DNA from: Mycolicibacterium mengxianglii
GTDB taxonomy: Bacteria > Actinomycetota > Actinomycetes > Mycobacteriales > Mycobacteriaceae
Direction of reading: 5' to 3'
DNA: 64,000 nt
NCBI RefSeq assembly: GCF_015710575.1
Contig: NZ_CP065373.1
Coordinates: forward strand, 186,001 to 250,000
In this document: positions 1-64,000 of the stretch, piece after piece
Layout: every line of letters starts with the position of its first letter
How positions within the stretch are numbered: the first letter of the stretch is position 1
Position numbers and translations under genes: made by a program
Notes under the pieces: generated by a model
The model's input: only the letters and a program-made list of their open reading frames with translations
The model's database searches: none
Told to the model about the DNA's origin: nothing

Positions 1-2
1 GC

Positions 3-290
3 ACGACCGTCAGCATCGCCGGCGACCATCTGACCGGTGAGCAGTACGCCGCAGCACTGGGAGACGCACTGGGCGAAGAGGTCATCTACACCCCGATGGG
101 GTGGGACGACTTCCGTGCGCAGGGATTTCCCGGCGCGGTGGAAATGGGCAACATGTTCCAGTACTACGCGGAGAACTCGGCCCGCTTCGTGGGCGCCCGT
201 GATCTGGCGCAGGTCCGGGAGCTCAATCCCGAGCTGCAGTCCTTCCGGCAGTGGCTGAACCTGCACCGCAACGCATTTCAAGGAAGCTGA
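3..290 (+). CDS. NmrA-like NAD(P)-binding protein, C-terminal part
   Basis: The 5' end lies outside the window; the frame is open from position 3 and ends at TGA 288-290, giving 95 residues. The segment SIAGDHLTGEQYAAALG followed by a helical tail (GAVEMGNMFQYYAEN...ARDLAQVRELNPELQSFRQWL) resembles the C-terminal half of NmrA/YwnB-type atypical SDR proteins, where the substrate pocket is built and the last helix carries a Trp-Leu ending. Such proteins bind NAD(P) and act as redox sensors or reductases. The Rossmann glycine motif is not in view, so the assignment rests only on this tail. It converges on the next gene (306-869, minus strand). Confidence 0.6.
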   Translation, partial: TTVSIAGDHLTGEQYAAALGDALGEEVIYTPMGWDDFRAQGFPGAVEMGNMFQYYAENSARFVGARDLAQVRELNPELQSFRQWLNLHRNAFQGS

Positions 291-305
291 CTCCCCGTCG
301 GCATG

Positions 306-869
306 TCACGCCTCGGGATCGGGATCGGGCCGAATCCAGCCCAGGATCATCGCCGGTGCGGACCCGCCGGCCACCAGGACCGTCAGCACCATCAACCCGC
401 CCGCATAAGCCATGTTCGGGTCGGCGCCGTCGGTGAAGGTCGCACCGAAGACCAGGTAGAACGCGGGAATCATCATGAGGTATTGGGTGATCGTCAGGCC
501 GATCGAGCGGGCGCTGTTGCGCTGCGCGACCTCGAATTCATCGAGGGCGGCCTCGGGTGCGTCGCCTTGGCGGCCGGACACGATCTGCAGCACAGTGAAC
601 ACCGGGAAGAACACCGCACATGCAGGCAGCCACAACAGCGGAGCCCACTGAATGCCGACTGCGCACAGGACTCCCACCGCGAACATGAAAAGGAAGGTGG
701 CCACGAGCGCGACGACCAGGGTCCGCCGCCGCGCCCGGGTCCGCCAACCGGGCAGCGACTTCGCCCAGGTCCGTTCATGTTTGAGGAACCTGCGGGTTCG
801 GAAGTCCTGGTAGCGCTGGATGAGATCGTGCTGCGTCGCGGCGGTGTCGGCAGGGATATTGCTAGGCAC
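306..869 (-). CDS. Four-helix membrane protein paired with XRE regulator
   Basis: 187 residues. The GTG at 867-869 is chosen because GGAGG lies at a good distance upstream and because it overlaps the TAG (862-864) of the regulator by 8 bases, which suggests translational coupling. Four hydrophobic segments are visible: VVALVATFLFMFAVGVLCAVG, a Trp/Pro-rich helix (WAPLLWLPACAVFF), IGLTITQYLMMIPAFYLVFG and a last one near MVLTVLVAGGSAPAMILGW. The N-terminus (about 45 residues) is charged and probably cytosolic. I do not recognise a family. Small XRE regulators in operon with small integral membrane proteins are a common bacterial arrangement, but the function here is unknown. Confidence 0.75.
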   Translation of the reverse strand: MPSNIPADTAATQHDLIQRYQDFRTRRFLKHERTWAKSLPGWRTRARRRTLVVALVATFLFMFAVGVLCAVGIQWAPLLWLPACAVFFPVFTVLQIVSGRQGDAPEAALDEFEVAQRNSARSIGLTITQYLMMIPAFYLVFGATFTDGADPNMAYAGGLMVLTVLVAGGSAPAMILGWIRPDPDPEA

Positions 870-1152
870 GGAGATCGCCTCCTTCGGTGGTGGTCCGTCG
901 ATACATCTCGGTGGACAACGGGGTGAACTCGGTGCGGGAGAACACGGCCTCGACCGGCAGGCCGAAGACCTCACAGATCCGAAATGCCAGGTCCAGGCTC
1001 GGGTAGTGGTCGCCCCGCTCCAGTGCTCCCACGGTTTGCGGGTTCACCTCGATGCGTTCCGCCAACTCAGCCCGGCTCATGCTGCGCTCGGCGCGCAGCA
1101 CGCGGATGCGGTTGTGGATCGGCAGTGCCGTCCCGCGCCGAACCGGACTCAT
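862..1152 (-). CDS. XRE/Cro-CI family transcriptional regulator
   Basis: 96 residues from ATG 1150-1152. A helix-turn-helix is clear: IRVLRAERSMSRAELAERI, then VNPQTVGALERGDHYPSLD as the turn and recognition helix, then LAFRICEVFGLPVEAVFS, the standard ending of short XRE regulators. The first gene of a two-gene unit with the membrane protein 306-869. An earlier GTG is in frame (1188), but it falls inside the likely -35 element, so the ATG is preferred; the transcript may then be leaderless. It probably controls its own promoter through the GTTGAC direct repeat just upstream. Confidence 0.85.
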   Translation of the reverse strand: MSPVRRGTALPIHNRIRVLRAERSMSRAELAERIEVNPQTVGALERGDHYPSLDLAFRICEVFGLPVEAVFSRTEFTPLSTEMYRRTTTEGGDLRA

Positions 1153-1160
1153 GCAACCAA

Positions 1161-1198
1161 GTGTTAGGAAAACCCAACGATCTGTCAACTAGGTCAAC
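1161..1198 (-). promoter_or_regulatory. Promoter and candidate operator of the XRE operon
   Basis: Reading the minus strand, TTGACA (1183-1188) and TAACAC (1161-1166) are separated by 16 bases, a near-consensus -35 and an acceptable -10 for a housekeeping sigma factor. Only 8 bases separate the -10 from the ATG, so transcription would begin at or beside the start codon (leaderless, common in mycobacteria). GTTGAC occurs twice as a direct repeat (1184-1189 and 1193-1198), the first copy overlapping the -35, a fitting place for autorepression by the XRE protein. This is inference from sequence only. Confidence 0.45.
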
Positions 1199-1228
1199 AA
1201 GTGGCAGCCGTCGTACCCCCGCTGACCG

Positions 1229-3538
1229 TCAGTGCGGACTCTCCACCTGAGGGTCCTCCAGGAAGATCGGCCGGGTTCCGGTCTGGTGGGCCTTGCCGGT
1301 CATCCGAAGCTGCTGACCCGGCCGGATATCGGCGCCCCGACCGGCATTGAACAGCACGTTGATCTCACCGCTGTCATCGCCGAGCACCACGATGCGCAGG
1401 GGTTGGCCGTCGCGGGTCTTGTCCTCGATCCGGACCACCTGGCCTTCGATCGTCGCTCGCAGACCGCTGACCAGACTGTCGACGGCGATCACCGGTGGCG
1501 GCGAGTCGGGTTGCTCGCGTGGCTCGGAGGCAGTTCGGTCGACCCGGGCTTGCACCTTCTCCAGCTCACGGGTGACCCGCTCTTCGAACCGGTCCGGGAA
1601 TGCCTGCCGGATGCGGGATTGCACATCGTAGGGCACGATGGTCGCCGCCGCGTGGGGCAATCGGCTGACCGCCCTGGCGATCCGGTCGGCGGTGCGGTCG
1701 TGCAGCAGTCGGCCGATGACCGGGGAATAACTGCGCCGCGGTAGCAGCAGCGTGACGTTGGTATTCGGGTGCTCGGCGGTCTCGGTGAAGACGAGTTCCT
1801 GTGCAGCCCTGATCAATCGGCAATCCGGGCAATCGATGATCTGCAGCGGCGGCTGCAGGCCGTAGTGCTGCCAGCGTTTACGCAGCAGTTCGGCATACGC
1901 CTCGTCGATCATGAAGTGCACCGCGGTCAGCTCATCGGCGCGCAGCCCGCGGCCGTAACGCAGCGCCTCCAGCAGGGCCAGGTCCACCGAGTTGACCAAG
2001 ACGAACACCCGATGCTGGTCATAAGTCACCGAATCCGGCTCGAGGCCGCGGACACCTTCGAGAATGGCCGCCTCAGCCCGGTACTCGCGGTTGAGACGGA
2101 TCAGGGCGAACACCAGGATCGGGAAGATCACCACCACCAGCCACGCACCTTCGGTGAACTTCGCGATGGCGAAGATCGCCACCACGACCGTCGACACCAG
2201 GCCCGCGGAGAAATTGATCACCAGCTTGTAGCGCCACCCTGGTTCACGGTGTGTCAGATGGTGTTTCGACATTCCGTAACCGGCCATCGCGAAACCGGTG
2301 AACACCCCGATGGCGTAGAACGGCACCAGGTCGTTGACCGAGCCGCCGGTGAAGACCAACAGCGCCACCGCCAGCACCGTGAGCACGATGATGCCGTTGC
2401 TGAACACCAGTCGTTGGCCGCGTCTGGCCAGCTGTCGGGGCAGGAACCGGTCCTCGGCGACGTAATTCGCAAGAGCGGGGAAGCCGTTGAAGCTGGTGTT
2501 GGCACCGGTGAACAGAATGGCGGCGGTGGCGATCTGCACCAGGCCGTAGAGCACATGGCCCGCCGGCCCGGAGCCGAAGACGGCGCGGGCGATCTCGGAG
2601 AGCACCGATGGATAGCCCGCCGTGTACGGGATGGCGTGCGTGGCGTAGGCCAGGTAGGCCACCCCGGCCAGCAGGAAGGCCAGCACCGTCGCCATCACGA
2701 CCAGCACCTTGCGGGCGTTGGTGCCCGCCGGTTCGCGGAATGACCCCACAGTGTTGGAGATCGCCTCCACCCCGGTCAGGGATGCCCCGCCGTTGGCGAA
2801 GGCCCGCAGCAGCACCAACAAGGTGGCGCCCATGATCAGCCCGTCGGCGTGCTGCACCGGCACGGTGCCGATGAGGGTGGCGGGGTCGTACTGCGGCAGC
2901 CCCCAGATCAGGTGCCGCACAACGCCGGTGGTGATCATCACGGTCATCATCACGATGAAGAAGTAGGTGGGCACCGCGAACGGCCGGCCTACCTCCCGCA
3001 GGCCCCGCAGATTCACGAAACACATCGCGATCACCACGCCGACGGTGATCTCCAGGCTGTAGGGACCCAGCATCCGGACCGCGGAGACCACCGCCACCGT
3101 GCCGGCGGCGGCCTGCACCGCGACGGTGACGACGTAGTCGATCAGCAGCGCCGCGGCCGCGACCTGAGCCACCCGCGGCCCGAAATTGTCCCGCGCCACC
3201 ACATACGATCCGCCGGCCCGGGTGTAGGTCATCACCACCTGGCAGTAGGAGGCGGCCACCAGGATCAGGATGCACAGGATCACCCCGGTGATCGGCAGCA
3301 GCAGCGCGAACGCGCCCAGCGCGGCATACGGCAGCAGTTCGATCAGGATGACCTCGGTGCCGTATGCGCTCGACGAGATCGCATCCGGCGAAAGAACACC
3401 GAGTGCAACACGATTGGAGAGCTTCTCGTTCTTGAGTTGGTCGGTGATCAGCGGCTTGCCGAGGAACAGCCTCTTGAGGGTGTAGCCGTAGGACGGCGGG
3501 AGGGGTGGCGGAGCCGGCGGGCCCGTCTCGGTCGGCAT
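1229..3538 (-). CDS. APC-superfamily KimA-like transporter with C-terminal OB-fold
   Basis: 769 residues from ATG 3536-3538; longer in-frame starts exist, but the family signature begins soon after this Met. The N-terminal part (GKPL...LSNRVALGVLSPDAISSSAYGTE) matches the opening of KimA/YdaO-type permeases, the c-di-AMP-controlled high-affinity potassium importers of the APC superfamily. About 12 membrane helices fill residues 40-490. A cytosolic region of about 200 residues (EPDSVTYDQHRVFVLVNSVD...) resembles the domain that follows the membrane core in KimA. The last ~75 residues (LRATIEGQVVRIEDKTRDGQ...GDDSGEINVLFNAG...GQQLRMTGKA) look like an OB-fold, which is not usual for the family. 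Substrate K+ is by homology only; a general amino-acid permease is the alternative. Confidence 0.75.
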   Translation of the reverse strand: MPTETGPPAPPPLPPSYGYTLKRLFLGKPLITDQLKNEKLSNRVALGVLSPDAISSSAYGTEVILIELLPYAALGAFALLLPITGVILCILILVAASYCQVVMTYTRAGGSYVVARDNFGPRVAQVAAAALLIDYVVTVAVQAAAGTVAVVSAVRMLGPYSLEITVGVVIAMCFVNLRGLREVGRPFAVPTYFFIVMMTVMITTGVVRHLIWGLPQYDPATLIGTVPVQHADGLIMGATLLVLLRAFANGGASLTGVEAISNTVGSFREPAGTNARKVLVVMATVLAFLLAGVAYLAYATHAIPYTAGYPSVLSEIARAVFGSGPAGHVLYGLVQIATAAILFTGANTSFNGFPALANYVAEDRFLPRQLARRGQRLVFSNGIIVLTVLAVALLVFTGGSVNDLVPFYAIGVFTGFAMAGYGMSKHHLTHREPGWRYKLVINFSAGLVSTVVVAIFAIAKFTEGAWLVVVIFPILVFALIRLNREYRAEAAILEGVRGLEPDSVTYDQHRVFVLVNSVDLALLEALRYGRGLRADELTAVHFMIDEAYAELLRKRWQHYGLQPPLQIIDCPDCRLIRAAQELVFTETAEHPNTNVTLLLPRRSYSPVIGRLLHDRTADRIARAVSRLPHAAATIVPYDVQSRIRQAFPDRFEERVTRELEKVQARVDRTASEPREQPDSPPPVIAVDSLVSGLRATIEGQVVRIEDKTRDGQPLRIVVLGDDSGEINVLFNAGRGADIRPGQQLRMTGKAHQTGTRPIFLEDPQVESPH

Positions 3539-3633
3539 GGTCACCGCAACATTCTGACGCGCGACGTGGTTTGCTGCCTGGCATTGACGCGTTGGCCCAC
3601 CGGTTGGGTGGTCGCCGGGCATCGGTGACGCGG

Positions 3634-4503
3634 TTACCCCGATACCGGTAGCTTCCCCAGGAAGGGCCTGATCAGGTTGGTCACGTCATCGAGGGCGGAC
3701 TCGAGCAGGAAGTGGCCGCCGTCGAGAAGGTGGATCTCCGCATTCGGTAGATCTTCGGCGAAAGCCGTGGCCCCGTCCGGACCGAAGATGCCGTCACCGC
3801 GGCCCCATACCGCCAGTAGCGGCACCTGACTGCTACGGAAGTACTCGTGCAGAGCCGGGTACATCGGGGCGTTGGTGGCGTAGTCGTGGAACAGCTTGAG
3901 CTGCACCGCGTCATTGCCGGGCCGGGAAATCAAGTTGTAGTCGTGGTACCAGGATTCGGGGCTGACCAGGGTTTCGTCGGATACGCCGTTGGTGTACTGC
4001 CAGCGGGTGGCTTCCAGGGTGAAGTACTGGCGCACACCGGCTTCGGTATCGGCATTCTGCTGCTGCTGGTAGGCCACGATGGGTGCCCAGAACCCCGTGA
4101 CGAAACCCGCGTCATAAGCGTTGCCGCTTTGGGAGATGATTGCGGTGATCGCGGATGGCGCGGCCGTGGCCAGTCGCCAGCCGATGGGGGCGCCGTAGTC
4201 ATGGACGTAGAGGGCGTAACGCGAGATTCCCAGGTGCTCGAGCAGCCCGGCTGTCAGACCGGTGAGTGCGTCAAAGGTGTAGTCGAACTCGTCGACGCCC
4301 GGGGCGTCAGACAACCCGAACCCGAGGTGATCGGGCGCGATCACATGGAAGGTGTCGGCCAGTGCGGGCACCAGCCCACGGAACATGTAGGAGCTGCTCG
4401 GAAAGCCGTGCAGCAGAAGCAGTACCGGAGCATCGGCGGGGCCGGCCTCCCGGTAGAAGATTCGGTGGCCGTTGATGTCGGCGAACCTGTGATGCACTGT
4501 CAT
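3634..4503 (-). CDS. Alpha/beta hydrolase with Asp nucleophile (haloalkane dehalogenase/epoxide hydrolase type)
   Basis: 289 residues, full length for the family. The oxyanion motif HGFPSSS (His32), the nucleophile elbow YVHDYGAP with Asp102 in place of Ser, an acid in WGRGDGIFG (Asp237) and the catalytic base in GGHFLLE (His264) are all present. An aspartate nucleophile is characteristic of haloalkane dehalogenases and epoxide hydrolases rather than esterases. The cap domain (residues 125-220) is rich in aromatic residues. The gene lies 109 bases downstream of the formamidase on the same strand and could be co-transcribed with it. The actual substrate cannot be read from the sequence. Confidence 0.82.
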   Translation of the reverse strand: MTVHHRFADINGHRIFYREAGPADAPVLLLLHGFPSSSYMFRGLVPALADTFHVIAPDHLGFGLSDAPGVDEFDYTFDALTGLTAGLLEHLGISRYALYVHDYGAPIGWRLATAAPSAITAIISQSGNAYDAGFVTGFWAPIVAYQQQQNADTEAGVRQYFTLEATRWQYTNGVSDETLVSPESWYHDYNLISRPGNDAVQLKLFHDYATNAPMYPALHEYFRSSQVPLLAVWGRGDGIFGPDGATAFAEDLPNAEIHLLDGGHFLLESALDDVTNLIRPFLGKLPVSG

Positions 4504-4612
4504 GGTGTGCTCCTATCGTGGAAGGTGGTGTGCAGAAAGCCGTGCGATTCAGGGTCGTGCGGCGGCAAGAGGAGTCGAACCTCCTTTGCTACGGATGTGT
4601 GGTGACCGGCGG

Positions 4613-5734
4613 TCAGATGAAGATGTCGAGCGGGAGTACGGCGGTGACAATGAAGTTGGGTACGTCGACCATCTCGGAGATCTTGAGATCGACGGCAACA
4701 GAACAGATCGTGTAAGCCTGCTGTTCGTCGTAGCCCCATTCGTCGACCAGGTAAGCGATCATCTGATGCAGCGCGTTGGCCGCCGCGAGGCTGGTGTCCT
4801 CGGACTCGTTGGTGCCGTCGGCGCGGATGGGAAGTCCGGTCGTCGCATAGAAACGCTTCGGCGCTTGCCACTCCGGCGCCATGATGAAGTCGTCCCGGAA
4901 GAACTGCAGGCCCTGGATGCCCCGGCGCTTGGCCTCGCCTTTGCGTAGGTGCAGTTCGGCAGTGAAGGTGGCCGCTACTTCGATAGCGGTACCGCAGACC
5001 TCACCGTCACCCTGGGCGAAATGCGCATCGGCGACCGAGAACAACGCCCCTTCGGTGGCCACGGGGATGAGCATCGTCGTCCCGGCGGTGAGTTGCTTGA
5101 CATCGATATTGCCCGCGATCTCGCGCGGCGGAATGGTGCGAAGCGCGTCGTCGGCGATGGCCGGGTCGGCCGGCACGGCGCCGCGAGGTTGGGGTCCGTT
5201 GACGGCGCCACCGCGAGCCAGCAGCTCTGCTTCGCGGCGCAGGTACGTCTCGCGCAGCGAGGTCGACGGGGCGACACCCATGGAACCCATGAAGGGGGCA
5301 CCGGGGATCCGCACTCCCGGGAGCTGCTCGCTGGTGGCCCAGTTGTCGGCGATGTCCCACTTGGTGATGTGCGGTTGCGTGTACTTGCCGCGGAGAAACC
5401 CGAATCCGGGCACCTGAACGGTGTAACCCCAACGGTCACAGCGTGTCTCGCCGATACGGACTTCGAGCAGGTCGCCAGGTTCGGCGTCGCGGACGTACAC
5501 CGGGCCGGTGTGTGGGTGGACGAGATCGGTGGTGGCGCGCCCGACGTCGTCGTTGGTGGTGTCCTTGTTGAACTGCGAATCCCATGCATCGCGGGCATCC
5601 ATCACCACGGTGTCACCGGCGTCGATCGTCACGATCGGCGGAATGTCTTCGTGCCACCGGTTGTGCCCGGTGTGCGGCTCTTCGGCGAGGGTCTTGGTTC
5701 TGTCGATCTTGACGTAGTGCGTGGCTCCGGCCAT
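4613..5734 (-). CDS. Acetamidase/formamidase family protein
   Basis: 373 residues from ATG 5732-5734 with GAAGGA upstream. The whole protein matches the FmdA/AmdA family of amidases, which release ammonia from formamide or acetamide: N-terminal RWHEDIPPIVTIDAGDTV, the motif LVHPHTGPVYVRDAEPGD, a central PGFGFLRG and the family's TEGALFSVADAHFAQGDGEVCGTAIE. The C-terminal third (YLVDEWGYDEQQAYTICSVAVDLKISEMVDVPN) is also typical. Product would be a soluble enzyme for nitrogen or carbon supply from short amides. A PAS-AraC regulator is transcribed divergently 250 bases away and is the obvious candidate regulator. Formamide versus acetamide preference is not decidable here. Confidence 0.88.
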   Translation of the reverse strand: MAGATHYVKIDRTKTLAEEPHTGHNRWHEDIPPIVTIDAGDTVVMDARDAWDSQFNKDTTNDDVGRATTDLVHPHTGPVYVRDAEPGDLLEVRIGETRCDRWGYTVQVPGFGFLRGKYTQPHITKWDIADNWATSEQLPGVRIPGAPFMGSMGVAPSTSLRETYLRREAELLARGGAVNGPQPRGAVPADPAIADDALRTIPPREIAGNIDVKQLTAGTTMLIPVATEGALFSVADAHFAQGDGEVCGTAIEVAATFTAELHLRKGEAKRRGIQGLQFFRDDFIMAPEWQAPKRFYATTGLPIRADGTNESEDTSLAAANALHQMIAYLVDEWGYDEQQAYTICSVAVDLKISEMVDVPNFIVTAVLPLDIFI

Positions 5735-5815
5735 CTGGGTTGGTCCTTCGATCCTGGGGTGGGGGACAAACTCCGCTGATCTGAATTCAACGGGGCTCGG
5801 CCCGACCCCACCACA

Positions 5816-5855
5816 GCAAAGTGCGCACAGACACCGGCAATTTGCGCAAAGTGGG
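5816..5855. promoter_or_regulatory. Direct repeats in the amidase/AraC divergent promoter region
   Basis: GCAAAGTGCG (5816-5825) and GCAAAGTGGG (5846-5855) form a direct repeat whose starts are exactly 30 bases apart, about three helical turns. AraC-family proteins usually bind direct repeats on one face of the DNA. The second copy also overlaps a 10-base palindrome TTTGCGCAAA (5841-5850). The site lies 82-121 bases upstream of the amidase start and about 130-170 bases upstream of the regulator, so it is a reasonable binding site for the adjacent regulator. No binding data exist in the sequence. Confidence 0.4.
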
Positions 5856-5983
5856 CCTCCGGACAGTCGGACGCTCCCGGTGGTTACACACGCTCAACAC
5901 CGCCGGAACGGGACGGAAATGTGTCGTGGCGACGCTGGTGGCGCAGGCTTACTCTGGGGGTCTGCTCTGAAGGAAGATCTGAC

Positions 5984-6769
5984 ATGCCGTCGATTCATGA
6001 GTTCGCCCCCCAGGTGCTCGAACGCCTGCCGAGTCCGGTGTGGGTGGTTCAGGGCGACGGGGAAATTGCCTTCGCGAACACCGCTGCCGCCGTCGAGGTC
6101 GGCTGGTCAGACCCGCGGCAGCTACTCGGCATGCCCAGCCACGAGACGGTGCATCACCGGTACGTCGATGGTTCGGATTACCCACGTGATGCGTGTCTGG
6201 TGCTGCGCAACGGTACCCCGATGCCGTTCCATTCCGACTCCGACGAGTGGTTCATTCGCCGCGACGGCAGCATGTTCCCGATCGCGTGGTCATGTGCGCC
6301 CATCGAGATGCCCTCCGGCTCCGGCATAGTCGTTGCGTTCCGGGATGTCAGTGCTGACCGGCAGCGGAACCTGCTGCGCCACACCGGCCAGTGGGAAGCG
6401 GTGCTGGACGCGGCCCCCAGTGTGAAGGTCGTCCCCGCCAACCGCGAACTGCTGATGAACCGCATTCGCAGTTTCATCGTCGACAACGCTCTCGACGCGG
6501 CGCTCGACCCCACGGTGGTCGCCAAGGAGCATCACATCTCGTTGCGACTCTTGCAGGGGCTGTTCGCTGAAGCCGGCTCGTCTCCGGCCCGGTTCATCCG
6601 TGACCGCCGACTGATGCACGCCCGGAAGCTGCTCGATGATGGGGAATCCATCTCGCGGGCGGCAGCGCTGAGCGGGTTCTCGGACCTGGGCACGTTCACC
6701 CGCGCCTTCCGCCGCCGTTTCGGTTGTACCCCGTCGTCGTTCCTCAGGGGCTACCACACCCTGCCCTGA
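5984..6769 (+). CDS. PAS domain AraC-family transcriptional regulator
   Basis: 261 residues from ATG 5984 with GAAGGAAG upstream. Residues 10-125 form a PAS-type sensor (LERLPSPVWVVQGDGEIAFANTAAAVEVGW... RRDGSMFPIAWSCAPIEMPSGSGIVVAFRDVS). Residues about 150-255 hold the double helix-turn-helix of the AraC family (VAKEHHISLRLLQGLFAEAGSSPARFIRDRR and ISRAAALSGFSDLGTFTRAFRRRFG). The gene is divergent from the amidase and most likely activates it in response to a small ligand held in the PAS pocket. The usual AraC cupin is replaced by PAS, which is less common. Confidence 0.85.
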   Translation: MPSIHEFAPQVLERLPSPVWVVQGDGEIAFANTAAAVEVGWSDPRQLLGMPSHETVHHRYVDGSDYPRDACLVLRNGTPMPFHSDSDEWFIRRDGSMFPIAWSCAPIEMPSGSGIVVAFRDVSADRQRNLLRHTGQWEAVLDAAPSVKVVPANRELLMNRIRSFIVDNALDAALDPTVVAKEHHISLRLLQGLFAEAGSSPARFIRDRRLMHARKLLDDGESISRAAALSGFSDLGTFTRAFRRRFGCTPSSFLRGYHTLP

Positions 6770-6789
6770 CACCTGACCGGCTTTGACGT

Positions 6790-7614
6790 TCAGCGCACCA
6801 GGCGTCGTAGCAGTGTCGAGGCGACGGCGACACCCACTGCGGCCGCGGCCACCAGCACACCGATATCGAGTGCCATGTTCGACGGCGTCCCGATCAGCAG
6901 ACCACGCAGGGCATTGACCTCGTAGCTCAGCGGATTGACCGCGGAGAGCCAGCGCAACCAGCCCGGCATGATGTCGACCGGGTAGAGCGCATTGGAGGCG
7001 AAGAACAGCGGCATGGTGATGGCCTGGCCGATGCCCATCAACCGGTCCCGGTTGCGCACCAGCCCGGCGAGCGACATCGACAGGCAGGCGAAGAACACCG
7101 CACCGAGCACCACCACGGCCATCGCTGCCAGGATCCGCAACGGGTTCCAGGTCAGCGAAACGCCCATCAGGTAGGCGATCGCCAGCACGCCGATCACCTG
7201 CGCGACCGAACGCACCCCCGCCGCGAATGACTTGCCTGCGACCAACGCCGACGCCGGCGCCGGCGTCACCATCAGCTTGGCCAGGATCCCGGCGTCGCGG
7301 TCCCAGACGATCTGGATCCCGTAGAAGATCGAGATGAACAGCGCCGACTGGGCGATGATCCCCGGGGCCAGGAACGCCAGGTAGGACACCGAACCGGTGT
7401 CGATGACATGCAGGTGGCTGAAGGTCTGGCCGAAGATCAGCAGCCATAACGCCGGCTGCACCATGCGTGTGATGAGTTCGGTGCGATCATGGCGCAGCTT
7501 CTGCAGTTCGACAAGCGCGAAAGTGCCCATCCGCAGCACCATTCCACGCAGCCGCCGCCAGCCGTGTGGGGCACGGACCAGGGTCGCAGCCGGATGTGGG
7601 TGTTCAGCTACCAC
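6790..7614 (-). CDS. ABC-2 type transporter permease (daunorubicin-resistance-like)
   Basis: 274 residues, GTG start with GGAGGA upstream, overlapping the ATPase stop by 11 bases. Six hydrophobic segments follow a cytosolic N-terminus: LLIFGQTF, YLAFLAPGIIAQSALFISIFYG, VAQVIGVLAIAYLMGV, ILAAMAVVVLGAVFFACLSMSLAG, MGIGQAITMPLFFASNALYPV and IGVLVAAAAVGVAVAS. The LAPGIIAQ and SNALYPVDIMPGWLRWLSAVNPLSY motifs are typical of DrrB/ABC-2 permeases. Together with the ATPase it forms an exporter of unknown hydrophobic substrate controlled by the adjacent MarR protein. It converges on the AraC gene with a 20-base gap. Confidence 0.88.
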   Translation of the reverse strand: MVAEHPHPAATLVRAPHGWRRLRGMVLRMGTFALVELQKLRHDRTELITRMVQPALWLLIFGQTFSHLHVIDTGSVSYLAFLAPGIIAQSALFISIFYGIQIVWDRDAGILAKLMVTPAPASALVAGKSFAAGVRSVAQVIGVLAIAYLMGVSLTWNPLRILAAMAVVVLGAVFFACLSMSLAGLVRNRDRLMGIGQAITMPLFFASNALYPVDIMPGWLRWLSAVNPLSYEVNALRGLLIGTPSNMALDIGVLVAAAAVGVAVASTLLRRLVR

Positions 7615-8413
7615 GGCGCGCTGTCCTCCTGCTGGAGCGGATTTCTTTGAGTCCCTGGGGCGCCGCCTCTTCGAGCGCGGATCCGGCGTAGTGCCGAAAG
7701 ACGTCTTCCAGGCTGGCGTCAGGGCCGACCTTCGCCTTCAACTCGGCCGGGCTGCCGACGGCCTGCAGTGTCCCGTGATGCAGCAGCGCCACCCGGTCGC
7801 ACAGAACGTCGGCTTCTTCCATGTAGTGGGTGGTCAGCAGGACGGTCATGCCGAACTCGTCCTGCATCCGCTGGACCTGCGACCACACTCCGTCGCGGGC
7901 GATCGGATCGAGTCCGACGGTGGGCTCGTCGAGGATCAACAGCGACGGCCGGTTGACCAGGGCCTGGGCCAACTCGAGCCGCCGGACCATACCGCCGGAG
8001 TAGGTACCGGCCAGAGAGTCGGCGACGTCGAGCAGGTTCATCGCGGCCAGGGCGTCCTCGACGCGGCCGGAGCGTAGCCGGCGGGGGACGTCGTAGAGGC
8101 GGGCGAACCATTCGACGTTCTGTCGGCCGGTGAGCGCGGACTCGATCGAGAGTTGTTGGGGCACATAGCCGATGTTGTACCGGATGTCCATGGTCTGGTG
8201 TTTGGCGTCGAATCCGAAGATCGACACCTCGCCTTGTTGCACCGGGGTCAGCGTGGTCAGCACCCGCACGGCCGTGGTCTTCCCGGCACCGTTGGGGCCG
8301 AGCAGGCCCAGGGTCTCGCCCGGTTCGACGTGCAGGGTGAGGTCGTTGACGGCGGTGAAATCACCGTATCGGTGGGTGAGGTGCCGGCAGTCGATGGCGG
8401 GGACGCTGGTCAT
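7604..8413 (-). CDS. ABC transporter ATP-binding protein (DrrA-like)
   Basis: 269 residues. Walker A is GLLGPNGAGKTT, the signature is YSGGMVRRLELAQAL, Walker B is LLILDEPTVGLDP and the switch His is in TTHYMEEAD. The FGFDAKHQTMDIRYNIGYVPQQLSIESALTGRQN segment is typical of drug-export ATPases of the DrrA group. The ATG overlaps the TGA of the MarR gene by 4 bases, and the permease follows with an 11-base overlap, so the three genes form one operon. Confidence 0.92.
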   Translation of the reverse strand: MTSVPAIDCRHLTHRYGDFTAVNDLTLHVEPGETLGLLGPNGAGKTTAVRVLTTLTPVQQGEVSIFGFDAKHQTMDIRYNIGYVPQQLSIESALTGRQNVEWFARLYDVPRRLRSGRVEDALAAMNLLDVADSLAGTYSGGMVRRLELAQALVNRPSLLILDEPTVGLDPIARDGVWSQVQRMQDEFGMTVLLTTHYMEEADVLCDRVALLHHGTLQAVGSPAELKAKVGPDASLEDVFRHYAGSALEEAAPQGLKEIRSSRRTARRGS

Positions 8414-8874
8414 GGCGTGCGCTCGCCGAGCAGGTGTGTCATCTTGGTGATTACCTCTAATCCCGCTGTCAGAGCAGCGATTTCCTCAGCGTCGAGGTTG
8501 TCGATCACTTCGTTCAGGGCGGCCCGTCGGACGGCGCGTGAGGCGTCGGCGAGGCGCTGGGCGGGCTCGGTGAGCCGCAGCCGGCCCACCCGTCGGTCAT
8601 CGGCGTCGACTTCGCGGACCAGTAGATCTCCGGCGGCCAACTTGGACACCAGCGTCGATGTGGAATTGGGTGCCAGCGCGAGCTCCGCGGCGGCCTTGCT
8701 GACCGAGATGCCGGGTTGTCGGCCCACCAAGCGCAGCAGTTCCGCTTGGGACTCGGTGAGGCCGGCATCGGTGCCGGGGCCGACGAAACTGCGTCCCGCC
8801 GAGCGCCGTACCTGCCGCCGGAACCGCCCGACGGTGCCCAGCAGCAGACTGATCAACTCGGTGTGAGACCCCAC
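8410..8874 (-). CDS. MarR-family regulator of the ABC exporter
   Basis: 154 residues from GTG 8872-8874. The winged helix is visible in LTESQAELLRLVGRQPGISVSKAAAELALAPNSTSTLVSKLAAGDLLVREVDADDRRVGRLRLTEPAQ: recognition helix NSTSTLVSKLA, wing DADDRRVGRL. MarR proteins bind DNA as dimers and release it on ligand binding, often in front of exporter genes. A perfect inverted repeat ends 8 bases before the start codon and is the likely operator, so the operon would be autorepressed. Longer in-frame starts would read through that operator and are rejected. Confidence 0.85.
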   Translation of the reverse strand: MGSHTELISLLLGTVGRFRRQVRRSAGRSFVGPGTDAGLTESQAELLRLVGRQPGISVSKAAAELALAPNSTSTLVSKLAAGDLLVREVDADDRRVGRLRLTEPAQRLADASRAVRRAALNEVIDNLDAEEIAALTAGLEVITKMTHLLGERTP

Positions 8875-8881
8875 GACACCA

Positions 8882-8906
8882 AGATACCTCTGTTGCAGAG
8901 GTATCT
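8882..8906. promoter_or_regulatory. Perfect 25-bp inverted repeat, likely MarR operator
   Basis: AGATACCTCTG (8882-8892), spacer TTG, CAGAGGTATCT (8896-8906): two 11-base arms with no mismatch. It sits between the phosphoesterase stop (8906-8908) and the MarR GTG start (8872-8874). On the minus strand TATCTT, 6 bases before the GTG, could serve as the -10 of a leaderless transcript, which the operator would cover. Size and symmetry fit a MarR dimer site. A transcription terminator is less likely because there is no T run. Confidence 0.7.
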
Positions 8907-9418
8907 CACCGTCGGGCCGGTAACCGGTGCAGGGTGACGTCACTCAGCGTGCCGTCGGCTGCGGTGGCGGTCATGTAGGTGCAGAACGGTTGGCGACGGC
9001 GATCGGTCGGCGATCCGGGATTCAGCAGCCGCAAGCACGTGGGCCCAGATGTCACCGTGGTGTCCCACGGGATGTGGCTGTGGCCGAAGACCAGCACGTC
9101 GGTGTCGGGATATTCGCGCGCCATGCGGGCGTCCCGGCCCACTGAGCCGCCGGTTTCGTGCACAACCGTGAACCGCACGCCTGCCAGGGAGGCATCGGCA
9201 CGTTCAGGCAGGCGGGCTCGCAGATCTGGGCCGTCGTTGTTGCCCCAGCAGGCCACCAGCCGGGCCGACCGCTCTTCGAGCGCGTCGAGCAGGGCGACGT
9301 TCACCCAGTCACCGGCATGGATCACCACGTCGGCCCGGTCTACCTCGTCCCAAACCTGGGCCGGCAGGTCTCGCGCGCGTTTGGGGACATGGGTATCGGC
9401 GATCAGCAACAGGCGCAT
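8906..9418 (-). CDS. YfcE/MJ0936-type metallophosphoesterase
   Basis: 170 residues. The metal-binding motifs of the calcineurin-like phosphoesterases are in order: DTH (LLIADTHVP, residues 6-11), GDW (IHAGDWVN), GNND (CWGNNDGP), H in VVHE and GHSH (VFGHSHIPW). The small size and LNPGSPTDRR ending fit the YfcE group of Mn-dependent phosphodiesterases. Its physiological substrate is unknown. It lies upstream of marR on the same strand, but the operator between them suggests separate transcription. Confidence 0.88.
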   Translation of the reverse strand: MRLLLIADTHVPKRARDLPAQVWDEVDRADVVIHAGDWVNVALLDALEERSARLVACWGNNDGPDLRARLPERADASLAGVRFTVVHETGGSVGRDARMAREYPDTDVLVFGHSHIPWDTTVTSGPTCLRLLNPGSPTDRRRQPFCTYMTATAADGTLSDVTLHRLPARR

Positions 9419-9433
9419 GCTGACGATGGTGCG

Positions 9434-9622
9434 CTATTCGGTTATGGCCCGGGCCTCGGCACCGGTCTCTCCGGCGTCCATCGCATCGTCGGAACCGGTA
9501 CGGCCCACATATGAGCCGCTCTCATCGTCGTCGCCGCCACCGGCGCGGGATGCCGCCACGTGGTCGTCGTCCTGGACGCCTTGCTCGCTGTCGTCCTTGG
9601 GGTCTTTCGAATTCGCTGCCAT
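9434..9622 (-). CDS. Small acidic hypothetical protein
   Basis: 62 residues from ATG 9620-9622 with GGGGTG six bases upstream. Sequence begins MAANSKDPKDDSEQGVQDDD and is almost entirely Asp, Glu, Gly, Ser and Ala, so it is predicted to be disordered and strongly acidic. The overlapping longer frame (to 10009) codes for arginine-rich nonsense and is not used. A 14-base palindrome (9628-9641) lies directly upstream. Short acidic proteins of this kind occur in many mycobacteria without a known function. Confidence 0.6.
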   Translation of the reverse strand: MAANSKDPKDDSEQGVQDDDHVAASRAGGGDDDESGSYVGRTGSDDAMDAGETGAEARAITE

Positions 9623-9666
9623 GTCACCCCGGGTACCCGGGTGCGGGTTCCTGAAAAGCGGGACCC

Positions 9667-10110
9667 TCAGCCGGTGGTCGCCAGGAACGCCGTCCAATCG
9701 CCGAACAGTCCGCGTTGGACGAGTTCGATCCGGATGCCCAGCGGGTTGTTGTGGTAGGCGAAGACTTCGGTGCCGGCCTCGAAGGCGAAGCCGGCCGCGT
9801 CGAGACGCGAAGACGTGGCCGCGACGTCGTCGACGAAATAGCCGAGGTGATGGGCGGCGGTACCGGGGGAGGGCATCCACAGCGTGCCCGGGATCTGCTG
9901 CACCAGTTCCAGGTGCGGTGCCTGCACCGAGTAGCTCATCCGGAATTCGACGTCGCGCACCTGGTCTCCGATCCGGACGGCGATGGTGTTGGTCATCGGC
10001 GTCGTCCACCGGTAACCGCCGACGGCGGTCAGATCGCGCAGCGCAGTATCCAGGTCGGCGACCACGATGCCGGTGTGGAACAGGTCGGCCGGTTCGAGCA
10101 CGGACGGCAT
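9667..10110 (-). CDS. VOC-family (glyoxalase/dioxygenase superfamily) protein
   Basis: 147 residues from ATG 10108-10110 behind a strong GGAGGCG site. The fold is recognised from FHTGIVVADLDTALRDLTAVGGYRW, the central LELVQQIPGTLW with AAHHLGYFVDDV, and the terminal pattern GFAFEAGTEVFAYHNNPLGIRIELV. Candidate metal ligands are His in FHTGIVV, His in HHLGYF and Glu in IRIELVQ, as in glyoxalase I and extradiol dioxygenases. The substrate is unknown. Divergent from the CoA-transferase operon. Confidence 0.8.
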   Translation of the reverse strand: MPSVLEPADLFHTGIVVADLDTALRDLTAVGGYRWTTPMTNTIAVRIGDQVRDVEFRMSYSVQAPHLELVQQIPGTLWMPSPGTAAHHLGYFVDDVAATSSRLDAAGFAFEAGTEVFAYHNNPLGIRIELVQRGLFGDWTAFLATTG

Positions 10111-10125
10111 CGACGCCTCCTTGTG

Positions 10126-10153
10126 GGTTACAGAACGCGGACCCACTGTAACC
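10126..10153. promoter_or_regulatory. Inverted repeat in the VOC/CoA-transferase divergent region
   Basis: GGTTACAG (10126-10133) and CTGTAACC (10146-10153) form perfect 8-base arms around a 12-base spacer. The repeat begins 15 bases upstream of the VOC start codon and about 110 bases upstream of the CoA-transferase. It could be the operator of a regulator encoded elsewhere, or a hairpin in the VOC leader. No regulator gene is adjacent. Confidence 0.35.
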
Positions 10154-10264
10154 GTGCTGCTGTCGCGTCGGCCGCGTCCAGGCAGAACCGCACCGGCGTC
10201 ACCGGCGCCGACCACGGGCTGGTTGACTACCCGCAGACAATGTCGGGACAGGAGCTGAGTACGC

Positions 10265-11479
10265 ATGACCCCAAGCACAGATGCGACCAAGCCGCTGGCC
10301 GGCGTGCGGGTGGTCGAGATCTCCAGCTTCGTTGCGGTTCCGCTCGCCGGGATGACGTTGGCGCAGCTCGGCTGTGAGGTGATCCGCGTGGACCCGGTGG
10401 GCGGCGCGGCCGATTACAAGCGTTGGCCGCTGGCCGACAGTGGCGACAGCATCTACTGGGCCGGGCTGAACAAGGGCAAGCGCTCGGTGGCCGTGGACTT
10501 CCGCTCCGCGGACGGTCAGGACCTGGTGCAGCGGCTGATCACCGACAGTGGACCGGCCGGTGGCATCCTCATCACCAATGTCGTTGGCCGTCAATGGCAC
10601 TCGTATGAGCAGTTGTCGGCACGCCGCCCCGACCTGATTCACCTCGAGGTGTCCGGACGGGCAGACGGCGGCACCGGGGTCGACTACACCGTCAACGCCG
10701 GGATCGGCTTCCCGATGGTGACCGGCCCGGCCACCGAGGAAGGGCCGATCAACCACGTGCTGCCGGCCTGGGACGTCGCCTGTGGGCTTTATGCGGCGCT
10801 GGGCATCACCGCGGCGCTGCGCCACCGCGACGCCACCGGGGAAGGCAGCCGTATCCGGGTTCCGCTCGAAGACGTGGCGCTGGCCACCGCGGGCAACCTC
10901 GGTTTCCTGACCGAACCGATGATCACCGGCACCCAACGCCAGCGGCTCGGCAACGCCATCTACGGGCAGTACGGCGCCAACTTCACCAGTTCCGACGGCG
11001 CGTCGTTCATGCTGGTGGCACTGACCGCCCGGCACATCCGCGACCTCGCCGAGTTGACCGGCACCACCAAAGCCGTTGCCGCGCTGGCAGATGCGTTGGA
11101 CGCCGACTTCGCCGACGAGGGTGACAGATACCGGCACCGCGACGCGCTCACCGGGCTGTTCGCCGTCTGGTTCCGCGAGCACAGCACCGAGGAGATCGAG
11201 TCGGCACTGGCTGCCACCTCCATCCTGTGGGAACGCTACCGAACCTTCGCCGAGGCGGCCGTCGACGACCGGGTGACTGCCAACCCCTTGTTCAGCGCGC
11301 TCGAGCAACCCCGCATCGGCCGCTACCTGGCTCCCGGAATCCCATTGATGGTCAACGGAATTCACACTCCCGCGGTGCCCGCGCCCGCACTGGGAGATGA
11401 CACCGCCGACGTGCTCACCGAGCTGGGCCTGACCCCGGGCCAGCTGCACGAGCTCACCGACTCGGGCACCGTCGGATGA
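10265..11479 (+). CDS. Family III CoA-transferase (CaiB/BaiF)
   Basis: 404 residues from ATG 10265. The N-terminus LAGVRVVEISSFVAVPLAGMTLAQLGCEVIRVDP is the classic family III opening, and Asp170 in HVLPAWDVACGLYAALG aligns with the catalytic aspartate of CaiB/Frc. This Asp carries an acyl anhydride during CoA transfer between acyl-CoA and a free acid. The INHVLPAWDVACGLYA segment also resembles mesaconyl-/2-methylfumaryl-CoA isomerases, which perform intramolecular CoA transfer. First gene of an operon with a TesB thioesterase (4-base overlap) and HtdZ, suggesting an acyl-CoA pathway. Exact substrates cannot be told. Confidence 0.85.
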   Translation: MTPSTDATKPLAGVRVVEISSFVAVPLAGMTLAQLGCEVIRVDPVGGAADYKRWPLADSGDSIYWAGLNKGKRSVAVDFRSADGQDLVQRLITDSGPAGGILITNVVGRQWHSYEQLSARRPDLIHLEVSGRADGGTGVDYTVNAGIGFPMVTGPATEEGPINHVLPAWDVACGLYAALGITAALRHRDATGEGSRIRVPLEDVALATAGNLGFLTEPMITGTQRQRLGNAIYGQYGANFTSSDGASFMLVALTARHIRDLAELTGTTKAVAALADALDADFADEGDRYRHRDALTGLFAVWFREHSTEEIESALAATSILWERYRTFAEAAVDDRVTANPLFSALEQPRIGRYLAPGIPLMVNGIHTPAVPAPALGDDTADVLTELGLTPGQLHELTDSGTVG

Positions 11480-12273
11480 GCGCACTGCTGGAACTGCTGG
11501 AGCTGCGCGGCGGGGGCGACACCTGGCAGGCTCCCGGACACGGACCAGAAGGCAAGCGCGCGTTCGGCGGCCAGTTCCTGGCGCAGTCGATGGCCGCCGC
11601 CGGCCGCACGGTTGTCGCTGAGGCCCTGCCCACCAGCCTGCATCTGCAGTTCCTACGCGGCGGTGACTCCGGCGCACCGGTCGACTACCAGATCGAGCGG
11701 CTCTACGACGGTCGCACCGCGATGACACGTCGTGTGCTCGCCCGCCAAGGTGACCGGATCATCACCTCGGCGACAGCGTCGTTCGCGGTGCCGCTGCCCG
11801 GTCCCGAGCACGGACAGTACGACGCACTGCCTGAGGACCCCGATGCGCTGCCCGCCACCGGCCCGGCCGGACCCGCACCCGGGCTGCCGCTGGACGAACT
11901 CGACATCCGGATCGCCGACCACGGGACCGGCGCCGGCTTCGTTCGCCGGTTGTATTGGCGGGCAACCGTTTCGGTGCCGGAGGATCCGCTGCTGCACACC
12001 TGCCTGGCGTTGTTCGTCACCGATGTGTACATGATCGATCCCGCCCTGCGGGTGCACGGCCATGCGATGAGCGACCGCAGCCATCGCAGCGGCACCACCG
12101 ACGCCTCGGTGTGGTTTCACCGGCCCGTGCACGCCGACCGCTGGAATCTGCTGGAATCCCGATCGCCGGCCGCCGCGCGCGGTCGCGGGGTGGTGACGGC
12201 ACAACTGGCCGGCGCCGACGGCGAGATCTACGCGACCGCGGTGCAGGAGGGGCTGATCGCGGCCAGGCAGTAG
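11476..12273 (+). CDS. TesB-like acyl-CoA thioesterase II
   Basis: 265 residues, double hot-dog protein. The first hot-dog carries GGQFLAQSMAAAGRTV and LHLQFLRGGDSGAPVDYQIERLYDGRT; the second carries the family motif TTDASVWFHRPVHADRWNLLE with the catalytic Asp, and RGRGVVTAQLAGADGEIYATAVQEGLI. It hydrolyses acyl-CoA to free acid and CoA in the cytosol. The ATG overlaps the CoA-transferase TGA (ATGA), so the two are translationally coupled. Confidence 0.88.
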   Translation: MSALLELLELRGGGDTWQAPGHGPEGKRAFGGQFLAQSMAAAGRTVVAEALPTSLHLQFLRGGDSGAPVDYQIERLYDGRTAMTRRVLARQGDRIITSATASFAVPLPGPEHGQYDALPEDPDALPATGPAGPAPGLPLDELDIRIADHGTGAGFVRRLYWRATVSVPEDPLLHTCLALFVTDVYMIDPALRVHGHAMSDRSHRSGTTDASVWFHRPVHADRWNLLESRSPAAARGRGVVTAQLAGADGEIYATAVQEGLIAARQ

Positions 12274-12316
12274 TGCTGAGCAAGATGGGGTGCAGGTCAA
12301 CGAGAGGATGAAATCC

Positions 12317-12772
12317 ATGCGGACGTTCGAATCGGTCGATGAGCTGGTTGCGGCCAAAGGTGAAGAGCTCGGCTCCAGCGAGTGGGTCACCATCAGCCAG
12401 GACGAGGTGAACATGTTCGCCGACGCCACCGGCGACCATCAGTGGATTCACGTCGACCCGGAGAAGGCGGCCAGCGGACCCTTCGGCACGACGATCGCCC
12501 ATGGGTTCATGACGCTGTCGCTGCTGCCCCGGCTGATGCACCAGATCTACACCGTCAAGGGCATCAAGCTGGCCATCAATTACGGCCTGAACAAGGTGCG
12601 CTTCCCGGCGCCGGTGCCGGTGGGTTCCAAGGTCCGGGGCACCAGCACGCTGACTGACACCCAGGACATCGGGCAGGGCACCGTGCAGGTGACGGTCACC
12701 ACGACGATCGAGATCGAGGGTGCGGCCAAGCCGGCCTGCGTCGCCGAGAGCATCCTGCGCTATATCAGCTGA
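12317..12772 (+). CDS. htdZ: MaoC-type 3-hydroxyacyl-thioester dehydratase HtdZ (Rv0130-like)
   Basis: 151 residues from ATG 12317 with GAGAGG nine bases upstream; an ATG at 12308 is too close to that site. The protein begins MRTFESVDELVAAKGEELG and follows M. tuberculosis Rv0130 nearly residue for residue from memory. The hydratase-2 motif is FADATGDHQWIHVDP, with catalytic Asp40 and His45. It hydrates or dehydrates trans-2-enoyl thioesters. In M. tuberculosis fadE1 is the next gene; here they are separated by a DUF1348 gene, a TauE/SafE gene and a TetR gene. Confidence 0.92.
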   Translation: MRTFESVDELVAAKGEELGSSEWVTISQDEVNMFADATGDHQWIHVDPEKAASGPFGTTIAHGFMTLSLLPRLMHQIYTVKGIKLAINYGLNKVRFPAPVPVGSKVRGTSTLTDTQDIGQGTVQVTVTTTIEIEGAAKPACVAESILRYIS

Positions 12773-12799
12773 CCCCGGCCGTCACACCCCCCCCGGCGC

Positions 12800-12827
12800 C
12801 ATTTCCCATTCCCCATTTCCCATTTCC
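12800..12827. repeat. Four tandem CATTTCC heptamers
   Basis: Four 7-base units run head to tail: CATTTCC, CATTCCC, CATTTCC, CATTTCC. They abut and slightly overlap the 63-bp dispersed element copy at 12826-12888; read in the element's own orientation they form a GGAAATG tail. The other two copies have only short purine-rich tails (GGGAAAAGGGAAGG at 13492-13505 and GGGAAGAGGGGG further on), so this tract may be a variable-number repeat. Confidence 0.75.
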
Positions 12828-12888
12828 CGCGAGCGTGCGCGTCCCCGCCCAACACGCCGGGCGCATTTCGTGTTCTGCGCACGCTCGC
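12826..12888 (-). repeat. Dispersed 63-bp palindromic element, copy A
   Basis: On the minus strand it reads GCGAGCGTGCGCAGA..., passes a central CCGGCGTGTTG, and ends GGGGACGCGCACGCTCGCGGG. The ends GCGAGCGTGCGC and GCGCACGCTCGC are reverse complements, so the element can fold into a long hairpin. The same length and the same blocks recur at 13433-13495 and 50518-50580. It fills most of the htdZ-DUF1348 gap. Confidence 0.85.
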
Positions 12889-12906
12889 GCAAGTGGCAAT
12901 CGGCCC

Positions 12907-13398
12907 TCACAACGTCAGTTCGCTCAGCCCGGGGTGCTCGGCTGGCCGGGGGCCGCTGTCATCCCAGTGGAACAACCGCTCGGCCGCGGTGATCGCCACA
13001 TCATTGATGCTCGCGTGCCGGGTGTTCATCAAACCGTCGGCGTCGAACGCCCAGTTCTCGTTGCCGTACGCGCGGAACCACTGGCCGGTGCCGTCGTGGT
13101 ACTCGTAGGCGAACCTCACGGCGATGTGGTTCTCACTGTGGGCCCACAGCTCCTTGATCAGCCGGTAGTCCAGTTCCCGGGCCCACTTGTCGGTGAGGAA
13201 CTCGATGATTGCCGGCCGTCCCTGGACGAAGGTCGAGCGGTTCCGCCACCAGCTGTCGGGGGTGTAGGCCAGCGCGACCTTGCCGGGATTGCGAGTGTTC
13301 CAGGCGTTCTCGGCGGCGCGGACCTTCTCGATCGCGGTCTCGCGGGTGAACGGCGGCAGCGGTGCCCGGGGCGTGCGGATCTCGGTGGGGTCATCCAT
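12907..13398 (-). CDS. DUF1348 (SnoaL/NTF2-like) protein
   Basis: 163 residues. The DUF1348 pattern is clear: [39 protein letters not shown], then [21 protein letters not shown] and [11 protein letters not shown]...[20 protein letters not shown]. The fold is a cone-shaped NTF2 barrel; the biochemical role is unknown. The gene alone is enclosed by two inverted copies of the 63-bp repeat, 18 bases from its stop and 34 bases from its start. Confidence 0.85.
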
Positions 13399-13432
13399 GG
13401 GCTCTACTGTCCTCGCGGCTCGTGGGGTTGTC

Positions 13433-13495
13433 GCGAGGGGGCGCAGACTACGAGATTTCCTCGGCGTGTCAGCCGGGGACGCGCACGCTCGCGGG
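13433..13495 (+). repeat. Dispersed 63-bp palindromic element, copy B
   Basis: Begins GCGAGGGGGCGCAGACTACG, has CGGCGTGTCAGCC in the centre, and ends GGGGACGCGCACGCTCGCGGG. Orientation is opposite to copy A, so A and B form an inverted pair around the DUF1348 gene. The left arm has drifted (GAGGGG in place of GAGCGT), which weakens the terminal hairpin. It lies 12 bases from the TauE/SafE stop codon and might also work as a transcription end. Confidence 0.85.
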
Positions 13496-13506
13496 AAAAG
13501 GGAAGG

Positions 13507-14268
13507 TCAGTAGGCGTCGAAGGCGAGTTTGATCGCCAGTGCCAAGCCGGCCACGCCGATCACCCAGCGGATCGGGGCGGCGGGGGCGTGGCGGACCACC
13601 ACCGGACCCAGCCGTGAACCCAGCACACAGCCGATGGCCAGCGGGATCACCGAGGGCCAGTGCACCGGCGCCATCACGATGAAGATGATCGCGGCCACGC
13701 CGTTGGAGGCGCCGAGCATCACGTTCTTGGCCGCGTTGGCGTTGGCCAGCGACGCAGTCCCGGCCCGCAGCAGCAACGCCAACAGCAGCACGCCCGCCGC
13801 CGCCCCGAAATAGCCGCCGTAGATCGCGATCAGCAGGACCGCGCCGCCCAGGAGCAGCAGTACGCCGCGACTGCGGGGCGGCGCCTCTCCCGGCAGGGTC
13901 GGCCGCGCCGGTCGCGGCCATACGATGGCGACCGCCGAGAACCCGATCAGCAGCGGTACCAGCTTTTCGAATCCTTCTGCCGGCGTCGACAACAGCAGCA
14001 CCCCGCCGATCGCCCCGCCGAGTGCGGCCACCGGGACGGTGCGCAGCAGGAAGGGTCCTTGGCCGCGCAGTTCGGGGCGCGACCCGATGATCGATCCGAC
14101 GGCGTTGCCCACCAGCGCGACGGTGTTGGTGACGTTGGCCGCCACCGGCGGCAACCCCACGGCCAGCAGCGCCGGGTACGTCGCCACCGACGCCAGACCG
14201 GCGACGCTGCCGGTGAGTCCGCCGGCTACTCCGGCCGCGAACAGCAGTGCGATCTCGGCCCAGTTCAC
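13507..14268 (-). CDS. TauE/SafE-family membrane exporter
   Basis: 253 residues from GTG 14266-14268 (MNWAEIALLFAAGVAGGLTGSVAGLASVATYPALLAVGLPP), the usual opening of this family; a GTG at 14319 would add 17 atypical residues. About eight hydrophobic helices are visible, and the NxTNTVALVGNAVG and NANAAKNVMLGASNG motifs mark the two repeated halves. Family members export sulfite, sulfoacetate or similar organic anions across the membrane. It lies downstream of TetR and FadE1 on the same strand and could be the last gene of that unit. Confidence 0.78.
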   Translation of the reverse strand: MNWAEIALLFAAGVAGGLTGSVAGLASVATYPALLAVGLPPVAANVTNTVALVGNAVGSIIGSRPELRGQGPFLLRTVPVAALGGAIGGVLLLSTPAEGFEKLVPLLIGFSAVAIVWPRPARPTLPGEAPPRSRGVLLLLGGAVLLIAIYGGYFGAAAGVLLLALLLRAGTASLANANAAKNVMLGASNGVAAIIFIVMAPVHWPSVIPLAIGCVLGSRLGPVVVRHAPAAPIRWVIGVAGLALAIKLAFDAY

Positions 14269-14325
14269 GACAGCACAGGGCCATGCATAGGAAATGTATG
14301 TATAGACAAAGTCTGGCACACGTGG

Positions 14326-14985
14326 CTAGGTCGTAGAGTTGCGCCCCCGGCGACGGTCCCGTTCGGAGGACAGCCGCCGCGTCTCGTCGGATACCGGCGC
14401 TGACAGGATCGCGGCCACGACGTCGATGAGGTGACTCAGAAACAGTCGGTTGTCGGTGTGCGGGCCGGATTCGGCGCGCCGGGCCAGCGTCACCGCCGTG
14501 TAGACCAGCGCGTCGAAACGGGGGTGTAGTTTCGCGCTCTCGGGGTCCAGCAGCGGTGCCACCACCGCGCGCCACCGGCGCAGGCTGCCGAACCGGCCGT
14601 CGGCCGCAGCGAGCATCGGACTGGGGCGGTTGAGTAGCTCGGCGTAGACCCGCAGGAACTGCGGCCCGCCACTGGAATCGTCGAGCTTGGCCCCGAGCGG
14701 GCGCACCAGCGCGGCGGCCATCACCCGAAGCGACGGCTCACCTGCGCCGGCATCATGCACCGCGTCGAGCAGTGCGTGCCTGCGTTCGTCGACGGCCGGC
14801 AGATGCTTGTCCAGAATGGCGCGCAGCACCCCGTCGCGGTCGGAGAAGTGGTACTGCACGGCGATGACGTTCTTGGCACCGGCACTGCGGGCGATCTCGC
14901 GCAGGCTCACGCCTTCGACGCCCCGGTCGGCGAACAACTGCTCGGCGGCGGCGAGCAGGTTCGCGCGGGTATCGGTGGTGGGCAC
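14326..14985 (-). CDS. TetR-family regulator downstream of fadE1
   Basis: 219 residues from GTG 14983-14985, 5 bases after the FadE1 stop. The helix-turn-helix is LLAAAEQLFADRGVEGVSLREIARSAGAKNVIAVQYHFSDRDGVLRAIL, with the C-terminal ligand domain having a TetR_C-like LFLSHLIDVVAAIL ending. Cotranscription with fadE1 suggests autoregulation of the whole unit through the palindrome at 16341-16360. Confidence 0.87.
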   Translation of the reverse strand: MPTTDTRANLLAAAEQLFADRGVEGVSLREIARSAGAKNVIAVQYHFSDRDGVLRAILDKHLPAVDERRHALLDAVHDAGAGEPSLRVMAAALVRPLGAKLDDSSGGPQFLRVYAELLNRPSPMLAAADGRFGSLRRWRAVVAPLLDPESAKLHPRFDALVYTAVTLARRAESGPHTDNRLFLSHLIDVVAAILSAPVSDETRRLSSERDRRRGRNSTT

Positions 14986-14990
14986 CAGGT

Positions 14991-16286
14991 CTACAGTTCG
15001 GCGACGTCGCGTTCCAGCCGCTCGGCCAGCCGGGCCTGGGCCTCGGCGCGCCGGGTGGGGATATGCGCCGACGGGAACATCGTGTGGACGGGCTGGTACT
15101 CCTTGAGGGTGCGGCGGGCCAGGGTGAGCTTGTGGACTTCGGTTGGGCCGTCGGCGATTCCGAGCGATTGCGCCGCCACCATCATCTTGACGAACGGCAT
15201 CTCGTTGGAGACCCCCAGCGCGCCGTGCAGATGCATCGCCCGCTGCACCACGTCGTGCAGGACCGCGGGCATGGCCACCTTCACCGCGGCGATGTCACGG
15301 CGCACCAACTGGTAGTCGTGGTGCTTGTCGATGAGCCACGCGGTGCGCAGCACCAGCAGCCGGAACTGTTCGATCTGGATCCAGCTGTCGGCGATCTTCT
15401 CCTGCGTCATCTGGAAGTCGCCGAGCGGGCCCTGTCTGGTCTGGCGGGACACCGCACGCTCACACATCATGTCGAAAGCCTTGCGCGCCAATGCGATCGT
15501 GCGCATGGCATGGTGGATGCGGCCGCCCCCGAGCCGGGTCTGGGCGATCGCGAACGCCTGCCCCTCGCCGCCGAGCACATGATCCTGCGGCACCCGCACG
15601 TCGGTGTAACGCACGTAGCCGTGGGTGCCGTGTTCGCTGGATTCGCCCCCGACGCCCACATTGCGGACGATCTCGATGCCGGGGGTCTCGGCGGGAACGA
15701 TGAACAGCGACATCTTGTCCCGGGTGCGTGCCTCCGGGTTCGTCACCGCCATCACGATGAAGAACGCCGCGTGGCGGGCATTGGAGGAAAACCACTTCTC
15801 GCCGTTGATCACCCAGGAGTCACCGTCGCGCTCGGCGCGGGTGGTGAACAGGCCGGGGTCGGATCCACCTTGCGGTTCGGTCATCGAATAGCAGGAACTG
15901 AGCTCACCATCGAGCAGCGGCTGCAGGTAACGCTTCTTCTGTTCGTCGGTGCCGAACAGTGCGAGGATCTCGGCATTGCCCGAATCCGGTGCCTGGCAGC
16001 CGAATACCGACGGCGCCCACCGGGATCGCCCGAGGATCTCGTTGAGGAGCGCGAGTTTGACCTGTCCGTAGCCCTGGCCGCCGAGGTCCGGGGTCAGGTG
16101 CGCCGCCCACAACCCCTGCTCCTTGGCCTGCTGCTGCAGCGGCCGCAGTACGCCCATCACCTCGGGGTTGTGTTTGTCGTAGGGATCCAGCGGCAGCAGG
16201 TCGAGGGGTTCGACCTCCGCCCGCATGAATTCGTCAACCCAATCCAGCTTGGTCTGATACTCGGCGTCGGTCTCGAAATCCCACAT
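14991..16286 (-). CDS. fadE1: Acyl-CoA dehydrogenase FadE1-like
   Basis: 431 residues from ATG 16284-16286 (MWDFETD). FAD-binding and core motifs: YSMTEPQGGSDP, WVINGEKWFSSNARHAAFFIVMAVT, RQGPLGDFQMTQEKIADSWI and MHLHGALGVSNEMPFVKMM. In place of the usual YEGT near the C-terminus it has IADGPTEVHK, which is the ACAD10/11-type pattern. It oxidises acyl-CoA to 2-enoyl-CoA, passing electrons to ETF. The sequence and the neighbouring htdZ match M. tuberculosis Rv0131c. TetR follows 5 bases after its stop. Confidence 0.85.
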   Translation of the reverse strand: MWDFETDAEYQTKLDWVDEFMRAEVEPLDLLPLDPYDKHNPEVMGVLRPLQQQAKEQGLWAAHLTPDLGGQGYGQVKLALLNEILGRSRWAPSVFGCQAPDSGNAEILALFGTDEQKKRYLQPLLDGELSSCYSMTEPQGGSDPGLFTTRAERDGDSWVINGEKWFSSNARHAAFFIVMAVTNPEARTRDKMSLFIVPAETPGIEIVRNVGVGGESSEHGTHGYVRYTDVRVPQDHVLGGEGQAFAIAQTRLGGGRIHHAMRTIALARKAFDMMCERAVSRQTRQGPLGDFQMTQEKIADSWIQIEQFRLLVLRTAWLIDKHHDYQLVRRDIAAVKVAMPAVLHDVVQRAMHLHGALGVSNEMPFVKMMVAAQSLGIADGPTEVHKLTLARRTLKEYQPVHTMFPSAHIPTRRAEAQARLAERLERDVAEL

Positions 16287-16340
16287 CACGGTGCCGTTCT
16301 CTGTTGTCGTCCTCGACGGTCAAAGCAACCCCATCATCTT

Positions 16341-16360
16341 GTGATGCAGTTGCATTACAT
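16341..16360. promoter_or_regulatory. Palindrome upstream of fadE1, candidate TetR operator
   Basis: TGTGATGCA (16341-16349), GT, TGCATTACA (16352-16360): 9-base arms with one mismatch. It is 55-74 bases upstream of the fadE1 start, in the only intergenic region before the fadE1-TetR unit. Size and symmetry are those of TetR operators. Confidence 0.5.
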
Positions 16361-16451
16361 TAGGCCGAGTTCAGCACAGGCGCGCGGCTTTCGGGTGTCG
16401 GCAGTGGCATCCAGACTTTCCTCACTGCGACACGTCGGGTAAACCTGTCTC

Positions 16452-16598
16452 ATGAAGACTCACCTGAACTGCCCGTGCGGCGAGGCGATCGTCGGTACTG
16501 ATGAGGACGACCTGGTCGAGAAGACGCAGAAGCACCTCTCCGAGAACCACCCCGGGCACAATTACTCGCGCGACGAAATCCTGTTCATCGCGTTCTGA
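16452..16598 (+). CDS. Small DUF1059-like protein
   Basis: 48 residues, ATG 16452 to TGA 16596-16598. It reads MKTHLNCPCGEAIVGTDEDD, then LVEKTQKHLSENHPG and ends DEILFIAF. The CPCG pair and the late HLSENHPG are the DUF1059 signature (a Cys/His set able to bind a metal). Function unknown. It is transcribed away from fadE1 and converges on the SRPBCC gene. Complete despite its size. Confidence 0.82.
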   Translation: MKTHLNCPCGEAIVGTDEDDLVEKTQKHLSENHPGHNYSRDEILFIAF

Positions 16599-16624
16599 GT
16601 CGGGTGCTCGCCGTCGGGTGAGCT

Positions 16625-17101
16625 TCAGGGCGCCGCGGGGTACCGCTGCTGCAGGCGGTTGAGGGTGGCCTCGATGCCCGAGGCGTTGGCTTTGGCGAAA
16701 CCCAGCCGGTCGTAGTAACCGGCGCGGTCCTTGATCGCGCCGGTACCGCGGTAGTCGAACGTCTCGGTGACCCGGGTCAGGGTCGGTGAGATCGCCTCGA
16801 ACTCCCAGCGCCAGTGATGGCCGAACGGGTGCCGCCACTCCACCAGCTCACCGGGTTTGAGTGCGGTGACGGTGCTGGTGATGCGGTACGGAACGCCGAA
16901 CATGCGCATTTTCGTCGAGAAACGAGACCCCACAGTCAGTTCCGCGGGTGCAGAGACGTTGGTCCGCACGGTTCCCGAGCCGTCGATCTCGTGATGCCGG
17001 CGGGGGTCGGCGACGACGGCGAACAGTTCCGCGGCCGGCGCCGCCACCTCGACAGATCTGCTGATCTGTTTGGGTCCGGTATCCACGACGGTCACGGGCA
17101 C
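16625..17101 (-). CDS. SRPBCC (polyketide cyclase/dehydrase-like) protein
   Basis: 158 residues. SRPBCC pattern: [40 protein letters not shown], then [39 protein letters not shown] and a long C-terminal helix. Such START-like pockets bind lipids or polyketides. It follows the alpha/beta hydrolase by 16 bases and is likely in the same operon. Confidence 0.83.
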
Positions 17102-17117
17102 GATGTGCTCCTTACGC

Positions 17118-18005
17118 TCAGCAGCGTGTGATCGCCACCGATCGGCGATCCGACGATGCGATGAAATCCTCGAGAATCTGCGTCACTTCCCATGGTGCCT
17201 CCACGTGGGGGAAGTGGCCGACCCCGGGTAGCACTTCCAGCCGGCTTCCCGGCAGCGCCTCGTGGGCGTCGTAGCCGTGCGAGACCGGGATGATCCGGTC
17301 GCTGTCGCCCCAGATCAACAAGACCGGGACCGTAGTGGTCAGGTGCAGCCGATTGAGCGCGCTGACCGCCTGGCCCCGGTAGTCCACCACCGCACGCAGC
17401 GTGCGCAGGAACGCATACCGGGTTTCACGGTTTGAAAGTGACGAATAGGCACTCCACAGTTCGCCGCCGAGCGGGGACTTGAGGCCGGCCGAGGACAGCC
17501 ACGATTTGATCGAGTTTCCGACCGTGAGGACTGGTTGCGGCGCGACTGCGGGCAGTACGAGCTCCACGCCCGGGGTGCTCAGCAGGCGGAGCATCCAGCT
17601 CAGGTCCGGGCCCAGCCCGCCGCTGCCGATCAGAACCATCCGCTCGCACCTGTCGCGGTGTTGGTAGGCGAACTGCATTGCGATGCCGCCGCCGAGGGAC
17701 TGGCCGACTATGGTGGCGCGATTGACGCCCAGCTCGTCGAGCAGGTCGCGCAGCCACACGGCGAAGGCGCCCAACGAATAGTCGCCGCGGGGTTTGGCGG
17801 TGTCGCCGTGGCCGAGTAGGTCGGGGGCGATCACCCGGTAGTTGCGCGACAACTGCGGTATGACCGAGCGCCACGTCGCCGAGCTGCCTGCCATGCCGTG
17901 AATCAGCAGCAGGGTGTCCTGACTGTCGCGCGGCCCGGTGTCGCGGTAGGCCACCCGGTCGCCGTGTAGCTCCAGGTAGTGAACTTTGTCCATATCCGTG
18001 TCCAT
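17118..18005 (-). CDS. Alpha/beta hydrolase (Rv2715-like)
   Basis: 295 residues from ATG 18003-18005, with AGGAGG 8 bases upstream. Motifs: [11 protein letters not shown] (oxyanion), [18 protein letters not shown], nucleophile Ser103 in VGQSLGGG, acid in [10 protein letters not shown] and base in GVGHFPH. The overall sequence resembles mycobacterial hydrolases of the Rv2715 type. An esterase or lipase role is likely; substrate not known. Followed by the SRPBCC gene. Confidence 0.86.
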
Positions 18006-18075
18006 TGCAGGGACCTCCTCTCATGTCGCGAGGGACCTGCTATGGCCGACGATAGCGGAGGCATCCGACGGTCAG

Positions 18076-18091
18076 GTTACTCACGGGTAAC
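18076..18091. promoter_or_regulatory. Inverted repeat between hydrolase and hemophore genes
   Basis: GTTAC (18076-18080), TCACGG, GTAAC (18087-18091), embedded in the 292-base divergent region 18006-18297. Arms are only 5 bases, so this is weak. The rest of that region shows no clear ORF, and I find no IdeR-type iron box in it, although the gene to the right is hemophore-like. Confidence 0.25.
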
Positions 18092-18297
18092 ATCACCCTG
18101 GGATAACGCTGGAATCGGGGTCGGGACCTGCAGTGATAACAACTGGGTCACAGTCGGTGGAGCGGGTGTGACCGGTCGCACCGCCGAGGACCGTGCCTAC
18201 GGGTTTGTGCCGCGCCCTCCCGGGTACGAGTGCGTCGGGACGGGGGGTCCGCGGCCACCGGTCGCAGACGCCGTCCGATAGCGAAGGAAGCAAACGC

Positions 18298-18693
18298 ATG
18301 AATCTCTCTGGAAACACCGTCCGCCGCGGAGTCGGCAGTGCACTCGCAGGCGGGTTCGTCGCCGGCCTGGCAGCCGCGGTCATCACCGCGCCGACTGCCG
18401 GAGCCGAGCCTTGTCGTGCTGATGAAGCAACCGGCACCATCAGCCAGGTGTCCGGGGCGGCCAGCCAGTATCTGGCAGGTCATCCCGGCGCCAACGATGT
18501 GCTGTCCGCCGCCCTGACCCAGCCCCGAGAAGAGGCGCGGACGTCGGTGCGGTCCTACTTCACAGCCAACCCGGGTGAGTATTACGACCTGAAGAACATC
18601 ACCGCTCCGCTGCAGACCCTGCGTGCACAGTGTGGGTCCTCGCTCCTGGCGCCCGACCTCATCTCGGCGTTCGACGAGTTCCAGGCGGGATAG
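18298..18693 (+). CDS. Secreted hemophore-related protein (Rv0203 family)
   Basis: 131 residues from ATG 18298 with GAAGGAAG upstream. A Sec signal peptide is visible (about 35 residues, hydrophobic GGFVAGLAAAVITAPTAGAEP, cleavage near AGA-EP). The mature part has one Cys close to its start (PCRADEATGTISQV), GAASQYLAGHPGANDVLSAAL, SYFTANPGEYYDLKNI and a second Cys (LRAQCG), matching the all-helical, one-disulfide layout of the mycobacterial hemophore family that carries haem outside the cell. Haem-binding residues cannot be confirmed by eye. Longer in-frame ORF upstream ignored. Confidence 0.78.
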   Translation: MNLSGNTVRRGVGSALAGGFVAGLAAAVITAPTAGAEPCRADEATGTISQVSGAASQYLAGHPGANDVLSAALTQPREEARTSVRSYFTANPGEYYDLKNITAPLQTLRAQCGSSLLAPDLISAFDEFQAG

Positions 18694-18703
18694 GGGCCGC
18701 CGC

Positions 18704-19195
18704 CTACTGGGGATCACCCTGGCGCAGTAGTGGTGTGAGCCGGAAATCCACCATCCGGCGCATCACCAGCGAGGTGTTGGTCTGCTCTACGCCGTCGATG
18801 TCCAGGATCCGGCCGGCGATGCGGTAGAGGTCGTCGGCGTCCCGGGCCACCACGTGTACCTGGAGGTCGACGCTGCCACTGAGGCCGAGCACCTCGAGCA
18901 CCTCGGGGATCACTGCGAGCTGGTCGGCCACCGACTCGAGTTTGCGTTGGGTGACGGTGGTGAGAATGAAGGCCGTCAACGGATAGCCCAACGCGGCCGG
19001 AGCGATGCGTCGCTCGAATGCCCGCAGCGTCCCGTTGGACTCCAGTTTCGCCAGACGGGACTGCACGGTGTTCCGGGAGAGCCCGGTGCGGTCGGCGAGG
19101 GTGACCGCGGCGGCGCGCGGATCGGCGTTGAGCGCGAGCAGGATCCGGGTGTCGATTCCGTCGAGTATCGGATGGGGCTCGGGCAGATTGCTCAT
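18704..19195 (-). CDS. Lrp/AsnC-family regulator
   Basis: 163 residues from ATG 19193-19195, with AGGAGG seven bases upstream (the GTG 6 bases earlier overlaps that site). HTH: LDGIDTRILLALNADPRAAAVTLADRTGLSRNTVQSRLAKLESNGTL. The RAM effector domain follows (YPLTAFILTTVTQRKLESVADQLAVIPEVLEVLGLSGSVDLQVHVVARDADDLY). Divergent from the E1-like enzyme, which it most likely controls in response to an amino acid or its 2-oxo acid. Confidence 0.9.
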   Translation of the reverse strand: MSNLPEPHPILDGIDTRILLALNADPRAAAVTLADRTGLSRNTVQSRLAKLESNGTLRAFERRIAPAALGYPLTAFILTTVTQRKLESVADQLAVIPEVLEVLGLSGSVDLQVHVVARDADDLYRIAGRILDIDGVEQTNTSLVMRRMVDFRLTPLLRQGDPQ

Positions 19196-19335
19196 CGCCA
19201 CCTCCTGTCTTCATGGCAGCACGTGCGTTCTGCACACATTCAAGCAGCATCGTTGCGCACATCTGGATCGGCGGCCCACACTGGGGCTTAATTCTGCACT
19301 CCGGTGCGGCCCACGTGCGACGTCGAGGATGTCCG

Positions 19336-21705
19336 ATGAGTTCACCCGTCCGGTCCGTGCCCACCATGACAGCCGCTTCGGGCGCGGACGTGCTGTCGGT
19401 GATCGAACAGCGGGTGCTCTGGTTGTCCACCGCGATGATCCACCACGCCAACCGGGTCCGCCCCAACCCGTCGGGCCTCAAAGTCGGTGGCCATCAGGCG
19501 TCGTCGGCGTCGATGGCCTCGATCATGACCGCGCTGTGGTTCGACCAGCTCCGGGCGGGCGACCGGGTCTCGGTGAAACCACACGCCTCCCCGGTGTTGC
19601 ACGCGATCAACTATCTGATCGGTGAACTCGATGAGGCGTACCTGGGGACGCTGCGTGAATTCGGTGGCCTGCAAAGCTATCCCAGCCGCACCAAAGACCC
19701 CGACCCGGTGGATTATTCGACCGGATCAGTGGGCATCGGAGCGACAGCCCCGATCTGGGCTGCGATGGCGCGCCGATACGTGCACACCCGGTTCGACGGT
19801 GCGGCCGAGGAACTCATCGCATCGGACCGGACCGGCGGCACCGCGCTGGGGAGGCAGTACTCGCTGGTTGGTGACGCCGAACTGGACGAGGGCGCGGTGT
19901 GGGAGGCCATCCTCGATCCCGCGGTCACCGAATTCGGCGAGATCGTCTGGATCGTCGACATGAACCGCCAATCGCTGGACCGGGTCGTCCCGCACATCGC
20001 CGCCGATCGGCTGGAGCGGATGTTCGGCGCAGCCGGCTGGCAGGTGATCACCCTGAAATTCGGCCGCCTGTTGGAAGAGCTGTTCGCCCGGCCGGGCGGG
20101 GCGACGTTGCGGCGCCGGATAGTCGAGATGCCCAATGCCGAATACCAGCGTCTACTCCGGTGCGCAGCCGACGAATTGCGTTCGCGGTTGCCCGGCGACG
20201 GCCCGGACAGCGGGGCACTACGCGCGTTGACCTCCGACCTCGACGACGCCACACTGCTGGCCGCGATCCGCAACCTGGGTGGCCACGACCTGGGCCTGCT
20301 GCGGGACGCCTTCGCCCAGATCGACGACACCCGGCCCACCGTGGTGATCGCGTACACGATCAAGGGGTACGGCCTTCCGATACAAGGACATCCGCAGAAT
20401 CACTCCTCATTGCTCACCGTCGGGCAGTTCGACGAGCTCGCTGATGCCCTGGGAATGGACCCCAAGAACCCGTGGCAGCGCTTCGCCGCCGGCAGCGACG
20501 CCGGAATACTCTGCGCCGCAACGCGGGAACGGCTGGCCCGGCCCCCGGTACCGCAACCCGCTCCGGCGGCCATCCCGACCGACATCGGTCGGACCCCGAC
20601 GGGCACGTCCACCACCCAGGCCGCACTGGGCCGTACATTGCTGGACCTCACCCGGGAGGCCCCGGCCGCTGCTCGCCGGGTGGTGACGGTCAGCCCGGAT
20701 GTGAGTTCGACGACCAACCTGGCCGGTTGGCTGAACAAGGTGGGGGTCTGGTCGCCGACGGAGCGACGCGACTGGTTCGACGACGACGCCGAGACCATCA
20801 TGCACTGGCGGGAGAACCCGGACGGCCAACACATGGAGCTCGGGATCGCCGAGACCAATCTCGTCGGATTGATCAGTGAGCTCGGCGCGACCTGGAGCCG
20901 GTGGGGTGAGCCGCTGTTCCCGATCGGGGTGCTCTACGACCCGTTCGTGGAGCGGGCGCTGGAGCCATGGTCCTACGGGATCTACGCCGGCGGCCAGTCA
21001 ATCCTGGTCGGCACCCCGTCCGGGGTGACGCTGGCCGCAGAAGGCGGCGCGCACCAGTCCATCAAAACCCCGTCGATCGGTCTCGAGCAGCCGGGATGTG
21101 TCAGCTATGAACCGGCGTTCGCCATCGACGTCGAGTGGGCACTGCTGTCGTGCATCGCGCGGCTGGGCCGCCCCGACGGAAGCTCCTCGTACCTGCGATT
21201 GTCGACGCGGCCGGTGGATCAGAAACTGGCAGCGGTGCCGGCAGACCCGGCGGCGCGCGAACGGCGTCGGCGACAGGTCGTGGACGGGGGCTATCTGCTG
21301 CGTCGAGCGGTCGAGCCGGCGGTCACGCTGGTCGGCATGGGCGCGGTGATCACCGAGACGCTCACCGCGGCAGACCGTCTCGCGGCCCAGGGCATCGACG
21401 CCGACGTCGTCTGTGTCACCAGCCCCGGTCTGTTGTTCGAAGCAGCCCAGGCCCGGAACGGCCTCGGCGACGCGCCGACTTCGATACTGCAGCAGGTGTT
21501 TCCGGCCGAGAGGGCGGCCCCCATGGTGACGGTGCTCGACGGCCACCCGCACACGCTGTCGTTCCTCCACGGTGTCCACCGGGTCCGGGGTATCGCATTG
21601 GGGGTGAGCCGGTTCGGGCAGGTCGGTTCACTGGACGACGTCTATCGCTACCACGGCATCGACACCGACAGCATCGTCACTGCGGCACTCGACCTGACCC
21701 GGTAA
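19336..21705 (+). CDS. AceE-type thiamine-diphosphate 2-oxoacid dehydrogenase E1-like enzyme
   Basis: 789 residues from ATG 19336. The domain order is that of homodimeric pyruvate dehydrogenase E1/transketolase: TPP-binding domain with GDAELDEG (179-186) and DMN (Asn210), then a pyrimidine domain with MELGIAETNLVGLISELGATWSRWGEPLFPIGVLYDPF, and a transketolase C-terminal domain (VTLVGMGAVITETLTAADRL). It is shorter than AceE (~890-930) and no E2 or E3 gene is near. The divergent Lrp regulator suggests a role in amino-acid-derived 2-oxo acid breakdown. True substrate unknown. Confidence 0.8.
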   Translation: MSSPVRSVPTMTAASGADVLSVIEQRVLWLSTAMIHHANRVRPNPSGLKVGGHQASSASMASIMTALWFDQLRAGDRVSVKPHASPVLHAINYLIGELDEAYLGTLREFGGLQSYPSRTKDPDPVDYSTGSVGIGATAPIWAAMARRYVHTRFDGAAEELIASDRTGGTALGRQYSLVGDAELDEGAVWEAILDPAVTEFGEIVWIVDMNRQSLDRVVPHIAADRLERMFGAAGWQVITLKFGRLLEELFARPGGATLRRRIVEMPNAEYQRLLRCAADELRSRLPGDGPDSGALRALTSDLDDATLLAAIRNLGGHDLGLLRDAFAQIDDTRPTVVIAYTIKGYGLPIQGHPQNHSSLLTVGQFDELADALGMDPKNPWQRFAAGSDAGILCAATRERLARPPVPQPAPAAIPTDIGRTPTGTSTTQAALGRTLLDLTREAPAAARRVVTVSPDVSSTTNLAGWLNKVGVWSPTERRDWFDDDAETIMHWRENPDGQHMELGIAETNLVGLISELGATWSRWGEPLFPIGVLYDPFVERALEPWSYGIYAGGQSILVGTPSGVTLAAEGGAHQSIKTPSIGLEQPGCVSYEPAFAIDVEWALLSCIARLGRPDGSSSYLRLSTRPVDQKLAAVPADPAARERRRRQVVDGGYLLRRAVEPAVTLVGMGAVITETLTAADRLAAQGIDADVVCVTSPGLLFEAAQARNGLGDAPTSILQQVFPAERAAPMVTVLDGHPHTLSFLHGVHRVRGIALGVSRFGQVGSLDDVYRYHGIDTDSIVTAALDLTR

Positions 21706-21713
21706 TCCGCATG

Positions 21714-21740
21714 GCCGCCGCGGTGTGAAGCCCGGGCGGC
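21714..21740. terminator. GC-rich hairpin between convergent genes
   Basis: GCCGCC (21714-21719) and GGCGGC (21735-21740) can pair around a 15-base loop in the 66-base gap between the E1-like gene and the DUF4873 gene, which converge. No U run follows, which is usual for mycobacterial hairpins. Weak support. Confidence 0.3.
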
Positions 21741-21771
21741 GGGTATCTCCACAGGGTTTTCGGGCTGACGG

Positions 21772-22395
21772 TCAGTGCAGCGGGTACGGCGGGTCGCCCA
21801 CCCCGGTGACGGTGAAGCCACCCCACGGGGTGGGCTCGGAGATGCGGGCCTGCGCCTGATGGCCGGGTGTCGCCATGGTGATGGTTCGGGCGCCGCGCAG
21901 CATGTCGGCCGGCAGGTCACCGACGACGGTGCCACGCCAGTGATAGTGGCCGTCGATGGGGTCCAGATGCCCGCAGAGTCGGGCGTGCACCTCCACGGCG
22001 CCGTCGGCAAGGGTGACACTCGCCGGGCCGTCGTAGCCGTCGTCGTCCACCGGTGCGGTGTCGCTGAGGTAGAACTGCCGGGCCAACGGGCGCGAGCGCC
22101 GGAGCCCCCGGCGCACCCTGATCCGCGAGCGGGCCTCGATCCGGGTGGCGCCGGAGCGCGCGAACAGGTCCAGGCAGCGCTGCACCAGTCGGGTCTGGCG
22201 CTCGACGTCGGGGCCGGGGATGCGGAAGTAGTTGGGCAGGCCGTGAACAGCGATCGTGTCGTCCCGGCCGGGTCGGGTGTCGATCACCACCGGGGCAGTC
22301 TCGCACCGCCCGTTGGCGGTGGTGACGGTCCAGGTTTCGGTGGCAGGGTCGAAGCGTGCCGTGTCGGCGCTGTTTCGGATGACGAGAACGGTCAC
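21772..22395 (-). CDS. DUF4873 protein coupled to AurF-like oxygenase
   Basis: 207 residues from GTG 22393-22395, overlapping the oxygenase TGA (GTGA). Begins MTVLVIRNSADTARFDPATE; the DUF4873 part is the C-terminal ~90 residues (DDDGYDGPASVTLADGAVEV, HLDPIDGHYHWRGTV, RGARTITMATPGHQAQARISE). In other proteins DUF4873 is found attached to flavin monooxygenases. The coupled translation with a diiron oxygenase suggests a joint role. No enzyme residues recognised. The longer ORF to 22818 runs inside the oxygenase gene and is not used. Confidence 0.72.
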   Translation of the reverse strand: MTVLVIRNSADTARFDPATETWTVTTANGRCETAPVVIDTRPGRDDTIAVHGLPNYFRIPGPDVERQTRLVQRCLDLFARSGATRIEARSRIRVRRGLRRSRPLARQFYLSDTAPVDDDGYDGPASVTLADGAVEVHARLCGHLDPIDGHYHWRGTVVGDLPADMLRGARTITMATPGHQAQARISEPTPWGGFTVTGVGDPPYPLH

Positions 22396-23297
22396 AGGAA
22401 ACCGGCCCGGCGCCACCAGCGCCGTCCGAGGCGACCCATCAGGCCCACCTCGTCGAAGAAGGCGCTCAGGGAGGCGAAGGACGTCACGCACATGGCGTGG
22501 AAGTGCGGATTCTGCCGCGCGACGCGCCGCATGTCGGCCCCGTCCAGTCCGGCGCGGTGGTACTGGATCGGCAGCGTGAACAGCATCCGGTAGAAGGGGC
22601 CGCCCAGTCCGTGGACGTTGGCCAACAGCACCTTTCGGTAACGCGGCATGGTGGGCACCATCTTCCTCAGCCCGTCGCGGGCGAACTGGATGTGGCGTGC
22701 CTCTTCGGTGACGTGAATTCGCATGAGCCGCTGGACGATGGGTTGCAGGTCGGGGTCCTCCATGATCTGGCGCTGCAGCGCATCGAAGATCTCCTCGCCC
22801 ACCAGCGCGGCACTCCACAGCACGCTGCCGCGGAAAGCCAGCGGCAGCGCATTGATGAACATTCGTGGAACGAGCTTGGGCCGCACCGGAATTCCGCCGA
22901 TGCGGGCGATGGTCTTGCCGAACATCACCATATGGCGGGTTTCGTCACCGAGTTCGGTGAGCGCATAGTGGGTGGCGCTGGCGGTGGGGTTCTTGTGCAT
23001 CAGATCACGGAGCAACGCCTGGTTCAGGATGTTTTCGAACCAGATGCCGGCCGAGAGGATGTTCACCAGTTCCTGGCGGGACAGTTCGATCTGCTGCGCG
23101 CGGGTCATCGCGTCCCACTCGGGTGTGCCATACAACGTGACGACCTCAGGGGGCAGGAAGAACTTGTCCGGGTCCAGCGGCGCGTCCCAGTCGATATCGA
23201 CGATCGGCGCGTAGGACAACTTGGCCGACCCCTTGAGCAGGCGTTGGGCGAATTCTTCGCGGGAGCTGCGGTCCCCCGGGGCAGTCGGCGCAACCAT
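22392..23297 (-). CDS. AurF-like diiron oxygenase
   Basis: 301 residues. All seven ligands expected for the AurF (p-aminobenzoate N-oxygenase) diiron centre can be placed: Glu88 (WFENIL), Glu119 and His122 (DETRH), Glu168 (VGEEIF), His195, Glu199 and His202 (HVTEEARH). Spacing between the last four matches AurF. Such enzymes use O2 to oxidise aryl amines or similar groups. Nothing in the neighbourhood identifies the substrate. Cotranscribed with the DUF4873 gene. Confidence 0.85.
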   Translation of the reverse strand: MVAPTAPGDRSSREEFAQRLLKGSAKLSYAPIVDIDWDAPLDPDKFFLPPEVVTLYGTPEWDAMTRAQQIELSRQELVNILSAGIWFENILNQALLRDLMHKNPTASATHYALTELGDETRHMVMFGKTIARIGGIPVRPKLVPRMFINALPLAFRGSVLWSAALVGEEIFDALQRQIMEDPDLQPIVQRLMRIHVTEEARHIQFARDGLRKMVPTMPRYRKVLLANVHGLGGPFYRMLFTLPIQYHRAGLDGADMRRVARQNPHFHAMCVTSFASLSAFFDEVGLMGRLGRRWWRRAGFL

Positions 23298-23405
23298 GTT
23301 CCCACGTTAGGGAGCTGTCGACCGGTTAGTCAATACCTGCGGTACCGGATACCTCCAGGCGCCGGGCCCGCGCAGGTTTTGAGCCGGTGCAGATGGGGCA
23401 CCCTC

Positions 23406-23711
23406 GTGCCCGTGGACGGAGATTACGACGACCCTGGGCCCGACAACACGCTGAGCCCCAGCGAATCGCTGGACTCCGACGAAGTACGCAACGACGACGG
23501 TGACATCGTCACCGATCCGCCGGATCAGTGGATCGAGGCCGACGAGGACGAAACCCTCGACGAGCGGCTCGCCGCCGAGGTCCCCGACGTGCTGACCGGC
23601 ACCGACGAGTCCGAGCGACCTGCACGCCGCACCCAAGGCCAGATCGACGGCACCCCCGAAGACGGCGAGTCCTTCTTCAACATCGTCGACGACGACGACC
23701 CGACCGCCTGA
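23406..23711 (+). CDS. DUF5709 acidic protein
   Basis: 101 residues from GTG 23406 (another GTG at 23412 is possible). The sequence is very acidic; DNTLSPSESLDSDEV and DETLDERLAAEVPDVL are the DUF5709 hallmarks, ending FNIVDDDDPTA. Likely disordered, cytosolic; function unknown. The longer frame starting at 22497 is antisense to the oxygenase gene and not real. The upstream gap (108 bases) has no clear promoter. Confidence 0.72.
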   Translation: MPVDGDYDDPGPDNTLSPSESLDSDEVRNDDGDIVTDPPDQWIEADEDETLDERLAAEVPDVLTGTDESERPARRTQGQIDGTPEDGESFFNIVDDDDPTA

Positions 23712-23718
23712 GGCACGG

Positions 23719-23732
23719 CCCGCCGACGCGGG
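23719..23732. terminator. Short hairpin between convergent genes
   Basis: CCCGC (23719-23723), CGAC, GCGGG (23728-23732) fills the 22-base gap between the DUF5709 and alcohol dehydrogenase stops, which converge. Five G/C pairs and a 4-base loop; no T run. A modest bidirectional terminator candidate. Confidence 0.35.
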
Positions 23733-23733
23733 T

Positions 23734-24759
23734 TCACAACTGCAGCGCGACCTTCACGCAGTCCGCCGTCCGCGACGCCACCGCGGCGTAGGCCTGCTGC
23801 GCCTCGTCCAGCGGCATCGAGTGGGTGAAGATACCGCTGGTGTCCAGCCTGCCGGAGGTGATCAACGGGACCAGTTCGGGCCAGGTCCGCTGTACCGGGG
23901 CGGTGGTCATCCGCAGGGTCACGCTGCGTACCAGGTTCATCAGAGCTGGGAACGGAAACGGGTTCAGGTCGTGCACCCCGACGACCGACACCGTGCCGCC
24001 GGCCCGGACACAGGTCAGCGCATCGGTCATGGTCGTGTCGTTGCCCACCGCGTCGATGACCGAGGCGGCCCCCCGCCCGTCGGTGGCGTCGAAGACCGCG
24101 GCCAGGGCCGGGGGTTCCAACGGCGTCGCGCCGAACCCCGCCGCGCGGGCGCGACGGCCTGCAACCGGGTCGACGGCGAACACGGTGCCCGCCCCCTGGG
24201 CGATGGCGCTACGTACCGCGCACAGCCCGACCGCGCCCAAACCGAACACCACCACCGTCGCCCCGGGCGTGATGTCGGCGCGCTGGGCTCCGGCCCACCC
24301 GGTGGCGAGGTTGTCGGTGAGCAGCAGTGCCGCCTCGTCGTCGATACCGTCGGGAATCGGCAGCAACTGGAAATCCGCGGCGGGAACGGCCAGCAGGTCC
24401 GACTGTGCGCCGCCGAGTGCGCCCGAGCCGAAGATCCGCGGACCCGACACACAGGTCACGGGATCCCGTGTCGCGCAGCCGGCGCAGCTGCCGCAGCCGG
24501 CCACCGAGGACACCAGCACCCGGTCGCCCACCCGCACGCTGCGCACGTCCGGGCCCACTTCGACGACGGTGCCCAGCGCCTCATGGCCCAGCGGAACCGG
24601 TTGTGGCAGTGGGTAATCGCCCTCGTAGAAGTGCAGGTCGGAGCCGCAGATGGCGGTCGTCTCCACCGCGACGACGGCGCCGTCGGGTCCGGGCAGGGTG
24701 GCATCGGCCACCGTGTCGATGCGGATCTGGCCGGGAGCGTCGATCACAACAGTGCGCAT
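23734..24759 (-). CDS. Zinc-dependent alcohol dehydrogenase (MDR family)
   Basis: 341 residues. Catalytic zinc ligands in ICGSDLHFYEGDYP (Cys) and LGHEALGTVVEVG (His-Glu); structural zinc from CGSCAGCATRDPVTC (four Cys); nucleotide-binding VVVFGLGAVGLCAVRSA. It oxidises secondary or primary alcohols with NAD(P). It follows the Baeyer-Villiger-type monooxygenase on the same strand after 36 bases; the pair could convert an alcohol to a ketone and the ketone to an ester. Confidence 0.9.
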   Translation of the reverse strand: MRTVVIDAPGQIRIDTVADATLPGPDGAVVAVETTAICGSDLHFYEGDYPLPQPVPLGHEALGTVVEVGPDVRSVRVGDRVLVSSVAGCGSCAGCATRDPVTCVSGPRIFGSGALGGAQSDLLAVPAADFQLLPIPDGIDDEAALLLTDNLATGWAGAQRADITPGATVVVFGLGAVGLCAVRSAIAQGAGTVFAVDPVAGRRARAAGFGATPLEPPALAAVFDATDGRGAASVIDAVGNDTTMTDALTCVRAGGTVSVVGVHDLNPFPFPALMNLVRSVTLRMTTAPVQRTWPELVPLITSGRLDTSGIFTHSMPLDEAQQAYAAVASRTADCVKVALQL

Positions 24760-24795
24760 GAGGTCCTTGTGTTTGGTAGCTAGGAGAGCATGTGG

Positions 24796-26760
24796 CTAGA
24801 AGAAGATGAAGTCGTCGGGTTCGGGGGTTCGGGTCCATGACCAGAAGTCGACGAGCCGCCAGGGGCTCAGGGAGTGCACCAGGCCGGCCTCGTCCTTGTA
24901 GAAGCTGTGCTTGATGGTCGGCTGCGACCACACCAGCGTGGCCAGTTCCGCCTGGCAGCGCCGGTACCAGTCGTCGTAGCGGTCCTGCCGCGGCTCGATG
25001 GCTGTCTTGTCCGCTGCGATCAGCAGGTCCAGGCAGCCCATGATGTAGCGGACCTCGCACTCGGAGTGGAAGATCAGGCTGCCGCCACTGGCCAGGTTGG
25101 TGCCCGGGCCGTAAAGACAGAAGAAATTGGGGAACCCCGGTACCGTCATGCCGAGATAGGCCGACGGCCGCGGGCCCCAGAAGTCGTGGAGTTCGATTCC
25201 GTTGCGGCCGTACACCGTCAGAGATGACAACATGTCGTTGACGCGGAACCCCGTTGCGTACACGATGACATCGGCGTGATGCCGGCTGCCGTCGGCGGCC
25301 ACCACGGCATCGGGTTCGATGCGGGCCACACCGTCGCGGACGAGTTCGACGTTGTCGCGGGTGAGGGTGCGCAGCCAACTGCCGTTGTCCTGCAGCGTGC
25401 GTTTGCCGGTGGCAGGGTAGTCCGGAATGACTTTGGCCAGAAGCGCTTCCGCGTCCTCGACGTCTCCGTCGATCTGACTGGTGATCCACTCGGTGAACAT
25501 CATGCGCGCCAGGTCATTGGCGGCACTGACGGCCCGCTGCTGATCTGGCCACTCGGGATCGACCTTCGCCGCGGCCAGGCCGGTGTCGCAACCCGGCCAG
25601 AACAACAGGAACCGGTACCAGCGGCCGTAGAACGGCAGGTGACGCAACGCCCACCGCACGCCGTCACCGACCTCGGCGTGGTAGTTCGGGTTGGGGAACA
25701 TCCACTGGGCGGTGCGCTGGAACACCGTCAGGCTGGCCACCTCGTCGGCGATCGCCGGCGCGAGCTGAAAACCGGTGGCGCCGGCGCCGATCAGGACGAC
25801 GTCCTTGCCGGCCAGTGACACGTCGTGATTCCAGCGGGCGGTGTGAAAGGCCGGGCCGGCAAAGGTTTCCGCGCCGTCGAACGCTGGGGTGTGCGGGGCG
25901 TTGAGTTGGCCGACGGCACTGATCACCGCCCGGGCGGACACGGTTTCGGCCGTGCCGTCGGGGCGGGTGAGTTGCACCGTCCACGACTTGGCCTGCTCAT
26001 CCCAGTCGGCGCGCGTCACCTGGGTCTGGAACCGGACGTGTGGCGTGACGCCGTGCTTGTCCATCACCGCCTGGAAATACGCCTGCAGCTCGGGCTGCTG
26101 GGCGAAGAACTCTGTCCAGTGGTCGTCGGGTTCGAAGCTGTAGCAGTAGAAATGGTTGCCGACGTCGACACGCGCACCCGGATAGGTGTTCTCCCACCAG
26201 GTCCCGCCCACACCGGAGTTCTTCTCGATGACCGTGTAGGGGATTCCGGCCTGCTGCAATCTGATCGCCGCCAACAGTCCGGACTGTCCGGCGCCGATGA
26301 TGACCACCGGGAACGTCGCGCGGTCGGCGGGGTCGGACTCGAAGTCGACGTCGCGCTGATCGCGCCCGTCGAGCTCCATCTCCTCGAGCATCATCGGCAC
26401 GTACTCGTCGGGCAGCTCGGCGGCGACCAGCCAGTTCATCATGCGTTTCAACTGGACCGCGCTCACCGGAGCAGGTTCGGGACAACCCCGGTCGCGGTAG
26501 TCGCAGATGATGTCGAAGGCCAGCGCGCGTGCGGTTGCTCTGTCCTCCTCGGACATGAATCCCTGGACCTCGTTGAGGAAGATGCCGGCGGGCTTGACCG
26601 GTCCGTCGAGCAGGGTGAAGTCACCGCTCATGTGCACACACGACAGCATGAGTGCCGGGATCGACACGTCTTCCAGGGCGGTGCGGATCTCGTCGTCCGA
26701 ACTGGTGAACGGTTCACCCGCATGCCTGTTACGCATCACACCTCGCCGATTCTGGGACAT
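24796..26760 (-). CDS. Baeyer-Villiger-type flavin monooxygenase
   Basis: 654 residues. FAD-binding GAGQSG (156-161), the BVMO fingerprint FAGPAFHTARWNHD (300-313), and NADP-binding GAGATG (325-330) are in order. The first ~145 residues are an extension (VSIPALMLSCVHMSGDFTLLD...) as found in 4-hydroxyacetophenone-type monooxygenases. It inserts one oxygen into a ketone using NADPH and O2. The start is ATG 26758-26760; MRNRHAG at 26736 is an alternative. Divergent from the LysR regulator. Confidence 0.87.
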   Translation of the reverse strand: MSQNRRGVMRNRHAGEPFTSSDDEIRTALEDVSIPALMLSCVHMSGDFTLLDGPVKPAGIFLNEVQGFMSEEDRATARALAFDIICDYRDRGCPEPAPVSAVQLKRMMNWLVAAELPDEYVPMMLEEMELDGRDQRDVDFESDPADRATFPVVIIGAGQSGLLAAIRLQQAGIPYTVIEKNSGVGGTWWENTYPGARVDVGNHFYCYSFEPDDHWTEFFAQQPELQAYFQAVMDKHGVTPHVRFQTQVTRADWDEQAKSWTVQLTRPDGTAETVSARAVISAVGQLNAPHTPAFDGAETFAGPAFHTARWNHDVSLAGKDVVLIGAGATGFQLAPAIADEVASLTVFQRTAQWMFPNPNYHAEVGDGVRWALRHLPFYGRWYRFLLFWPGCDTGLAAAKVDPEWPDQQRAVSAANDLARMMFTEWITSQIDGDVEDAEALLAKVIPDYPATGKRTLQDNGSWLRTLTRDNVELVRDGVARIEPDAVVAADGSRHHADVIVYATGFRVNDMLSSLTVYGRNGIELHDFWGPRPSAYLGMTVPGFPNFFCLYGPGTNLASGGSLIFHSECEVRYIMGCLDLLIAADKTAIEPRQDRYDDWYRRCQAELATLVWSQPTIKHSFYKDEAGLVHSLSPWRLVDFWSWTRTPEPDDFIFF

Positions 26761-26989
26761 CTTGTTGCGAGACGTTAGGTGATCTGGCGGCGTCAGTGTG
26801 CAGATTGCCCGAAGTGTCTACTCGGGGCCGGTTGCGTCTCTTCCGGAGCCGCCGTTGCCGCCGTCCCTGCCGACTCTGGGCAGGCCTACTCTGTACGCGA
26901 TGTCTCCCGCCCTGATCGACCTCCGATCTGCGCAGCTCCTCTGATGGCTCGACACCGGTGAAGGGGATGGCGGCAACGGTGAGCAGTCG

Positions 26990-27919
26990 ATGATGCACGA
27001 AGGCGGCAAGGACGTCACTTTCGTCGATCTGGAGACCTTCGTGGCGTTTGCACGCTCGGAGCATTTCGGCCGCACCGCCGCCGACCTCGGGGTCAGTGTT
27101 GCAACTGTGCAGCGTGTGGTCCGGTCTCTGGAGCGCAAGCTCGGGGTGGCGCTGGTCGAGCAGTCGGGCCGAAGGGTGCGCATGCTGCCGGCGGGACGGG
27201 TGCTCGAGCGCGAGGCGCACGCAGTGCTGCGCGGCAGGCAGGACGCGATCTCGAATACTCGCGCCGACGCCGGCCACGTGAGTCTGCTGCGAATTGCCCA
27301 TACCTTCTCACTTGGACTGGGCTTTGTGCCTGACGTGCTGGCCGAACTGCTCGAGAGTGTCCCAGGAATGCGCTTTCGCTGCTGGCAGGGGTCAGCGACC
27401 GATGTCATCGCGGCGCTGTTGCGCGGGGAGGCGGATGTCGCCTTCACCTCCGTGGCGCCGTCCGAACGCGACTTCGTGGTGGAGCCGCTGTTCACTGAGG
27501 CACTACTGCTCACCGTGCCCGCAGACGATCCGTTGGCTTCGGCAGGAAGCGCCGCCCTTGATGAGGTGCGCGATCGACCCTTCGTGGCCATGGAGCTTGG
27601 CGCGAGTAGCCGCACATCGATGGTGAATGCTTGTGCCAGAGCTGGATTCGTCCCGCGTATCACCGCCGAGGGCAACGACCTGTTCGTCGTCGAGTCGATG
27701 GTCGGTGCGGGGATCGGCGTTTCCCTGGTGCCGCAGGGGATGACCGATCATCAGCATCCCCGTGTGGTGCGGCTGCCCATCTCCCCGCTGATCCCTGACC
27801 GGACGGTCCTGTTGGTATACCCGCGTGCGAGCGCCCAGTACGCCAACGTGCAGGTGCTGAGCAAGATCGCGCTACTGCGGGGTCGCACGCGCCAGGAATC
27901 GTTTCAGAAAATGCAATGA
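26990..27919 (+). CDS. LysR-family regulator of the Tct/PrpD cluster
   Basis: 309 residues from ATG 26990 (ATG 26993 equally possible). N-terminal HTH: FVDLETFVAFARSEHFGRTAADLGVSVATVQRVVRSLERKLGVALVEQSGRRVRMLPAGRVL; substrate domain SLLRIAHTFSLGLGFVPDVLAELLESVPGMRF. It is divergent from the monooxygenase and lies 54 bases ahead of the first PrpD gene on the same strand, so it may control either side; the cluster is the more natural target. No clear LysR T-N11-A site was pinned down in 26761-26989. Confidence 0.87.
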   Translation: MMHEGGKDVTFVDLETFVAFARSEHFGRTAADLGVSVATVQRVVRSLERKLGVALVEQSGRRVRMLPAGRVLEREAHAVLRGRQDAISNTRADAGHVSLLRIAHTFSLGLGFVPDVLAELLESVPGMRFRCWQGSATDVIAALLRGEADVAFTSVAPSERDFVVEPLFTEALLLTVPADDPLASAGSAALDEVRDRPFVAMELGASSRTSMVNACARAGFVPRITAEGNDLFVVESMVGAGIGVSLVPQGMTDHQHPRVVRLPISPLIPDRTVLLVYPRASAQYANVQVLSKIALLRGRTRQESFQKMQ

Positions 27920-27973
27920 TTCAGTCCACGCGCGGCGTTGTTCGGCCCGAGGGGCGTTCGTAACGTCATCGTC

Positions 27974-29332
27974 ATGTTCACCACTGTGTCTCAGCGCACA
28001 TTCCGATTCTGTGATGACCTGGCTCATGCGGCCTCCCGTCCGCTGCCCGACGGTGCCGATCGGGCCGCGCGGCGGTCGTTGTTGAACGTGCTCGGCACCA
28101 CGGTCGGGGCGGCCACGTCACCGGCAGTCGAGGTGATGCTCGAGACTGCGCGCGGACTCGACATAACCGGGTCGGTTCCGGTTCTGGGCAGGCGTGACAC
28201 GCTCAACCAGCACTGGGGCGCATTGATCGCCGGAACCGCCGGTCACTACGACGACTTCGACGACACGCACCTGGCCACGGTGATCCACCCCGGAGCGGCG
28301 ACACTCGGCGCGCTTGTCGCCCTGTACGACACACCGGTTACCTCTGGGGAGGTGTTCCTGCGTGCATTCGCCCTCGGGTGCGAGGCGCAACTGCGGATCG
28401 GCAACGCCATCTCGCCAAACCACTATGACCGTGGATGGCACATCACGGGTACCTGCGGGGTGTTCGGCGCCACGGTGGCCGCCGCGGTAATCCTTGGCTA
28501 CGACGCCCGGCGACTGGAAGCCGCCTTGACTGCGGCATCGACAATGACACTCGGTCACCGTGAGGCGTTCGGTTCGATGACCAAGCCGTTCCATGCGGGC
28601 AAGGCCGCCGCCAACGGGATCCGCGCGGCCCAGCGCGGAGCGGACGGCGATGCCGCCGTCGAAGCCCTCGGTGATGATGGCATCCTGACGATGTTCGCCG
28701 ATGCCGTCGATGAGACGGAGTTGTTCGGATCGTGGGATCGCGATTGGGAGTTGGAGAGCAACGCGTTCAAACCGTATCCGTGCGGGATCGTGGCGCACCC
28801 GGCGATCGACGCGGCGATCGAGGCGAGCGCAAAGGTGAATCCGGACACCGTCGTCGGCATCGACGTGAGCTGCCACCCCCTCGTGCCGGAGCTGATGGGG
28901 ATCGAGCAACCCGCAGACGGGCTGCAGGCGCGGTTCTCGGCCCGGCATGGCGTCTCTGTCGGGCTGCTCGACGGCACTGTCGGTCTGCCGCAGTTCAGCG
29001 ACACGCGGGCCACGTCAGCCGACGCCACTCGGTTGCGGGCGATCACCAGGTTGGTCCCGGGTGACGACTGTGCCCGCGACGCCGCGACGGTGACAGTGCA
29101 CTCGTCCGACCGCGACGACGTTGTGGCGCACGTGCCGCACGCCCGGGGCAGCTTGGCCCGCCCTCTCACCGACGCCGAATTGTTGGCGAAAGTGAGCGCC
29201 CTGACCGAGCCGGTTCTGGGAGCCGGTAGCGGCGCAGCGCTTCTTCGTGCGATCGAGGACATCAACACGCCGACCGGATTCGCCGATGTGCTGGCCGCAG
29301 CACTCCCGGCGCAGGAGAGAGAACGGGTATGA
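27974..29332 (+). CDS. MmgE/PrpD-family protein 1
   Basis: 452 residues from ATG 27974. Family active-site features are present: HYDDFDDTHLATVIHPG (residues 91-106), GWHITGTCG (154-162) and KPFHAGKAA (204-212), aligning with Asp, His, His and Lys of cis-aconitate decarboxylase and 2-methylcitrate dehydratase. Members catalyse dehydration, decarboxylation or epimerisation of di- and tricarboxylates. First enzyme of the cluster; the next gene overlaps by 4 bases. Confidence 0.88.
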   Translation: MFTTVSQRTFRFCDDLAHAASRPLPDGADRAARRSLLNVLGTTVGAATSPAVEVMLETARGLDITGSVPVLGRRDTLNQHWGALIAGTAGHYDDFDDTHLATVIHPGAATLGALVALYDTPVTSGEVFLRAFALGCEAQLRIGNAISPNHYDRGWHITGTCGVFGATVAAAVILGYDARRLEAALTAASTMTLGHREAFGSMTKPFHAGKAAANGIRAAQRGADGDAAVEALGDDGILTMFADAVDETELFGSWDRDWELESNAFKPYPCGIVAHPAIDAAIEASAKVNPDTVVGIDVSCHPLVPELMGIEQPADGLQARFSARHGVSVGLLDGTVGLPQFSDTRATSADATRLRAITRLVPGDDCARDAATVTVHSSDRDDVVAHVPHARGSLARPLTDAELLAKVSALTEPVLGAGSGAALLRAIEDINTPTGFADVLAAALPAQERERV

Positions 29333-29883
29333 CCTACATCGACGACATCGTGACGTTCATTGCGACCGCTGGGCCGAAGGCTGACGTTCAGGCGTCCGAG
29401 CACGACTGGGGAGCGGTTCGGGCCGCCGTCGACGCCGCAGCCGAGCACGCCCCGCAGGCCGATAGGTCGCTGGCCTACTCGGTTGGCTGCGAAGTCGCCG
29501 AACAGGTGGCAGAAGTACTGGATTCGGCGGAGGCCGCCGACGGATGGAGCAGGCGCAGCAGCGCTGGACTCATCGGTGCCGGCGCGGCAGTCGGTCGGCT
29601 GCTGGACTTCGACGAGGCCAAGCTGCGCCACCTACTGGGTCTGTGCGCAACACAAGCGACGGGTCTACGGAGCCTCGACAACACCGAAGCCGGCGCGCGA
29701 CAGGTCGCCAAGGCCGCGTCCGACGCGGTCGAGGCCGCGCTGCTCGTGTCCAATGGCTTCACATCTTCGGCGGACGGATTGACTGGCCGCCGAGGCCTTT
29801 TCGCACTGATGGCGCCGGGTGCCACCGCTCCGTCGACCTTCGACGCAGGAACTCGATTCGAGAAGGTACACCATGGGCAGTGA
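29329..29883 (+). CDS. Half-size PrpD-like protein
   Basis: 184 residues. From residue 70 it lines up with the centre of its two full-length neighbours: DGWSRRSSAGLIGAGAAVGRLL, LRHLLGLCATQATGLRSLDN and SNGFTSSADGLTGRRGLFALMAP. The His of GWH is Ser74, the HAGK motif is reduced to Lys128 (RQVAKAA), the N-terminal DDxxDDTH region is absent and so is the second domain. It cannot be a normal catalyst. Starts with ATGA overlap and ends 11 bases into tctB, so it is translated as part of the operon. Perhaps a regulatory or structural partner of a full PrpD. Confidence 0.72.
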   Translation: MTYIDDIVTFIATAGPKADVQASEHDWGAVRAAVDAAAEHAPQADRSLAYSVGCEVAEQVAEVLDSAEAADGWSRRSSAGLIGAGAAVGRLLDFDEAKLRHLLGLCATQATGLRSLDNTEAGARQVAKAASDAVEAALLVSNGFTSSADGLTGRRGLFALMAPGATAPSTFDAGTRFEKVHHGQ

Positions 29884-30454
29884 CTCGAACGGGAAAGTCG
29901 ATGCTCGACAGGAGCCTCTCGATCTGGAGCTTCCCGACTTCGAGGCCGACCCGGAACCCGCGACGGAAGAGGAGCTCCGGCTGACCCGGCGGGTGCATGT
30001 GGTGCTCGGCGCAGTCGTAGCGGTGCTGGGTGCGTGGCTGCTGTACCGCAGCGTGACCGAACTGCCGTTCCGTGGCGAGAACGGTGAGCCAGGGCCGGGT
30101 TTGCTGCCGGTGCTGTTGACGATCTGCCTGGTTGCGCTGGGACTGATGTTGTCCGTGGTTTCGGCGTTCGGACCCGGCGCGCGCAGCGCCGAGGCGCCGG
30201 TGCTCTCGTTCGGACGGACGGAGATCAGCCGGGCGCTCATGGTGTGGCTGGCGCTGGCGGTATGCACTGTGCTGTTCGAGCCCGTCGGCTTCATGCTGGC
30301 GGGCGAGGTGCTGATGTTGGCGATCATCCTCCTCGTCGAACGGATGCGCGCAATCCCCCAGATCATCGCGCTGGTGCTGTTGCCACCGGTGATGTATCTG
30401 CTGTTCGCCGTCCTGCTCGACGTCGACCTCCCGATTGGGGCCATCTGGCGATGA
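29873..30454 (+). CDS. tctB: TctB-like small membrane subunit of tripartite tricarboxylate transporter
   Basis: 193 residues from ATG 29873. After an acidic cytosolic N-terminus of ~50 residues, four hydrophobic helices follow (VVLGAVVAVLGAWLLY, LLPVLLTICLVALGLMLSVVSAFG, MVWLALAVCTVLFEPVGFMLAGEVLMLAIILL, IIALVLLPPVMYLLFAVLLDV). EPGPGLLPVLL and the GFMLA-helix arrangement are typical of TctB. Works with TctA (30501) and TctC (32056). Confidence 0.85.
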   Translation: MGSDSNGKVDARQEPLDLELPDFEADPEPATEEELRLTRRVHVVLGAVVAVLGAWLLYRSVTELPFRGENGEPGPGLLPVLLTICLVALGLMLSVVSAFGPGARSAEAPVLSFGRTEISRALMVWLALAVCTVLFEPVGFMLAGEVLMLAIILLVERMRAIPQIIALVLLPPVMYLLFAVLLDVDLPIGAIWR

Positions 30455-30500
30455 ACGCATTCAAGAGCTCTTCTCAGGCGACTGTGACCGGAGGTAGTCA

Positions 30501-32015
30501 ATGGACGCGCTAAACGGTCTGCTATCGGGCTTCACGGCCGCGCTCACGCCGACGAATCTGATGTGGCTCATCGTGGGCTGCCTGTTGGGCACCCTGGTGG
30601 GCATCCTGCCCGGCCTCGGGCCGCCGGCGACGATCTCGATCCTGTTGCCGCTGGCCACCGGATTCGACCCGGCCACGGGACTGATCATGATGGCCGGCAT
30701 CTACTACGGCGCCAAGTACGGCGGTTCCACGACCTCGATCCTGATGAACATCCCGGGCGAGTCGTCCTCCGTCGTCACCTGTATCGACGGCTACCAGATG
30801 GCCAAGAAGGGCCGGGCCGGACAGGCTCTGGGCATTGCGGCGATCGCCTCGTTCGTCGCAGGCACCATCGGCGTGATCGGGCTGACGTTCCTGGCACCCG
30901 CCGCGGCAGATGTCGCGGTCAACTTCGGTCCGCCGGAGTACTCGGCCTTGATGGTCTTCGCTTTGCTGTTGGTGATCATGCTGGCGGGCGACTCGTTGAT
31001 CAAGGGTTTCATCTCGATGTTCATCGGGCTGTTCCTGGCCACGATCGGTACCGACCTATTCTCCGGCGAACAACGATTCACCGGCGGCCAGATCGAATTG
31101 GCCGGCGGAGTCGAGTTCATCGCCTTGTCGATCGGTATCTTCGCCATCGGTGAGGTGCTGGTCAACATCGAGCAAAAGACGCAGAAGCCGTTGTTCGCAG
31201 CTCCCAAGAAGTTTCGCGAGATGCTCCCGTCGGCCAAAGACATCAAACGGTCGACGCCGGCCATGTTGCAGGGCGGCATCCTGGGTTTCATCATCGGGAT
31301 CCTGCCCGGCGCCGGGTCGACGGTGGCCTCCTTCGTGTCCTACATCATCGCCAAGCGGACGTCGAAGCATCCGGAGGAGTTCGGCAAGGGTGCCATCGAG
31401 GGCGTCGCGGCACCGGAGGCGGCGAACAACTCCGAGACCGGCGGCGCGATGGTGCCGTTGCTCACCATGGGAATTCCCGGATCCGGTACCGGCGCAGTAC
31501 TTTTGGGTGCGTTGGTGCTCTACGGGCTGAACCCGGGTCCGCTACTGTTCCATGAGCATGCCGACGTGGTTTGGCCGATCATCGCCAGCATGTACCTGGG
31601 CAACGTCGTCTTGGTGATCATGAACCTGCCGATGGTGCCATTCTTCGCGAAGCTGCTGAACACTCCGTACAAGGTGCTTTACCCGGGAATCCTGCTGATT
31701 TCGGTGATCGGCGTGTTCAGCGTCAACTTCTCGGTGTTCGACGTCTGGCTGCTGGTGATCTTCGGACTTCTGGGCTACGCGATGCGCAAGCTCGACATAC
31801 CACCTGCGCCATTGGTTCTCGCCTTCGTACTCGGCCCGATCGCCGAGAACTCGATCCGACAGTCGCTGCTGCTGAGCGACAACAGCCCGATGATCTACCT
31901 GGAGCGTCCTATCTCCGCGGTACTCGTCGGCCTGTCGGTGGTGCTGATGCTGGTGTTGTCCCTCGGCCGCCGGAATCGCAAGGTGCGCGCGCAGTTAATC
32001 GACGCCGATGCCTGA
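30501..32015 (+). CDS. tctA: TctA large membrane subunit of tripartite tricarboxylate transporter
   Basis: 504 residues with GGAGG upstream. Canonical TctA motifs: [74 protein letters not shown] and [32 protein letters not shown]. About 11-12 helices. It forms the translocation channel for a carboxylate captured by TctC, driven by an ion gradient. Confidence 0.93.
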
Positions 32016-32055
32016 TCTTCCGCAATTCACAACAACGATTCCCAAGGTGGATTAA

Positions 32056-33054
32056 ATGATTCGTACCAAGAAATTCCTCACGGTCGCGGCCACGGCCCTG
32101 TCTGTGCTCGGACTAGCTGCCTGCGGCAGTAGTTCTGAGCAGGCCGAGGGGGGCCGCTCAGAGAAGGTGGAGGTGGTCACGCACACCGCCGTCGGCGGTG
32201 GAGCTGACGTCTTCTCCCGCCAGATGGTCAAGGTGTTGTACGACAACAAGATCATTCCGACACAGTGGCCGGTACGTAACGTGCCAGCAGGCAATGCGAT
32301 CGGAGCGATGTCGTTCCTCATCGATCGGGCCGGGGACCCTGACCTGCTCGCCCAGGTGACACCGACGTGGCTGGCAACCCCGATGACCGTCGCCAAGAGC
32401 TCGGTCAACCTGGATCAGCTCACCCCCATTGCGCTTGTCGCCACCGAACCGCAGGTTGTGGTGACCAAAGCGGGCGGCAAGTTCGGCTCATTCGCCGATT
32501 TCGTCGATGCCGCCAAGGCCGCGCCCGACACCCTCGTGCAGGCCGGCGGCTCCAGTACCGCCAACGACGCCCTGACCCGCTCGGTGCTGCAGGAGACTGT
32601 GGACGCCAAGTGGAAGTTCCTGTCTTTCGAGGACACCGGTTCTCGCATCACCGCGCTGCTGCGCGACGACGCTGACATCATGCTGGGCAGCGCGTCCGAC
32701 GTCGCCGAACAGGTCCGAGCGGGACAACTCTCGGTGCTGGCGGTGGTCGGAAACAAGCGACTGGACATCTTCCCCGAGGTGCAGACCATCGAGGAGCAAG
32801 GTATCGACTCCTCACAGGTGCCGGTGCAGTTCCGTGCCATCATGGGCACCCCCGATATGCCCGAGGATGCTGTTGAGGGCTATCAGGACGACCTGTCGAA
32901 GATGGTCGAGACCGAAGCCTGGAAAACCCTGGCCACCAATGATGGTCTGGTGACGCAGAACCTGCAGGGCGCAGAATTCAGCGACTATCTGGCAGACCAG
33001 AAAGAGATCATCGGCAACCTGCTCGGGGAGCTGGGCCTGAGGAAGGATCAGTGA
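32056..33054 (+). CDS. tctC: TctC/Bug-type solute-binding lipoprotein
   Basis: 332 residues. Signal peptide with lipobox LGLAAC (Cys24) then low-complexity linker GSSSEQAEGG, so the protein is lipid-anchored outside the membrane. The Bug fold is evident: VVTHTAVGGGADVFSRQMVKVL, NVPAGNAIGAMSFL, VATEPQVVVTKAGGKFGSFADFVDAAKAAP and the ILPEVQTIEEQG-like block FPEVQTIEEQG. It captures the carboxylate for TctAB. The stop overlaps the next gene's GTG by 4 bases. Confidence 0.9.
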   Translation: MIRTKKFLTVAATALSVLGLAACGSSSEQAEGGRSEKVEVVTHTAVGGGADVFSRQMVKVLYDNKIIPTQWPVRNVPAGNAIGAMSFLIDRAGDPDLLAQVTPTWLATPMTVAKSSVNLDQLTPIALVATEPQVVVTKAGGKFGSFADFVDAAKAAPDTLVQAGGSSTANDALTRSVLQETVDAKWKFLSFEDTGSRITALLRDDADIMLGSASDVAEQVRAGQLSVLAVVGNKRLDIFPEVQTIEEQGIDSSQVPVQFRAIMGTPDMPEDAVEGYQDDLSKMVETEAWKTLATNDGLVTQNLQGAEFSDYLADQKEIIGNLLGELGLRKDQ

Positions 33055-34418
33055 CCGAATCCGCCCGAGCATCCGGCTTGACCTCGGCGCTGGCGGCATA
33101 TGCGGCGGAGTTGCAGTTCGTCGATCTGCCCGATGCGGTGATTCACGAAGCCAAGCGTGCGCTGATCGACCACGTTGGCGTGGCGGTCGCCGCGTCCGGT
33201 GAGGCCCCGGTCGACGCCTTGGTTCGGGTATCGGCCCGGCTGACCGGACCTGGCCCGTACACGGTGGTCGGTCGTGGGGAGACCGCGACGATGCCCTACG
33301 CGGTGCTGGCCAACGGCTTTGCCGCGCACTTGCTGGATTACGACGACACCTTCAACCCCGGTGACACCACCGTCCACGGCAGCGCCCCGGTGTGGCCGGT
33401 GATCTTCGCGCTGGCCGAGAGCCAGACGGTTACCGGCAGGGAGGCGTTGACGGCCTTCGTTGCCGGTTTTGAGACGGAGTGCCGACTGGGTCGCGCGGCG
33501 GGGGATGCGCACTACGAAATCGGTTGGCACGTCACGGGAACTGTCGGACATGTGGGCGCCGCGGCTGCAGCGGGTCGAGTGCTGAAACTCTCCCCGCATG
33601 TGCTCACCATGGCGCTGGGCAGCGCGGGCACCCAGGCGGCGGGCCTGAAGTCGGTGTACGGCACCGATGGCAAGCCTCTGCACGCCGGCAAGGCGGCGAT
33701 GGACGGTTTGTTGTCGGCTGTCATGGCGCAGGAAGGCATCACCTCGTCGTCCGACATCGTCGAGGGCCCACGTGGCATCCTCGCCGTGATGTCGACGGAT
33801 CCGGCACCGTCGAAGCTGCTGGAGGGCCTCGGCACCCGTTGGCACCTGTTGGCCAACGGTTACAAGGCCTACCCCAACGGGTCGCTCACGCATCCGGCGA
33901 TCGACGCCGTACTCCAGCTGCGAGCGCAGCACGGTTTCGTCGCGGCCGACGTCAAACGTGTTCGCGCAAGCGTGAACACGAAGGCCGCGACAGTTACCGG
34001 CAAGGTGGATCCGCGTACCGGACTCGATGCCAAGTTCAGCTTGACGCATGCTGTCGCGGTGGCGCTTCTGGCCCGTCGTCCTCAACCCGAGCATTTCACC
34101 GACTCGGCAGCACTGGACCCCGAGATCGGCGCTGTCCGTGAGCTCGTCGACGTGTTGTCCGACGCCGCGATCGGTAAGCGTGCGGCAGAGGTGACGGTCG
34201 AGTTGGCGGATGGCACTTCGGTGACATGCCAGATCGACGACAACAAGGGCACCCCTAACAATCCGCTCTCCGACGAGGAGCTGACTGAGAAGTTCACCGA
34301 CAACGTCGCGCCGCGTCTCGGCGCGCAAGCAGCTGCAGCGTTGGCCGCGGCGTGCTGGGCGACAGAGGATACCGATGACTTCGCAGCCATCGTGCGGCTT
34401 ACGCAGAAACTGCCGTGA
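33051..34418 (+). CDS. MmgE/PrpD-family protein 2
   Basis: 455 residues from GTG 33051. Active-site elements: LLDYDDTFNPGDTTVHG (94-110), GWHVTGTVG (158-166), HAGKAAMDG (211-219). It belongs to the same family as the protein at 27974 but is clearly a different branch (ends ...LLEGLGTRWHLLANGYKAYPNGSLTHPAIDAV). The two may act on successive or stereoisomeric intermediates. Overlaps tctC upstream and the SDR downstream by 4 bases each. Confidence 0.88.
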   Translation: MTESARASGLTSALAAYAAELQFVDLPDAVIHEAKRALIDHVGVAVAASGEAPVDALVRVSARLTGPGPYTVVGRGETATMPYAVLANGFAAHLLDYDDTFNPGDTTVHGSAPVWPVIFALAESQTVTGREALTAFVAGFETECRLGRAAGDAHYEIGWHVTGTVGHVGAAAAAGRVLKLSPHVLTMALGSAGTQAAGLKSVYGTDGKPLHAGKAAMDGLLSAVMAQEGITSSSDIVEGPRGILAVMSTDPAPSKLLEGLGTRWHLLANGYKAYPNGSLTHPAIDAVLQLRAQHGFVAADVKRVRASVNTKAATVTGKVDPRTGLDAKFSLTHAVAVALLARRPQPEHFTDSAALDPEIGAVRELVDVLSDAAIGKRAAEVTVELADGTSVTCQIDDNKGTPNNPLSDEELTEKFTDNVAPRLGAQAAAALAAACWATEDTDDFAAIVRLTQKLP

Positions 34419-35098
34419 GCGGCGTCGCGGTGGTTACAGGCGGCGCCCGTAACCTGGGCCGATCCCTGGTCCTGGCGCTGGCGCGCTCCGGTTTCGACGT
34501 CGTCGTCAACGCGAAGACCGATGCCGAGGGTGCTGAAAAAGCGGCAGCGGAGGCCCGATCCCTCGGCGTGTCGGCGACGGCTGCGCTCGCCGACGTCGCA
34601 GACCCGGCGGAGGTCGCGCGATTGTTCGATGCCGTCGACCGGCTCGGTCAGCTGCGAGTTCTGGTCAACAATGCTGCCCTGCGCACCCGGGTGCCTTTGT
34701 CGGAGTTGACGATCGAGGACTGGCAGGCAGTGCGTTCAGTGACACTGGACGGTGCGGTGCACTGCGCTCTGGCGGCGCTGCCGCGGTTGCGGGCCGCAGG
34801 CAACGGCCGGGTCATCACGATGATCGGTGGCAACGCGCTGCGTGGCGACCCGGGCCGCGTGCATGTCTCGGCGGCCAAGCACGGGTTGATCGGAATGACG
34901 AAGGCGCTTGCGGCGGCCTGTGCCGACGACGGCATCACCGTCAACGCCGTGTCGCCCGGAAAGATGCGGCCCGACAACGCGAGTGAGCAGGAAGCCGAGC
35001 GCCGCCGTGGCATGGTCGCGGAAACCGTCGCGTTTCTGGCTTCCCCCGCCGCGTTCGGTGTCACCGGTCAGATCATCGAGGTGGGTCCCGCCACCTGA
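34415..35098 (+). CDS. SDR-like protein lacking catalytic Ser and Tyr
   Basis: 227 residues. The Rossmann part is normal: VVTGGARNLGRSLVLALARSGFDVVVNAKT, then ALADVADPAEVARLF and VNNAALRTR. At the active site the usual Ser is Gly138 (TMIGGNAL) and the YxxxK tyrosine is Val151 (RVHVSAAKHG), with Lys155 kept and His150 directly before. Such a protein is unlikely to work as an ordinary alcohol dehydrogenase. Last of the overlapping genes; perhaps a non-redox enzyme or binding partner of the pathway. Confidence 0.8.
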   Translation: MSGVAVVTGGARNLGRSLVLALARSGFDVVVNAKTDAEGAEKAAAEARSLGVSATAALADVADPAEVARLFDAVDRLGQLRVLVNNAALRTRVPLSELTIEDWQAVRSVTLDGAVHCALAALPRLRAAGNGRVITMIGGNALRGDPGRVHVSAAKHGLIGMTKALAAACADDGITVNAVSPGKMRPDNASEQEAERRRGMVAETVAFLASPAAFGVTGQIIEVGPAT

Positions 35099-35163
35099 GC
35101 ACGGCGGATGCACGTGCTTCAGTCGCCGGTTTGTCAGCGATCCGATCGGGAGCCTACGGAGTC

Positions 35164-36381
35164 ATGAAGGTCTTCTCGGGGCGCATTGTGCCGCCGTGGT
35201 GGCTCCTTGCGACCGTGGTCAGCATCTTCCTGCTTCAAGTTGCGGTCACACTGGCCCGCCCGGTGTCCACATACCGACTGCTGGCCCTGGGTGCTGACGG
35301 CACTGCGCTCGGCCTGGCAGCGGCGTGCTTCGCTGTGCCTCCGATGCTGCTCGCTGTCGGTTTCGGCCGGTGGGCCGAGAAACACCACCCTGCCGTCCTT
35401 CTCTGGCTCGGTCTGATCGTCGCCGCGGCGGCTTGCGCAGCGCTTGTGGTGGCCGAGACCGTTCCGACCGTCGCCGTGGGTACCACAGCTCTGGGGGTCG
35501 GCCACATGTCCGGCACGATCGGCGCCCAGAGCATCATGGCTCAGTCGCAGAGTTCCTTGACCCGCATCAACCGGTTCGGCATGTTGACCACCGTCTCGGC
35601 ACTCGGCCAGATTGCCGGACCCATTGTCGGCGGCGTCATCATCGGGCACTCCGAACAACCCAGCATCGAGGCTACTTCGTCTGCTCTGTTCATTGCCGCT
35701 TGGGTGTTCCTCGCGGGTGTACCTCCAGCGGTTCTGGCCTGGCGCAGCAAGATTCAGAAGTCGACGATCCGTGCTGGGCGCGCTCAGCGGGTATGGCACC
35801 TGCTGCGGCGGCGTGGTATGCCCGCGGCACTTATGACGAGCTTCTCGGCCAAGAGCGGCATCGACCTGCTACTGGTGTATCTGCCGCTGCTCGGCACGAC
35901 GGTCGGCCTCACACCGTCACAGGTCGGGCTTCTCTTGGGCGTGAGTTCCACGGGCGCGGTGTTGGCCCGTGCTGCTACACCGGTTTTCGTGCGGCAGATT
36001 CCCACGTTGCGCCTGACCGTCAGCGCCACGGCGGTGGCGTCGGCGTGTCTGGTGCTCATCGCGGTCAGCAGCGAAATATCCGTGTTGATCATCGCCATGG
36101 CGCTACTCGGCTTCGCACTCGGCCTGTCACAGACCACCACGATGGACTGGGTGGTGAACCTCGTCGACGACACCAGTCGCGGGTCCGCGCTGGGTCTGCG
36201 CGTCGCGACCAACCGTCTCGGCCAGACTGTCATCCTTGTCACGGCTGGGGCGGTGTCTGGATGGTTCGGCGTTCGGGCTGCCTACATCATGCTGGCCGTG
36301 GTTATGCTCGGCACCGCTGGATCCGGTGTTCTCAGCGCGAGAAGGGATTCCGCCGGGGAAGCCGACGACACTGCCGACTGA
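35164..36381 (+). CDS. MFS transporter of the Tct/PrpD cluster
   Basis: 405 residues from ATG 35164 (MKVFSGRIVPPWWLL) with GGAG five bases upstream; an earlier in-frame start (35131) lacks such a site. Twelve helices can be counted, with a central cytosolic loop rich in Arg (SKIQKSTIRAGRAQRVWHLLRRRG). RWAEKHHPAVLLWLG takes the place of the usual motif between helices 2 and 3. Likely a second uptake or an export path for the pathway's compounds. Lies 65 bases after the SDR. Confidence 0.83.
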   Translation: MKVFSGRIVPPWWLLATVVSIFLLQVAVTLARPVSTYRLLALGADGTALGLAAACFAVPPMLLAVGFGRWAEKHHPAVLLWLGLIVAAAACAALVVAETVPTVAVGTTALGVGHMSGTIGAQSIMAQSQSSLTRINRFGMLTTVSALGQIAGPIVGGVIIGHSEQPSIEATSSALFIAAWVFLAGVPPAVLAWRSKIQKSTIRAGRAQRVWHLLRRRGMPAALMTSFSAKSGIDLLLVYLPLLGTTVGLTPSQVGLLLGVSSTGAVLARAATPVFVRQIPTLRLTVSATAVASACLVLIAVSSEISVLIIAMALLGFALGLSQTTTMDWVVNLVDDTSRGSALGLRVATNRLGQTVILVTAGAVSGWFGVRAAYIMLAVVMLGTAGSGVLSARRDSAGEADDTAD

Positions 36382-36513
36382 CCACCGGCCTGCTGTCCGG
36401 CCCAGGCGGCCGCTGCGAGGAATACGTGATGCCCCCTGTCGACTCGGAGCGGTTTCCCATTGGAGCCGCCCGAGAGACGGCCCCGAGCGGTATTGCGTTT
36501 AAGGGCACTTTGA

Positions 36514-36536
36514 ATAGATATTTTCTATCGAGATAG
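36514..36536. promoter_or_regulatory. Overlapping inverted repeats at the fadE promoter
   Basis: ATAGA-TATTT-TCTAT (36514-36528) overlaps CTATC-GA-GATAG (36525-36536). The sequence is strikingly A/T-rich for this genome and lies just before the AGGAGG (36535-36540) of the acyl-CoA dehydrogenase gene. A TTGCGT (36493-36498) is about 17 bases upstream of a TAGATA, so the repeats would cover -10, start point and ribosome site. A candidate operator for an unlinked regulator; the region 36382-36547 has no other gene. Confidence 0.4.
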
Positions 36537-36547
36537 GAGGTGGCGGC

Positions 36548-37714
36548 ATGGTGCTGTCCGCTGAAGAGCAGGCTCTCGTCGACACCGTCCACGAGTTCGT
36601 GGACAGGCAGGTCAAGCCGGTGGTGCGTGAGCTCGAGCACGCCAACACCTACCCCGAAGAGCTCATCGAGATGATGAAGGAAATCGGCATCTTCGGGCTG
36701 GCAATCCCCGAGCCCTACGGTTTCGGGCAGGTGTCCATGCCCTGCTACGTGTCGGTGACCGAGGAGCTGGCCCGCGGCTGGATGAGCCTGGCCGGCGCGA
36801 TGGGCGGCCACACCGTGGTGTCGAAGCTGATCATGCTGTTCGGCACCGACGAGCAGAAGCAGCGCTATCTGCCGCGGATGGCCACCGGCGAGCTGCGCAC
36901 GACGATGGCGCTGACCGAGCCCGGCGGCGGGTCCGACCTGCAGGCGATGCGCACGGTGGCCCGGTTGGAACGTCACAGCGATGGCGACGAATACGTGATC
37001 AACGGCAGCAAGACGTGGATCACCAACGCCCGCCGCGCCGGACTGATTGCCCTGATGTGCAAAACCGATCCGGCCGCCGAGCCGGCGCATCGCGGCGTGT
37101 CCATCCTGTTGGTGGAGAAGGTGCCGGGATTCACCGTGTCCAAGGACCTGCCCAAGCTCGGCTACAAGGGCGTGGAGAGTTGCGAGCTCAATTTCACCGA
37201 TTGCCGGGTGCCTGCTGATGCGCTCCTCGGTGCCACCGAGGGCAGCGGCTTTGCGCAGATGATGAAGGGCCTCGAGGTCGGGCGGCTCCAGGTTGCCGCC
37301 CGCGCCACCGGGGTCGCGCGGGCTGCGTTCGACGACGCGCTGCGGTATTCCCAGGAGCGGGAGAGCTTCGGTAAACCCATCTGGCAGCACCAGTCGGTGG
37401 GCAACCTGCTTGCCGATATGGCCACCAAGTTGTCGGCCGCTCGTGCGTTGTTGTTCAGTGCCGCAGAGAAATTCGACTCCGGTGCCCGCTGTGACATGGA
37501 GGCGGGCATGGCGAAGCTGTTCGCGTCGGAGATCGGTATGGAGGTCGCGCTCGATGCGGTGCGCGTCCACGGTGGCTACGGGTATTCCACCGAGTACGAC
37601 GTGGAGCGTTACTTTCGCGACGCACCGTTGATGATCGTGGGTGAAGGCACCAACGAGATCCAGCGCGGTGTGATCGCCAAACAACTGGTAAAACGGGGAG
37701 GCCTGGGCCAGTGA
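36548..37714 (+). CDS. Acyl-CoA dehydrogenase
   Basis: 388 residues, strong AGGAGG site. Motifs: MALTEPGGGSDLQAMRT, YVINGSKTWITNARRAGLIALM, RESFGKPIWQHQSVGNLLADMA, and GYGYSTEYDVERYFRD followed by VGEGTNEIQRGVIAKQL, where the Glu of GEGT is the catalytic base. Size and motifs fit short/branched-chain acyl-CoA dehydrogenases. First gene of a unit with a CoA-transferase remnant and a MaoC dehydratase. Confidence 0.9.
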   Translation: MVLSAEEQALVDTVHEFVDRQVKPVVRELEHANTYPEELIEMMKEIGIFGLAIPEPYGFGQVSMPCYVSVTEELARGWMSLAGAMGGHTVVSKLIMLFGTDEQKQRYLPRMATGELRTTMALTEPGGGSDLQAMRTVARLERHSDGDEYVINGSKTWITNARRAGLIALMCKTDPAAEPAHRGVSILLVEKVPGFTVSKDLPKLGYKGVESCELNFTDCRVPADALLGATEGSGFAQMMKGLEVGRLQVAARATGVARAAFDDALRYSQERESFGKPIWQHQSVGNLLADMATKLSAARALLFSAAEKFDSGARCDMEAGMAKLFASEIGMEVALDAVRVHGGYGYSTEYDVERYFRDAPLMIVGEGTNEIQRGVIAKQLVKRGGLGQ

Positions 37715-38055
37715 CGCCAGCACGGTCGTCGGGCCCCGCGGTGCTGCAACGCCCGGACGTCGCGGAGGACCCGCGGTTCGGGTCCCGCACGCTGCGGATG
37801 GCCCACCGCGCCGAGGTGAATGAGGTGATCGCCGACGTGTTCGCGACGCTGCCCACCCCGGAACTCGAGGCGCGGCTGAGCACGGCGAGGATCGCGTTCG
37901 GCGGCGTCAACACCGTCGCCGAGTTCCTGGAGCACCCGGGCCCTGCTGCCACCGATCGACCTGGGCGTCGAAGCGAGAATGGACCCGTCCCGTTGTTGGG
38001 TGACCACACCGCCGCCATCCTGGCCGCGCTCGACCATGATGAATCGAGGAGCTGA
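37711..38055 (+). pseudogene. Remnant of a family III CoA-transferase (internally deleted)
   Basis: 114 codons from GTG 37711, overlapping the FadE stop. After a start of only about six residues it jumps to the C-terminal third of a CaiB/BaiF enzyme (AVLQRPDVAEDPRFGSRTLRMAHRAEVNEVIADVFATLPTPELEARLSTARIAFGGVNTVAEFLEHP). The N-terminal CoA-binding half and the catalytic Asp are missing. From about 37938 the family pattern RALLPPIDLGVEARMDP is found in the +1 frame, then VPLLGDHT returns to frame near 37987, as if one base were lost in cccGtccc. The open frame is thus accidental, and the gene is not functional as a transferase. Confidence 0.75.
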
Positions 38056-38056
38056 G

Positions 38057-38929
38057 ATGTCAGTCGAACCGAACAGCACCGGGCTGGAACAGTACGTGAC
38101 CGACTGGCAGCCCGAACCCGTCAGCAGCACAGAGGTTCTCAGTGCCGAGCGTGCCGAGGAACTGGCCGCCACCCTCGATCTCGACTTCTCCCCGCAACCC
38201 GGTGATGCCTTGCCGGCGATGTGGCACTGGGTGTATTTCAACGAGTGGCCGCCCACCGCAGAACTGGGGGCCGACGGCCACCCGCGCGACGGCCACTTCC
38301 TGCCGCCGATCCCGCATCGCCGCAGGATGTTCGCGGGAGCCCGGCTGACCATCCACGAGCCGTTGGTGCTGGGTCGACCCGCCACCCGCGACGCCACCGT
38401 GACCTCCACCAGGGTCAAACAGGGCAAGACCGGCGAATTGCTCTTTGTGACAGTGCGATACGCGTACAGCCAGGATGACACGCCCCGAATGACCGAGGAA
38501 CATGATCTGGTCTACCGCAGCGACCCGGGGTCGAGCACGCCATTTCGGCGGGTCACCGAACCGCTGCCGGAGCCGAGCGCGCCGTGGGCAGCGGAGCCCC
38601 ATACCCACCCGGCGCTGCTGTTCCGGTTCAGCGCGTTGACCTCCAACGCTCACCGCATTCACTATGACCAGGAGTACACGACAAAGGTCGAGGGTTTCCC
38701 CGGGCTGGTGGTCCACGGTCCGCTGCTGGCGCTGTTCATGTCGGAACTTGCCCGCACGCGCAGCGAAAGGCCGTTGCGCACCTTCGACTTCCGGCTCATG
38801 CGGCCAGTGTTCGTCGGTGACGGGATCCGCGCACAAGGCACCCCCGCGCCCGACGGGTCCGGTGCGGAACTGTCCGTGGTCTCCGGCGCCGGTGACGTCC
38901 ATGCCAGCGCCCAGGCCGGTTACGCGTGA
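38057..38929 (+). CDS. MaoC-like/HTD2-type 3-hydroxyacyl dehydratase
   Basis: 290 residues from ATG 38057 with GAGGAG upstream. Two hot-dog domains: N-terminal part with MWHWVYFNEWPPTAELGADGHP and FLPPIPHRRRMFAGARL, C-terminal part with the hydratase motif SALTSNAHRIHYDQEY and GFPGLVVHGPLLALFM. This pattern is shared by fungal HTD2 and by mesaconyl-C4-CoA hydratase. It would hydrate the enoyl-CoA made by the upstream FadE. Intact in spite of the decayed gene between them. Confidence 0.85.
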   Translation: MSVEPNSTGLEQYVTDWQPEPVSSTEVLSAERAEELAATLDLDFSPQPGDALPAMWHWVYFNEWPPTAELGADGHPRDGHFLPPIPHRRRMFAGARLTIHEPLVLGRPATRDATVTSTRVKQGKTGELLFVTVRYAYSQDDTPRMTEEHDLVYRSDPGSSTPFRRVTEPLPEPSAPWAAEPHTHPALLFRFSALTSNAHRIHYDQEYTTKVEGFPGLVVHGPLLALFMSELARTRSERPLRTFDFRLMRPVFVGDGIRAQGTPAPDGSGAELSVVSGAGDVHASAQAGYA

Positions 38930-39182
38930 CCACAGGGTACGACCTCGAGACCGTCCAAGCGGCTACGCGCGGCACCGTCGGAGGCCGTAGGAATGGACAT
39001 ATGCCGTTGGTTCAGCAGGGGGCAGACAGTCACCGTGGCTCTGCGTCGTCGCCGCCGCGCAGATCGTGCGGATGCTGATCGTGCTGGCCCTCGCGCCGTT
39101 CATCGCCGCATACTTCCGAAACCGCTCGGCCGGAACGGAAACCGGCTGACGCACCCGGGTGGGGCACGTCAGCCGGCCACCG

Positions 39183-41311
<2,129 letters not shown>

Positions 41312-41315
<4 letters not shown>

Positions 41316-41344
41316 CTGGGCCGTCGCTTGTACCGGGCGGTCAT
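41312..41344 (-). CDS. Candidate 10-residue leader peptide of glgX
   Basis: ATG (41342-41344) with GAGGAG nine bases upstream (41354-41359) opens a short frame MTARYKRRPR whose TGA (41312-41314) overlaps the glgX GTG (GTGA). Five of the ten residues are Arg or Lys. The arrangement suggests that ribosomes reach glgX by re-initiation after the leader, since glgX has no strong site of its own. Inference from sequence only. Confidence 0.4.
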
Positions 41345-41444
41345 CGCCGTCAACTCCTCGAGTAGTGGATGAGGGGTTCAACCTATCGACCGACCTTTCT
41401 GAGTGCACATTGGTTTAGGGATGGTGCCTGATATGGAGCCGGCA

Positions 41445-41645
41445 TCAGTCGGCAGCGCGGTGTCGACCGTGATAAAGGGGATCGTCGTAGGTGGCGAACC
41501 GCTGCGGGATTGCCGAAACAGACCCGCTGCCTCCGAATAACGCCAGACCAGGGTCGCCGAAGAGCAGATTGTCGTTGGCGATCGGCGCGTCTCCCACCGT
41601 CAGGCGATCCTGACTTGGTGGGTAGTGAGGTGTGGTGTTCGCCAT
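41445..41645 (-). CDS. Small hypothetical protein upstream of glgX
   Basis: 66 residues from ATG 41643-41645 with GGGGAGGGCGAC directly upstream, a very strong site. Sequence starts MANTTPHYPPSQDRLTVGDA and continues with Gly/Ser-rich FGDPGLALFGGSGS; no membrane segment, no known family. It lies behind the SigF-type promoter and 129 bases ahead of the glgX GTG, so the two may share a transcript. Confidence 0.6.
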   Translation of the reverse strand: MANTTPHYPPSQDRLTVGDAPIANDNLLFGDPGLALFGGSGSVSAIPQRFATYDDPLYHGRHRAAD

Positions 41646-41700
41646 GTCGCCCTCCCCGCGGTGCGCCGTGAACTGATACCGATATTGAATACGGTGCGGA

Positions 41701-41726
41701 GTACCCGAAAGGTGTCTGGCGAAACC
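41701..41726 (-). promoter_or_regulatory. SigF-type promoter
   Basis: On the minus strand GGTTT (41722-41726), 15 bases, GGGTAC (41701-41706) agree with the mycobacterial SigF consensus GGTTT-N15-17-GGGTA(C/T). The -10 is 55 bases upstream of the small ORF at 41645 and would drive it and glgX in stationary phase or osmotic stress. Consensus from memory. Confidence 0.5.
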
Positions 41727-41745
41727 GACGTGACCAGCGCCGCAG

Positions 41746-42183
41746 TCAGTCCGGAACGGCGTCGTGGTCCGGGTGGCCGACGGTCCGCCGGGATTGCTTC
41801 ATCTCGGCTTCGAAAACGTGCCTGACGCCCTGCATCAGCTGTCCGCGGACAGCTGATTCGTGGTCGCGAAACGCCGACCAGTACCCGTCGTCGAACTCGT
41901 CGACCACCTGGAATGTCCATCGACCCGACAGCACGTTGCGTCCCACGAGGTCGTGGTCCAGCTCTGCGGCGACTGTGGGGTGGCCGGCGGCGCGCAACAT
42001 CTCGCATGCCTGTCCGAGTTGAAGATCGGCGTGCCCGATCAACTGGTGGAAGGTGTACAGCGCCCCCCGGGCGCGCTCAACGGTCTCGAGTGCTTCGGAC
42101 AGTTTGCCGACCGCTTCGACGGTGGCATCGTCGACACCTGGTGGGCGCCGGCTCAGGCCATCCTCGTCGAGGTCGGCGGACAT
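41746..42183 (-). CDS. Conserved hypothetical protein
   Basis: 145 residues. Mostly helical: VEAVGKLSEALETVERARGALYTFHQLIGHADLQLGQACEMLRAAGHPTVAAELDHDLVGRNVLSGRWTFQVVDEFDDGYWSAFRDHE. Conserved-looking His, Asp and Trp but no known motif. No signal or membrane segment. Its ATG overlaps the TGA of the HAD phosphatase by one base (TGATG), so the two are coupled. Confidence 0.72.
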   Translation of the reverse strand: MSADLDEDGLSRRPPGVDDATVEAVGKLSEALETVERARGALYTFHQLIGHADLQLGQACEMLRAAGHPTVAAELDHDLVGRNVLSGRWTFQVVDEFDDGYWSAFRDHESAVRGQLMQGVRHVFEAEMKQSRRTVGHPDHDAVPD

Positions 42184-42905
42184 CAGCGTGGACTGTCTTG
42201 CCGGCCGCCACTCTGCGCGCGCGCAAGTTCTCCGATCGGGCTGTCATCGAGATGGTGAAGCAGTTCCTCGGCGTCCTCGAAAATGGCTACGGCACCGGCA
42301 GTTTCGAGCTCGCCGCGGGAGAACCCGCCGCTGAGCAGGCCGATGCAGCGCAAGCCGGCACGCACGCAGGCTTCAACGTCCCAGACCGCGTCGCCGACGA
42401 ACACCGCCTCGTCGGTACCGACCCCGGCGCGCTGCAACGCGACCTCGACGATGTCCGGTTCCGGTTTCGCGGTTTCGACGTCTTCGGAGGACGTCACTGC
42501 CGAGAGCACTTCGTCGATGTCGAGGACACGGCGCAGTAGTGTGAGTTCGTCTTCGGGGGCCGACGTCGCCAGCACCACCTGCAGCCCGAGGCTCTCCACC
42601 CGGTGCAGTAGGTCGCGGGCACCGGGCAGGGGCTTGAGCAGGTTGGCCGTCTGCTCGTAGTACTTCGAGTGCAGGTCCTTGAGGTGGGTTTGCACGTCCT
42701 TCGGCGCGTCGCCGGTCAAGGTGGACATCAGCGTGGAGCCGTCCATGCCGATGCACCGGTGAATCCGCCAGGCGGCGACGGGGATGTCCACCTCCGCGAA
42801 TGCCCGGGTCCACGCGTGGACATGCAGATAGTTGGAGTCGACGAGGGTGCCGTCGACGTCGAAGAGGACGGCGCGCGCGGACGCGGCGGATTCGTTGGCA
42901 GACAC
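42183..42905 (-). CDS. HAD-superfamily phosphatase
   Basis: 240 residues. Motif I LFDVDGTLVDSN (nucleophile and acid Asp), cap helices, motif II VLATSAP, motif III Lys in TAKPEPDIVEVAL, motif IV FVGDAVWDVEA. It fits the phosphoglycolate phosphatase/beta-phosphoglucomutase-like subgroup with a C1 cap. Given the coupled hypothetical gene and nearby glgX, a sugar phosphate is possible, but this is a guess. Confidence 0.88.
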   Translation of the reverse strand: MSANESAASARAVLFDVDGTLVDSNYLHVHAWTRAFAEVDIPVAAWRIHRCIGMDGSTLMSTLTGDAPKDVQTHLKDLHSKYYEQTANLLKPLPGARDLLHRVESLGLQVVLATSAPEDELTLLRRVLDIDEVLSAVTSSEDVETAKPEPDIVEVALQRAGVGTDEAVFVGDAVWDVEACVRAGLRCIGLLSGGFSRGELETAGAVAIFEDAEELLHHLDDSPIGELARAQSGGRQDSPR

Positions 42906-42934
42906 CTAGCAGCCATACCCGCTTTGACGGCGGC

Positions 42935-43063
42935 TTATCTGTGATGCACCGAGTCCACCAGGTAGAGATGGGGCTCGAAGGACACCGCCAATTCTGCGCA
43001 CCTGCTCATGTGCTCCCGGGCGAGCGAGCCCAATTGAGCCATCTGCTCGGTAGGTGCGCACAC
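42935..43063 (-). CDS. Possible small protein downstream of TetR
   Basis: A 42-codon frame (GTG 43061-43063, ATG 43040-43042 inside) ends at TAA 42935-42937. It contains CAPTEQMAQLGSLAREHM and, near the end, FEPHLYLVDSVHHR, which has balanced amino-acid use unlike random GC-rich frames. It is in the same frame as the TetR gene that stops at 43088, so it could also be the remnant of a longer C-terminus. No clear ribosome site. Confidence 0.25.
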   Translation of the reverse strand: MCAPTEQMAQLGSLAREHMSRCAELAVSFEPHLYLVDSVHHR

Positions 43064-43087
43064 AATCTCGAGGCGGACGGAATCCCG

Positions 43088-43771
43088 TCAGCTCTGCGTG
43101 TGCCAACCCGCGACGCCGACGGCGATCATCCGCAGCTGTTTGATCGCCACCCGTTTGATCTCGTCCAGCGCGGTGGCATTCTGTGCCTCCTCGATCGCCT
43201 CGGCGATCGAGATCATGGCGTTGACGTAGAGGTTCGCCAGGATGTTGAGGTCCTCGGTACTCCAGTCGCTCAGGGCGGGAAAGCGTGCCAGGTCCGTGGT
43301 GAGCTCCGAGGTGATCAATCGGATTTCGGTGCGAATGGCGTAGCGCAGCACCGAAACCCCGCTGTTGCGCTCCCGGCCGATGAACAGCCAGTGTTCCCGA
43401 CGTTCGGCGACACCGGCGACCAGGATCTCCACCGAGGACTCGATGACGCGGTTGGGGTCGAGCTTGCCGGCGCGGGCCCCGCGCAACATGTCGCGCAACG
43501 AGCGGAATGACTCGTCGATCAGGACCAGCCCGAGTGCCTCCATGGACTCGAAGTGCCGGTAGAACGCCGTAGGCACGATCCCGGCCTCTTTGGTGACCTC
43601 GCGCAGGCTCAGTCCGCCGAAGCTGCGGTCTTCCAGCAGGCGTAGGGCGGCCGCGACGATGGCCCGCCGCGTCGCCTCTTTGCGCTCCACTCGGGTGACC
43701 GCTTCCTGCGCCGGGTCACGCGAGGACCGGCTGCGCCGCGAAGAACTCGGCTTCGGCGTACGACTGTTCAC
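43088..43771 (-). CDS. TetR-family regulator of fatty-acid desaturase genes
   Basis: 227 residues from GTG 43769-43771. A basic N-terminal tail (TPKPSSSRRSRSSRD) precedes the HTH RRAIVAAALRLLEDRSFGGLSLREVTKEAGIVPTAFYRHFESMEALGLVLIDE. This layout resembles FabR/DesT, regulators of unsaturated fatty acid synthesis. It is divergent from the reductase-desaturase pair, with an operator-like palindrome on top of its own start codon. Confidence 0.85.
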   Translation of the reverse strand: MNSRTPKPSSSRRSRSSRDPAQEAVTRVERKEATRRAIVAAALRLLEDRSFGGLSLREVTKEAGIVPTAFYRHFESMEALGLVLIDESFRSLRDMLRGARAGKLDPNRVIESSVEILVAGVAERREHWLFIGRERNSGVSVLRYAIRTEIRLITSELTTDLARFPALSDWSTEDLNILANLYVNAMISIAEAIEEAQNATALDEIKRVAIKQLRMIAVGVAGWHTQS

Positions 43772-43790
43772 TGTGTGAAATTTACCACAG
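43767..43790. promoter_or_regulatory. Palindromes between TetR and desaturase operon
   Basis: TTCAC-TGT-GTGAA (43767-43779) is a perfect 5-base inverted repeat; it overlaps a larger one with outer arms CTGTG (43771-43775) and CACAG (43786-43790) and inner AAATTT, 8 of 10 pairs matching. They cover the TetR start codon and lie 51-74 bases upstream of the reductase ATG, the expected position for a shared operator. Confidence 0.5.
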
Positions 43791-43840
43791 GATGCACAAA
43801 CCCCTTGACGAGCTGCGGCTTCGCCAAACACGGTGTACAC

Positions 43841-44893
43841 ATGTTCACTCAAATGCTGGTGCAGCGAGTGCTGGGTTCGCCTCTGGTCGACCTGCTCACC
43901 GGGCCGCACGGTGTGGACCGCTACACCGAGCTGTTACGGCCCACCTGGACCCTGGCCGAAGCCCGCGCCACGGTGCTCGACGTGCGCCGCGATACCGCCT
44001 CCGACGTCACGCTGATGCTGCAACCCAACGCCGCTTTCACCGGCTTCAAAGCCGGGCAGTACGTCACGGTGTCGGTGGAGGTCGACGGCCGCAGGCACAC
44101 CCGGTGCTACTCGCCGGCCAACGCCGAAGGCTCCGCATTGCTCGAACTGACGATCCGCCGACACGACCGCGGACGGGTGTCGGGGTATCTGTACGACCGC
44201 GCCGCGCCCGGACTGGTGTTGGGTCTCTCCGCCGCCCAGGGCGCCTTCGTACTGCCGACGCCGCGACCACGCCGGATTCTCTTCGTTGCCGGCGGCAGCG
44301 GCATCACGCCCATCGTGTCGATGCTGCGCACCTTGCGGGCCGAGGGCTTCACCGGGCAGGCGGCCGTCCTGCGGTATGCCCCCTCGGCCGTGGAGGCCGC
44401 GTACCGTCATGAGCTGCAGGGGCTGAATGTCACTGTGCTGCACGGGTTCACCCGGGACGCCCACGGGACCGACGTGGTGGGCCGCTTCGGTCCGGCGCAC
44501 CTCGCTTCGGCCATGGCCGACCCCGACGCCGTGTTTGTCTGCGGCCCACCGGGTCTGGTGGAGGCTGTCGGCGAACTGTGCCCGGGGACCCGTTCGGAGA
44601 GCTTCGTGCCCCCGGCGGCACTGGCGCCCATCGACACGGCGGGCGGACGCCTCAGGTTCACCGACAGCGCCGTCGAGGTCACCGACGACGGGCGCTCTCT
44701 CCTCGACCAGGCTGAGGCCGCAGGTCTGGCCCCCCAGTCCGGCTGCCGAATGGGCATCTGCCACACCTGCACCCGGCGCAAGACCCGCGGTGCCGTCCGC
44801 GACCTGACCACAGGCGCGGTGTCCGGGACCGAGGCCGAAGACGTCCAGATCTGTGTATCGGCACCTGTCGGCGACGTTGAAGTCGCCCTGTGA
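43841..44893 (+). CDS. Ferredoxin-type oxidoreductase, electron donor of DesA3 (Rv3230c-like)
   Basis: 350 residues from ATG 43841; a GTG at 43775 would run through the operator. FAD-binding RCYSPAN and GYLYDRAAPG, NAD-binding LFVAGGSGITPIVSML, and a C-terminal plant-type 2Fe-2S cluster (SGCRMGICHTC plus a last Cys in VQICVSAP). It moves electrons from NADPH to the diiron desaturase encoded next, 37 bases downstream. Confidence 0.88.
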   Translation: MFTQMLVQRVLGSPLVDLLTGPHGVDRYTELLRPTWTLAEARATVLDVRRDTASDVTLMLQPNAAFTGFKAGQYVTVSVEVDGRRHTRCYSPANAEGSALLELTIRRHDRGRVSGYLYDRAAPGLVLGLSAAQGAFVLPTPRPRRILFVAGGSGITPIVSMLRTLRAEGFTGQAAVLRYAPSAVEAAYRHELQGLNVTVLHGFTRDAHGTDVVGRFGPAHLASAMADPDAVFVCGPPGLVEAVGELCPGTRSESFVPPAALAPIDTAGGRLRFTDSAVEVTDDGRSLLDQAEAAGLAPQSGCRMGICHTCTRRKTRGAVRDLTTGAVSGTEAEDVQICVSAPVGDVEVAL

Positions 44894-44930
44894 ACCACCA
44901 ATGACCGCAATACCTTTGGAAGGAGCTGTC

Positions 44931-46034
44931 GTGTCACATCCCACGATCGATCTCACCCGCGAAGAGGCCGACGAGTTCGGCGCTGAGTTGGACGCCATCA
45001 AAGAACGGGTCATGTCGAGCCTCGGCGAGGCCGACGCCCAATACATCCGTCGTGTCATCAAGATCCAGCGTGCCCTCGAGGTGGGTGGACGCGGGCTGCT
45101 GTTCGCCGGAGCGCTGCCACCGTTCTGGCTGGCAGGCACCGCCATGCTGGGACTGTCGAAGATCCTCGACAACATGGAGATCGGCCACAACGTCATGCAC
45201 GGGCAGTACGACTGGATGGGCGATCCGGTGCTGTCCAGCAAGCAGTTCGAGTGGGACACCGCCTGCCCGGCTGACCAGTGGCGGCACTCGCACAACTACA
45301 TGCACCACACCCACACCAACATCGTCGGCATGGACCGCGATATCGGTTACGGCATCCTACGGATGAGCGAGGACCAGCGGTGGCACCCCTATTACCTGGG
45401 CAACCCCGTCTACGCCTTCCTGTTGATGGTGCTGTTCCAGTACGGGGTGGCCATGCACGAACTCGAGACCGAGCGCATCCGATCCGGAGAGATCTCGCTG
45501 GCCGACAAGCGGGAGGTCCTCGAGCAGATCTGGCAGAAGACGCGCAGGCAGGTGCTCAAGGATTACGTTGTCTTCCCCCTGCTGGCCGGACCCGCTGCGC
45601 CGCTGGTGTTCGCCGGCAACCTGTCGGCGAACCTGATCCGCAACATCTGGTCGTTCATGATCATCTTCTGCGGCCACTTCCCGGATGGCACCCAGGAGTT
45701 CTCCATCGCAGAAACCGCCGACGAATCCCGCGGACAGTGGTACTTCCGACAGGTGCTCGGCTCGGCCAACCTCACCGGAGGCGCGCTGTTCCACCTGCTG
45801 TCGGGCAACCTGTCCCACCAGATCGAGCACCACCTGTTCCCCGACATGCCCGCCCGGCACTACGCGACCATCGCCGGCGAGGTGGAGAAGATCTGTGAGC
45901 GGTACGGAATCCCGTACAACGCGGGGCCACTGCCCAGGCAGTTCGGCACCGTCGTCCGCAAAATCGTGAAGCTGGCGCTGCCGTCGAGAACCAAGTCGGG
46001 GAGCCGGCGACCCGCCCAAGCCCGGACCAGATGA
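44931..46034 (+). CDS. desA3: Membrane acyl-CoA delta-9 desaturase DesA3-like
   Basis: 367 residues from GTG 44931 with GGAAGGAG five bases upstream; ATG 44901 is possible but lacks a site. Three histidine boxes: GHNVMHG (86-90), HSHNYMHH (119-126) and HQIEHHLFP near 290, which hold the diiron centre. Hydrophobic hairpins lie between the boxes. It introduces a double bond into stearoyl-CoA. Gene order with the reductase matches Rv3230c-Rv3229c in M. tuberculosis. Confidence 0.87.
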   Translation: MSHPTIDLTREEADEFGAELDAIKERVMSSLGEADAQYIRRVIKIQRALEVGGRGLLFAGALPPFWLAGTAMLGLSKILDNMEIGHNVMHGQYDWMGDPVLSSKQFEWDTACPADQWRHSHNYMHHTHTNIVGMDRDIGYGILRMSEDQRWHPYYLGNPVYAFLLMVLFQYGVAMHELETERIRSGEISLADKREVLEQIWQKTRRQVLKDYVVFPLLAGPAAPLVFAGNLSANLIRNIWSFMIIFCGHFPDGTQEFSIAETADESRGQWYFRQVLGSANLTGGALFHLLSGNLSHQIEHHLFPDMPARHYATIAGEVEKICERYGIPYNAGPLPRQFGTVVRKIVKLALPSRTKSGSRRPAQARTR

Positions 46035-46106
46035 TTCGGTACCGGCGGTCCTGGGTAATAATCGCAACGCCACCACAGTGACCCGTGAACCCTCCATACT
46101 CAGGAC

Positions 46107-47957
46107 GTGACCGCTATGACACTGGCGTCTGACCGGACCATCCTCGCCGCCGCATCGGAAGCCGGCGGCGCCGCACTGGACCAGGTGCTCGGACTCTCGG
46201 TGGCCGCAGCGGTGGTCACCGTGGTGCTGCTGTGGATCGGATACCAGCACCGGGCCCGAAAAATCACCTGGCTGAACAACTTCGCCGAACGCATCGGCAC
46301 CAAGTTCAACCGCCCACCCTGGGTGGCGCTGCAGGTGTTCCTGTTCACCGGCACCATCATCTGCGCGCTGTTCGGCTTCATCTGGGATGTCAGCCTGCAC
46401 ATCGGCAAGGGCCGCGACTCGGGCCCGCTGGCCAATCCCGCGCACTACTTCATCTTGTTCGGACTGTTCCTGCTGTTCATCGCCGGCGCACTGGCGGTGG
46501 TGCTGCCGTACGACAAGCCCGGCTCGGCGGCGGTGCGGATCACCCGCACCTGGTTCGCCCCGGTCGGCGGTGTGTTGATGACCGCCTGCGGGTTGTACGC
46601 GCTGATCGGCTTTCCACTTGATGACGTCTGGCACCGCATCTTCGGTCAAGACGTCACGCTGTGGGGGCCGACGCACCTCATGCTGATCGGCGGTGCCGGG
46701 CTCTCGCTGATCGCCGTGCTGCTCCTGGAGTACGAGGGCCGACGGGCCATGGGACCCGACGCACCGCCGGACACCCGCTTCCTGAAATTCGTGCAGTACC
46801 TGTCGTTCGGTGGCCTGCTCATCGGGATGTCGGTCTACCAGATCGAATACGACTTCGGGGTGGAGCAGTTCCGGCTGGTGCTGCAACCGATGATGATCGC
46901 CGCTGCCGCCGCACTGGCGCTCGTCGCGGCGCGGCTGGTGCTGGGCCGCGGCGCCGCCATCGCCGCTGCCTTGATCGCGATCGTCCTGCGTGGCGCGGTC
47001 GCGGTGGTGGTCGGTCCGGTGCTGGGCGCCCCGATCAGCTGGTTCCCGCTGTACCTCGGCCCGGCGATCGTGGTGGAACTGCTCGCCCTCACCCCACTCA
47101 TCAAGCGGCACATTGCCTTCGGCGCGGTGAGCGGTGTGTTGATCGCGACGGCCGGGCTCTGGCTGGAGTCGTTCTGGATCGACGCGGTGTACCACTACCC
47201 GTGGCCGACCTCCATGTGGGGCGAGGCGTTGGCGATGGCGATCCCGGTGGCGGTGTTCATGGGGATCTGTGGCGCGCTGCTGGGGATGGTGCTCACCGGG
47301 GTCAAGCTGCCGCGACGCGCTGTCGGAATCACCTGCGTGGTCCTCACGGTCCTCGTCACCGCCGGCGCGGTGGCCAATGGGTTGCGTACCGAGGTGCCCG
47401 AGAACGCCACTGCCACAATCACCTTGACGGACCTGCCGAGCGAAAGCGGCCAGCGGATGGTTTCCGCGGACGTCAAGATCAACCCACCCGATCTGGTGAG
47501 CGACAACCCGGAATGGGTGGACATCCTGGCCTGGCAGGGCGGGCTGGACCACCAGCGCGGGATCGTCGTTGACCGCCTCGAGCAGGTGGGACCCGGGCAT
47601 TACCGCACGACGGTGCCCATCCCGGTCTGGGGCAGCTGGAAGACGCTGCTGCGGGTCCAGGACGGCACCACCATGGCCGGCGTCCCGATCTACCTGGCCG
47701 CCGACCCCGGCATCGGCGCACAAGAAGTGGCCGCCGAGTCCGCCACCCGCGATTTCGTCCCCGAGATCACGATCCTGCAGCGGGAGCGCAACTTCGACCA
47801 CCCGGCGTGGTTGTTCACCGCGGGGTCGATCGTGGTGTTGATCTGCACCCTGATCCTGATCGCCGCCCTGACGTGGGGCGCCGGCCGGATCAACGGCACA
47901 GAGCCGCATCCCGCGCGCCGGGAAGACGTCCGACCGCGAGTGTCACCCGGGGCATGA
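46107..47957 (+). CDS. Polytopic membrane protein with YtkA/FixH-like ectodomain
   Basis: 616 residues, GTG 46107 (ATG 46116 possible). About 12 helices fill residues 28-425; His and Trp residues recur at membrane borders (WDVSLHIGKG, DDVWHRIFGQ, GPTHLMLIGG, YHYPWPT). Residues ~430-570 are outside and contain LEQVGPGHYRTTVPIPVWGSWKTLLRVQDG, very like the YtkA/FixH fold, which is linked to copper and cytochrome assembly. A final helix and a short basic tail end the protein. No family name is known to me. First of four overlapping genes. Confidence 0.72.
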   Translation: MTAMTLASDRTILAAASEAGGAALDQVLGLSVAAAVVTVVLLWIGYQHRARKITWLNNFAERIGTKFNRPPWVALQVFLFTGTIICALFGFIWDVSLHIGKGRDSGPLANPAHYFILFGLFLLFIAGALAVVLPYDKPGSAAVRITRTWFAPVGGVLMTACGLYALIGFPLDDVWHRIFGQDVTLWGPTHLMLIGGAGLSLIAVLLLEYEGRRAMGPDAPPDTRFLKFVQYLSFGGLLIGMSVYQIEYDFGVEQFRLVLQPMMIAAAAALALVAARLVLGRGAAIAAALIAIVLRGAVAVVVGPVLGAPISWFPLYLGPAIVVELLALTPLIKRHIAFGAVSGVLIATAGLWLESFWIDAVYHYPWPTSMWGEALAMAIPVAVFMGICGALLGMVLTGVKLPRRAVGITCVVLTVLVTAGAVANGLRTEVPENATATITLTDLPSESGQRMVSADVKINPPDLVSDNPEWVDILAWQGGLDHQRGIVVDRLEQVGPGHYRTTVPIPVWGSWKTLLRVQDGTTMAGVPIYLAADPGIGAQEVAAESATRDFVPEITILQRERNFDHPAWLFTAGSIVVLICTLILIAALTWGAGRINGTEPHPARREDVRPRVSPGA

Positions 47958-48133
47958 CGGACCCGTCGAGCGTCGTCTACCTCGCAGACCACACTCTGCT
48001 GCTGGCCCTGCCCGCACTGATTCCGGCGGTGATCGTGGCTGCCGTGGTGATCGGCATAGCGGTCAGGGACCGGCGGCGCGGGGACGATGACGAGGAGACG
48101 GTGGCCTCGAGCGACGACGGTGAAGGAGTGTGA
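47954..48133 (+). CDS. Single-helix small membrane protein
   Basis: 59 residues, ATG 47954 overlapping the preceding TGA (ATGA) and ending in TGATG with the next start. One helix LLLALPALIPAVIVAAVVIGIAV, then RDRRRGDDDEET on the cytosolic side. Typical of a small accessory subunit in a membrane complex. Confidence 0.65.
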   Translation: MTDPSSVVYLADHTLLLALPALIPAVIVAAVVIGIAVRDRRRGDDDEETVASSDDGEGV

Positions 48134-48558
48134 TGATCGGGCGTCCATGGCTCGCCGCCGTCGGCTGTGCCGGGGTGCTGCTCGCCGGTTGCGGGTCACC
48201 CGAGGCCGACCCGGCGGCGTCCTCCAGTTCGGCGTCCTCGACTTCGGTGGCTCCTTCCCGTTCGGCTGCGGCGCAGCAACCTCCACCCAAGCAGCCGGAC
48301 CTGCAGGTCACCATCGCCGGCGGTCAGGTGACCCCGACCAACGCTGAGCTGGACGCCACCGTCGGAGCCCCCATCACCCTCGAGGTCACCAGCGACACCG
48401 AGGACGAACTGCACGTCCACGCAATTCCCGAGCACACCTTCACGATCCAGCCCGCGGCCGGGCAGCGGTTCGAATTCACCGCCGACGTGCCGGGACGGGT
48501 GGAGGTGGAGTTGCACGGGCTGCACCGGACAGTGGCAACCATCCAGGTGCGCCCGTGA
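48133..48558 (+). CDS. Cupredoxin-like lipoprotein
   Basis: 141 residues, GAAGGAG upstream. Signal peptide ending in lipobox VLLAGC, Ser/Ala/Pro-rich linker (about 40 residues), then a beta-sandwich LQVTIAGGQVTPTNAELDATVGAPITLEVTSDTEDELHVHAIPEHTFTIQPAAGQRFEFTADVPGRVEVELHGLH. His residues at HVH, EHTF and ELHGLH could bind copper, but the typical Cys ligand is absent. Its stop overlaps the next start. Confidence 0.72.
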   Translation: MIGRPWLAAVGCAGVLLAGCGSPEADPAASSSSASSTSVAPSRSAAAQQPPPKQPDLQVTIAGGQVTPTNAELDATVGAPITLEVTSDTEDELHVHAIPEHTFTIQPAAGQRFEFTADVPGRVEVELHGLHRTVATIQVRP

Positions 48559-49856
48559 CACCAGCCACGGTGCTCGCGCACGGGCTCGGTGGCTCGACAG
48601 ACCTCCCCATTCCGTACACGTACGCCCTGATCGGCGCGGCATGGGCGTTGACGCTCACCTTTGCGGTTGTCGCATTGGCCTGGCGCCGACCACGATTCGA
48701 CCCGGACAAACCGGGGCGCCCACTACCGGCAGGCGTGACGACGTTCATCGACGCCCGTGCCACCCGCTGGGTTGTCGCGCTGCTCGCACTGGCGTTCACC
48801 ATCTGGGTTCTCGTCGTCGCGGGCACGAGCACCCAGAGCGGACAGAACCCCCTGCCCGGGGTGTTCTATGTGCTGTTGTGGGTCGGGGTGCCAGTCATAT
48901 CGATGCTGTGCGGGCCGATCTGGCGTGCCATCTCACCGGTGCGGACATGGTGGCGGGCACTACCGGCTCGACTCGCCTCCGGGATCCTCACCTACCCCGA
49001 CAGCTGGGGATATCGGCCTGCGGCCGCAGGCCTGTTCGCCTTCGTGTGGCTGGAACTGGCCGGCCCCGATCCAGGATCACTGCCCGCGATCACGACGTGG
49101 CTGCTGGGCTACGCGGTGGTGATGGCCGCCGGTGCGGCGACATTCGGCCCGCGCTGGTTCGCCCGCGCCGACCCGTTCGAGGTGTACAGCGTGGTGGCCT
49201 CACGGCTGGCGCCGGTGCGACGTCGCGACGACGGGCGCATCATCGTCGGCAACCCGTTCGATCACCTGCCGACGATGCCGGTCCGGCCCGGCACTGTCAC
49301 GGTGCTGGCCGTGCTGCTGGGATCCACGGCCTTCGACAGCTTTTCGGCGATGCCCAGCTGGCGTGGCTTCGTCGACGCGCACAGCGGTGGCCAGGCGGGA
49401 GCCACGGTCTTGCGGACCGTCGGGCTGCTGGTGTTCATCGCGGTGGTCGCGACCACGTTCTGTATCGCAGCGAGGGCCACCGGCGGCGTGGACGCCGGGC
49501 AGCGCCGGCTGCTGCCGGGCCGGTTGGCGCACTCGCTCATCCCGATCGTCATCGGTTATGTGCTGGCGCACTACCTTTCGTATCTGGTCGAACGCGGCCA
49601 GCAGACGTTGCTCCTGCTCGGGGCTCCCCTGGGGTGGGACTGGGACATCAATTACCTGCTCTCACAACATCCGTCGGTCCTGGCGTCGATCAAAGTGGGA
49701 TGCGTGGTCCTCGGCCACATGGCCGGCGTACTGGCAGCACACGATGCGGCGCTGCGGCTGTTGCCGAAGGGCCATCAGCTCACCGGGCAGTTGGCGATGA
49801 TGCTGGTGATGGTGGGTTACACGTTCACCGGGCTGTATCTGCTATTCGGCGGCTGA
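48555..49856 (+). CDS. Polytopic membrane protein (HGLGGxxDLPIP family)
   Basis: 433 residues, GTG 48555. The outside N-terminus VLAHGLGGSTDLPIP is followed by about 10 helices. Related actinobacterial proteins are sometimes labelled fenitrothion hydrolase in databases; I recall this label but cannot confirm it, and no hydrolase motif is visible. Late His residues (AHYLSYL, GHMAGVLAAHDAAL) may bind a metal or haem. Last gene of the four-gene unit; overlaps the convergent TetR gene by 15 bases. Confidence 0.7.
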   Translation: MTPATVLAHGLGGSTDLPIPYTYALIGAAWALTLTFAVVALAWRRPRFDPDKPGRPLPAGVTTFIDARATRWVVALLALAFTIWVLVVAGTSTQSGQNPLPGVFYVLLWVGVPVISMLCGPIWRAISPVRTWWRALPARLASGILTYPDSWGYRPAAAGLFAFVWLELAGPDPGSLPAITTWLLGYAVVMAAGAATFGPRWFARADPFEVYSVVASRLAPVRRRDDGRIIVGNPFDHLPTMPVRPGTVTVLAVLLGSTAFDSFSAMPSWRGFVDAHSGGQAGATVLRTVGLLVFIAVVATTFCIAARATGGVDAGQRRLLPGRLAHSLIPIVIGYVLAHYLSYLVERGQQTLLLLGAPLGWDWDINYLLSQHPSVLASIKVGCVVLGHMAGVLAAHDAALRLLPKGHQLTGQLAMMLVMVGYTFTGLYLLFGG

Positions 49857-50456
49857 CGGGGCGGGCGCCTGCGCCAGCACGGCCAGCGCATCTGCGGTGC
49901 GGTCGCAGTAGTCTTCCGCATCAGCCAGGCCGCGGGTCATCGCCCGCGTGGCAGTCGAGGCGACCAGGAAGTCGAATACCGCATCGGCGCGCGTAATGGC
50001 CTGTGTAACAGTGAGATCCGACAAAGCGGGCGACAGCATGCCGGTCATGGCGGCGCGGACGTCCAGTTCGGTACGCGCGACCAGGCGTTCGTAGAGTTCC
50101 TCGTCACGGTGATAGGCCGCCAACAACCCGGGCAGTGCCGCACGGGTGACCGGGTGTGCCAGCGACTGCAGGAACAGGGTCACCCACGACCGCAGATCCG
50201 TGCGCAGGTCGCCGGTGGGCGTCGGCAGGGGGGCGGGTTGCGCGTGCCCGAACGCCGCATCCTCGATCAGCGATTCCTTGCTCGGCCACCGCCGGTAGAT
50301 TGTCGGCGTGCCCACTCCGGCGCGGCGGGCGATCGCCACCACCGTCGCACCCTGGTAGCCGGTTTCCATCAGCAATTCCCGGGCGGCCGCCATCACGGCG
50401 ATGTCCTTTTCCGGATCACGTGGACGGCCCGGTGTGCTCTGCTGTCGGCCGGTCAC
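49842..50456 (-). CDS. TetR-family regulator of MFS exporter
   Basis: 204 residues. HTH: GRPRDPEKDIAVMAAARELLMETGYQGATVVAIARRAGVGTPTIYRRWPSKESLIEDA, followed by a TetR_C_16-like ligand domain. It is divergent from an EmrB/QacA-type transporter; the inverted repeat at 50474-50498 lies 18 bases before its start. Confidence 0.88.
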   Translation of the reverse strand: MTGRQQSTPGRPRDPEKDIAVMAAARELLMETGYQGATVVAIARRAGVGTPTIYRRWPSKESLIEDAAFGHAQPAPLPTPTGDLRTDLRSWVTLFLQSLAHPVTRAALPGLLAAYHRDEELYERLVARTELDVRAAMTGMLSPALSDLTVTQAITRADAVFDFLVASTATRAMTRGLADAEDYCDRTADALAVLAQAPAPSAAE

Positions 50457-50473
50457 GTCGCCACCCTACCCAC

Positions 50474-50498
50474 GTTGCGTTACTGGGTGTATCGCAAC
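50474..50498. promoter_or_regulatory. Inverted repeat, likely TetR operator
   Basis: GTTGCGTTAC (50474-50483), TGGGT, GTATCGCAAC (50489-50498): 10-base arms with 9 matches. Located between the divergent TetR and MFS genes, where a TetR dimer would block both. Confidence 0.6.
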
Positions 50499-50517
50499 TG
50501 GTCCGCCCCTGTCCGGC

Positions 50518-50580
50518 GCGAACGTGCGCAGACTGCGAGACTTGCCCGGCGTGTTGCGCGGGGACGCGCACGGTCGGCGG
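50518..50580 (+). repeat. Dispersed 63-bp palindromic element, copy C
   Basis: Reads GCGAACGTGCGCAGACTGCG, centre CCCGGCGTGTTGCGC, end GGGGACGCGCACGGTCGGCGG. The same length as copies A and B, with the right arm drifted (GGTCGG). It lies 13 bases before the MFS GTG start, so it would be part of that gene's leader. Confidence 0.8.
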
Positions 50581-50593
50581 GAAGAGGGGGCTA

Positions 50594-51994
50594 GTGACGA
50601 CGGAACGGGCCGGATTCCCGCTCGGGATGGCACTGCTGGTGGCCGGCGCCTTCTTCATGGAGATCCTCGACGCCACGATCATCACCCCGGCGATCCCGCT
50701 GATCGCGACGTCGCTGGGGGTGGAACCGGTGGACGTCAACGTGGCGATCACGGCGTACCTGGTCACCGTGGCGGTGCTGATCCCCGCCACCGGATGGATG
50801 ACGGACCGGTTCGGAATCCGCCCGGTGTTCATCGCCGCCATCGCGGTCTTCACCCTCGCCTCGCTCGGCTGCGCATTCAGTGTGTCGCTGCCGATGCTGG
50901 TCGCGATGCGGATCCTGCAGGGCATCGGCGGCGCGATGATGGTGCCGGTGGGCCGGCTGGCGGTATTGCGTTACAGCGACAAGGCCGACCGGGTTCGGGC
51001 CATCGCCTTGTTGACCTGGCCGGCGTTGGCCGCACCGGTGATCGCCCCCGCACTCGGCGGTGCCATCGCCACGGTGGGGTCGTGGCGCTGGATCTTCCTG
51101 GTCAACATTCCCATCGGCGTCGTCGGGTTCCTGTTGGCGCTCAAGCTGATTCGTGGCGGACCCGCATCAGCGGCGCGGCCCCTGGACTGGCGGGGCATGC
51201 TGGCACTCGGCGGCGGGATCGCCGCAGCCCTGATCGCGCTGGAGAGTGTCCGGGTCACCGGCACGAACTGGTGGCAGGTGGCCACCGGCACAGCGGTCGC
51301 GGTGGTGCTGCTGGTGCTGGCGGTGGTGCACCTGCTGCGCACCCCGCACCCGTTGATCACCCTGAGCGTGTTGAGATTCCGGTCCCTGCGCATCACCGTC
51401 ACGGCGGGGTCGCTGTACCGGATGGTCATCACGGCGGTGCCCTTCCTGCTGCCGCTGCAATTCCAGCTGGTGTTCGGGTGGACGCCACTGCGGGCCGGGT
51501 TGATGGTCGCCGCGTTGTTCGTGGGGAACCTGACCATCAAACCGGCCACCACACCGCTGATGCGGCGCTTCGGTATCAAGCGGGTGCTCCTGGTCAACGG
51601 CGTGCTGTCAGTGCTGTGGTTCGCGCTGTTGGCGGTGCTGCATCCGGGGCTGCCGATCTGGCTGATTGCGGTGATTCTGTATGTCAGCGGCGCACTGCGG
51701 TCCATCGGGTTCACCGCGTACAACACCCTGGCATTCGCCGATGTGGTCGGTGACGACCTCACCCACGGCAACACCCTGAACGCCTCTGTACAGGAGCTGG
51801 CCTCCGGTGTCGGAATCGCGGTCGCCGCGCTGCTGATCAGTCAGTTGACCCCACTTGTCGGCGGGGGGCCGGGGGCTGCCTACTCAGCGACCTTCCTGGT
51901 GCTGGCCGCGCTGCTGGCGGTGACGCTGATCGAAACGATGCGCCTGCCACGCAACGCCGGAGCAGAAGTGAGCGGCACCCGCATTCGGCGCTGA
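50594..51994 (+). CDS. MFS multidrug exporter (EmrB/QacA type)
   Basis: 466 residues from GTG 50594 (MTTERAGFPLGMALL). Motif D1-like FFMEILDATIITPAIPLIATSLG, motif A GWMTDRFGIRPVF, motif C-like WPALAAPVIAPALGGAIA; about 14 helices, as in the DHA2 family. Proton-driven efflux of hydrophobic compounds is likely, repressed by the adjacent TetR. Longer frames upstream are shadows of the TetR gene. Confidence 0.88.
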   Translation: MTTERAGFPLGMALLVAGAFFMEILDATIITPAIPLIATSLGVEPVDVNVAITAYLVTVAVLIPATGWMTDRFGIRPVFIAAIAVFTLASLGCAFSVSLPMLVAMRILQGIGGAMMVPVGRLAVLRYSDKADRVRAIALLTWPALAAPVIAPALGGAIATVGSWRWIFLVNIPIGVVGFLLALKLIRGGPASAARPLDWRGMLALGGGIAAALIALESVRVTGTNWWQVATGTAVAVVLLVLAVVHLLRTPHPLITLSVLRFRSLRITVTAGSLYRMVITAVPFLLPLQFQLVFGWTPLRAGLMVAALFVGNLTIKPATTPLMRRFGIKRVLLVNGVLSVLWFALLAVLHPGLPIWLIAVILYVSGALRSIGFTAYNTLAFADVVGDDLTHGNTLNASVQELASGVGIAVAALLISQLTPLVGGGPGAAYSATFLVLAALLAVTLIETMRLPRNAGAEVSGTRIRR

Positions 51995-52017
51995 GATCGC
52001 TGACTACCGTGGGGCAG

Positions 52018-52476
52018 ATGGCCCGTAAATACGCAACCGCCGACCGCGTCGGCCTCGACGAACTACTCGAATTCGTGACGCCCCGGCACCACATGGTGCT
52101 CACCACGTTCCGGGCCGACGGCAGCCCGCAGAGTTCGCCGGTCACCGGTGGTGTGTACGACGGTCATCTGGTGATCTCGACCTACCCGCAACGCGCCAAG
52201 ACCACCAACATCCGGCGCACCGGAACCGCCAGCGTGGTGGTGCTCTCCGACGAGTTCAACGGACCGTATGTGCAGGTCGACGGCGACGCTGAGGTGGTCG
52301 ACCTGCCCGAGGCCGCCGACGCGCTGGTCGACTACTACCGGGCGATCGCCGGTGAGCACCCGGACTGGGACGAATACCGCCAGGCGATGCGCGACCAGGG
52401 AAAGTGCCTGATCCGAATCACGCCGCGACGGTGGGGGCCGGTGGCCACCGGCGGTTTCCCACCGGAAAACCAGTGA
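52018..52476 (+). CDS. PPOX-class F420- or FMN-dependent oxidoreductase
   Basis: 152 residues from ATG 52018 (MARKYATADRVGLDELLEFV). Split-barrel pattern: HHMVLTTFRADGSPQSSPVTGGVYDGHLVISTYPQRAKTTNIRRTGTASVVVL and YVQVDGDAEVVDLPEAADALVDYYRAIAGEHPDWDEYRQAMRDQGKCLIRITPRRW. These are features of the mycobacterial F420-binding PPOX family. Substrate unknown. Its stop directly abuts that of the convergent next gene. Confidence 0.85.
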   Translation: MARKYATADRVGLDELLEFVTPRHHMVLTTFRADGSPQSSPVTGGVYDGHLVISTYPQRAKTTNIRRTGTASVVVLSDEFNGPYVQVDGDAEVVDLPEAADALVDYYRAIAGEHPDWDEYRQAMRDQGKCLIRITPRRWGPVATGGFPPENQ

Positions 52477-53343
52477 TCACCCCCTGAGTTCGGCCAGCCG
52501 GTCTCTGAGCTCGGCAATGCGGGCCGCGGCGTCCAGCCCGGCCTGTTCGGCGTCGTGGTAAACCCGCTCGGCGTCCTGGAGGTCCTTCTCTGCCGCACGT
52601 AGTTTGCGTTGGGCCTCTTCGTGGCGGGTCCGGGCTGCAGCGAGTTCCCGATGACGGTCCCGGAGGGTTTCGTCGGAGTCGGCTTTGGCCTGTCGTGCCT
52701 CGGTCATCGCTGCGCGGGCGCTCTCCAGTTCACGGCGGCGGGCCCGCTCCTCGTCGGAGACTCTCGACGTCGCCGCCTTCTTCAGGTCTGCCTTCGGTTT
52801 CGTCTCCGGCTTCGGTTTCGCCTTCCGGGCGGGCGTGCTCTTGGCCGTACCGGACCCGGCCCTTGTCTTCGTGCTGGCAGACTCGCCGAAGCCGAAGCCG
52901 GACCACTGCTCGGCCTTGACCAGCCTGCCCAGCCGGGCTGCCACCTCGGGGTCGGCGATGGCGGCCTGCAGAGTCGCGGACACATCGTCGCGCAGGGCCG
53001 CCGACGGATTGGTCTGATCGGCGGCGCTCAGGGCCTCCCGTGTCAGCCCGGCGACGAGCTGTCGTTGCTCGGCGGACAGGGCGCGGATGCGCTCGCCGTC
53101 CATCTCGGCATGCGCCGTGCGCAGCTGATCGGACAGGTCGCGGAGACGATCGCGGGCCTCGGTGTCGGTCTGCACCAGGCGGTTCACCACCCACGCCGCG
53201 GTGGTCGGTTTGCGTGCGGCCGACAACCGTTTCGCCGTTTCGCTGTCGCCGCGCTTCTTGGCCGCAGCCGCCAGGGTGGCGCGCAGTGCGGTGAAGTCCT
53301 CGGGCCGGGCTGTGTACAGCTCGTCCACCTCCGGGTCGGCCAT
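52477..53343 (-). CDS. Coiled-coil hypothetical protein
   Basis: 288 residues. Helical N-terminal part (FTALRATLAAAAKKRGDSETAKRLSAARKPTTAAWVVNRLVQ), a Lys/Pro/Ala-rich linker (residues ~160-190, KSTPARKAKPKPETKPKADLKKA), then a long heptad-rich coiled coil (ERARRRELESARAAMTEARQAKADSDETLRDRHRELAAARTRHEEAQRKLRAAEKDLQDAERVYHDAEQ). No membrane or signal segment. The basic linker could bind nucleic acid. Function unknown. Confidence 0.8.
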   Translation of the reverse strand: MADPEVDELYTARPEDFTALRATLAAAAKKRGDSETAKRLSAARKPTTAAWVVNRLVQTDTEARDRLRDLSDQLRTAHAEMDGERIRALSAEQRQLVAGLTREALSAADQTNPSAALRDDVSATLQAAIADPEVAARLGRLVKAEQWSGFGFGESASTKTRAGSGTAKSTPARKAKPKPETKPKADLKKAATSRVSDEERARRRELESARAAMTEARQAKADSDETLRDRHRELAAARTRHEEAQRKLRAAEKDLQDAERVYHDAEQAGLDAAARIAELRDRLAELRG

Positions 53344-53381
53344 CGCATCATCATCGCGCGGCCCGGCATAACCTGAGCCTG

Positions 53382-53888
53382 ATGGCGCTTGATTTCACGA
53401 AGCTGAGGTTGCGGCAGCGCGACGGGGTGACCTGTGGGCCCAGTGCTGCCATCGTGGCGGCTGCGCTGCTGGACCCCGAGATCGCGGCCCGGCTGGAACA
53501 GGCCGGGTGGTTCGAAGCCGAGCAGGAGGCGCTGCACCGCCGGCTCAATGTGGTGTGGCCGCGAGCTCTGGGGACCACGCCGTGGGCCATGGTCGAGGCA
53601 CTCAATGCGCACAGCACGGGTCTCGGGGTGCGCTACCGGTGGCGGTTCGCCCAGGGTCCTGGCGATCCGCTCGACGACGTCCGTGCGGCCGCACTGGCGG
53701 GCAGGCCGGTCCCGATGTTGCTCGGACGGGTGATTCCGCGGCACTGGGTGCTGGTGGTCGGGTTCGAGGAGGGCCGGTTCCGCATCTACGAGCCCGGGCA
53801 TGGTGACGTCCTGCTGGCGACGGTCGCCGAGCTCCGCGGCGGTCTGGGGTTTCCCCAGGTGTTCGGGTATGTGGTGCCGGATTCCTAG
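53382..53888 (+). CDS. Cysteine-peptidase-like hypothetical protein
   Basis: 168 residues. RDGVTCGPSAAIVAAALLDPEIAARL places Cys18 at the start of a helix, and IPRHWVLVVGFEEGRFRIYEPGHGDVLLAT gives a His before a strand and a polar residue after it: the C39/papain-like Cys...His...Asp/Glu order. No signal peptide, so probably cytosolic. Substrate unknown; it might equally be an inactive or acyl-transfer version. Divergent from the coiled-coil protein. Confidence 0.65.
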   Translation: MALDFTKLRLRQRDGVTCGPSAAIVAAALLDPEIAARLEQAGWFEAEQEALHRRLNVVWPRALGTTPWAMVEALNAHSTGLGVRYRWRFAQGPGDPLDDVRAAALAGRPVPMLLGRVIPRHWVLVVGFEEGRFRIYEPGHGDVLLATVAELRGGLGFPQVFGYVVPDS

Positions 53889-54499
53889 GCGGTGGGCGGC
53901 TGGCCGCGGCTGACCAGGGCGGCGCACGCGGCCACCGCGGTCTCGGTGATTCCGCAGACGTCTGCGCCGTCCTCCATGGTGTAGGCGGTCAGTTCGCGCA
54001 GTCCGCCGAGCAGGATCAGCGCCAGGGGCCGGGTCACCGGTGGGAAGTCGGCCCGCTGGAACCCGGGGTTGCCGGTGATGTCCAGCAGCATGTCGGTGAG
54101 CCGCTCCATGCCACGGCGCTGCACCGGCCGGGCGCGATCGCCCAGCGCCGGGAATTCGCGGATCCAGACCAGCCAGATGGCCGGCCGGGAGGTGACGGTG
54201 TTGACGTAGGAGTCGATCGCACGGGCGATCTGGTCATGCCAGGGGGCCTGTGGGTCCACCGCCGCTTTGATGTCGGCGATCATCCGGGCGTTTTCCTTGT
54301 CGAGCAGCTCGAGCAGGCAGTCGTCCTTGCTGGCGAACTGGTCGTAGAACGTGCGCTTGGAGGTCTTGGCGTGGCGGACGACATCGGCAACGGTCGTCTC
54401 GCGGTAGCCGCGCTCTTCGATCGCGGCGGCCAAGCCGTCCAGCAGGCGCACGTGGAACGGATCGGAGAGATCCTCGCCGGCTGGATCGGTAGCGGTCAC
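53885..54499 (-). CDS. TetR-family regulator (Rv0135c-like)
   Basis: 204 residues from GTG 54497-54499 with GGGAGG eight bases upstream. HTH: VRLLDGLAAAIEERGYRETTVADVVRHAKTSKRTFYDQFASKDDCLLELLDKEN. Divergent from cyp138, as Rv0135c is from Rv0136 in M. tuberculosis, and presumably its repressor. Confidence 0.87.
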   Translation of the reverse strand: MTATDPAGEDLSDPFHVRLLDGLAAAIEERGYRETTVADVVRHAKTSKRTFYDQFASKDDCLLELLDKENARMIADIKAAVDPQAPWHDQIARAIDSYVNTVTSRPAIWLVWIREFPALGDRARPVQRRGMERLTDMLLDITGNPGFQRADFPPVTRPLALILLGGLRELTAYTMEDGADVCGITETAVAACAALVSRGQPPTA

Positions 54500-54554
54500 C
54501 GGCACATCCTCCCGCATGTCGGCCGCGGAAAAGCCGCTTGACCCTTGCAACTTG

Positions 54555-54605
54555 TGGTACCAGCCGGTACCGTTTTACCCACGATACGGTACGTAGCAGT
54601 ACCGT
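54555..54605. promoter_or_regulatory. Cluster of GGTACC-type palindromes upstream of cyp138
   Basis: TGGTACCA (54555-54562) and CGGTACCG (54565-54572) are perfect 8-base palindromes with centres 10 bases apart. Further right, ACGGTAC (54586-54592) and GTACCGT (54599-54605) are perfect arms round 6 bases. The GGTAC core thus recurs across the TetR-cyp138 intergenic region, which suggests several binding sites for the adjacent TetR. Confidence 0.55.
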
Positions 54606-54626
54606 CAGCCGAGGGGGGTCCATTCG

Positions 54627-55964
54627 ATGGCCGTACATGCAGAGCGTGCCGGGGAGGTCGCCGTCGCAGACCAGCTGAAGGTGCCGCCGACCTCCCGCGC
54701 ACCGAAGTTCCTCCAAGGACTCGGCTACGCACTGTTCCGCCGGCAGACCATCAGCTTGCTGACCGCCCGCCACGGGAGCGCGTTCACCATCCGTGTCCCG
54801 GTTTTCGGCAACATGGTGGTGGTCACCGACGCGGTGCTGGCCAAACAGGTCTTCACGGCCAGCACCGACGACCTGGGCAATATTCAGCCCAACCTGAGCC
54901 GGATCTTCGGCCCCGGTTCGATGTTCGCCCTCGAGGGTGCGCAGCACCGCCGCCGGCGAAAGGTCCTCACCCCGCCGTTCCACGGCAAGGCGATGAAGAA
55001 CTACGAGGCGGTCGTCGAGGAGGAGACGCTGCGCGAGGCGGCCACCTGGCCGGAGGGCGAAGAGTTCGAGACCCTCGAACCGATGATGCGGATCACGCTG
55101 AACATCATCCTGCGCACCATCTTCGGGGCCGAGGGTGCACAGCTCGAGACTCTCCGGCGGATCATCCCCCCGTGGGTGACGCTGGGATCCCGGCTGGCGG
55201 TGCTGCCCACTCCCAGCCGCAACCTCGGATCGTGGACACCCTGGGCCCGGCTCGCGGCCTATCGCAACGACTACAACGCCGTGGTGGACCAGCTGATCGA
55301 AAACGCCCGTCGCGATCCTGCCTTCGACGACCGCACCGACGTGTTGGCCCTGCTGTTGCGCAGCACCTACGAAGACGGGTCACCGATGCCGCGCAGTGAC
55401 ATCGGTGACGAACTGCTGACGTTGTTGGCGGCCGGGCACGAGACCACGGCGTCGACGCTGGCGTGGAGCTTCGAGCGGATCTCCCGGCACCCGGCGGTGT
55501 TGTCCGATCTGGTCACCGAGTCCGAGGGCGACGGAAACGAGTACCGGCAGGCCGTCATCCTCGAGGTGCAGCGCAACCGCACCGTCATCGATTTCGCCGG
55601 CCGGCACGTTCTGGCCCCGTCATTCCAACTCGGTGAATGGCGCATCCCGAAGGGCTACTCGGTCAGCGTTGCCATCGGCGAAGTGCACGGCAGCCAGGAC
55701 GAGTTCCCGGCGCCGGAGCGCTTCGATCCGAACCGGTTCCTGGGCAAGCGGCCCAACACCTTTGCCTGGATACCGTTCGGCGGCGGTACCCGCCGGTGCG
55801 TGGGCGCGGCCTTCGCGAACATGGAGATGGACGTGGTGCTGCGAACCATCCTGCGCCACTTCACCATCGAAACCACGACGGCATCCGGCGAGAAGTGGCA
55901 CTCCCGCGGCGTGGCTTTCACGCCGAAGCGAGGCGGTCGGGTGACGCTGCGCCGTCGCGCCTGA
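54627..55964 (+). CDS. cyp138: Cytochrome P450 CYP138
   Basis: 445 residues from ATG 54627. Oxygen-binding I helix AGHETTAS (269-276), ExxR as EVQR (313-316) and haem loop FGGGTRRCVG with Cys391. Size, neighbours (TetR, MsrA) and the N-terminal LKVPPTSRAPKFLQGLGYALFRRQ suit CYP138 (Rv0136). Substrate of CYP138 is not established. Confidence 0.88.
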   Translation: MAVHAERAGEVAVADQLKVPPTSRAPKFLQGLGYALFRRQTISLLTARHGSAFTIRVPVFGNMVVVTDAVLAKQVFTASTDDLGNIQPNLSRIFGPGSMFALEGAQHRRRRKVLTPPFHGKAMKNYEAVVEEETLREAATWPEGEEFETLEPMMRITLNIILRTIFGAEGAQLETLRRIIPPWVTLGSRLAVLPTPSRNLGSWTPWARLAAYRNDYNAVVDQLIENARRDPAFDDRTDVLALLLRSTYEDGSPMPRSDIGDELLTLLAAGHETTASTLAWSFERISRHPAVLSDLVTESEGDGNEYRQAVILEVQRNRTVIDFAGRHVLAPSFQLGEWRIPKGYSVSVAIGEVHGSQDEFPAPERFDPNRFLGKRPNTFAWIPFGGGTRRCVGAAFANMEMDVVLRTILRHFTIETTTASGEKWHSRGVAFTPKRGGRVTLRRRA

Positions 55965-55971
55965 GCGACGG

Positions 55972-57147
55972 TCACGGCCGCGACGGGAACGCCTGGCGGG
56001 CGAACATGCTCAGCGCCAAGGAGGCTGCGATCAGCGCCATCGCGACCCACGGCAGAAGGGAAAGCCCCAGGGTCGGTAGCAGCGCGGCGCCCAGTGCGGC
56101 GCCGCCGGCGATCCCGATGTTGGCAGTCGAGTTCACCCACGCCCCGGCCAGTTCCGGTGAGACGGCGTGGGCGCGTACCGAACACGCCTGGTAGATCAGG
56201 GGCACACCGCCGAACGCGCCGTTCCAGACGGCCGCTGCCAGCACCACCGCCCACAGCGCCGGATAACCGGCGCCGAACGCCGCCACCGCGGCCACCACGA
56301 CTCCGAGGGTCACCGCAGTGGTGCGGCGGGGGTAGCGGTCGAGGCCACGGCCCGCCAGCCACAGCCCGATCACGCCACAGCTGCCGCACACCAACAAGAT
56401 CGGACCCAGGAGCGCAGGTCGCGCGCCGGCGCTGAGCAGGAGCACGCTGATGAAGGTGTAGAGCGTGAACTGACCGAGGTAGGTCACCGCGTTCGCGGTG
56501 ACCACCGCCGCCAAGCCACGGCGTCCGCTGGTCTGCTCCGGCGGCGGGGGAGGGGTCGAGTCGACGGCGGGTAACAGCCGGGCGACCAGCATCAGGGTCA
56601 GCACCGCCAGCGCGGCCAGCAGGCCGAATGATGCGCGCCAGCCCACCGCCGTACCCAGCGATGTCGAAATCGGCACTCCGAGAACGAATCCCGCCGATGC
56701 GCCGCCGGTGGCCACGGAGAGCGCACGCCCCACTTCGGAGCCGTGTACCAGTCGCGGCACGTAGCCGATGCACAACGAGAAGAACAGTGCATGGGTCACC
56801 CCGCCGAGCACCCGGCCGGCGGCAATGACGGAAAAGCTGGGCGCCAGTGCCACCACCACATTGCTCAGCGCGTAACACGCCAACGTCGCCAGCAGCAGAG
56901 GCTTGCGGGGGAAGCGGGCGGTGGCCAGGGTCAGTGGCACCGCCAGCACCGCCACCATGAGCGCGTACAGACTCACCAGCAGGCCGGTGGTGGCATCGGC
57001 TACGCCGAACGTCTGGCCGATAGCGGGCAGCAGTCCGATCGGCAGCATTTCGGTGGTGACTGCCAGGCAGGAGGCCAGAGCCAGCGACAGCAGGCTGGGA
57101 AGGCGCTGCCGAAAGCTCTGCTGTGCAGTGCCGTGCAGGAGGGCCAT
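55972..57147 (-). CDS. MFS transporter (arabinose/sugar-efflux type)
   Basis: 391 residues from ATG 57145-57147. Twelve helices; LALASCLAVTTEMLPIGLLPAIGQTFGVADATTGLLVSLYALMVAVLAVPLTLATARFPRKPLLL is the AraJ/YdhP-type opening. Central loop STPPPPPEQTSGRRG. Divergent from a ROK regulator, which suggests a sugar or sugar-like substrate. Confidence 0.87.
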   Translation of the reverse strand: MALLHGTAQQSFRQRLPSLLSLALASCLAVTTEMLPIGLLPAIGQTFGVADATTGLLVSLYALMVAVLAVPLTLATARFPRKPLLLATLACYALSNVVVALAPSFSVIAAGRVLGGVTHALFFSLCIGYVPRLVHGSEVGRALSVATGGASAGFVLGVPISTSLGTAVGWRASFGLLAALAVLTLMLVARLLPAVDSTPPPPPEQTSGRRGLAAVVTANAVTYLGQFTLYTFISVLLLSAGARPALLGPILLVCGSCGVIGLWLAGRGLDRYPRRTTAVTLGVVVAAVAAFGAGYPALWAVVLAAAVWNGAFGGVPLIYQACSVRAHAVSPELAGAWVNSTANIGIAGGAALGAALLPTLGLSLLPWVAMALIAASLALSMFARQAFPSRP

Positions 57148-57157
57148 CGCCCCCAAT

Positions 57158-57190
57158 ATACTCAGAACGCGAGTTTATTCAACTGAGTAT
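57158..57190. promoter_or_regulatory. Inverted repeat between MFS and ROK genes
   Basis: ATACTCAG (57158-57165) and CTGAGTAT (57183-57190): perfect 8-base arms with a 17-base A/T-richer spacer. It begins 11 bases from the MFS start and ends 28 bases before the ROK start, so one bound dimer could control both. Confidence 0.55.
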
Positions 57191-57217
57191 GGTGGCAGGG
57201 ACTTTCGGGGAGCGGCG

Positions 57218-58411
57218 ATGCCACAGGAGCAACGGTCGGCCGATCAGCTGCGCTGGTTCAGTGCCGGCCAACTGCTGACCCTGGTGCGCGCCGAACCGGG
57301 AATCACCCGGGCTGCGGCGGCCGCTCGGCTCGGCATCGGCAGCGGGGGCGCCACCGACCTGGTATCGCGGCTGCGCCGGGCGGAACTGCTCGACGAACGC
57401 CCGGCGCCGGTGCAGGGCCGCGGCCGGCCCACCACGGTGCTGGTCCCGCACCCGCGGGGGCCGATGGTGCTGGCCGCCGAGGTGCGGGCCGGGGACTGGC
57501 GGCTGGCGACGGCGAATCTCGACGGAAAACCGGAGGTCATCGACCACGGCGAGCATGCCCGCAAGCAGTTGCCCAAGCTGCTGGCCGAGCTCACCTCGGC
57601 GATCGGCGCCGCTTACCGGCGCGCGCCCGACCGCGTCGGCGTGCTGTCGGTGTCGGTGGCCGGCACGGTCAGCGATTCCCGGCTGCTCCAGTTCACCACC
57701 CGCGGCTGGCGGGACGTGGAGCTGGCCGGGCTGGCGGGCGCGCTGCCCGCCGATGCCGAGGTGCCGCTGCTGATCGGCAATGACGCCACCTTGGCGGGCT
57801 TGGCCGAAGCCCGCACCGGGGCGGCCCGCGGCGCCGGCACGGCGTTGCATCTCATCGTGGCGGTCGGCCTCGGCGGGGCCCTGGTGGTCGACGGTGTGCC
57901 GGTGGCCGGCGCTCACGGCGCGGCAGGGGAATACGGCCACATCCCGTTCGGCGACCCCGCCCTGGTGTGCCCGTGCGGCGCGCGCGCCTGCTGGGACCTC
58001 ACGATCGACGGCCGGGCACTCGCGCGCCATCTCGGCGAACCCGAACCCGCCGACCCGGTGGGCTACGCCCACGGTCTGCTGCACAAGCGCCGGACGGCTC
58101 GTGCGGGCCAGGCTTTCGGCCAGGTCGCGACCGCGCTGGGAGCCGGCATTGGGGGCCTGGTCAACCTGCACGATCCGGACGTGGTGACCCTCGGGGGGCT
58201 GGCTGTAGGCCTGCGCGCCGCGGCACCCGAGGCCTTCGAACAGGCCTATTTCGACGGGCTGATGTCCTACCGCAAGGCGACGCCGCCGCCGGTTCGCGAC
58301 GGCATCCACGGCGACGACGCGCCGCTGCACGGTGCCGTCTTGAGCGGGCTGGACCACCTCACCACGCACGGTGCGTTGGCGCAGTGGGCGCGGACCCGGG
58401 TCACTGCGTAG
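57218..58411 (+). CDS. ROK-family transcriptional regulator
   Basis: 397 residues from ATG 57218. N-terminal winged helix (GITRAAAAARLGIGSGGATDLVSRLRRAELL), then the sugar-kinase-like ROK core: AAEVRAGDWRLATANLDG, LIGNDATLAGLAEA and GAAGEYGHIPFG followed by the zinc motif CPCGARACWD. Probably a repressor that responds to a sugar. Likely target is the divergent MFS gene. Confidence 0.87.
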   Translation: MPQEQRSADQLRWFSAGQLLTLVRAEPGITRAAAAARLGIGSGGATDLVSRLRRAELLDERPAPVQGRGRPTTVLVPHPRGPMVLAAEVRAGDWRLATANLDGKPEVIDHGEHARKQLPKLLAELTSAIGAAYRRAPDRVGVLSVSVAGTVSDSRLLQFTTRGWRDVELAGLAGALPADAEVPLLIGNDATLAGLAEARTGAARGAGTALHLIVAVGLGGALVVDGVPVAGAHGAAGEYGHIPFGDPALVCPCGARACWDLTIDGRALARHLGEPEPADPVGYAHGLLHKRRTARAGQAFGQVATALGAGIGGLVNLHDPDVVTLGGLAVGLRAAAPEAFEQAYFDGLMSYRKATPPPVRDGIHGDDAPLHGAVLSGLDHLTTHGALAQWARTRVTA

Positions 58412-58429
58412 CCGTGCCCACCGGCTGCC

Positions 58430-58945
58430 CTAGGCGTTCTGCGTGGCCCGCTTGGGCAGCTTCCACCCGGCACGCGGGAAGTGGCAGGTGTAGCCGTTGG
58501 GGTAATGCAACAGGTAGTCCTGGTGTTCGGGCTCGGCCTCCCAGAAGTCACCCGCGGGGGTCACCTCGGTGACCACCTTGCCCGGCCACAGACCGGAGGC
58601 GTCCACGTCGGCGATGGTGTCCAGGGCCACCGCTTTCTGCTCCTCGTCGAGGTAGAAGATGGCCGATCGATAACTGCTGCCGACATCGTTGCCCTGACGG
58701 TCCTTGGTGGACGGGTCGTGAATCTGGAAGAAGAACTCCAGCAGCGCGCGGTAGTCGGTCTTCGCCGGGTCGTAGACGATCTCGATGGCCTCGGCGTGGC
58801 CCGGATGATTCCGGTAGGTGGGGTGGTCGTTCGTGCCGCCGGTGTATCCGACACGGGTGGACACCACGCCGGGCTGCTTGCGGATCAGATCCTGCATGCC
58901 CCAGAAGCAGCCGCCCGCCAGAATCGCGGTCTGGTACTCGCTCAC
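58430..58945 (-). CDS. msrA: Peptide methionine-S-sulfoxide reductase MsrA
   Basis: 171 residues. Catalytic Cys in AGGCFWGMQ (Cys13), [34 protein letters not shown] and [26 protein letters not shown] are standard MsrA. Repairs Met-S-sulfoxide. Overlaps msrB by 4 bases; the position beside cyp138 fits Rv0137c. Confidence 0.95.
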
Positions 58946-59415
58946 GCCTGTGCCTCCTTGGTGTCGAACAGCGACCGGTAGTCGCCGTAACCCTGCTCCT
59001 CGAGGTCGTCGAGGTGGATGAATTTCAGCGAAGCGGAGTTGATGCAGTAACGCAACCCGCCGGCCTCGCGGGGACCGTCGTTGAACACGTGCCCCAGATG
59101 GCTGTCGCCGTGTGCCGAGCGCACCTCGGTGCGGATCATCAGATGGCTGAAGTCGCGCTTCTCCAGGACGTTCTCAGCGTCCACGGGCCGGGTGAAACTG
59201 GGCCAGCCGCAATCACTGTCGAACTTGTCCAGTGACGAGAACAATGGCTCGCCGGAGACCACGTCGACGTAGATGCCCGGCTCGTGGTTGTCCCAGTACT
59301 CACCGGTGAAGGGGCGTTCGGTCCCGTTCTTCTGCGTCACCTGGTACTGCTCCGGCGTCAGCGCGTCGATGGCGGCGGGGTTCTTCTCATAGGTCCTGTT
59401 GTTCGAGGTGCTCAT
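58942..59415 (-). CDS. msrB: Peptide methionine-R-sulfoxide reductase MsrB
   Basis: 157 residues. DSDCGWPSF (Cys69) and catalytic Cys124 in [11 protein letters not shown]. The zinc-binding CxxC pairs are missing ([10 protein letters not shown] in place of CVVCGxPLF), so this is the zinc-free form. Repairs Met-R-sulfoxide. In M. tuberculosis msrB lies elsewhere; here both repair enzymes form an operon. Confidence 0.94.
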
Positions 59416-59437
59416 AGATCCTTCCTAGTCAGGCGCT

Positions 59438-59468
59438 TGTATAACCTGAAGCGGCATCCAGATAGTCC
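59438..59468 (-). promoter_or_regulatory. Candidate msrBA promoter
   Basis: On the minus strand TATACA (59438-59443) is a good -10, 22 bases upstream of msrB, without a clear -35. The same stretch shows GGACT (59464-59468) and GGTT (59443-59446) 17 bases apart, near the SigH/SigE pattern GGAA-N-GTT, which would make sense for an oxidative stress operon. Neither is strong. Confidence 0.25.
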
Positions 59469-59548
59469 TGAGTCGGGCGGGGCCCCGGTGCAGGTCGGCG
59501 CACTCGGGCGCCACCTCATCCACGGTAACCACTCTCGACAAACACGGC

Positions 59549-59562
59549 TGGAACGTGTTCTA
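59549..59562. promoter_or_regulatory. KstR-like box
   Basis: TGGAACGTGTTCTA agrees at every fixed position with the KstR consensus TnnAACnnGTTnnA and extends by a C/G pair on each side. It lies 10 bases before the GTG 59572 and 43 bases before ATG 59605 of the SnoaL-like gene. KstR is the TetR repressor of sterol degradation genes in mycobacteria. A chance match is possible, given only six fixed inner bases. Confidence 0.5.
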
Positions 59563-59604
59563 GTTCTGCGTGTGACGGCTGCGTCAACTCCTGGGGCTTC
59601 GGCC

Positions 59605-60102
59605 ATGTTCACCCGCGATGAGCTCACTGCTGCGTTCGCGACCTTCGAGCAGACGGTCGACCGTGCTGCCAGGACGCAGGACTGGGACGCCTGGGTGGGG
59701 CACTACACCGAGGACGTCACATACATCGAGCACGCCGCGGGCACCATGCACGGGCGCGACGAGGTGCGGTCCTGGATCTGGAAGACCATGACGGTGTTCC
59801 CCGGCAGCTACATGACGTCGTTCCCCTCGCTGTGGACGGTCATCGACGACGCCACCGGCCGCGTCATCTGCGAGCTCGACAACCCGATGCGCGACCCCGG
59901 CGACGGCACCATCATCAGCGCCACCAACATCTCGATCGTCACCTACGCCGGGGACGGATTGTGGCGCCGGCAAGAGGACATCTACAACCCGCTGCGCTTT
60001 GTCCAGGCCAGTCTCAAGTGGTGCCGAAAGGCCGAGGAACTCGGCACCCTCGACGACGAGGCAGCGGCCTGGTACGCGAAGTTCGGAAAGGCAGGAAAAT
60101 GA
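59605..60102 (+). CDS. SnoaL-like NTF2-fold protein (Rv0138-like)
   Basis: 165 residues from ATG 59605; GTG 59572 (adding 11 residues) is also possible. NTF2 pattern: LTAAFATFEQTVDRAARTQDWDAWVGHYTEDVTYIEHAAGTMHGRDEVRSWIWKTMTVFPG and WRRQEDIYNPLRFVQASLKWCRKAEEL. Such proteins act as isomerases, hydratases or binding proteins for steroids and polyketides. ATGA overlap with the next SDR gene. Confidence 0.87.
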   Translation: MFTRDELTAAFATFEQTVDRAARTQDWDAWVGHYTEDVTYIEHAAGTMHGRDEVRSWIWKTMTVFPGSYMTSFPSLWTVIDDATGRVICELDNPMRDPGDGTIISATNISIVTYAGDGLWRRQEDIYNPLRFVQASLKWCRKAEELGTLDDEAAAWYAKFGKAGK

Positions 60103-61118
60103 GCGCACCCAAGCTCGTCATCGGCGCCAACGGTTTTCTGGGTTCCCATGTCACCCGGCAGCTGGTGGCCGCCGGCGAAGACGTCCGCGTCATGGTGCGC
60201 CAGAACGCCAATACCGTCAGCATCGACGACCTCGAGGTCACCCGGTTCGTCGGCGACATCTTCGACCTGGACACGGTCCGCGCCGCGATGGACGGCTGCG
60301 ATGTCGTCTACTACTGCGTTGTCGACACCAGAGCATGGCTGCGCGACCCGGCGCCGCTGTTCCACACCAATGTCGACGGCCTGCGCGGCGTGCTCGACGT
60401 CGCGGCGCGGCAGCCGCTGACGAAGTTCGTCTTCACCAGCAGCTACTCCACCGTGGGCCGCAAGCGCGGCCGGGTCGCCACCGAGAATGACCCGATCGAC
60501 CGGCGCGGACTCAGCGCCTACGTCCGCTCGCGCGTGCAGGCCGAGGATCTGGTGCTGGAGTACGCCCGCGACCACGGGCTCCCTGCGGTCGCGATGTGCG
60601 TGGCAAGTACCTATGGCCGCGGCGACTACGGCATGACGCCGCACGGCGCGCTGATCGCCGGAACGGTGTTCGGCAAGATGCCGTTTGTCCTCGGCGGGGT
60701 CTCCCTGGAGGCGGTGGGGGTGCAGGATGCGGCGCGTGCGTTGATCCTGGCCGCCGAACACGGCCGCCCCGGGGAGCGCTACCTGATCTCCGAGCGGATG
60801 ATCAGCAACGCCGAGGTGGTGCGGATCGCTGCGGAGGAAGCCGGGGTGCCGCCGCCCTCGCGGACCATTCCGGTGCCCGCGCTGTACGCGATGGGAGCCG
60901 CAGGCACCCTGAAGGCGCGGCTGCGCGGAACCGACGAACGGCTCACCCTGGAGTCGGTCCGGCTGATGCGCGCCGAGGCCGATGTCGACTGTGCCAAGGC
61001 CCGGCGTGAGCTGCACTGGGAGCCGAGTCCGGTTCAGGAGTCCGTCCGCGAAGCCGCCCGGTTCTGGGCGGACATGCGGGCGGCGCGCAAGAAGGCCCGC
61101 GCAGCGCAGCCGGATTAA
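60099..61118 (+). CDS. Extended SDR / NAD-dependent epimerase-like (Rv0139-like)
   Basis: 339 residues. NAD-binding GANGFLGSHVTRQLVAAGEDVRVMVR; active-site Ser in FTSSYSTVG; AYVRSRVQAE gives Tyr with Arg where Lys is usual (YxxxR). GDIFDLDTVRAAMDGCDVVYYCVVDTR and the C-terminal pattern resemble 3-beta-hydroxysteroid dehydrogenase-like enzymes. Coupled to the SnoaL-like gene and downstream of a KstR-like box. Confidence 0.87.
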   Translation: MSAPKLVIGANGFLGSHVTRQLVAAGEDVRVMVRQNANTVSIDDLEVTRFVGDIFDLDTVRAAMDGCDVVYYCVVDTRAWLRDPAPLFHTNVDGLRGVLDVAARQPLTKFVFTSSYSTVGRKRGRVATENDPIDRRGLSAYVRSRVQAEDLVLEYARDHGLPAVAMCVASTYGRGDYGMTPHGALIAGTVFGKMPFVLGGVSLEAVGVQDAARALILAAEHGRPGERYLISERMISNAEVVRIAAEEAGVPPPSRTIPVPALYAMGAAGTLKARLRGTDERLTLESVRLMRAEADVDCAKARRELHWEPSPVQESVREAARFWADMRAARKKARAAQPD

Positions 61119-61128
61119 TCTGGGCGGA

Positions 61129-61959
61129 GTGAGCCAGCCGAAGGTGCACGTCGACCTCTGTGGGCCGCCGCAGACGATGCTGGCGACGCTGTACGCCAAG
61201 GCGCTCGATGCGGATTCACCACACTCGATCCTGCACGACCAGCACGCCAAATCCGCCGTCGACCGTCTCGATTACGACTGGTCACAGACCACCATCACCC
61301 GCCGATCCGCACCGGCGGTCGCCGCCAGAAGCGCGCATTTCGACCTCTGGGTGGGCCAGTTCGTCGCCGCCCACCCGCGTTCGGTCGTGCTGCATGTGGG
61401 CTGCGGTCTGGACGCCCGGGTGTGGCGGATCGATCCGGGCCCCGAAGTGGAGTGGTACGACATCGACCACGCGGGGGTCATCTCGCTGCGCGAGCAGGTG
61501 TACTCGGCCCGCGAGCACGCGCATCTGGTGGCCGCTTCGGTCACGGACCCGGCCTGGCTCACCGATATCCCCGCGGACCGCCCCACGCTGCTGATCGGGG
61601 AAGGCCTGACGATGTATCTCACCCGTGACGACGGCCTCGGGCTGCTCAACCGCGTCGTGGCGCGGTTTTCGTCCGGCGAACTGCAGTTCGACGCTTTCAG
61701 CCGGGCCGGGATTCGCGCGCAGTTCACCAACGCGGTGGTGCGCCGGTCCGGGTCGCGGCTGTATTGGGGTATCGATTCCCCCGCCGACATCGCGGGCGTG
61801 GTGCCCGGGTTGCGATTGCTCGCGGCGCTGCCGGTGGTGGAAGCGGCGACGTTCAAGCAACTGCCGTGGCCCTACCCGCTGATGGGCCGGGTGATGTCAT
61901 CGGTGCCTGTGCTGCGCCGTATGGCGACCTATCACCGCTACGCATTCGGTGCGGTCTGA
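61129..61959 (+). CDS. Class I SAM methyltransferase (LCMT/PPM1-like)
   Basis: 276 residues from GTG 61129 (MSQPKVHVDLCGPPQTMLATLYAKALDADSPHSILHDQHAK). SAM motif VVLHVGCGLDARVWRID, motif II YDIDHAGVISLREQ and LLIGEGLTMYLTRDDGLGLLNRV. Belongs to the leucine carboxyl methyltransferase-like group, common in mycobacteria, acting on polyketides or small acids. Follows Rv0139-like gene by 10 bases. Confidence 0.87.
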   Translation: MSQPKVHVDLCGPPQTMLATLYAKALDADSPHSILHDQHAKSAVDRLDYDWSQTTITRRSAPAVAARSAHFDLWVGQFVAAHPRSVVLHVGCGLDARVWRIDPGPEVEWYDIDHAGVISLREQVYSAREHAHLVAASVTDPAWLTDIPADRPTLLIGEGLTMYLTRDDGLGLLNRVVARFSSGELQFDAFSRAGIRAQFTNAVVRRSGSRLYWGIDSPADIAGVVPGLRLLAALPVVEAATFKQLPWPYPLMGRVMSSVPVLRRMATYHRYAFGAV

Positions 61960-61989
61960 GGGCGCCAAGCCAGACTTCCAGTACAGGTC

Positions 61990-62517
61990 TCAGCGATTCA
62001 GTAGCGCGAAAATCCGGTCACCCCAACTCGGATCGACCGTGCCATTGCGCGCAAACTCCGCAATGTAGCTACCCACGACCATGTCGACGATGGTGTCCAG
62101 GTCAGGTGCATCAGCCGCCATCGCGGCGACCGCCTGCTCGCGGTAGTCGACGAGCATGGTCCGGAACACCTCGCTGAACTCGGGGTCCTCATTGGTCAGT
62201 AGCGCCGCGAACCCGCCGACTCCGATTCCATTGGCGATCACGTCGATGGACTGCCGGATCGCCCACTTCAGCCGCTGCTCACGACTGGCCCGCGGATCGA
62301 TCGGTGGTTGCTGCGCCAACCGCTGAAGGGCGTCGTTGAGCAGGGCACGCCGGTCTCGGTGTCGCCGGTAGATCGTGGTCTTGGCAATGCCGGTCGACTC
62401 CGAAACCGCCTGCATCGTGACCGCGCGGGGTCCACCGGACCGCAGCAGCTCCAGCGCGGCATCGAGGATCCGGGCATCGACGGAGCCGGCGTCCACGTCG
62501 TCACCGGTTGCAGCCAC
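61990..62517 (-). CDS. TetR-family regulator
   Basis: 175 residues from GTG 62515-62517. HTH: ARILDAALELLRSGGPRAVTMQAVSESTGIAKTTIYRRHRDRRALLNDAL. Divergent from a small membrane protein gene; a palindrome lies 24 bases upstream of its start. Confidence 0.87.
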   Translation of the reverse strand: MAATGDDVDAGSVDARILDAALELLRSGGPRAVTMQAVSESTGIAKTTIYRRHRDRRALLNDALQRLAQQPPIDPRASREQRLKWAIRQSIDVIANGIGVGGFAALLTNEDPEFSEVFRTMLVDYREQAVAAMAADAPDLDTIVDMVVGSYIAEFARNGTVDPSWGDRIFALLNR

Positions 62518-62540
62518 GGGAATAAACTACCCGTGGATGT

Positions 62541-62559
62541 CGCTACGATCCGTGTAGCG
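62541..62559. promoter_or_regulatory. Inverted repeat between TetR and small membrane protein
   Basis: CGCTAC (62541-62546), GATCCGT, GTAGCG (62554-62559): perfect 6-base arms, in the 63-base divergent gap. Probable operator for the TetR at 61990-62517. Confidence 0.5.
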
Positions 62560-62580
62560 TATCGACTAGTGGAGGTCCCG

Positions 62581-62943
62581 ATGAAAGCTCGTATCCAGCG
62601 TTTTTCATTCCCTTTCGTCGGCTACATGCTGATCCTGCTCGGTTTCGCCAGCCTTGGAGTGGGCGTAGCGACCGCTGCGTACGGCCTGCCGCAGGCGCTC
62701 TACTTCGGACTGGTGACGTTGTTGTGCTACGCCGCCGGCGTTGGGTGTTTCGTGTTCCGCGGACGACAGATGCGTCACGCGGACCCCTCGGACGCGACGG
62801 TGCTCCACTTCGACCCGATGGTTCCCGAGTCCGATCGCCGGGAAGTGGCGCACTACCTGCATGAATACCGCGGCCTCGACATCGGCGACGACTCCACGTC
62901 GTCCACCGGGCGACCGCTGGCCGGCTCTCGGCGCGTTCCTTGA
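62581..62943 (+). CDS. Two-helix small membrane protein
   Basis: 120 residues from ATG 62581 with GGAGG upstream. Two helices, FVGYMLILLGFASLGVGVATAAYG and ALYFGLVTLLCYAAGVGCFVF, then a soluble tail of ~60 residues (HADPSDATVLHFDPMVPESDRREVAHYLHEYRGL). No family known. Divergently paired with TetR, which likely controls it. Confidence 0.75.
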   Translation: MKARIQRFSFPFVGYMLILLGFASLGVGVATAAYGLPQALYFGLVTLLCYAAGVGCFVFRGRQMRHADPSDATVLHFDPMVPESDRREVAHYLHEYRGLDIGDDSTSSTGRPLAGSRRVP

Positions 62944-63031
62944 GCCGCCGCAAGGTGAGTTCGATGTGGCCGCATCGAACTGGCCGCATCTGGTCGAACG
63001 GCTAGGCTGAAGGATCCCGGGAGGAGCCATC

Positions 63032-63409
63032 ATGGGTCAGCAGAACATCTTTCAGCCCAGCGCTGAACATCCCATCACGATCGAGCCCACCGCGGGTCAC
63101 GTCGTCGTCCGCATCAACGGCGAGGTCGTTGCCGACACCCGGAACGCGCTGACGCTTCAGGAATCGACTTATCCTGCGGTGCAATACATTCCGTTCAAAG
63201 ACGTGGCCTATCACGCGCTCACGTGCACTCCCACCACCACACACTGTCCCTACAAGGGCGACGCAACGTATTACAGCGTCGCCGTCGGCGACACCGTGGT
63301 CGACGACGCCATCTGGGCCTACGAGCATCCGTATCCCGCCGTCGCCCAGATTGCCGGCCACGTTGCGTTCTATCCCGACAAGGCCGAGATCACCATTAGC
63401 AAAGATTGA
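63032..63409 (+). CDS. DUF427 protein (Rv0140-like)
   Basis: 125 residues from ATG 63032, GGGAGGAG upstream. DUF427 motifs: ITIEPTAGHVVVRINGEVVADTRNALTLQESTYPAVQYIPFKDV, then CPYKGDATYYSV and WAYEHPYPAVAQIAGHVAFYPDKAEI. The fold is a small beta barrel; function unknown. Order relative to Rv0138/0139 matches M. tuberculosis. Confidence 0.92.
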   Translation: MGQQNIFQPSAEHPITIEPTAGHVVVRINGEVVADTRNALTLQESTYPAVQYIPFKDVAYHALTCTPTTTHCPYKGDATYYSVAVGDTVVDDAIWAYEHPYPAVAQIAGHVAFYPDKAEITISKD

Positions 63410-63433
63410 CCGCAGTGGTGCCAGGATGATGCG

Positions 63434-64000
63434 GTGACCCTCGAGCGCACCGTCACGTTCGACGGCCCGGCCACCCCGGAAGCGACGCTGTCACCCTTGC
63501 GCCGCGGACCCGGCGACCCGACCTTCCAGTTCGCGGCCGACGGCTCGATCTGGCGCACCAGTCAGATGCCGACCGGGCCGGTGACGGCGCGGATCACCCG
63601 CCTGCGCCCGAATATCGTCCGGGCCCAGATGTGGGGCGTCGGCGCAGCGGAATTCGCTGAGCGGTTGCCCGCTTTCCTCGGCGCCGGTGACGATCCGACC
63701 GGCTTCGCACCTACCCATCCCACCGTGGCAGCCGCCTGGCGGAAAGCTCCCCACCTGCGGCTGGGCCGCACCGGGCGGGTGCTCGAGGCGCTCATCCCGG
63801 CCGTACTCGAACAACGGGTGCCGGGCGTGGACGCCTTCCGCGCCTGGCGGATTCTGGTCACCAAATACGGGACTCCGGCGCCGGGTCCGGCCCCGGCGCG
63901 GATGCGGGTGATACCGGCGCCCGAGGTGTGGCGGCGCATCCCTTCCTGGGAGTTCCACCGCGCCAATGTCGATCCCGGTCGGGCCCGGACAGTCATCGGT
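63434..64000 (+). CDS. AlkA-like DNA glycosylase family protein (Rv0142-like), 5' part
   Basis: Open from GTG 63434 to the window end (189 codons, no stop). N-terminal beta part (LERTVTFDGPATPEATLSPLRRGPGDPTFQFAADGSIWRTSQMPTGP) and then the helical start LGRTGRVLEALIPAVLEQRVPGVDAFRAWRILVTKYGTPAPG, similar to 3-methyladenine glycosylase II. The hairpin-helix-hairpin and catalytic Asp would be beyond the window. It probably excises alkylated bases or is an inactive relative. Confidence 0.75.
   Translation, partial: MTLERTVTFDGPATPEATLSPLRRGPGDPTFQFAADGSIWRTSQMPTGPVTARITRLRPNIVRAQMWGVGAAEFAERLPAFLGAGDDPTGFAPTHPTVAAAWRKAPHLRLGRTGRVLEALIPAVLEQRVPGVDAFRAWRILVTKYGTPAPGPAPARMRVIPAPEVWRRIPSWEFHRANVDPGRARTVIG

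Follow-up and report, generated by a model that had tools for sequence, protein, structure and literature searches.

The cluster under study lies in the window, a 64,000-nucleotide stretch of the Mycolicibacterium mengxianglii genome, and consists of four genes, here called g1 to g4, all on the forward strand. The genes and the features discussed below are located as follows.

46107..47957, + strand: g1, open reading frame for a polytopic membrane protein with 12-13 helices, an outer beta domain and a last helix (AF2 model)
46386..46445, + strand: g1 motif 1, residues 94-113 (D94, H98, R103, D104, H113), invariant in 35/35, where hhalign places g1 on PmoC
46620..46676, + strand: g1 motif 2, residues 172-190 (D172, H176, P188, H190), invariant in 35/35, with spacing identical to PmoC/AmoC
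47388..47756, + strand: g1 outer beta domain, residues about 428-550, weakly FixH/CrdA-like by fold
47954..48133, + strand: g2, open reading frame for a small one-helix protein, in ATGA overlap with g1
48130..48558, + strand: g3, open reading frame for a cupredoxin-like lipoprotein
48412..48516, + strand: candidate copper ligands of g3, H95 and H97 (HVH), H102 and H129, invariant in 13/13
48555..49856, + strand: g4, open reading frame for a membrane protein of about 10 helices
49569..49742, + strand: invariant H339 (GYxxAHY), H388 and H396 of g4, in 26/26 sequences

The initial annotation had described four overlapping genes, and these were confirmed, overlaps included. They are also conserved: the full set occurs in 74 of 80 related loci, g3 is the sole missing gene in five, and g1 stands alone in one. 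The small gene g2, in which H13 is invariant (14/14), is placed upstream of g1 in 25 of the 80. Searches of Pfam, NCBIfam, PHROG and PDB sequences gave no match explaining g1 or g4. The scanned genes flanking the cluster in the window encode a reductase, a desaturase and two TetR regulators; the desaturase/reductase pair, which lies upstream, was not found beside g1 in other loci. Among the genes that recur at part of the g1 loci are bioB, a nicotinamidase-like gene and glgX, which suggests no common theme as a clue to a substrate. MerR genes adjoin some distant g1.

The g1 protein is 616 aa long, or 613 if translated from the ATG at 46116. Its AF2 model has a pLDDT of 89.4 and a pTM of 0.90, and the in/out topology was assigned by eye from charged loops. 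According to an excerpt of PMC12576850, the CuC ligands of PmoC are D156, H160 and H173, with R165 nearby, and the CuD ligands are N227, H231 and H245. The CuC pattern, Asp-x3-His-...-His with a nearby Arg, is found in g1 as D94, H98 and H113 with R103 (35/35), although H98 and H113 are separated by one or two residues more than their PmoC counterparts. The CuD pattern, Asn-x3-His-x13-His, is kept in motif 2 in position and spacing, with Asp replacing Asn. Both proteins present two helix-loop-helix units, D-x3-H-x4-RD-...-H and [N/D]-x3-H-x11-P-x-H, and the invariant D/H/R/D/H and D/H/P/H positions of g1 follow PmoC (D..WH....RD...TP.H, then NE..H...P.H) in order and, nearly, in spacing, the two motifs being 78 residues apart compared with 74 in the PmoC of locus L163. 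The helix-loop order around the ligand residues in the AF2 model agrees with PmoC, and the motif residues were also unchanged throughout a 96-row g1 alignment. A search with the joint two-motif pattern fitted 213 of 10,912 ORFs, the second motif being of the PmoC type (NEWGH) in 83 and of the g1 type (D..WH) in 130.

Profile comparison by hhalign against 23 PmoC/AmoC sequences placed the broad g1 profiles at ranks 1-3 among 70 (E 0.0012, 0.0015 and 0.0027), the best non-g1 profile reaching E 0.035; these E-values are pairwise and vary with the profiles used, and hhalign's own probability was at most 19% throughout. For each of three g1 profiles, none of 200 hydropathy-matched column permutations reached the real score, and reversed PmoC gave E 0.5-0.8. 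A crude count makes just 8 of the 66 families in the test polytopic, g1 among them. Narrower g1 profiles performed worse (E 0.09-0.32). The 15-row profile gave 0.19 in one comparison and 0.094 in another, while the 40-row family gave 0.32 against 16 PmoC sequences and 0.0027 and 0.01 against 23. Since the alignment spans motif 1 only, motif 2 counts as added evidence. A viral collection was scanned only as a source of PmoC sequences: no relative came from the first scan, and the second and third returned 126 and 127 stretches, of which 80 were kept each time.

Fold searches did not recover this likeness: a Foldseek run against PDB had no match at E ≤ 0.001, with PmoC absent among the 50 matches listed, and PmoC was likewise absent among the matches listed by the VIA fold search. 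The AmoC model PF04896 gave no match at E ≤ 1 for g1 or two distant g1, and no match in the M. mengxianglii genome, in a draw where 3 of 296 genomes were positive. PF02461 and PF04744 also had no match in this genome, though the controls were equally silent. No xmoA or xmoB was found among the scanned genes flanking g1. In addition, the outer beta domain (residues 428-550) contains no invariant His, Cys or Met in the 96-row alignment, so the copper-type outer domain that the initial annotation had proposed is not established. For the same reason, the lack of CuB-type invariant His as found in a PmoB-type cupredoxin, the idea that g1 joins PmoC, PmoA and PmoB in one chain was dropped. Since the locus lacks xmoA/B, AmoC is not matched and the C-terminal domain has no conserved His, g1 is not a member of the CuMMO (xmoCAB) family; unlike PmoC/AmoC, it packs 12-13 helices and a fused outer domain into one chain.

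In fold, that domain is weakly like the beta domains of FixH/CcoH and CrdA. In g1 it forms one chain with a polytopic membrane domain that carries a metal motif of its own, which sets g1 apart from them. A respiratory accessory or assembly complex acting in the manner of FixH/CcoH, with a metal motif of separate origin from PmoC, is an alternative that we regard as improbable.

The lipoprotein g3 has no Cys past the signal/lipobox region and so not the Cx7MxHxnC motif of PmoD, and its HVH motif lies in a protein separate from g1. Cupredoxin_1 (PF13473) scored 14.6 bits on g3, under the 27-bit cut-off. The Pfam models of CopC/CopD gave no match at E ≤ 1 for g3 and g4 of the window, nor for six relatives of g4 and two of g3, which sets the pair apart from CopC/CopD. 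As for g4, the 26 sequences with the invariant His include Haloferax, Haloarcula and Sulfitobacter. One relative, P0085, carries the UniRef label 'fenitrothion hydrolase', and a fenitrothion-degrading Burkholderia, NF100, has reportedly been described. That g4 is an organophosphate hydrolase unrelated to its neighbours is nevertheless very improbable, since no experiment was found behind the label and the gene order, the metal-gene neighbours and the three invariant His contradict it.

A survey of 72,556 plasmids found four actinobacterial CuMMO plasmids, in M. chubuense NBB4, M. dioxanotrophicus and Rhodococcus WAY2 and ZPP, and all four carry a g3-g4 pair within about 1-9.5 kb of xmoCAB. The enzyme there is the three-gene xmoCAB, whereas the window cluster has g1 in that place. 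By eye, HVH is kept in all four plasmid g3 and the full set of His in NBB4; H102 is missing in WAY2, ZPP and M. dioxanotrophicus, and H129 also in the last. The small protein after xmoB in NBB4 resembles g2 by eye, yet the g2 model was silent on it at E ≤ 10. In the g4 tree, CuMMO-linked g4 falls in two places, one of them inside the g1-linked group. Of three actinobacterial genomes in which AmoC was found, two gave no g4 match, and the g4 plasmids listed (60 of 64) include none of six CuMMO plasmids from proteobacteria. Extended pmo/amo operons contain CopC/CopD, PCu(A)C and PmoD genes (excerpt of PMC6189053); the g3-g4 plasmids would be similar in encoding putative copper proteins beside a CuMMO.

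The cluster encoding a membrane protein with PmoC signatures is conserved and often carried by mycobacteria and their relatives. A g1 homologue is present in M. smegmatis (P0235), and only g4 was seen in M. abscessus (P0113). Within the GTDB family of M. mengxianglii (Mycobacteriaceae), g4 occurs in 45/45 genomes with g1 compared with 49/151 overall, and both lie within 3 kb in 44/45, as counted from coordinates. For the phylum-wide draw of 296 genomes, outside-family counts exclude this family and one class-level genome, G214, in which g1 and g4 are adjacent. Outside the family, 27 genomes have g1, 42 have g4 and 6 have both, against about 4 expected (27 × 42 / 288), which indicates no association. 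No adjacency was seen in these six, several of which are drafts with the genes on separate contigs. The genes are linked within the family and mostly apart outside it, and the single complex of four proteins that the initial annotation had thought probable is at most a possibility.

The earlier proposal of metal handling or an oxidase-like role gained partial support from the PmoC-type signatures of g1, the proximity of g3-g4 to CuMMO operons and a CopC gene adjoining g1 on one plasmid. A purely non-catalytic role has evidence of its own. In four of seven other plasmid neighbourhoods read, g4 lies near CopC, PCu(A)C or heavy-metal P-type ATPases, and the stretches read there contain neither a CuMMO nor g1. 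Of the 22 loci whose short flank shows no g1 (L120-L141), 14 have g3 next to g4, and the His of g3 and g4 are invariant. In that case g1, g3 and g4 together would serve the uptake, storage or transfer of copper destined for other cuproenzymes, cytochrome oxidases for example. However, the D/H/R/D cluster of g1 matches the site proposed as catalytic in pMMO, as far as the excerpted source goes, and is more than transport seems to need, and g3-g4 recurs near oxygenases; we consider acquisition or storage alone unlikely, if still a serious contender.

On balance, g1 seems best read as a copper protein of the membrane with a distant relationship to PmoC/AmoC, perhaps an oxidising enzyme, to which g3 and g4 would supply copper. 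The probable copper site would lie among four helices on the outer side (D94/H98/H113 and D172/H176/H190, R103 being close by), and the metal would probably serve an oxidation. The outer lipoprotein g3 may capture copper and pass it to g4, whose intramembrane His site would forward it to g1, and g2 may be a small structural or assembly subunit. A more specific version is put forward only tentatively: g1 could be a copper membrane oxygenase consisting of one chain, a reduced relative of methane/ammonia monooxygenases in which the PmoC copper site is all that remains. It would occur widely in mycobacteria and related genera, and its dedicated copper suppliers, the g3-g4 pair, would have been swapped between g1 and true CuMMOs.

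The oxidation site of CuMMOs has been disputed, and studies reported in the excerpt of PMC12576850 favour the CuD site of PmoC. If the interpretation is correct, g1 would be a natural protein with a CuD site and no PmoA/PmoB beside it, allowing what the site does alone to be tested. Mycobacteria, including M. smegmatis, would gain an unrecognised copper protein, and a copper-supply pair would be suggested for actinobacterial CuMMOs.

The four reading frames of the cluster at window 46107..49856, their overlaps and the rough helix counts of the initial annotation were all borne out. The first gene, g1 (46107..47957, + strand), encodes a polytopic membrane protein with an outer beta domain in its C-terminal part; g2 encodes a one-helix protein, g3 a cupredoxin-like lipoprotein and g4 a membrane protein of about ten helices. 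A g1 scan of GTDB genome contigs gave 158 relatives, and the best 80 of the 158 loci were kept. Profile searches of these found the order g1-g2-g3-g4 in 49/80 and g2-g1-g3-g4 in 25/80, while g3 was missing from five (four Gordonia, one Williamsia) and g1 stood without g2, g3 or g4 in one (L055, Mycobacterium). A 4-nt overlap of g3 and g4 was present in 70 of the 74 loci having both, taking the start codon nearest to the aligned position. Since the genes flanking the cluster vary from locus to locus, the four genes form a conserved unit.

Some loci showed peculiarities. In the Gordonia and Williamsia loci without g3 (L022, L041, L044, L054, L056), g2 is longer (71-90 aa), and in Mycobacterium genavense (L061) the g1 frame is apparently broken (93-aa ORF). 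Just upstream of g1 (window 43088-46034), a TetR regulator (FabR model 123 bits, below the cut-off of 151) stands divergent to two genes, one ferredoxin-reductase-like and one encoding a fatty acid desaturase; this pair was not seen next to g1 in the other loci compared.

Distribution was studied in the window's GTDB family (151 genomes; Mycobacteriaceae by inference). g1 was found in 45 genomes, in divergent form in five of them, and g4 in 49; all 45 g1-bearing genomes also carry g4, within 3 kb in 44 as read from coordinates. Among 296 genomes drawn from across the phylum, g1 occurred in 35, g4 in 50 and both in 14; of these 14, six are neither members of the family nor genome G214. Adjacency of g1 and g4 was seen in none of these six outside genomes. 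In addition, g3 adjoins g4 in 14 of 22 loci without g1 in the flank read (L120-L141). We infer that g3-g4 is a wider-spread pair to which g1 is genetically linked within the window's family. Genome G074, of the same genus, has a further g2-g3-g4 set (L114), and the 4.35 kb read there contain no g1. Three genomes of one genus (G374, G358, G334; L245, L246, L250) have two divergent g1 paralogues each: about 2 kb separate one of them from g4, and the other lies elsewhere. MerR-family-like regulators adjoin several distant g1 genes on the opposite strand (L150, L151, L157, L158).

For g1 and g4, no Pfam or NCBIfam model matched at E ≤ 1, PHROG gave nothing at E ≤ 0.1 and PDB sequences only noise-level matches; distant relatives searched likewise gave no convincing match. 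The UniRef entry of one g4 relative is named 'fenitrothion hydrolase'. No account of the g1 family was found in the literature on PmoC homologues and clusters of copper membrane monooxygenases (CuMMOs), covering titles and abstract openings of the papers listed, with subscription journals mostly outside coverage; PMC6189053, PMC6215863, PMC9038741 and PMC12576850 were consulted.

The residues of g1 resemble the copper sites of PmoC, the CuMMO C subunit. D94, H98, R103, D104 and H113 (motif 1, residues 94-113), together with D172, H176, D182 and H190 (motif 2, residues 172-190, which includes P188), were constant in 35/35 sequences (15 close and 20 distant), and the ligand positions likewise in a 96-row alignment. 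A distant g1 (L149) reads DVAWHIDLGRD..LFTPAH and FPLDELWHRAYGIDVTMWGPTH, and the corresponding stretches of the L163 PmoC are DGSWHQTAVRDTALTPAH and NEWGHSLWITEEIFAVPFH. According to PMC12576850, Asp156, His160 and His173 of PmoC bind CuC, Asn227, His231 and His245 bind CuD, and Arg165 sits nearby; the nine-residue spacing from 156 to 165 is identical to that of D94 to R103. In the predicted g1 model, each motif runs from the end of one helix through a loop into the start of the next, and both motifs and the C-terminal domain would lie on the outer side, judging the positive loops by eye. pmoC itself (PF04896) occurs in three genomes of the phylum, all from a single family (L162, L163, L164), followed by ORFs resembling pmoA and pmoB by eye.

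The 96-row g1 profile aligned with PmoC in hhalign at E 0.0037, 0.0035 and 0.0012 (3, 16 and 23 PmoC sequences, respectively), spanning motif 1 in every run. Among 70 profiles compared with the 23 PmoC, three g1 profiles ranked 1-3 (E 0.0012, 0.0015, 0.0027), followed by the best non-g1 family at 0.035. A 15-row g1 profile gave E 0.094 against 23 PmoC and 0.19 against 16, and the 40-row g1 family only 0.32 against the narrower 16-PmoC set, where two broad g1 profiles were still top-ranked. Since only 8/66 test families were polytopic (crude count), g1 among them, a column-permutation test was added, shuffling PmoC columns within hydropathy classes: for each of three g1 profiles tried, 0/200 permutations scored as high as unshuffled PmoC. 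Reversed PmoC gave E 0.5-0.8. The two-motif pattern fits 213 of 10,912 ORFs (≥100 aa, from the collected loci, some of which overlap, and counting many wrong frames), the second motif being PmoC-type in 83 and g1-type in 130; this count indicates specificity only, because the pattern was devised after both families had been seen. By sequence, the tests favour common descent of g1 and PmoC, short of proof because the probability given by hhalign itself is ≤19% and PmoC is absent from the fold-search results shown for g1.

The g3-g4 pair gave a second connection. By tblastn, g4 matched 64 of 72,556 plasmids and PmoC matched 10; both occurred on four, the four actinobacterial ones among the 10 (M. 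chubuense NBB4, M. dioxanotrophicus, Rhodococcus WAY2 and Rhodococcus ZPP). Profiles confirmed g3 and g4 on all four, at a distance of about 1-9.5 kb from the C, A and B subunit genes of an annotated methane/ammonia monooxygenase; in WAY2 and ZPP the intervening DNA holds a methanol dehydrogenase gene and transposases. The listing of g4 plasmids, which covers 60 of the 64, includes none of the six proteobacterial CuMMO plasmids. In a tree of 39 g4 sequences, CuMMO-linked g4 fell at two separate places, one of which (three plasmids) lies inside a 22-row group holding 16 g1-linked g4 (support 100/100). The g3-g4 pair is therefore associated with both enzymes, that of g1 being putative. In g4, H339, H388 and H396 were constant in 26/26 sequences, among them ones from Actinomycetota, haloarchaea and one alphaproteobacterium. 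A metal gene was near g4 in four of seven other plasmid neighbourhoods read:

Metal genes near g4 on other plasmids
M. gallinarum plasmid: CopC
Sulfitobacter plasmid: PCu(A)C
Haloferax and Haloarcula plasmids: heavy-metal P-type ATPase

The neighbourhoods read in M. rufum and Pseudonocardia plasmids had no gene clearly for copper, and on the M. vanbaalenii plasmid CopC adjoins g1, with g3-g4 about 8 kb off. In the haloarchaeal loci L254 and L255, the g4 relatives follow, and overlap with, the gene of a small protein that has a CxxC/HxxxxH pattern and a single hydrophobic stretch.

Overall, g1-g4 is a conserved, unnamed membrane system, not an ordinary one, with putative copper binding and a putative enzyme role, and it is probably linked in evolution to the CuMMOs.
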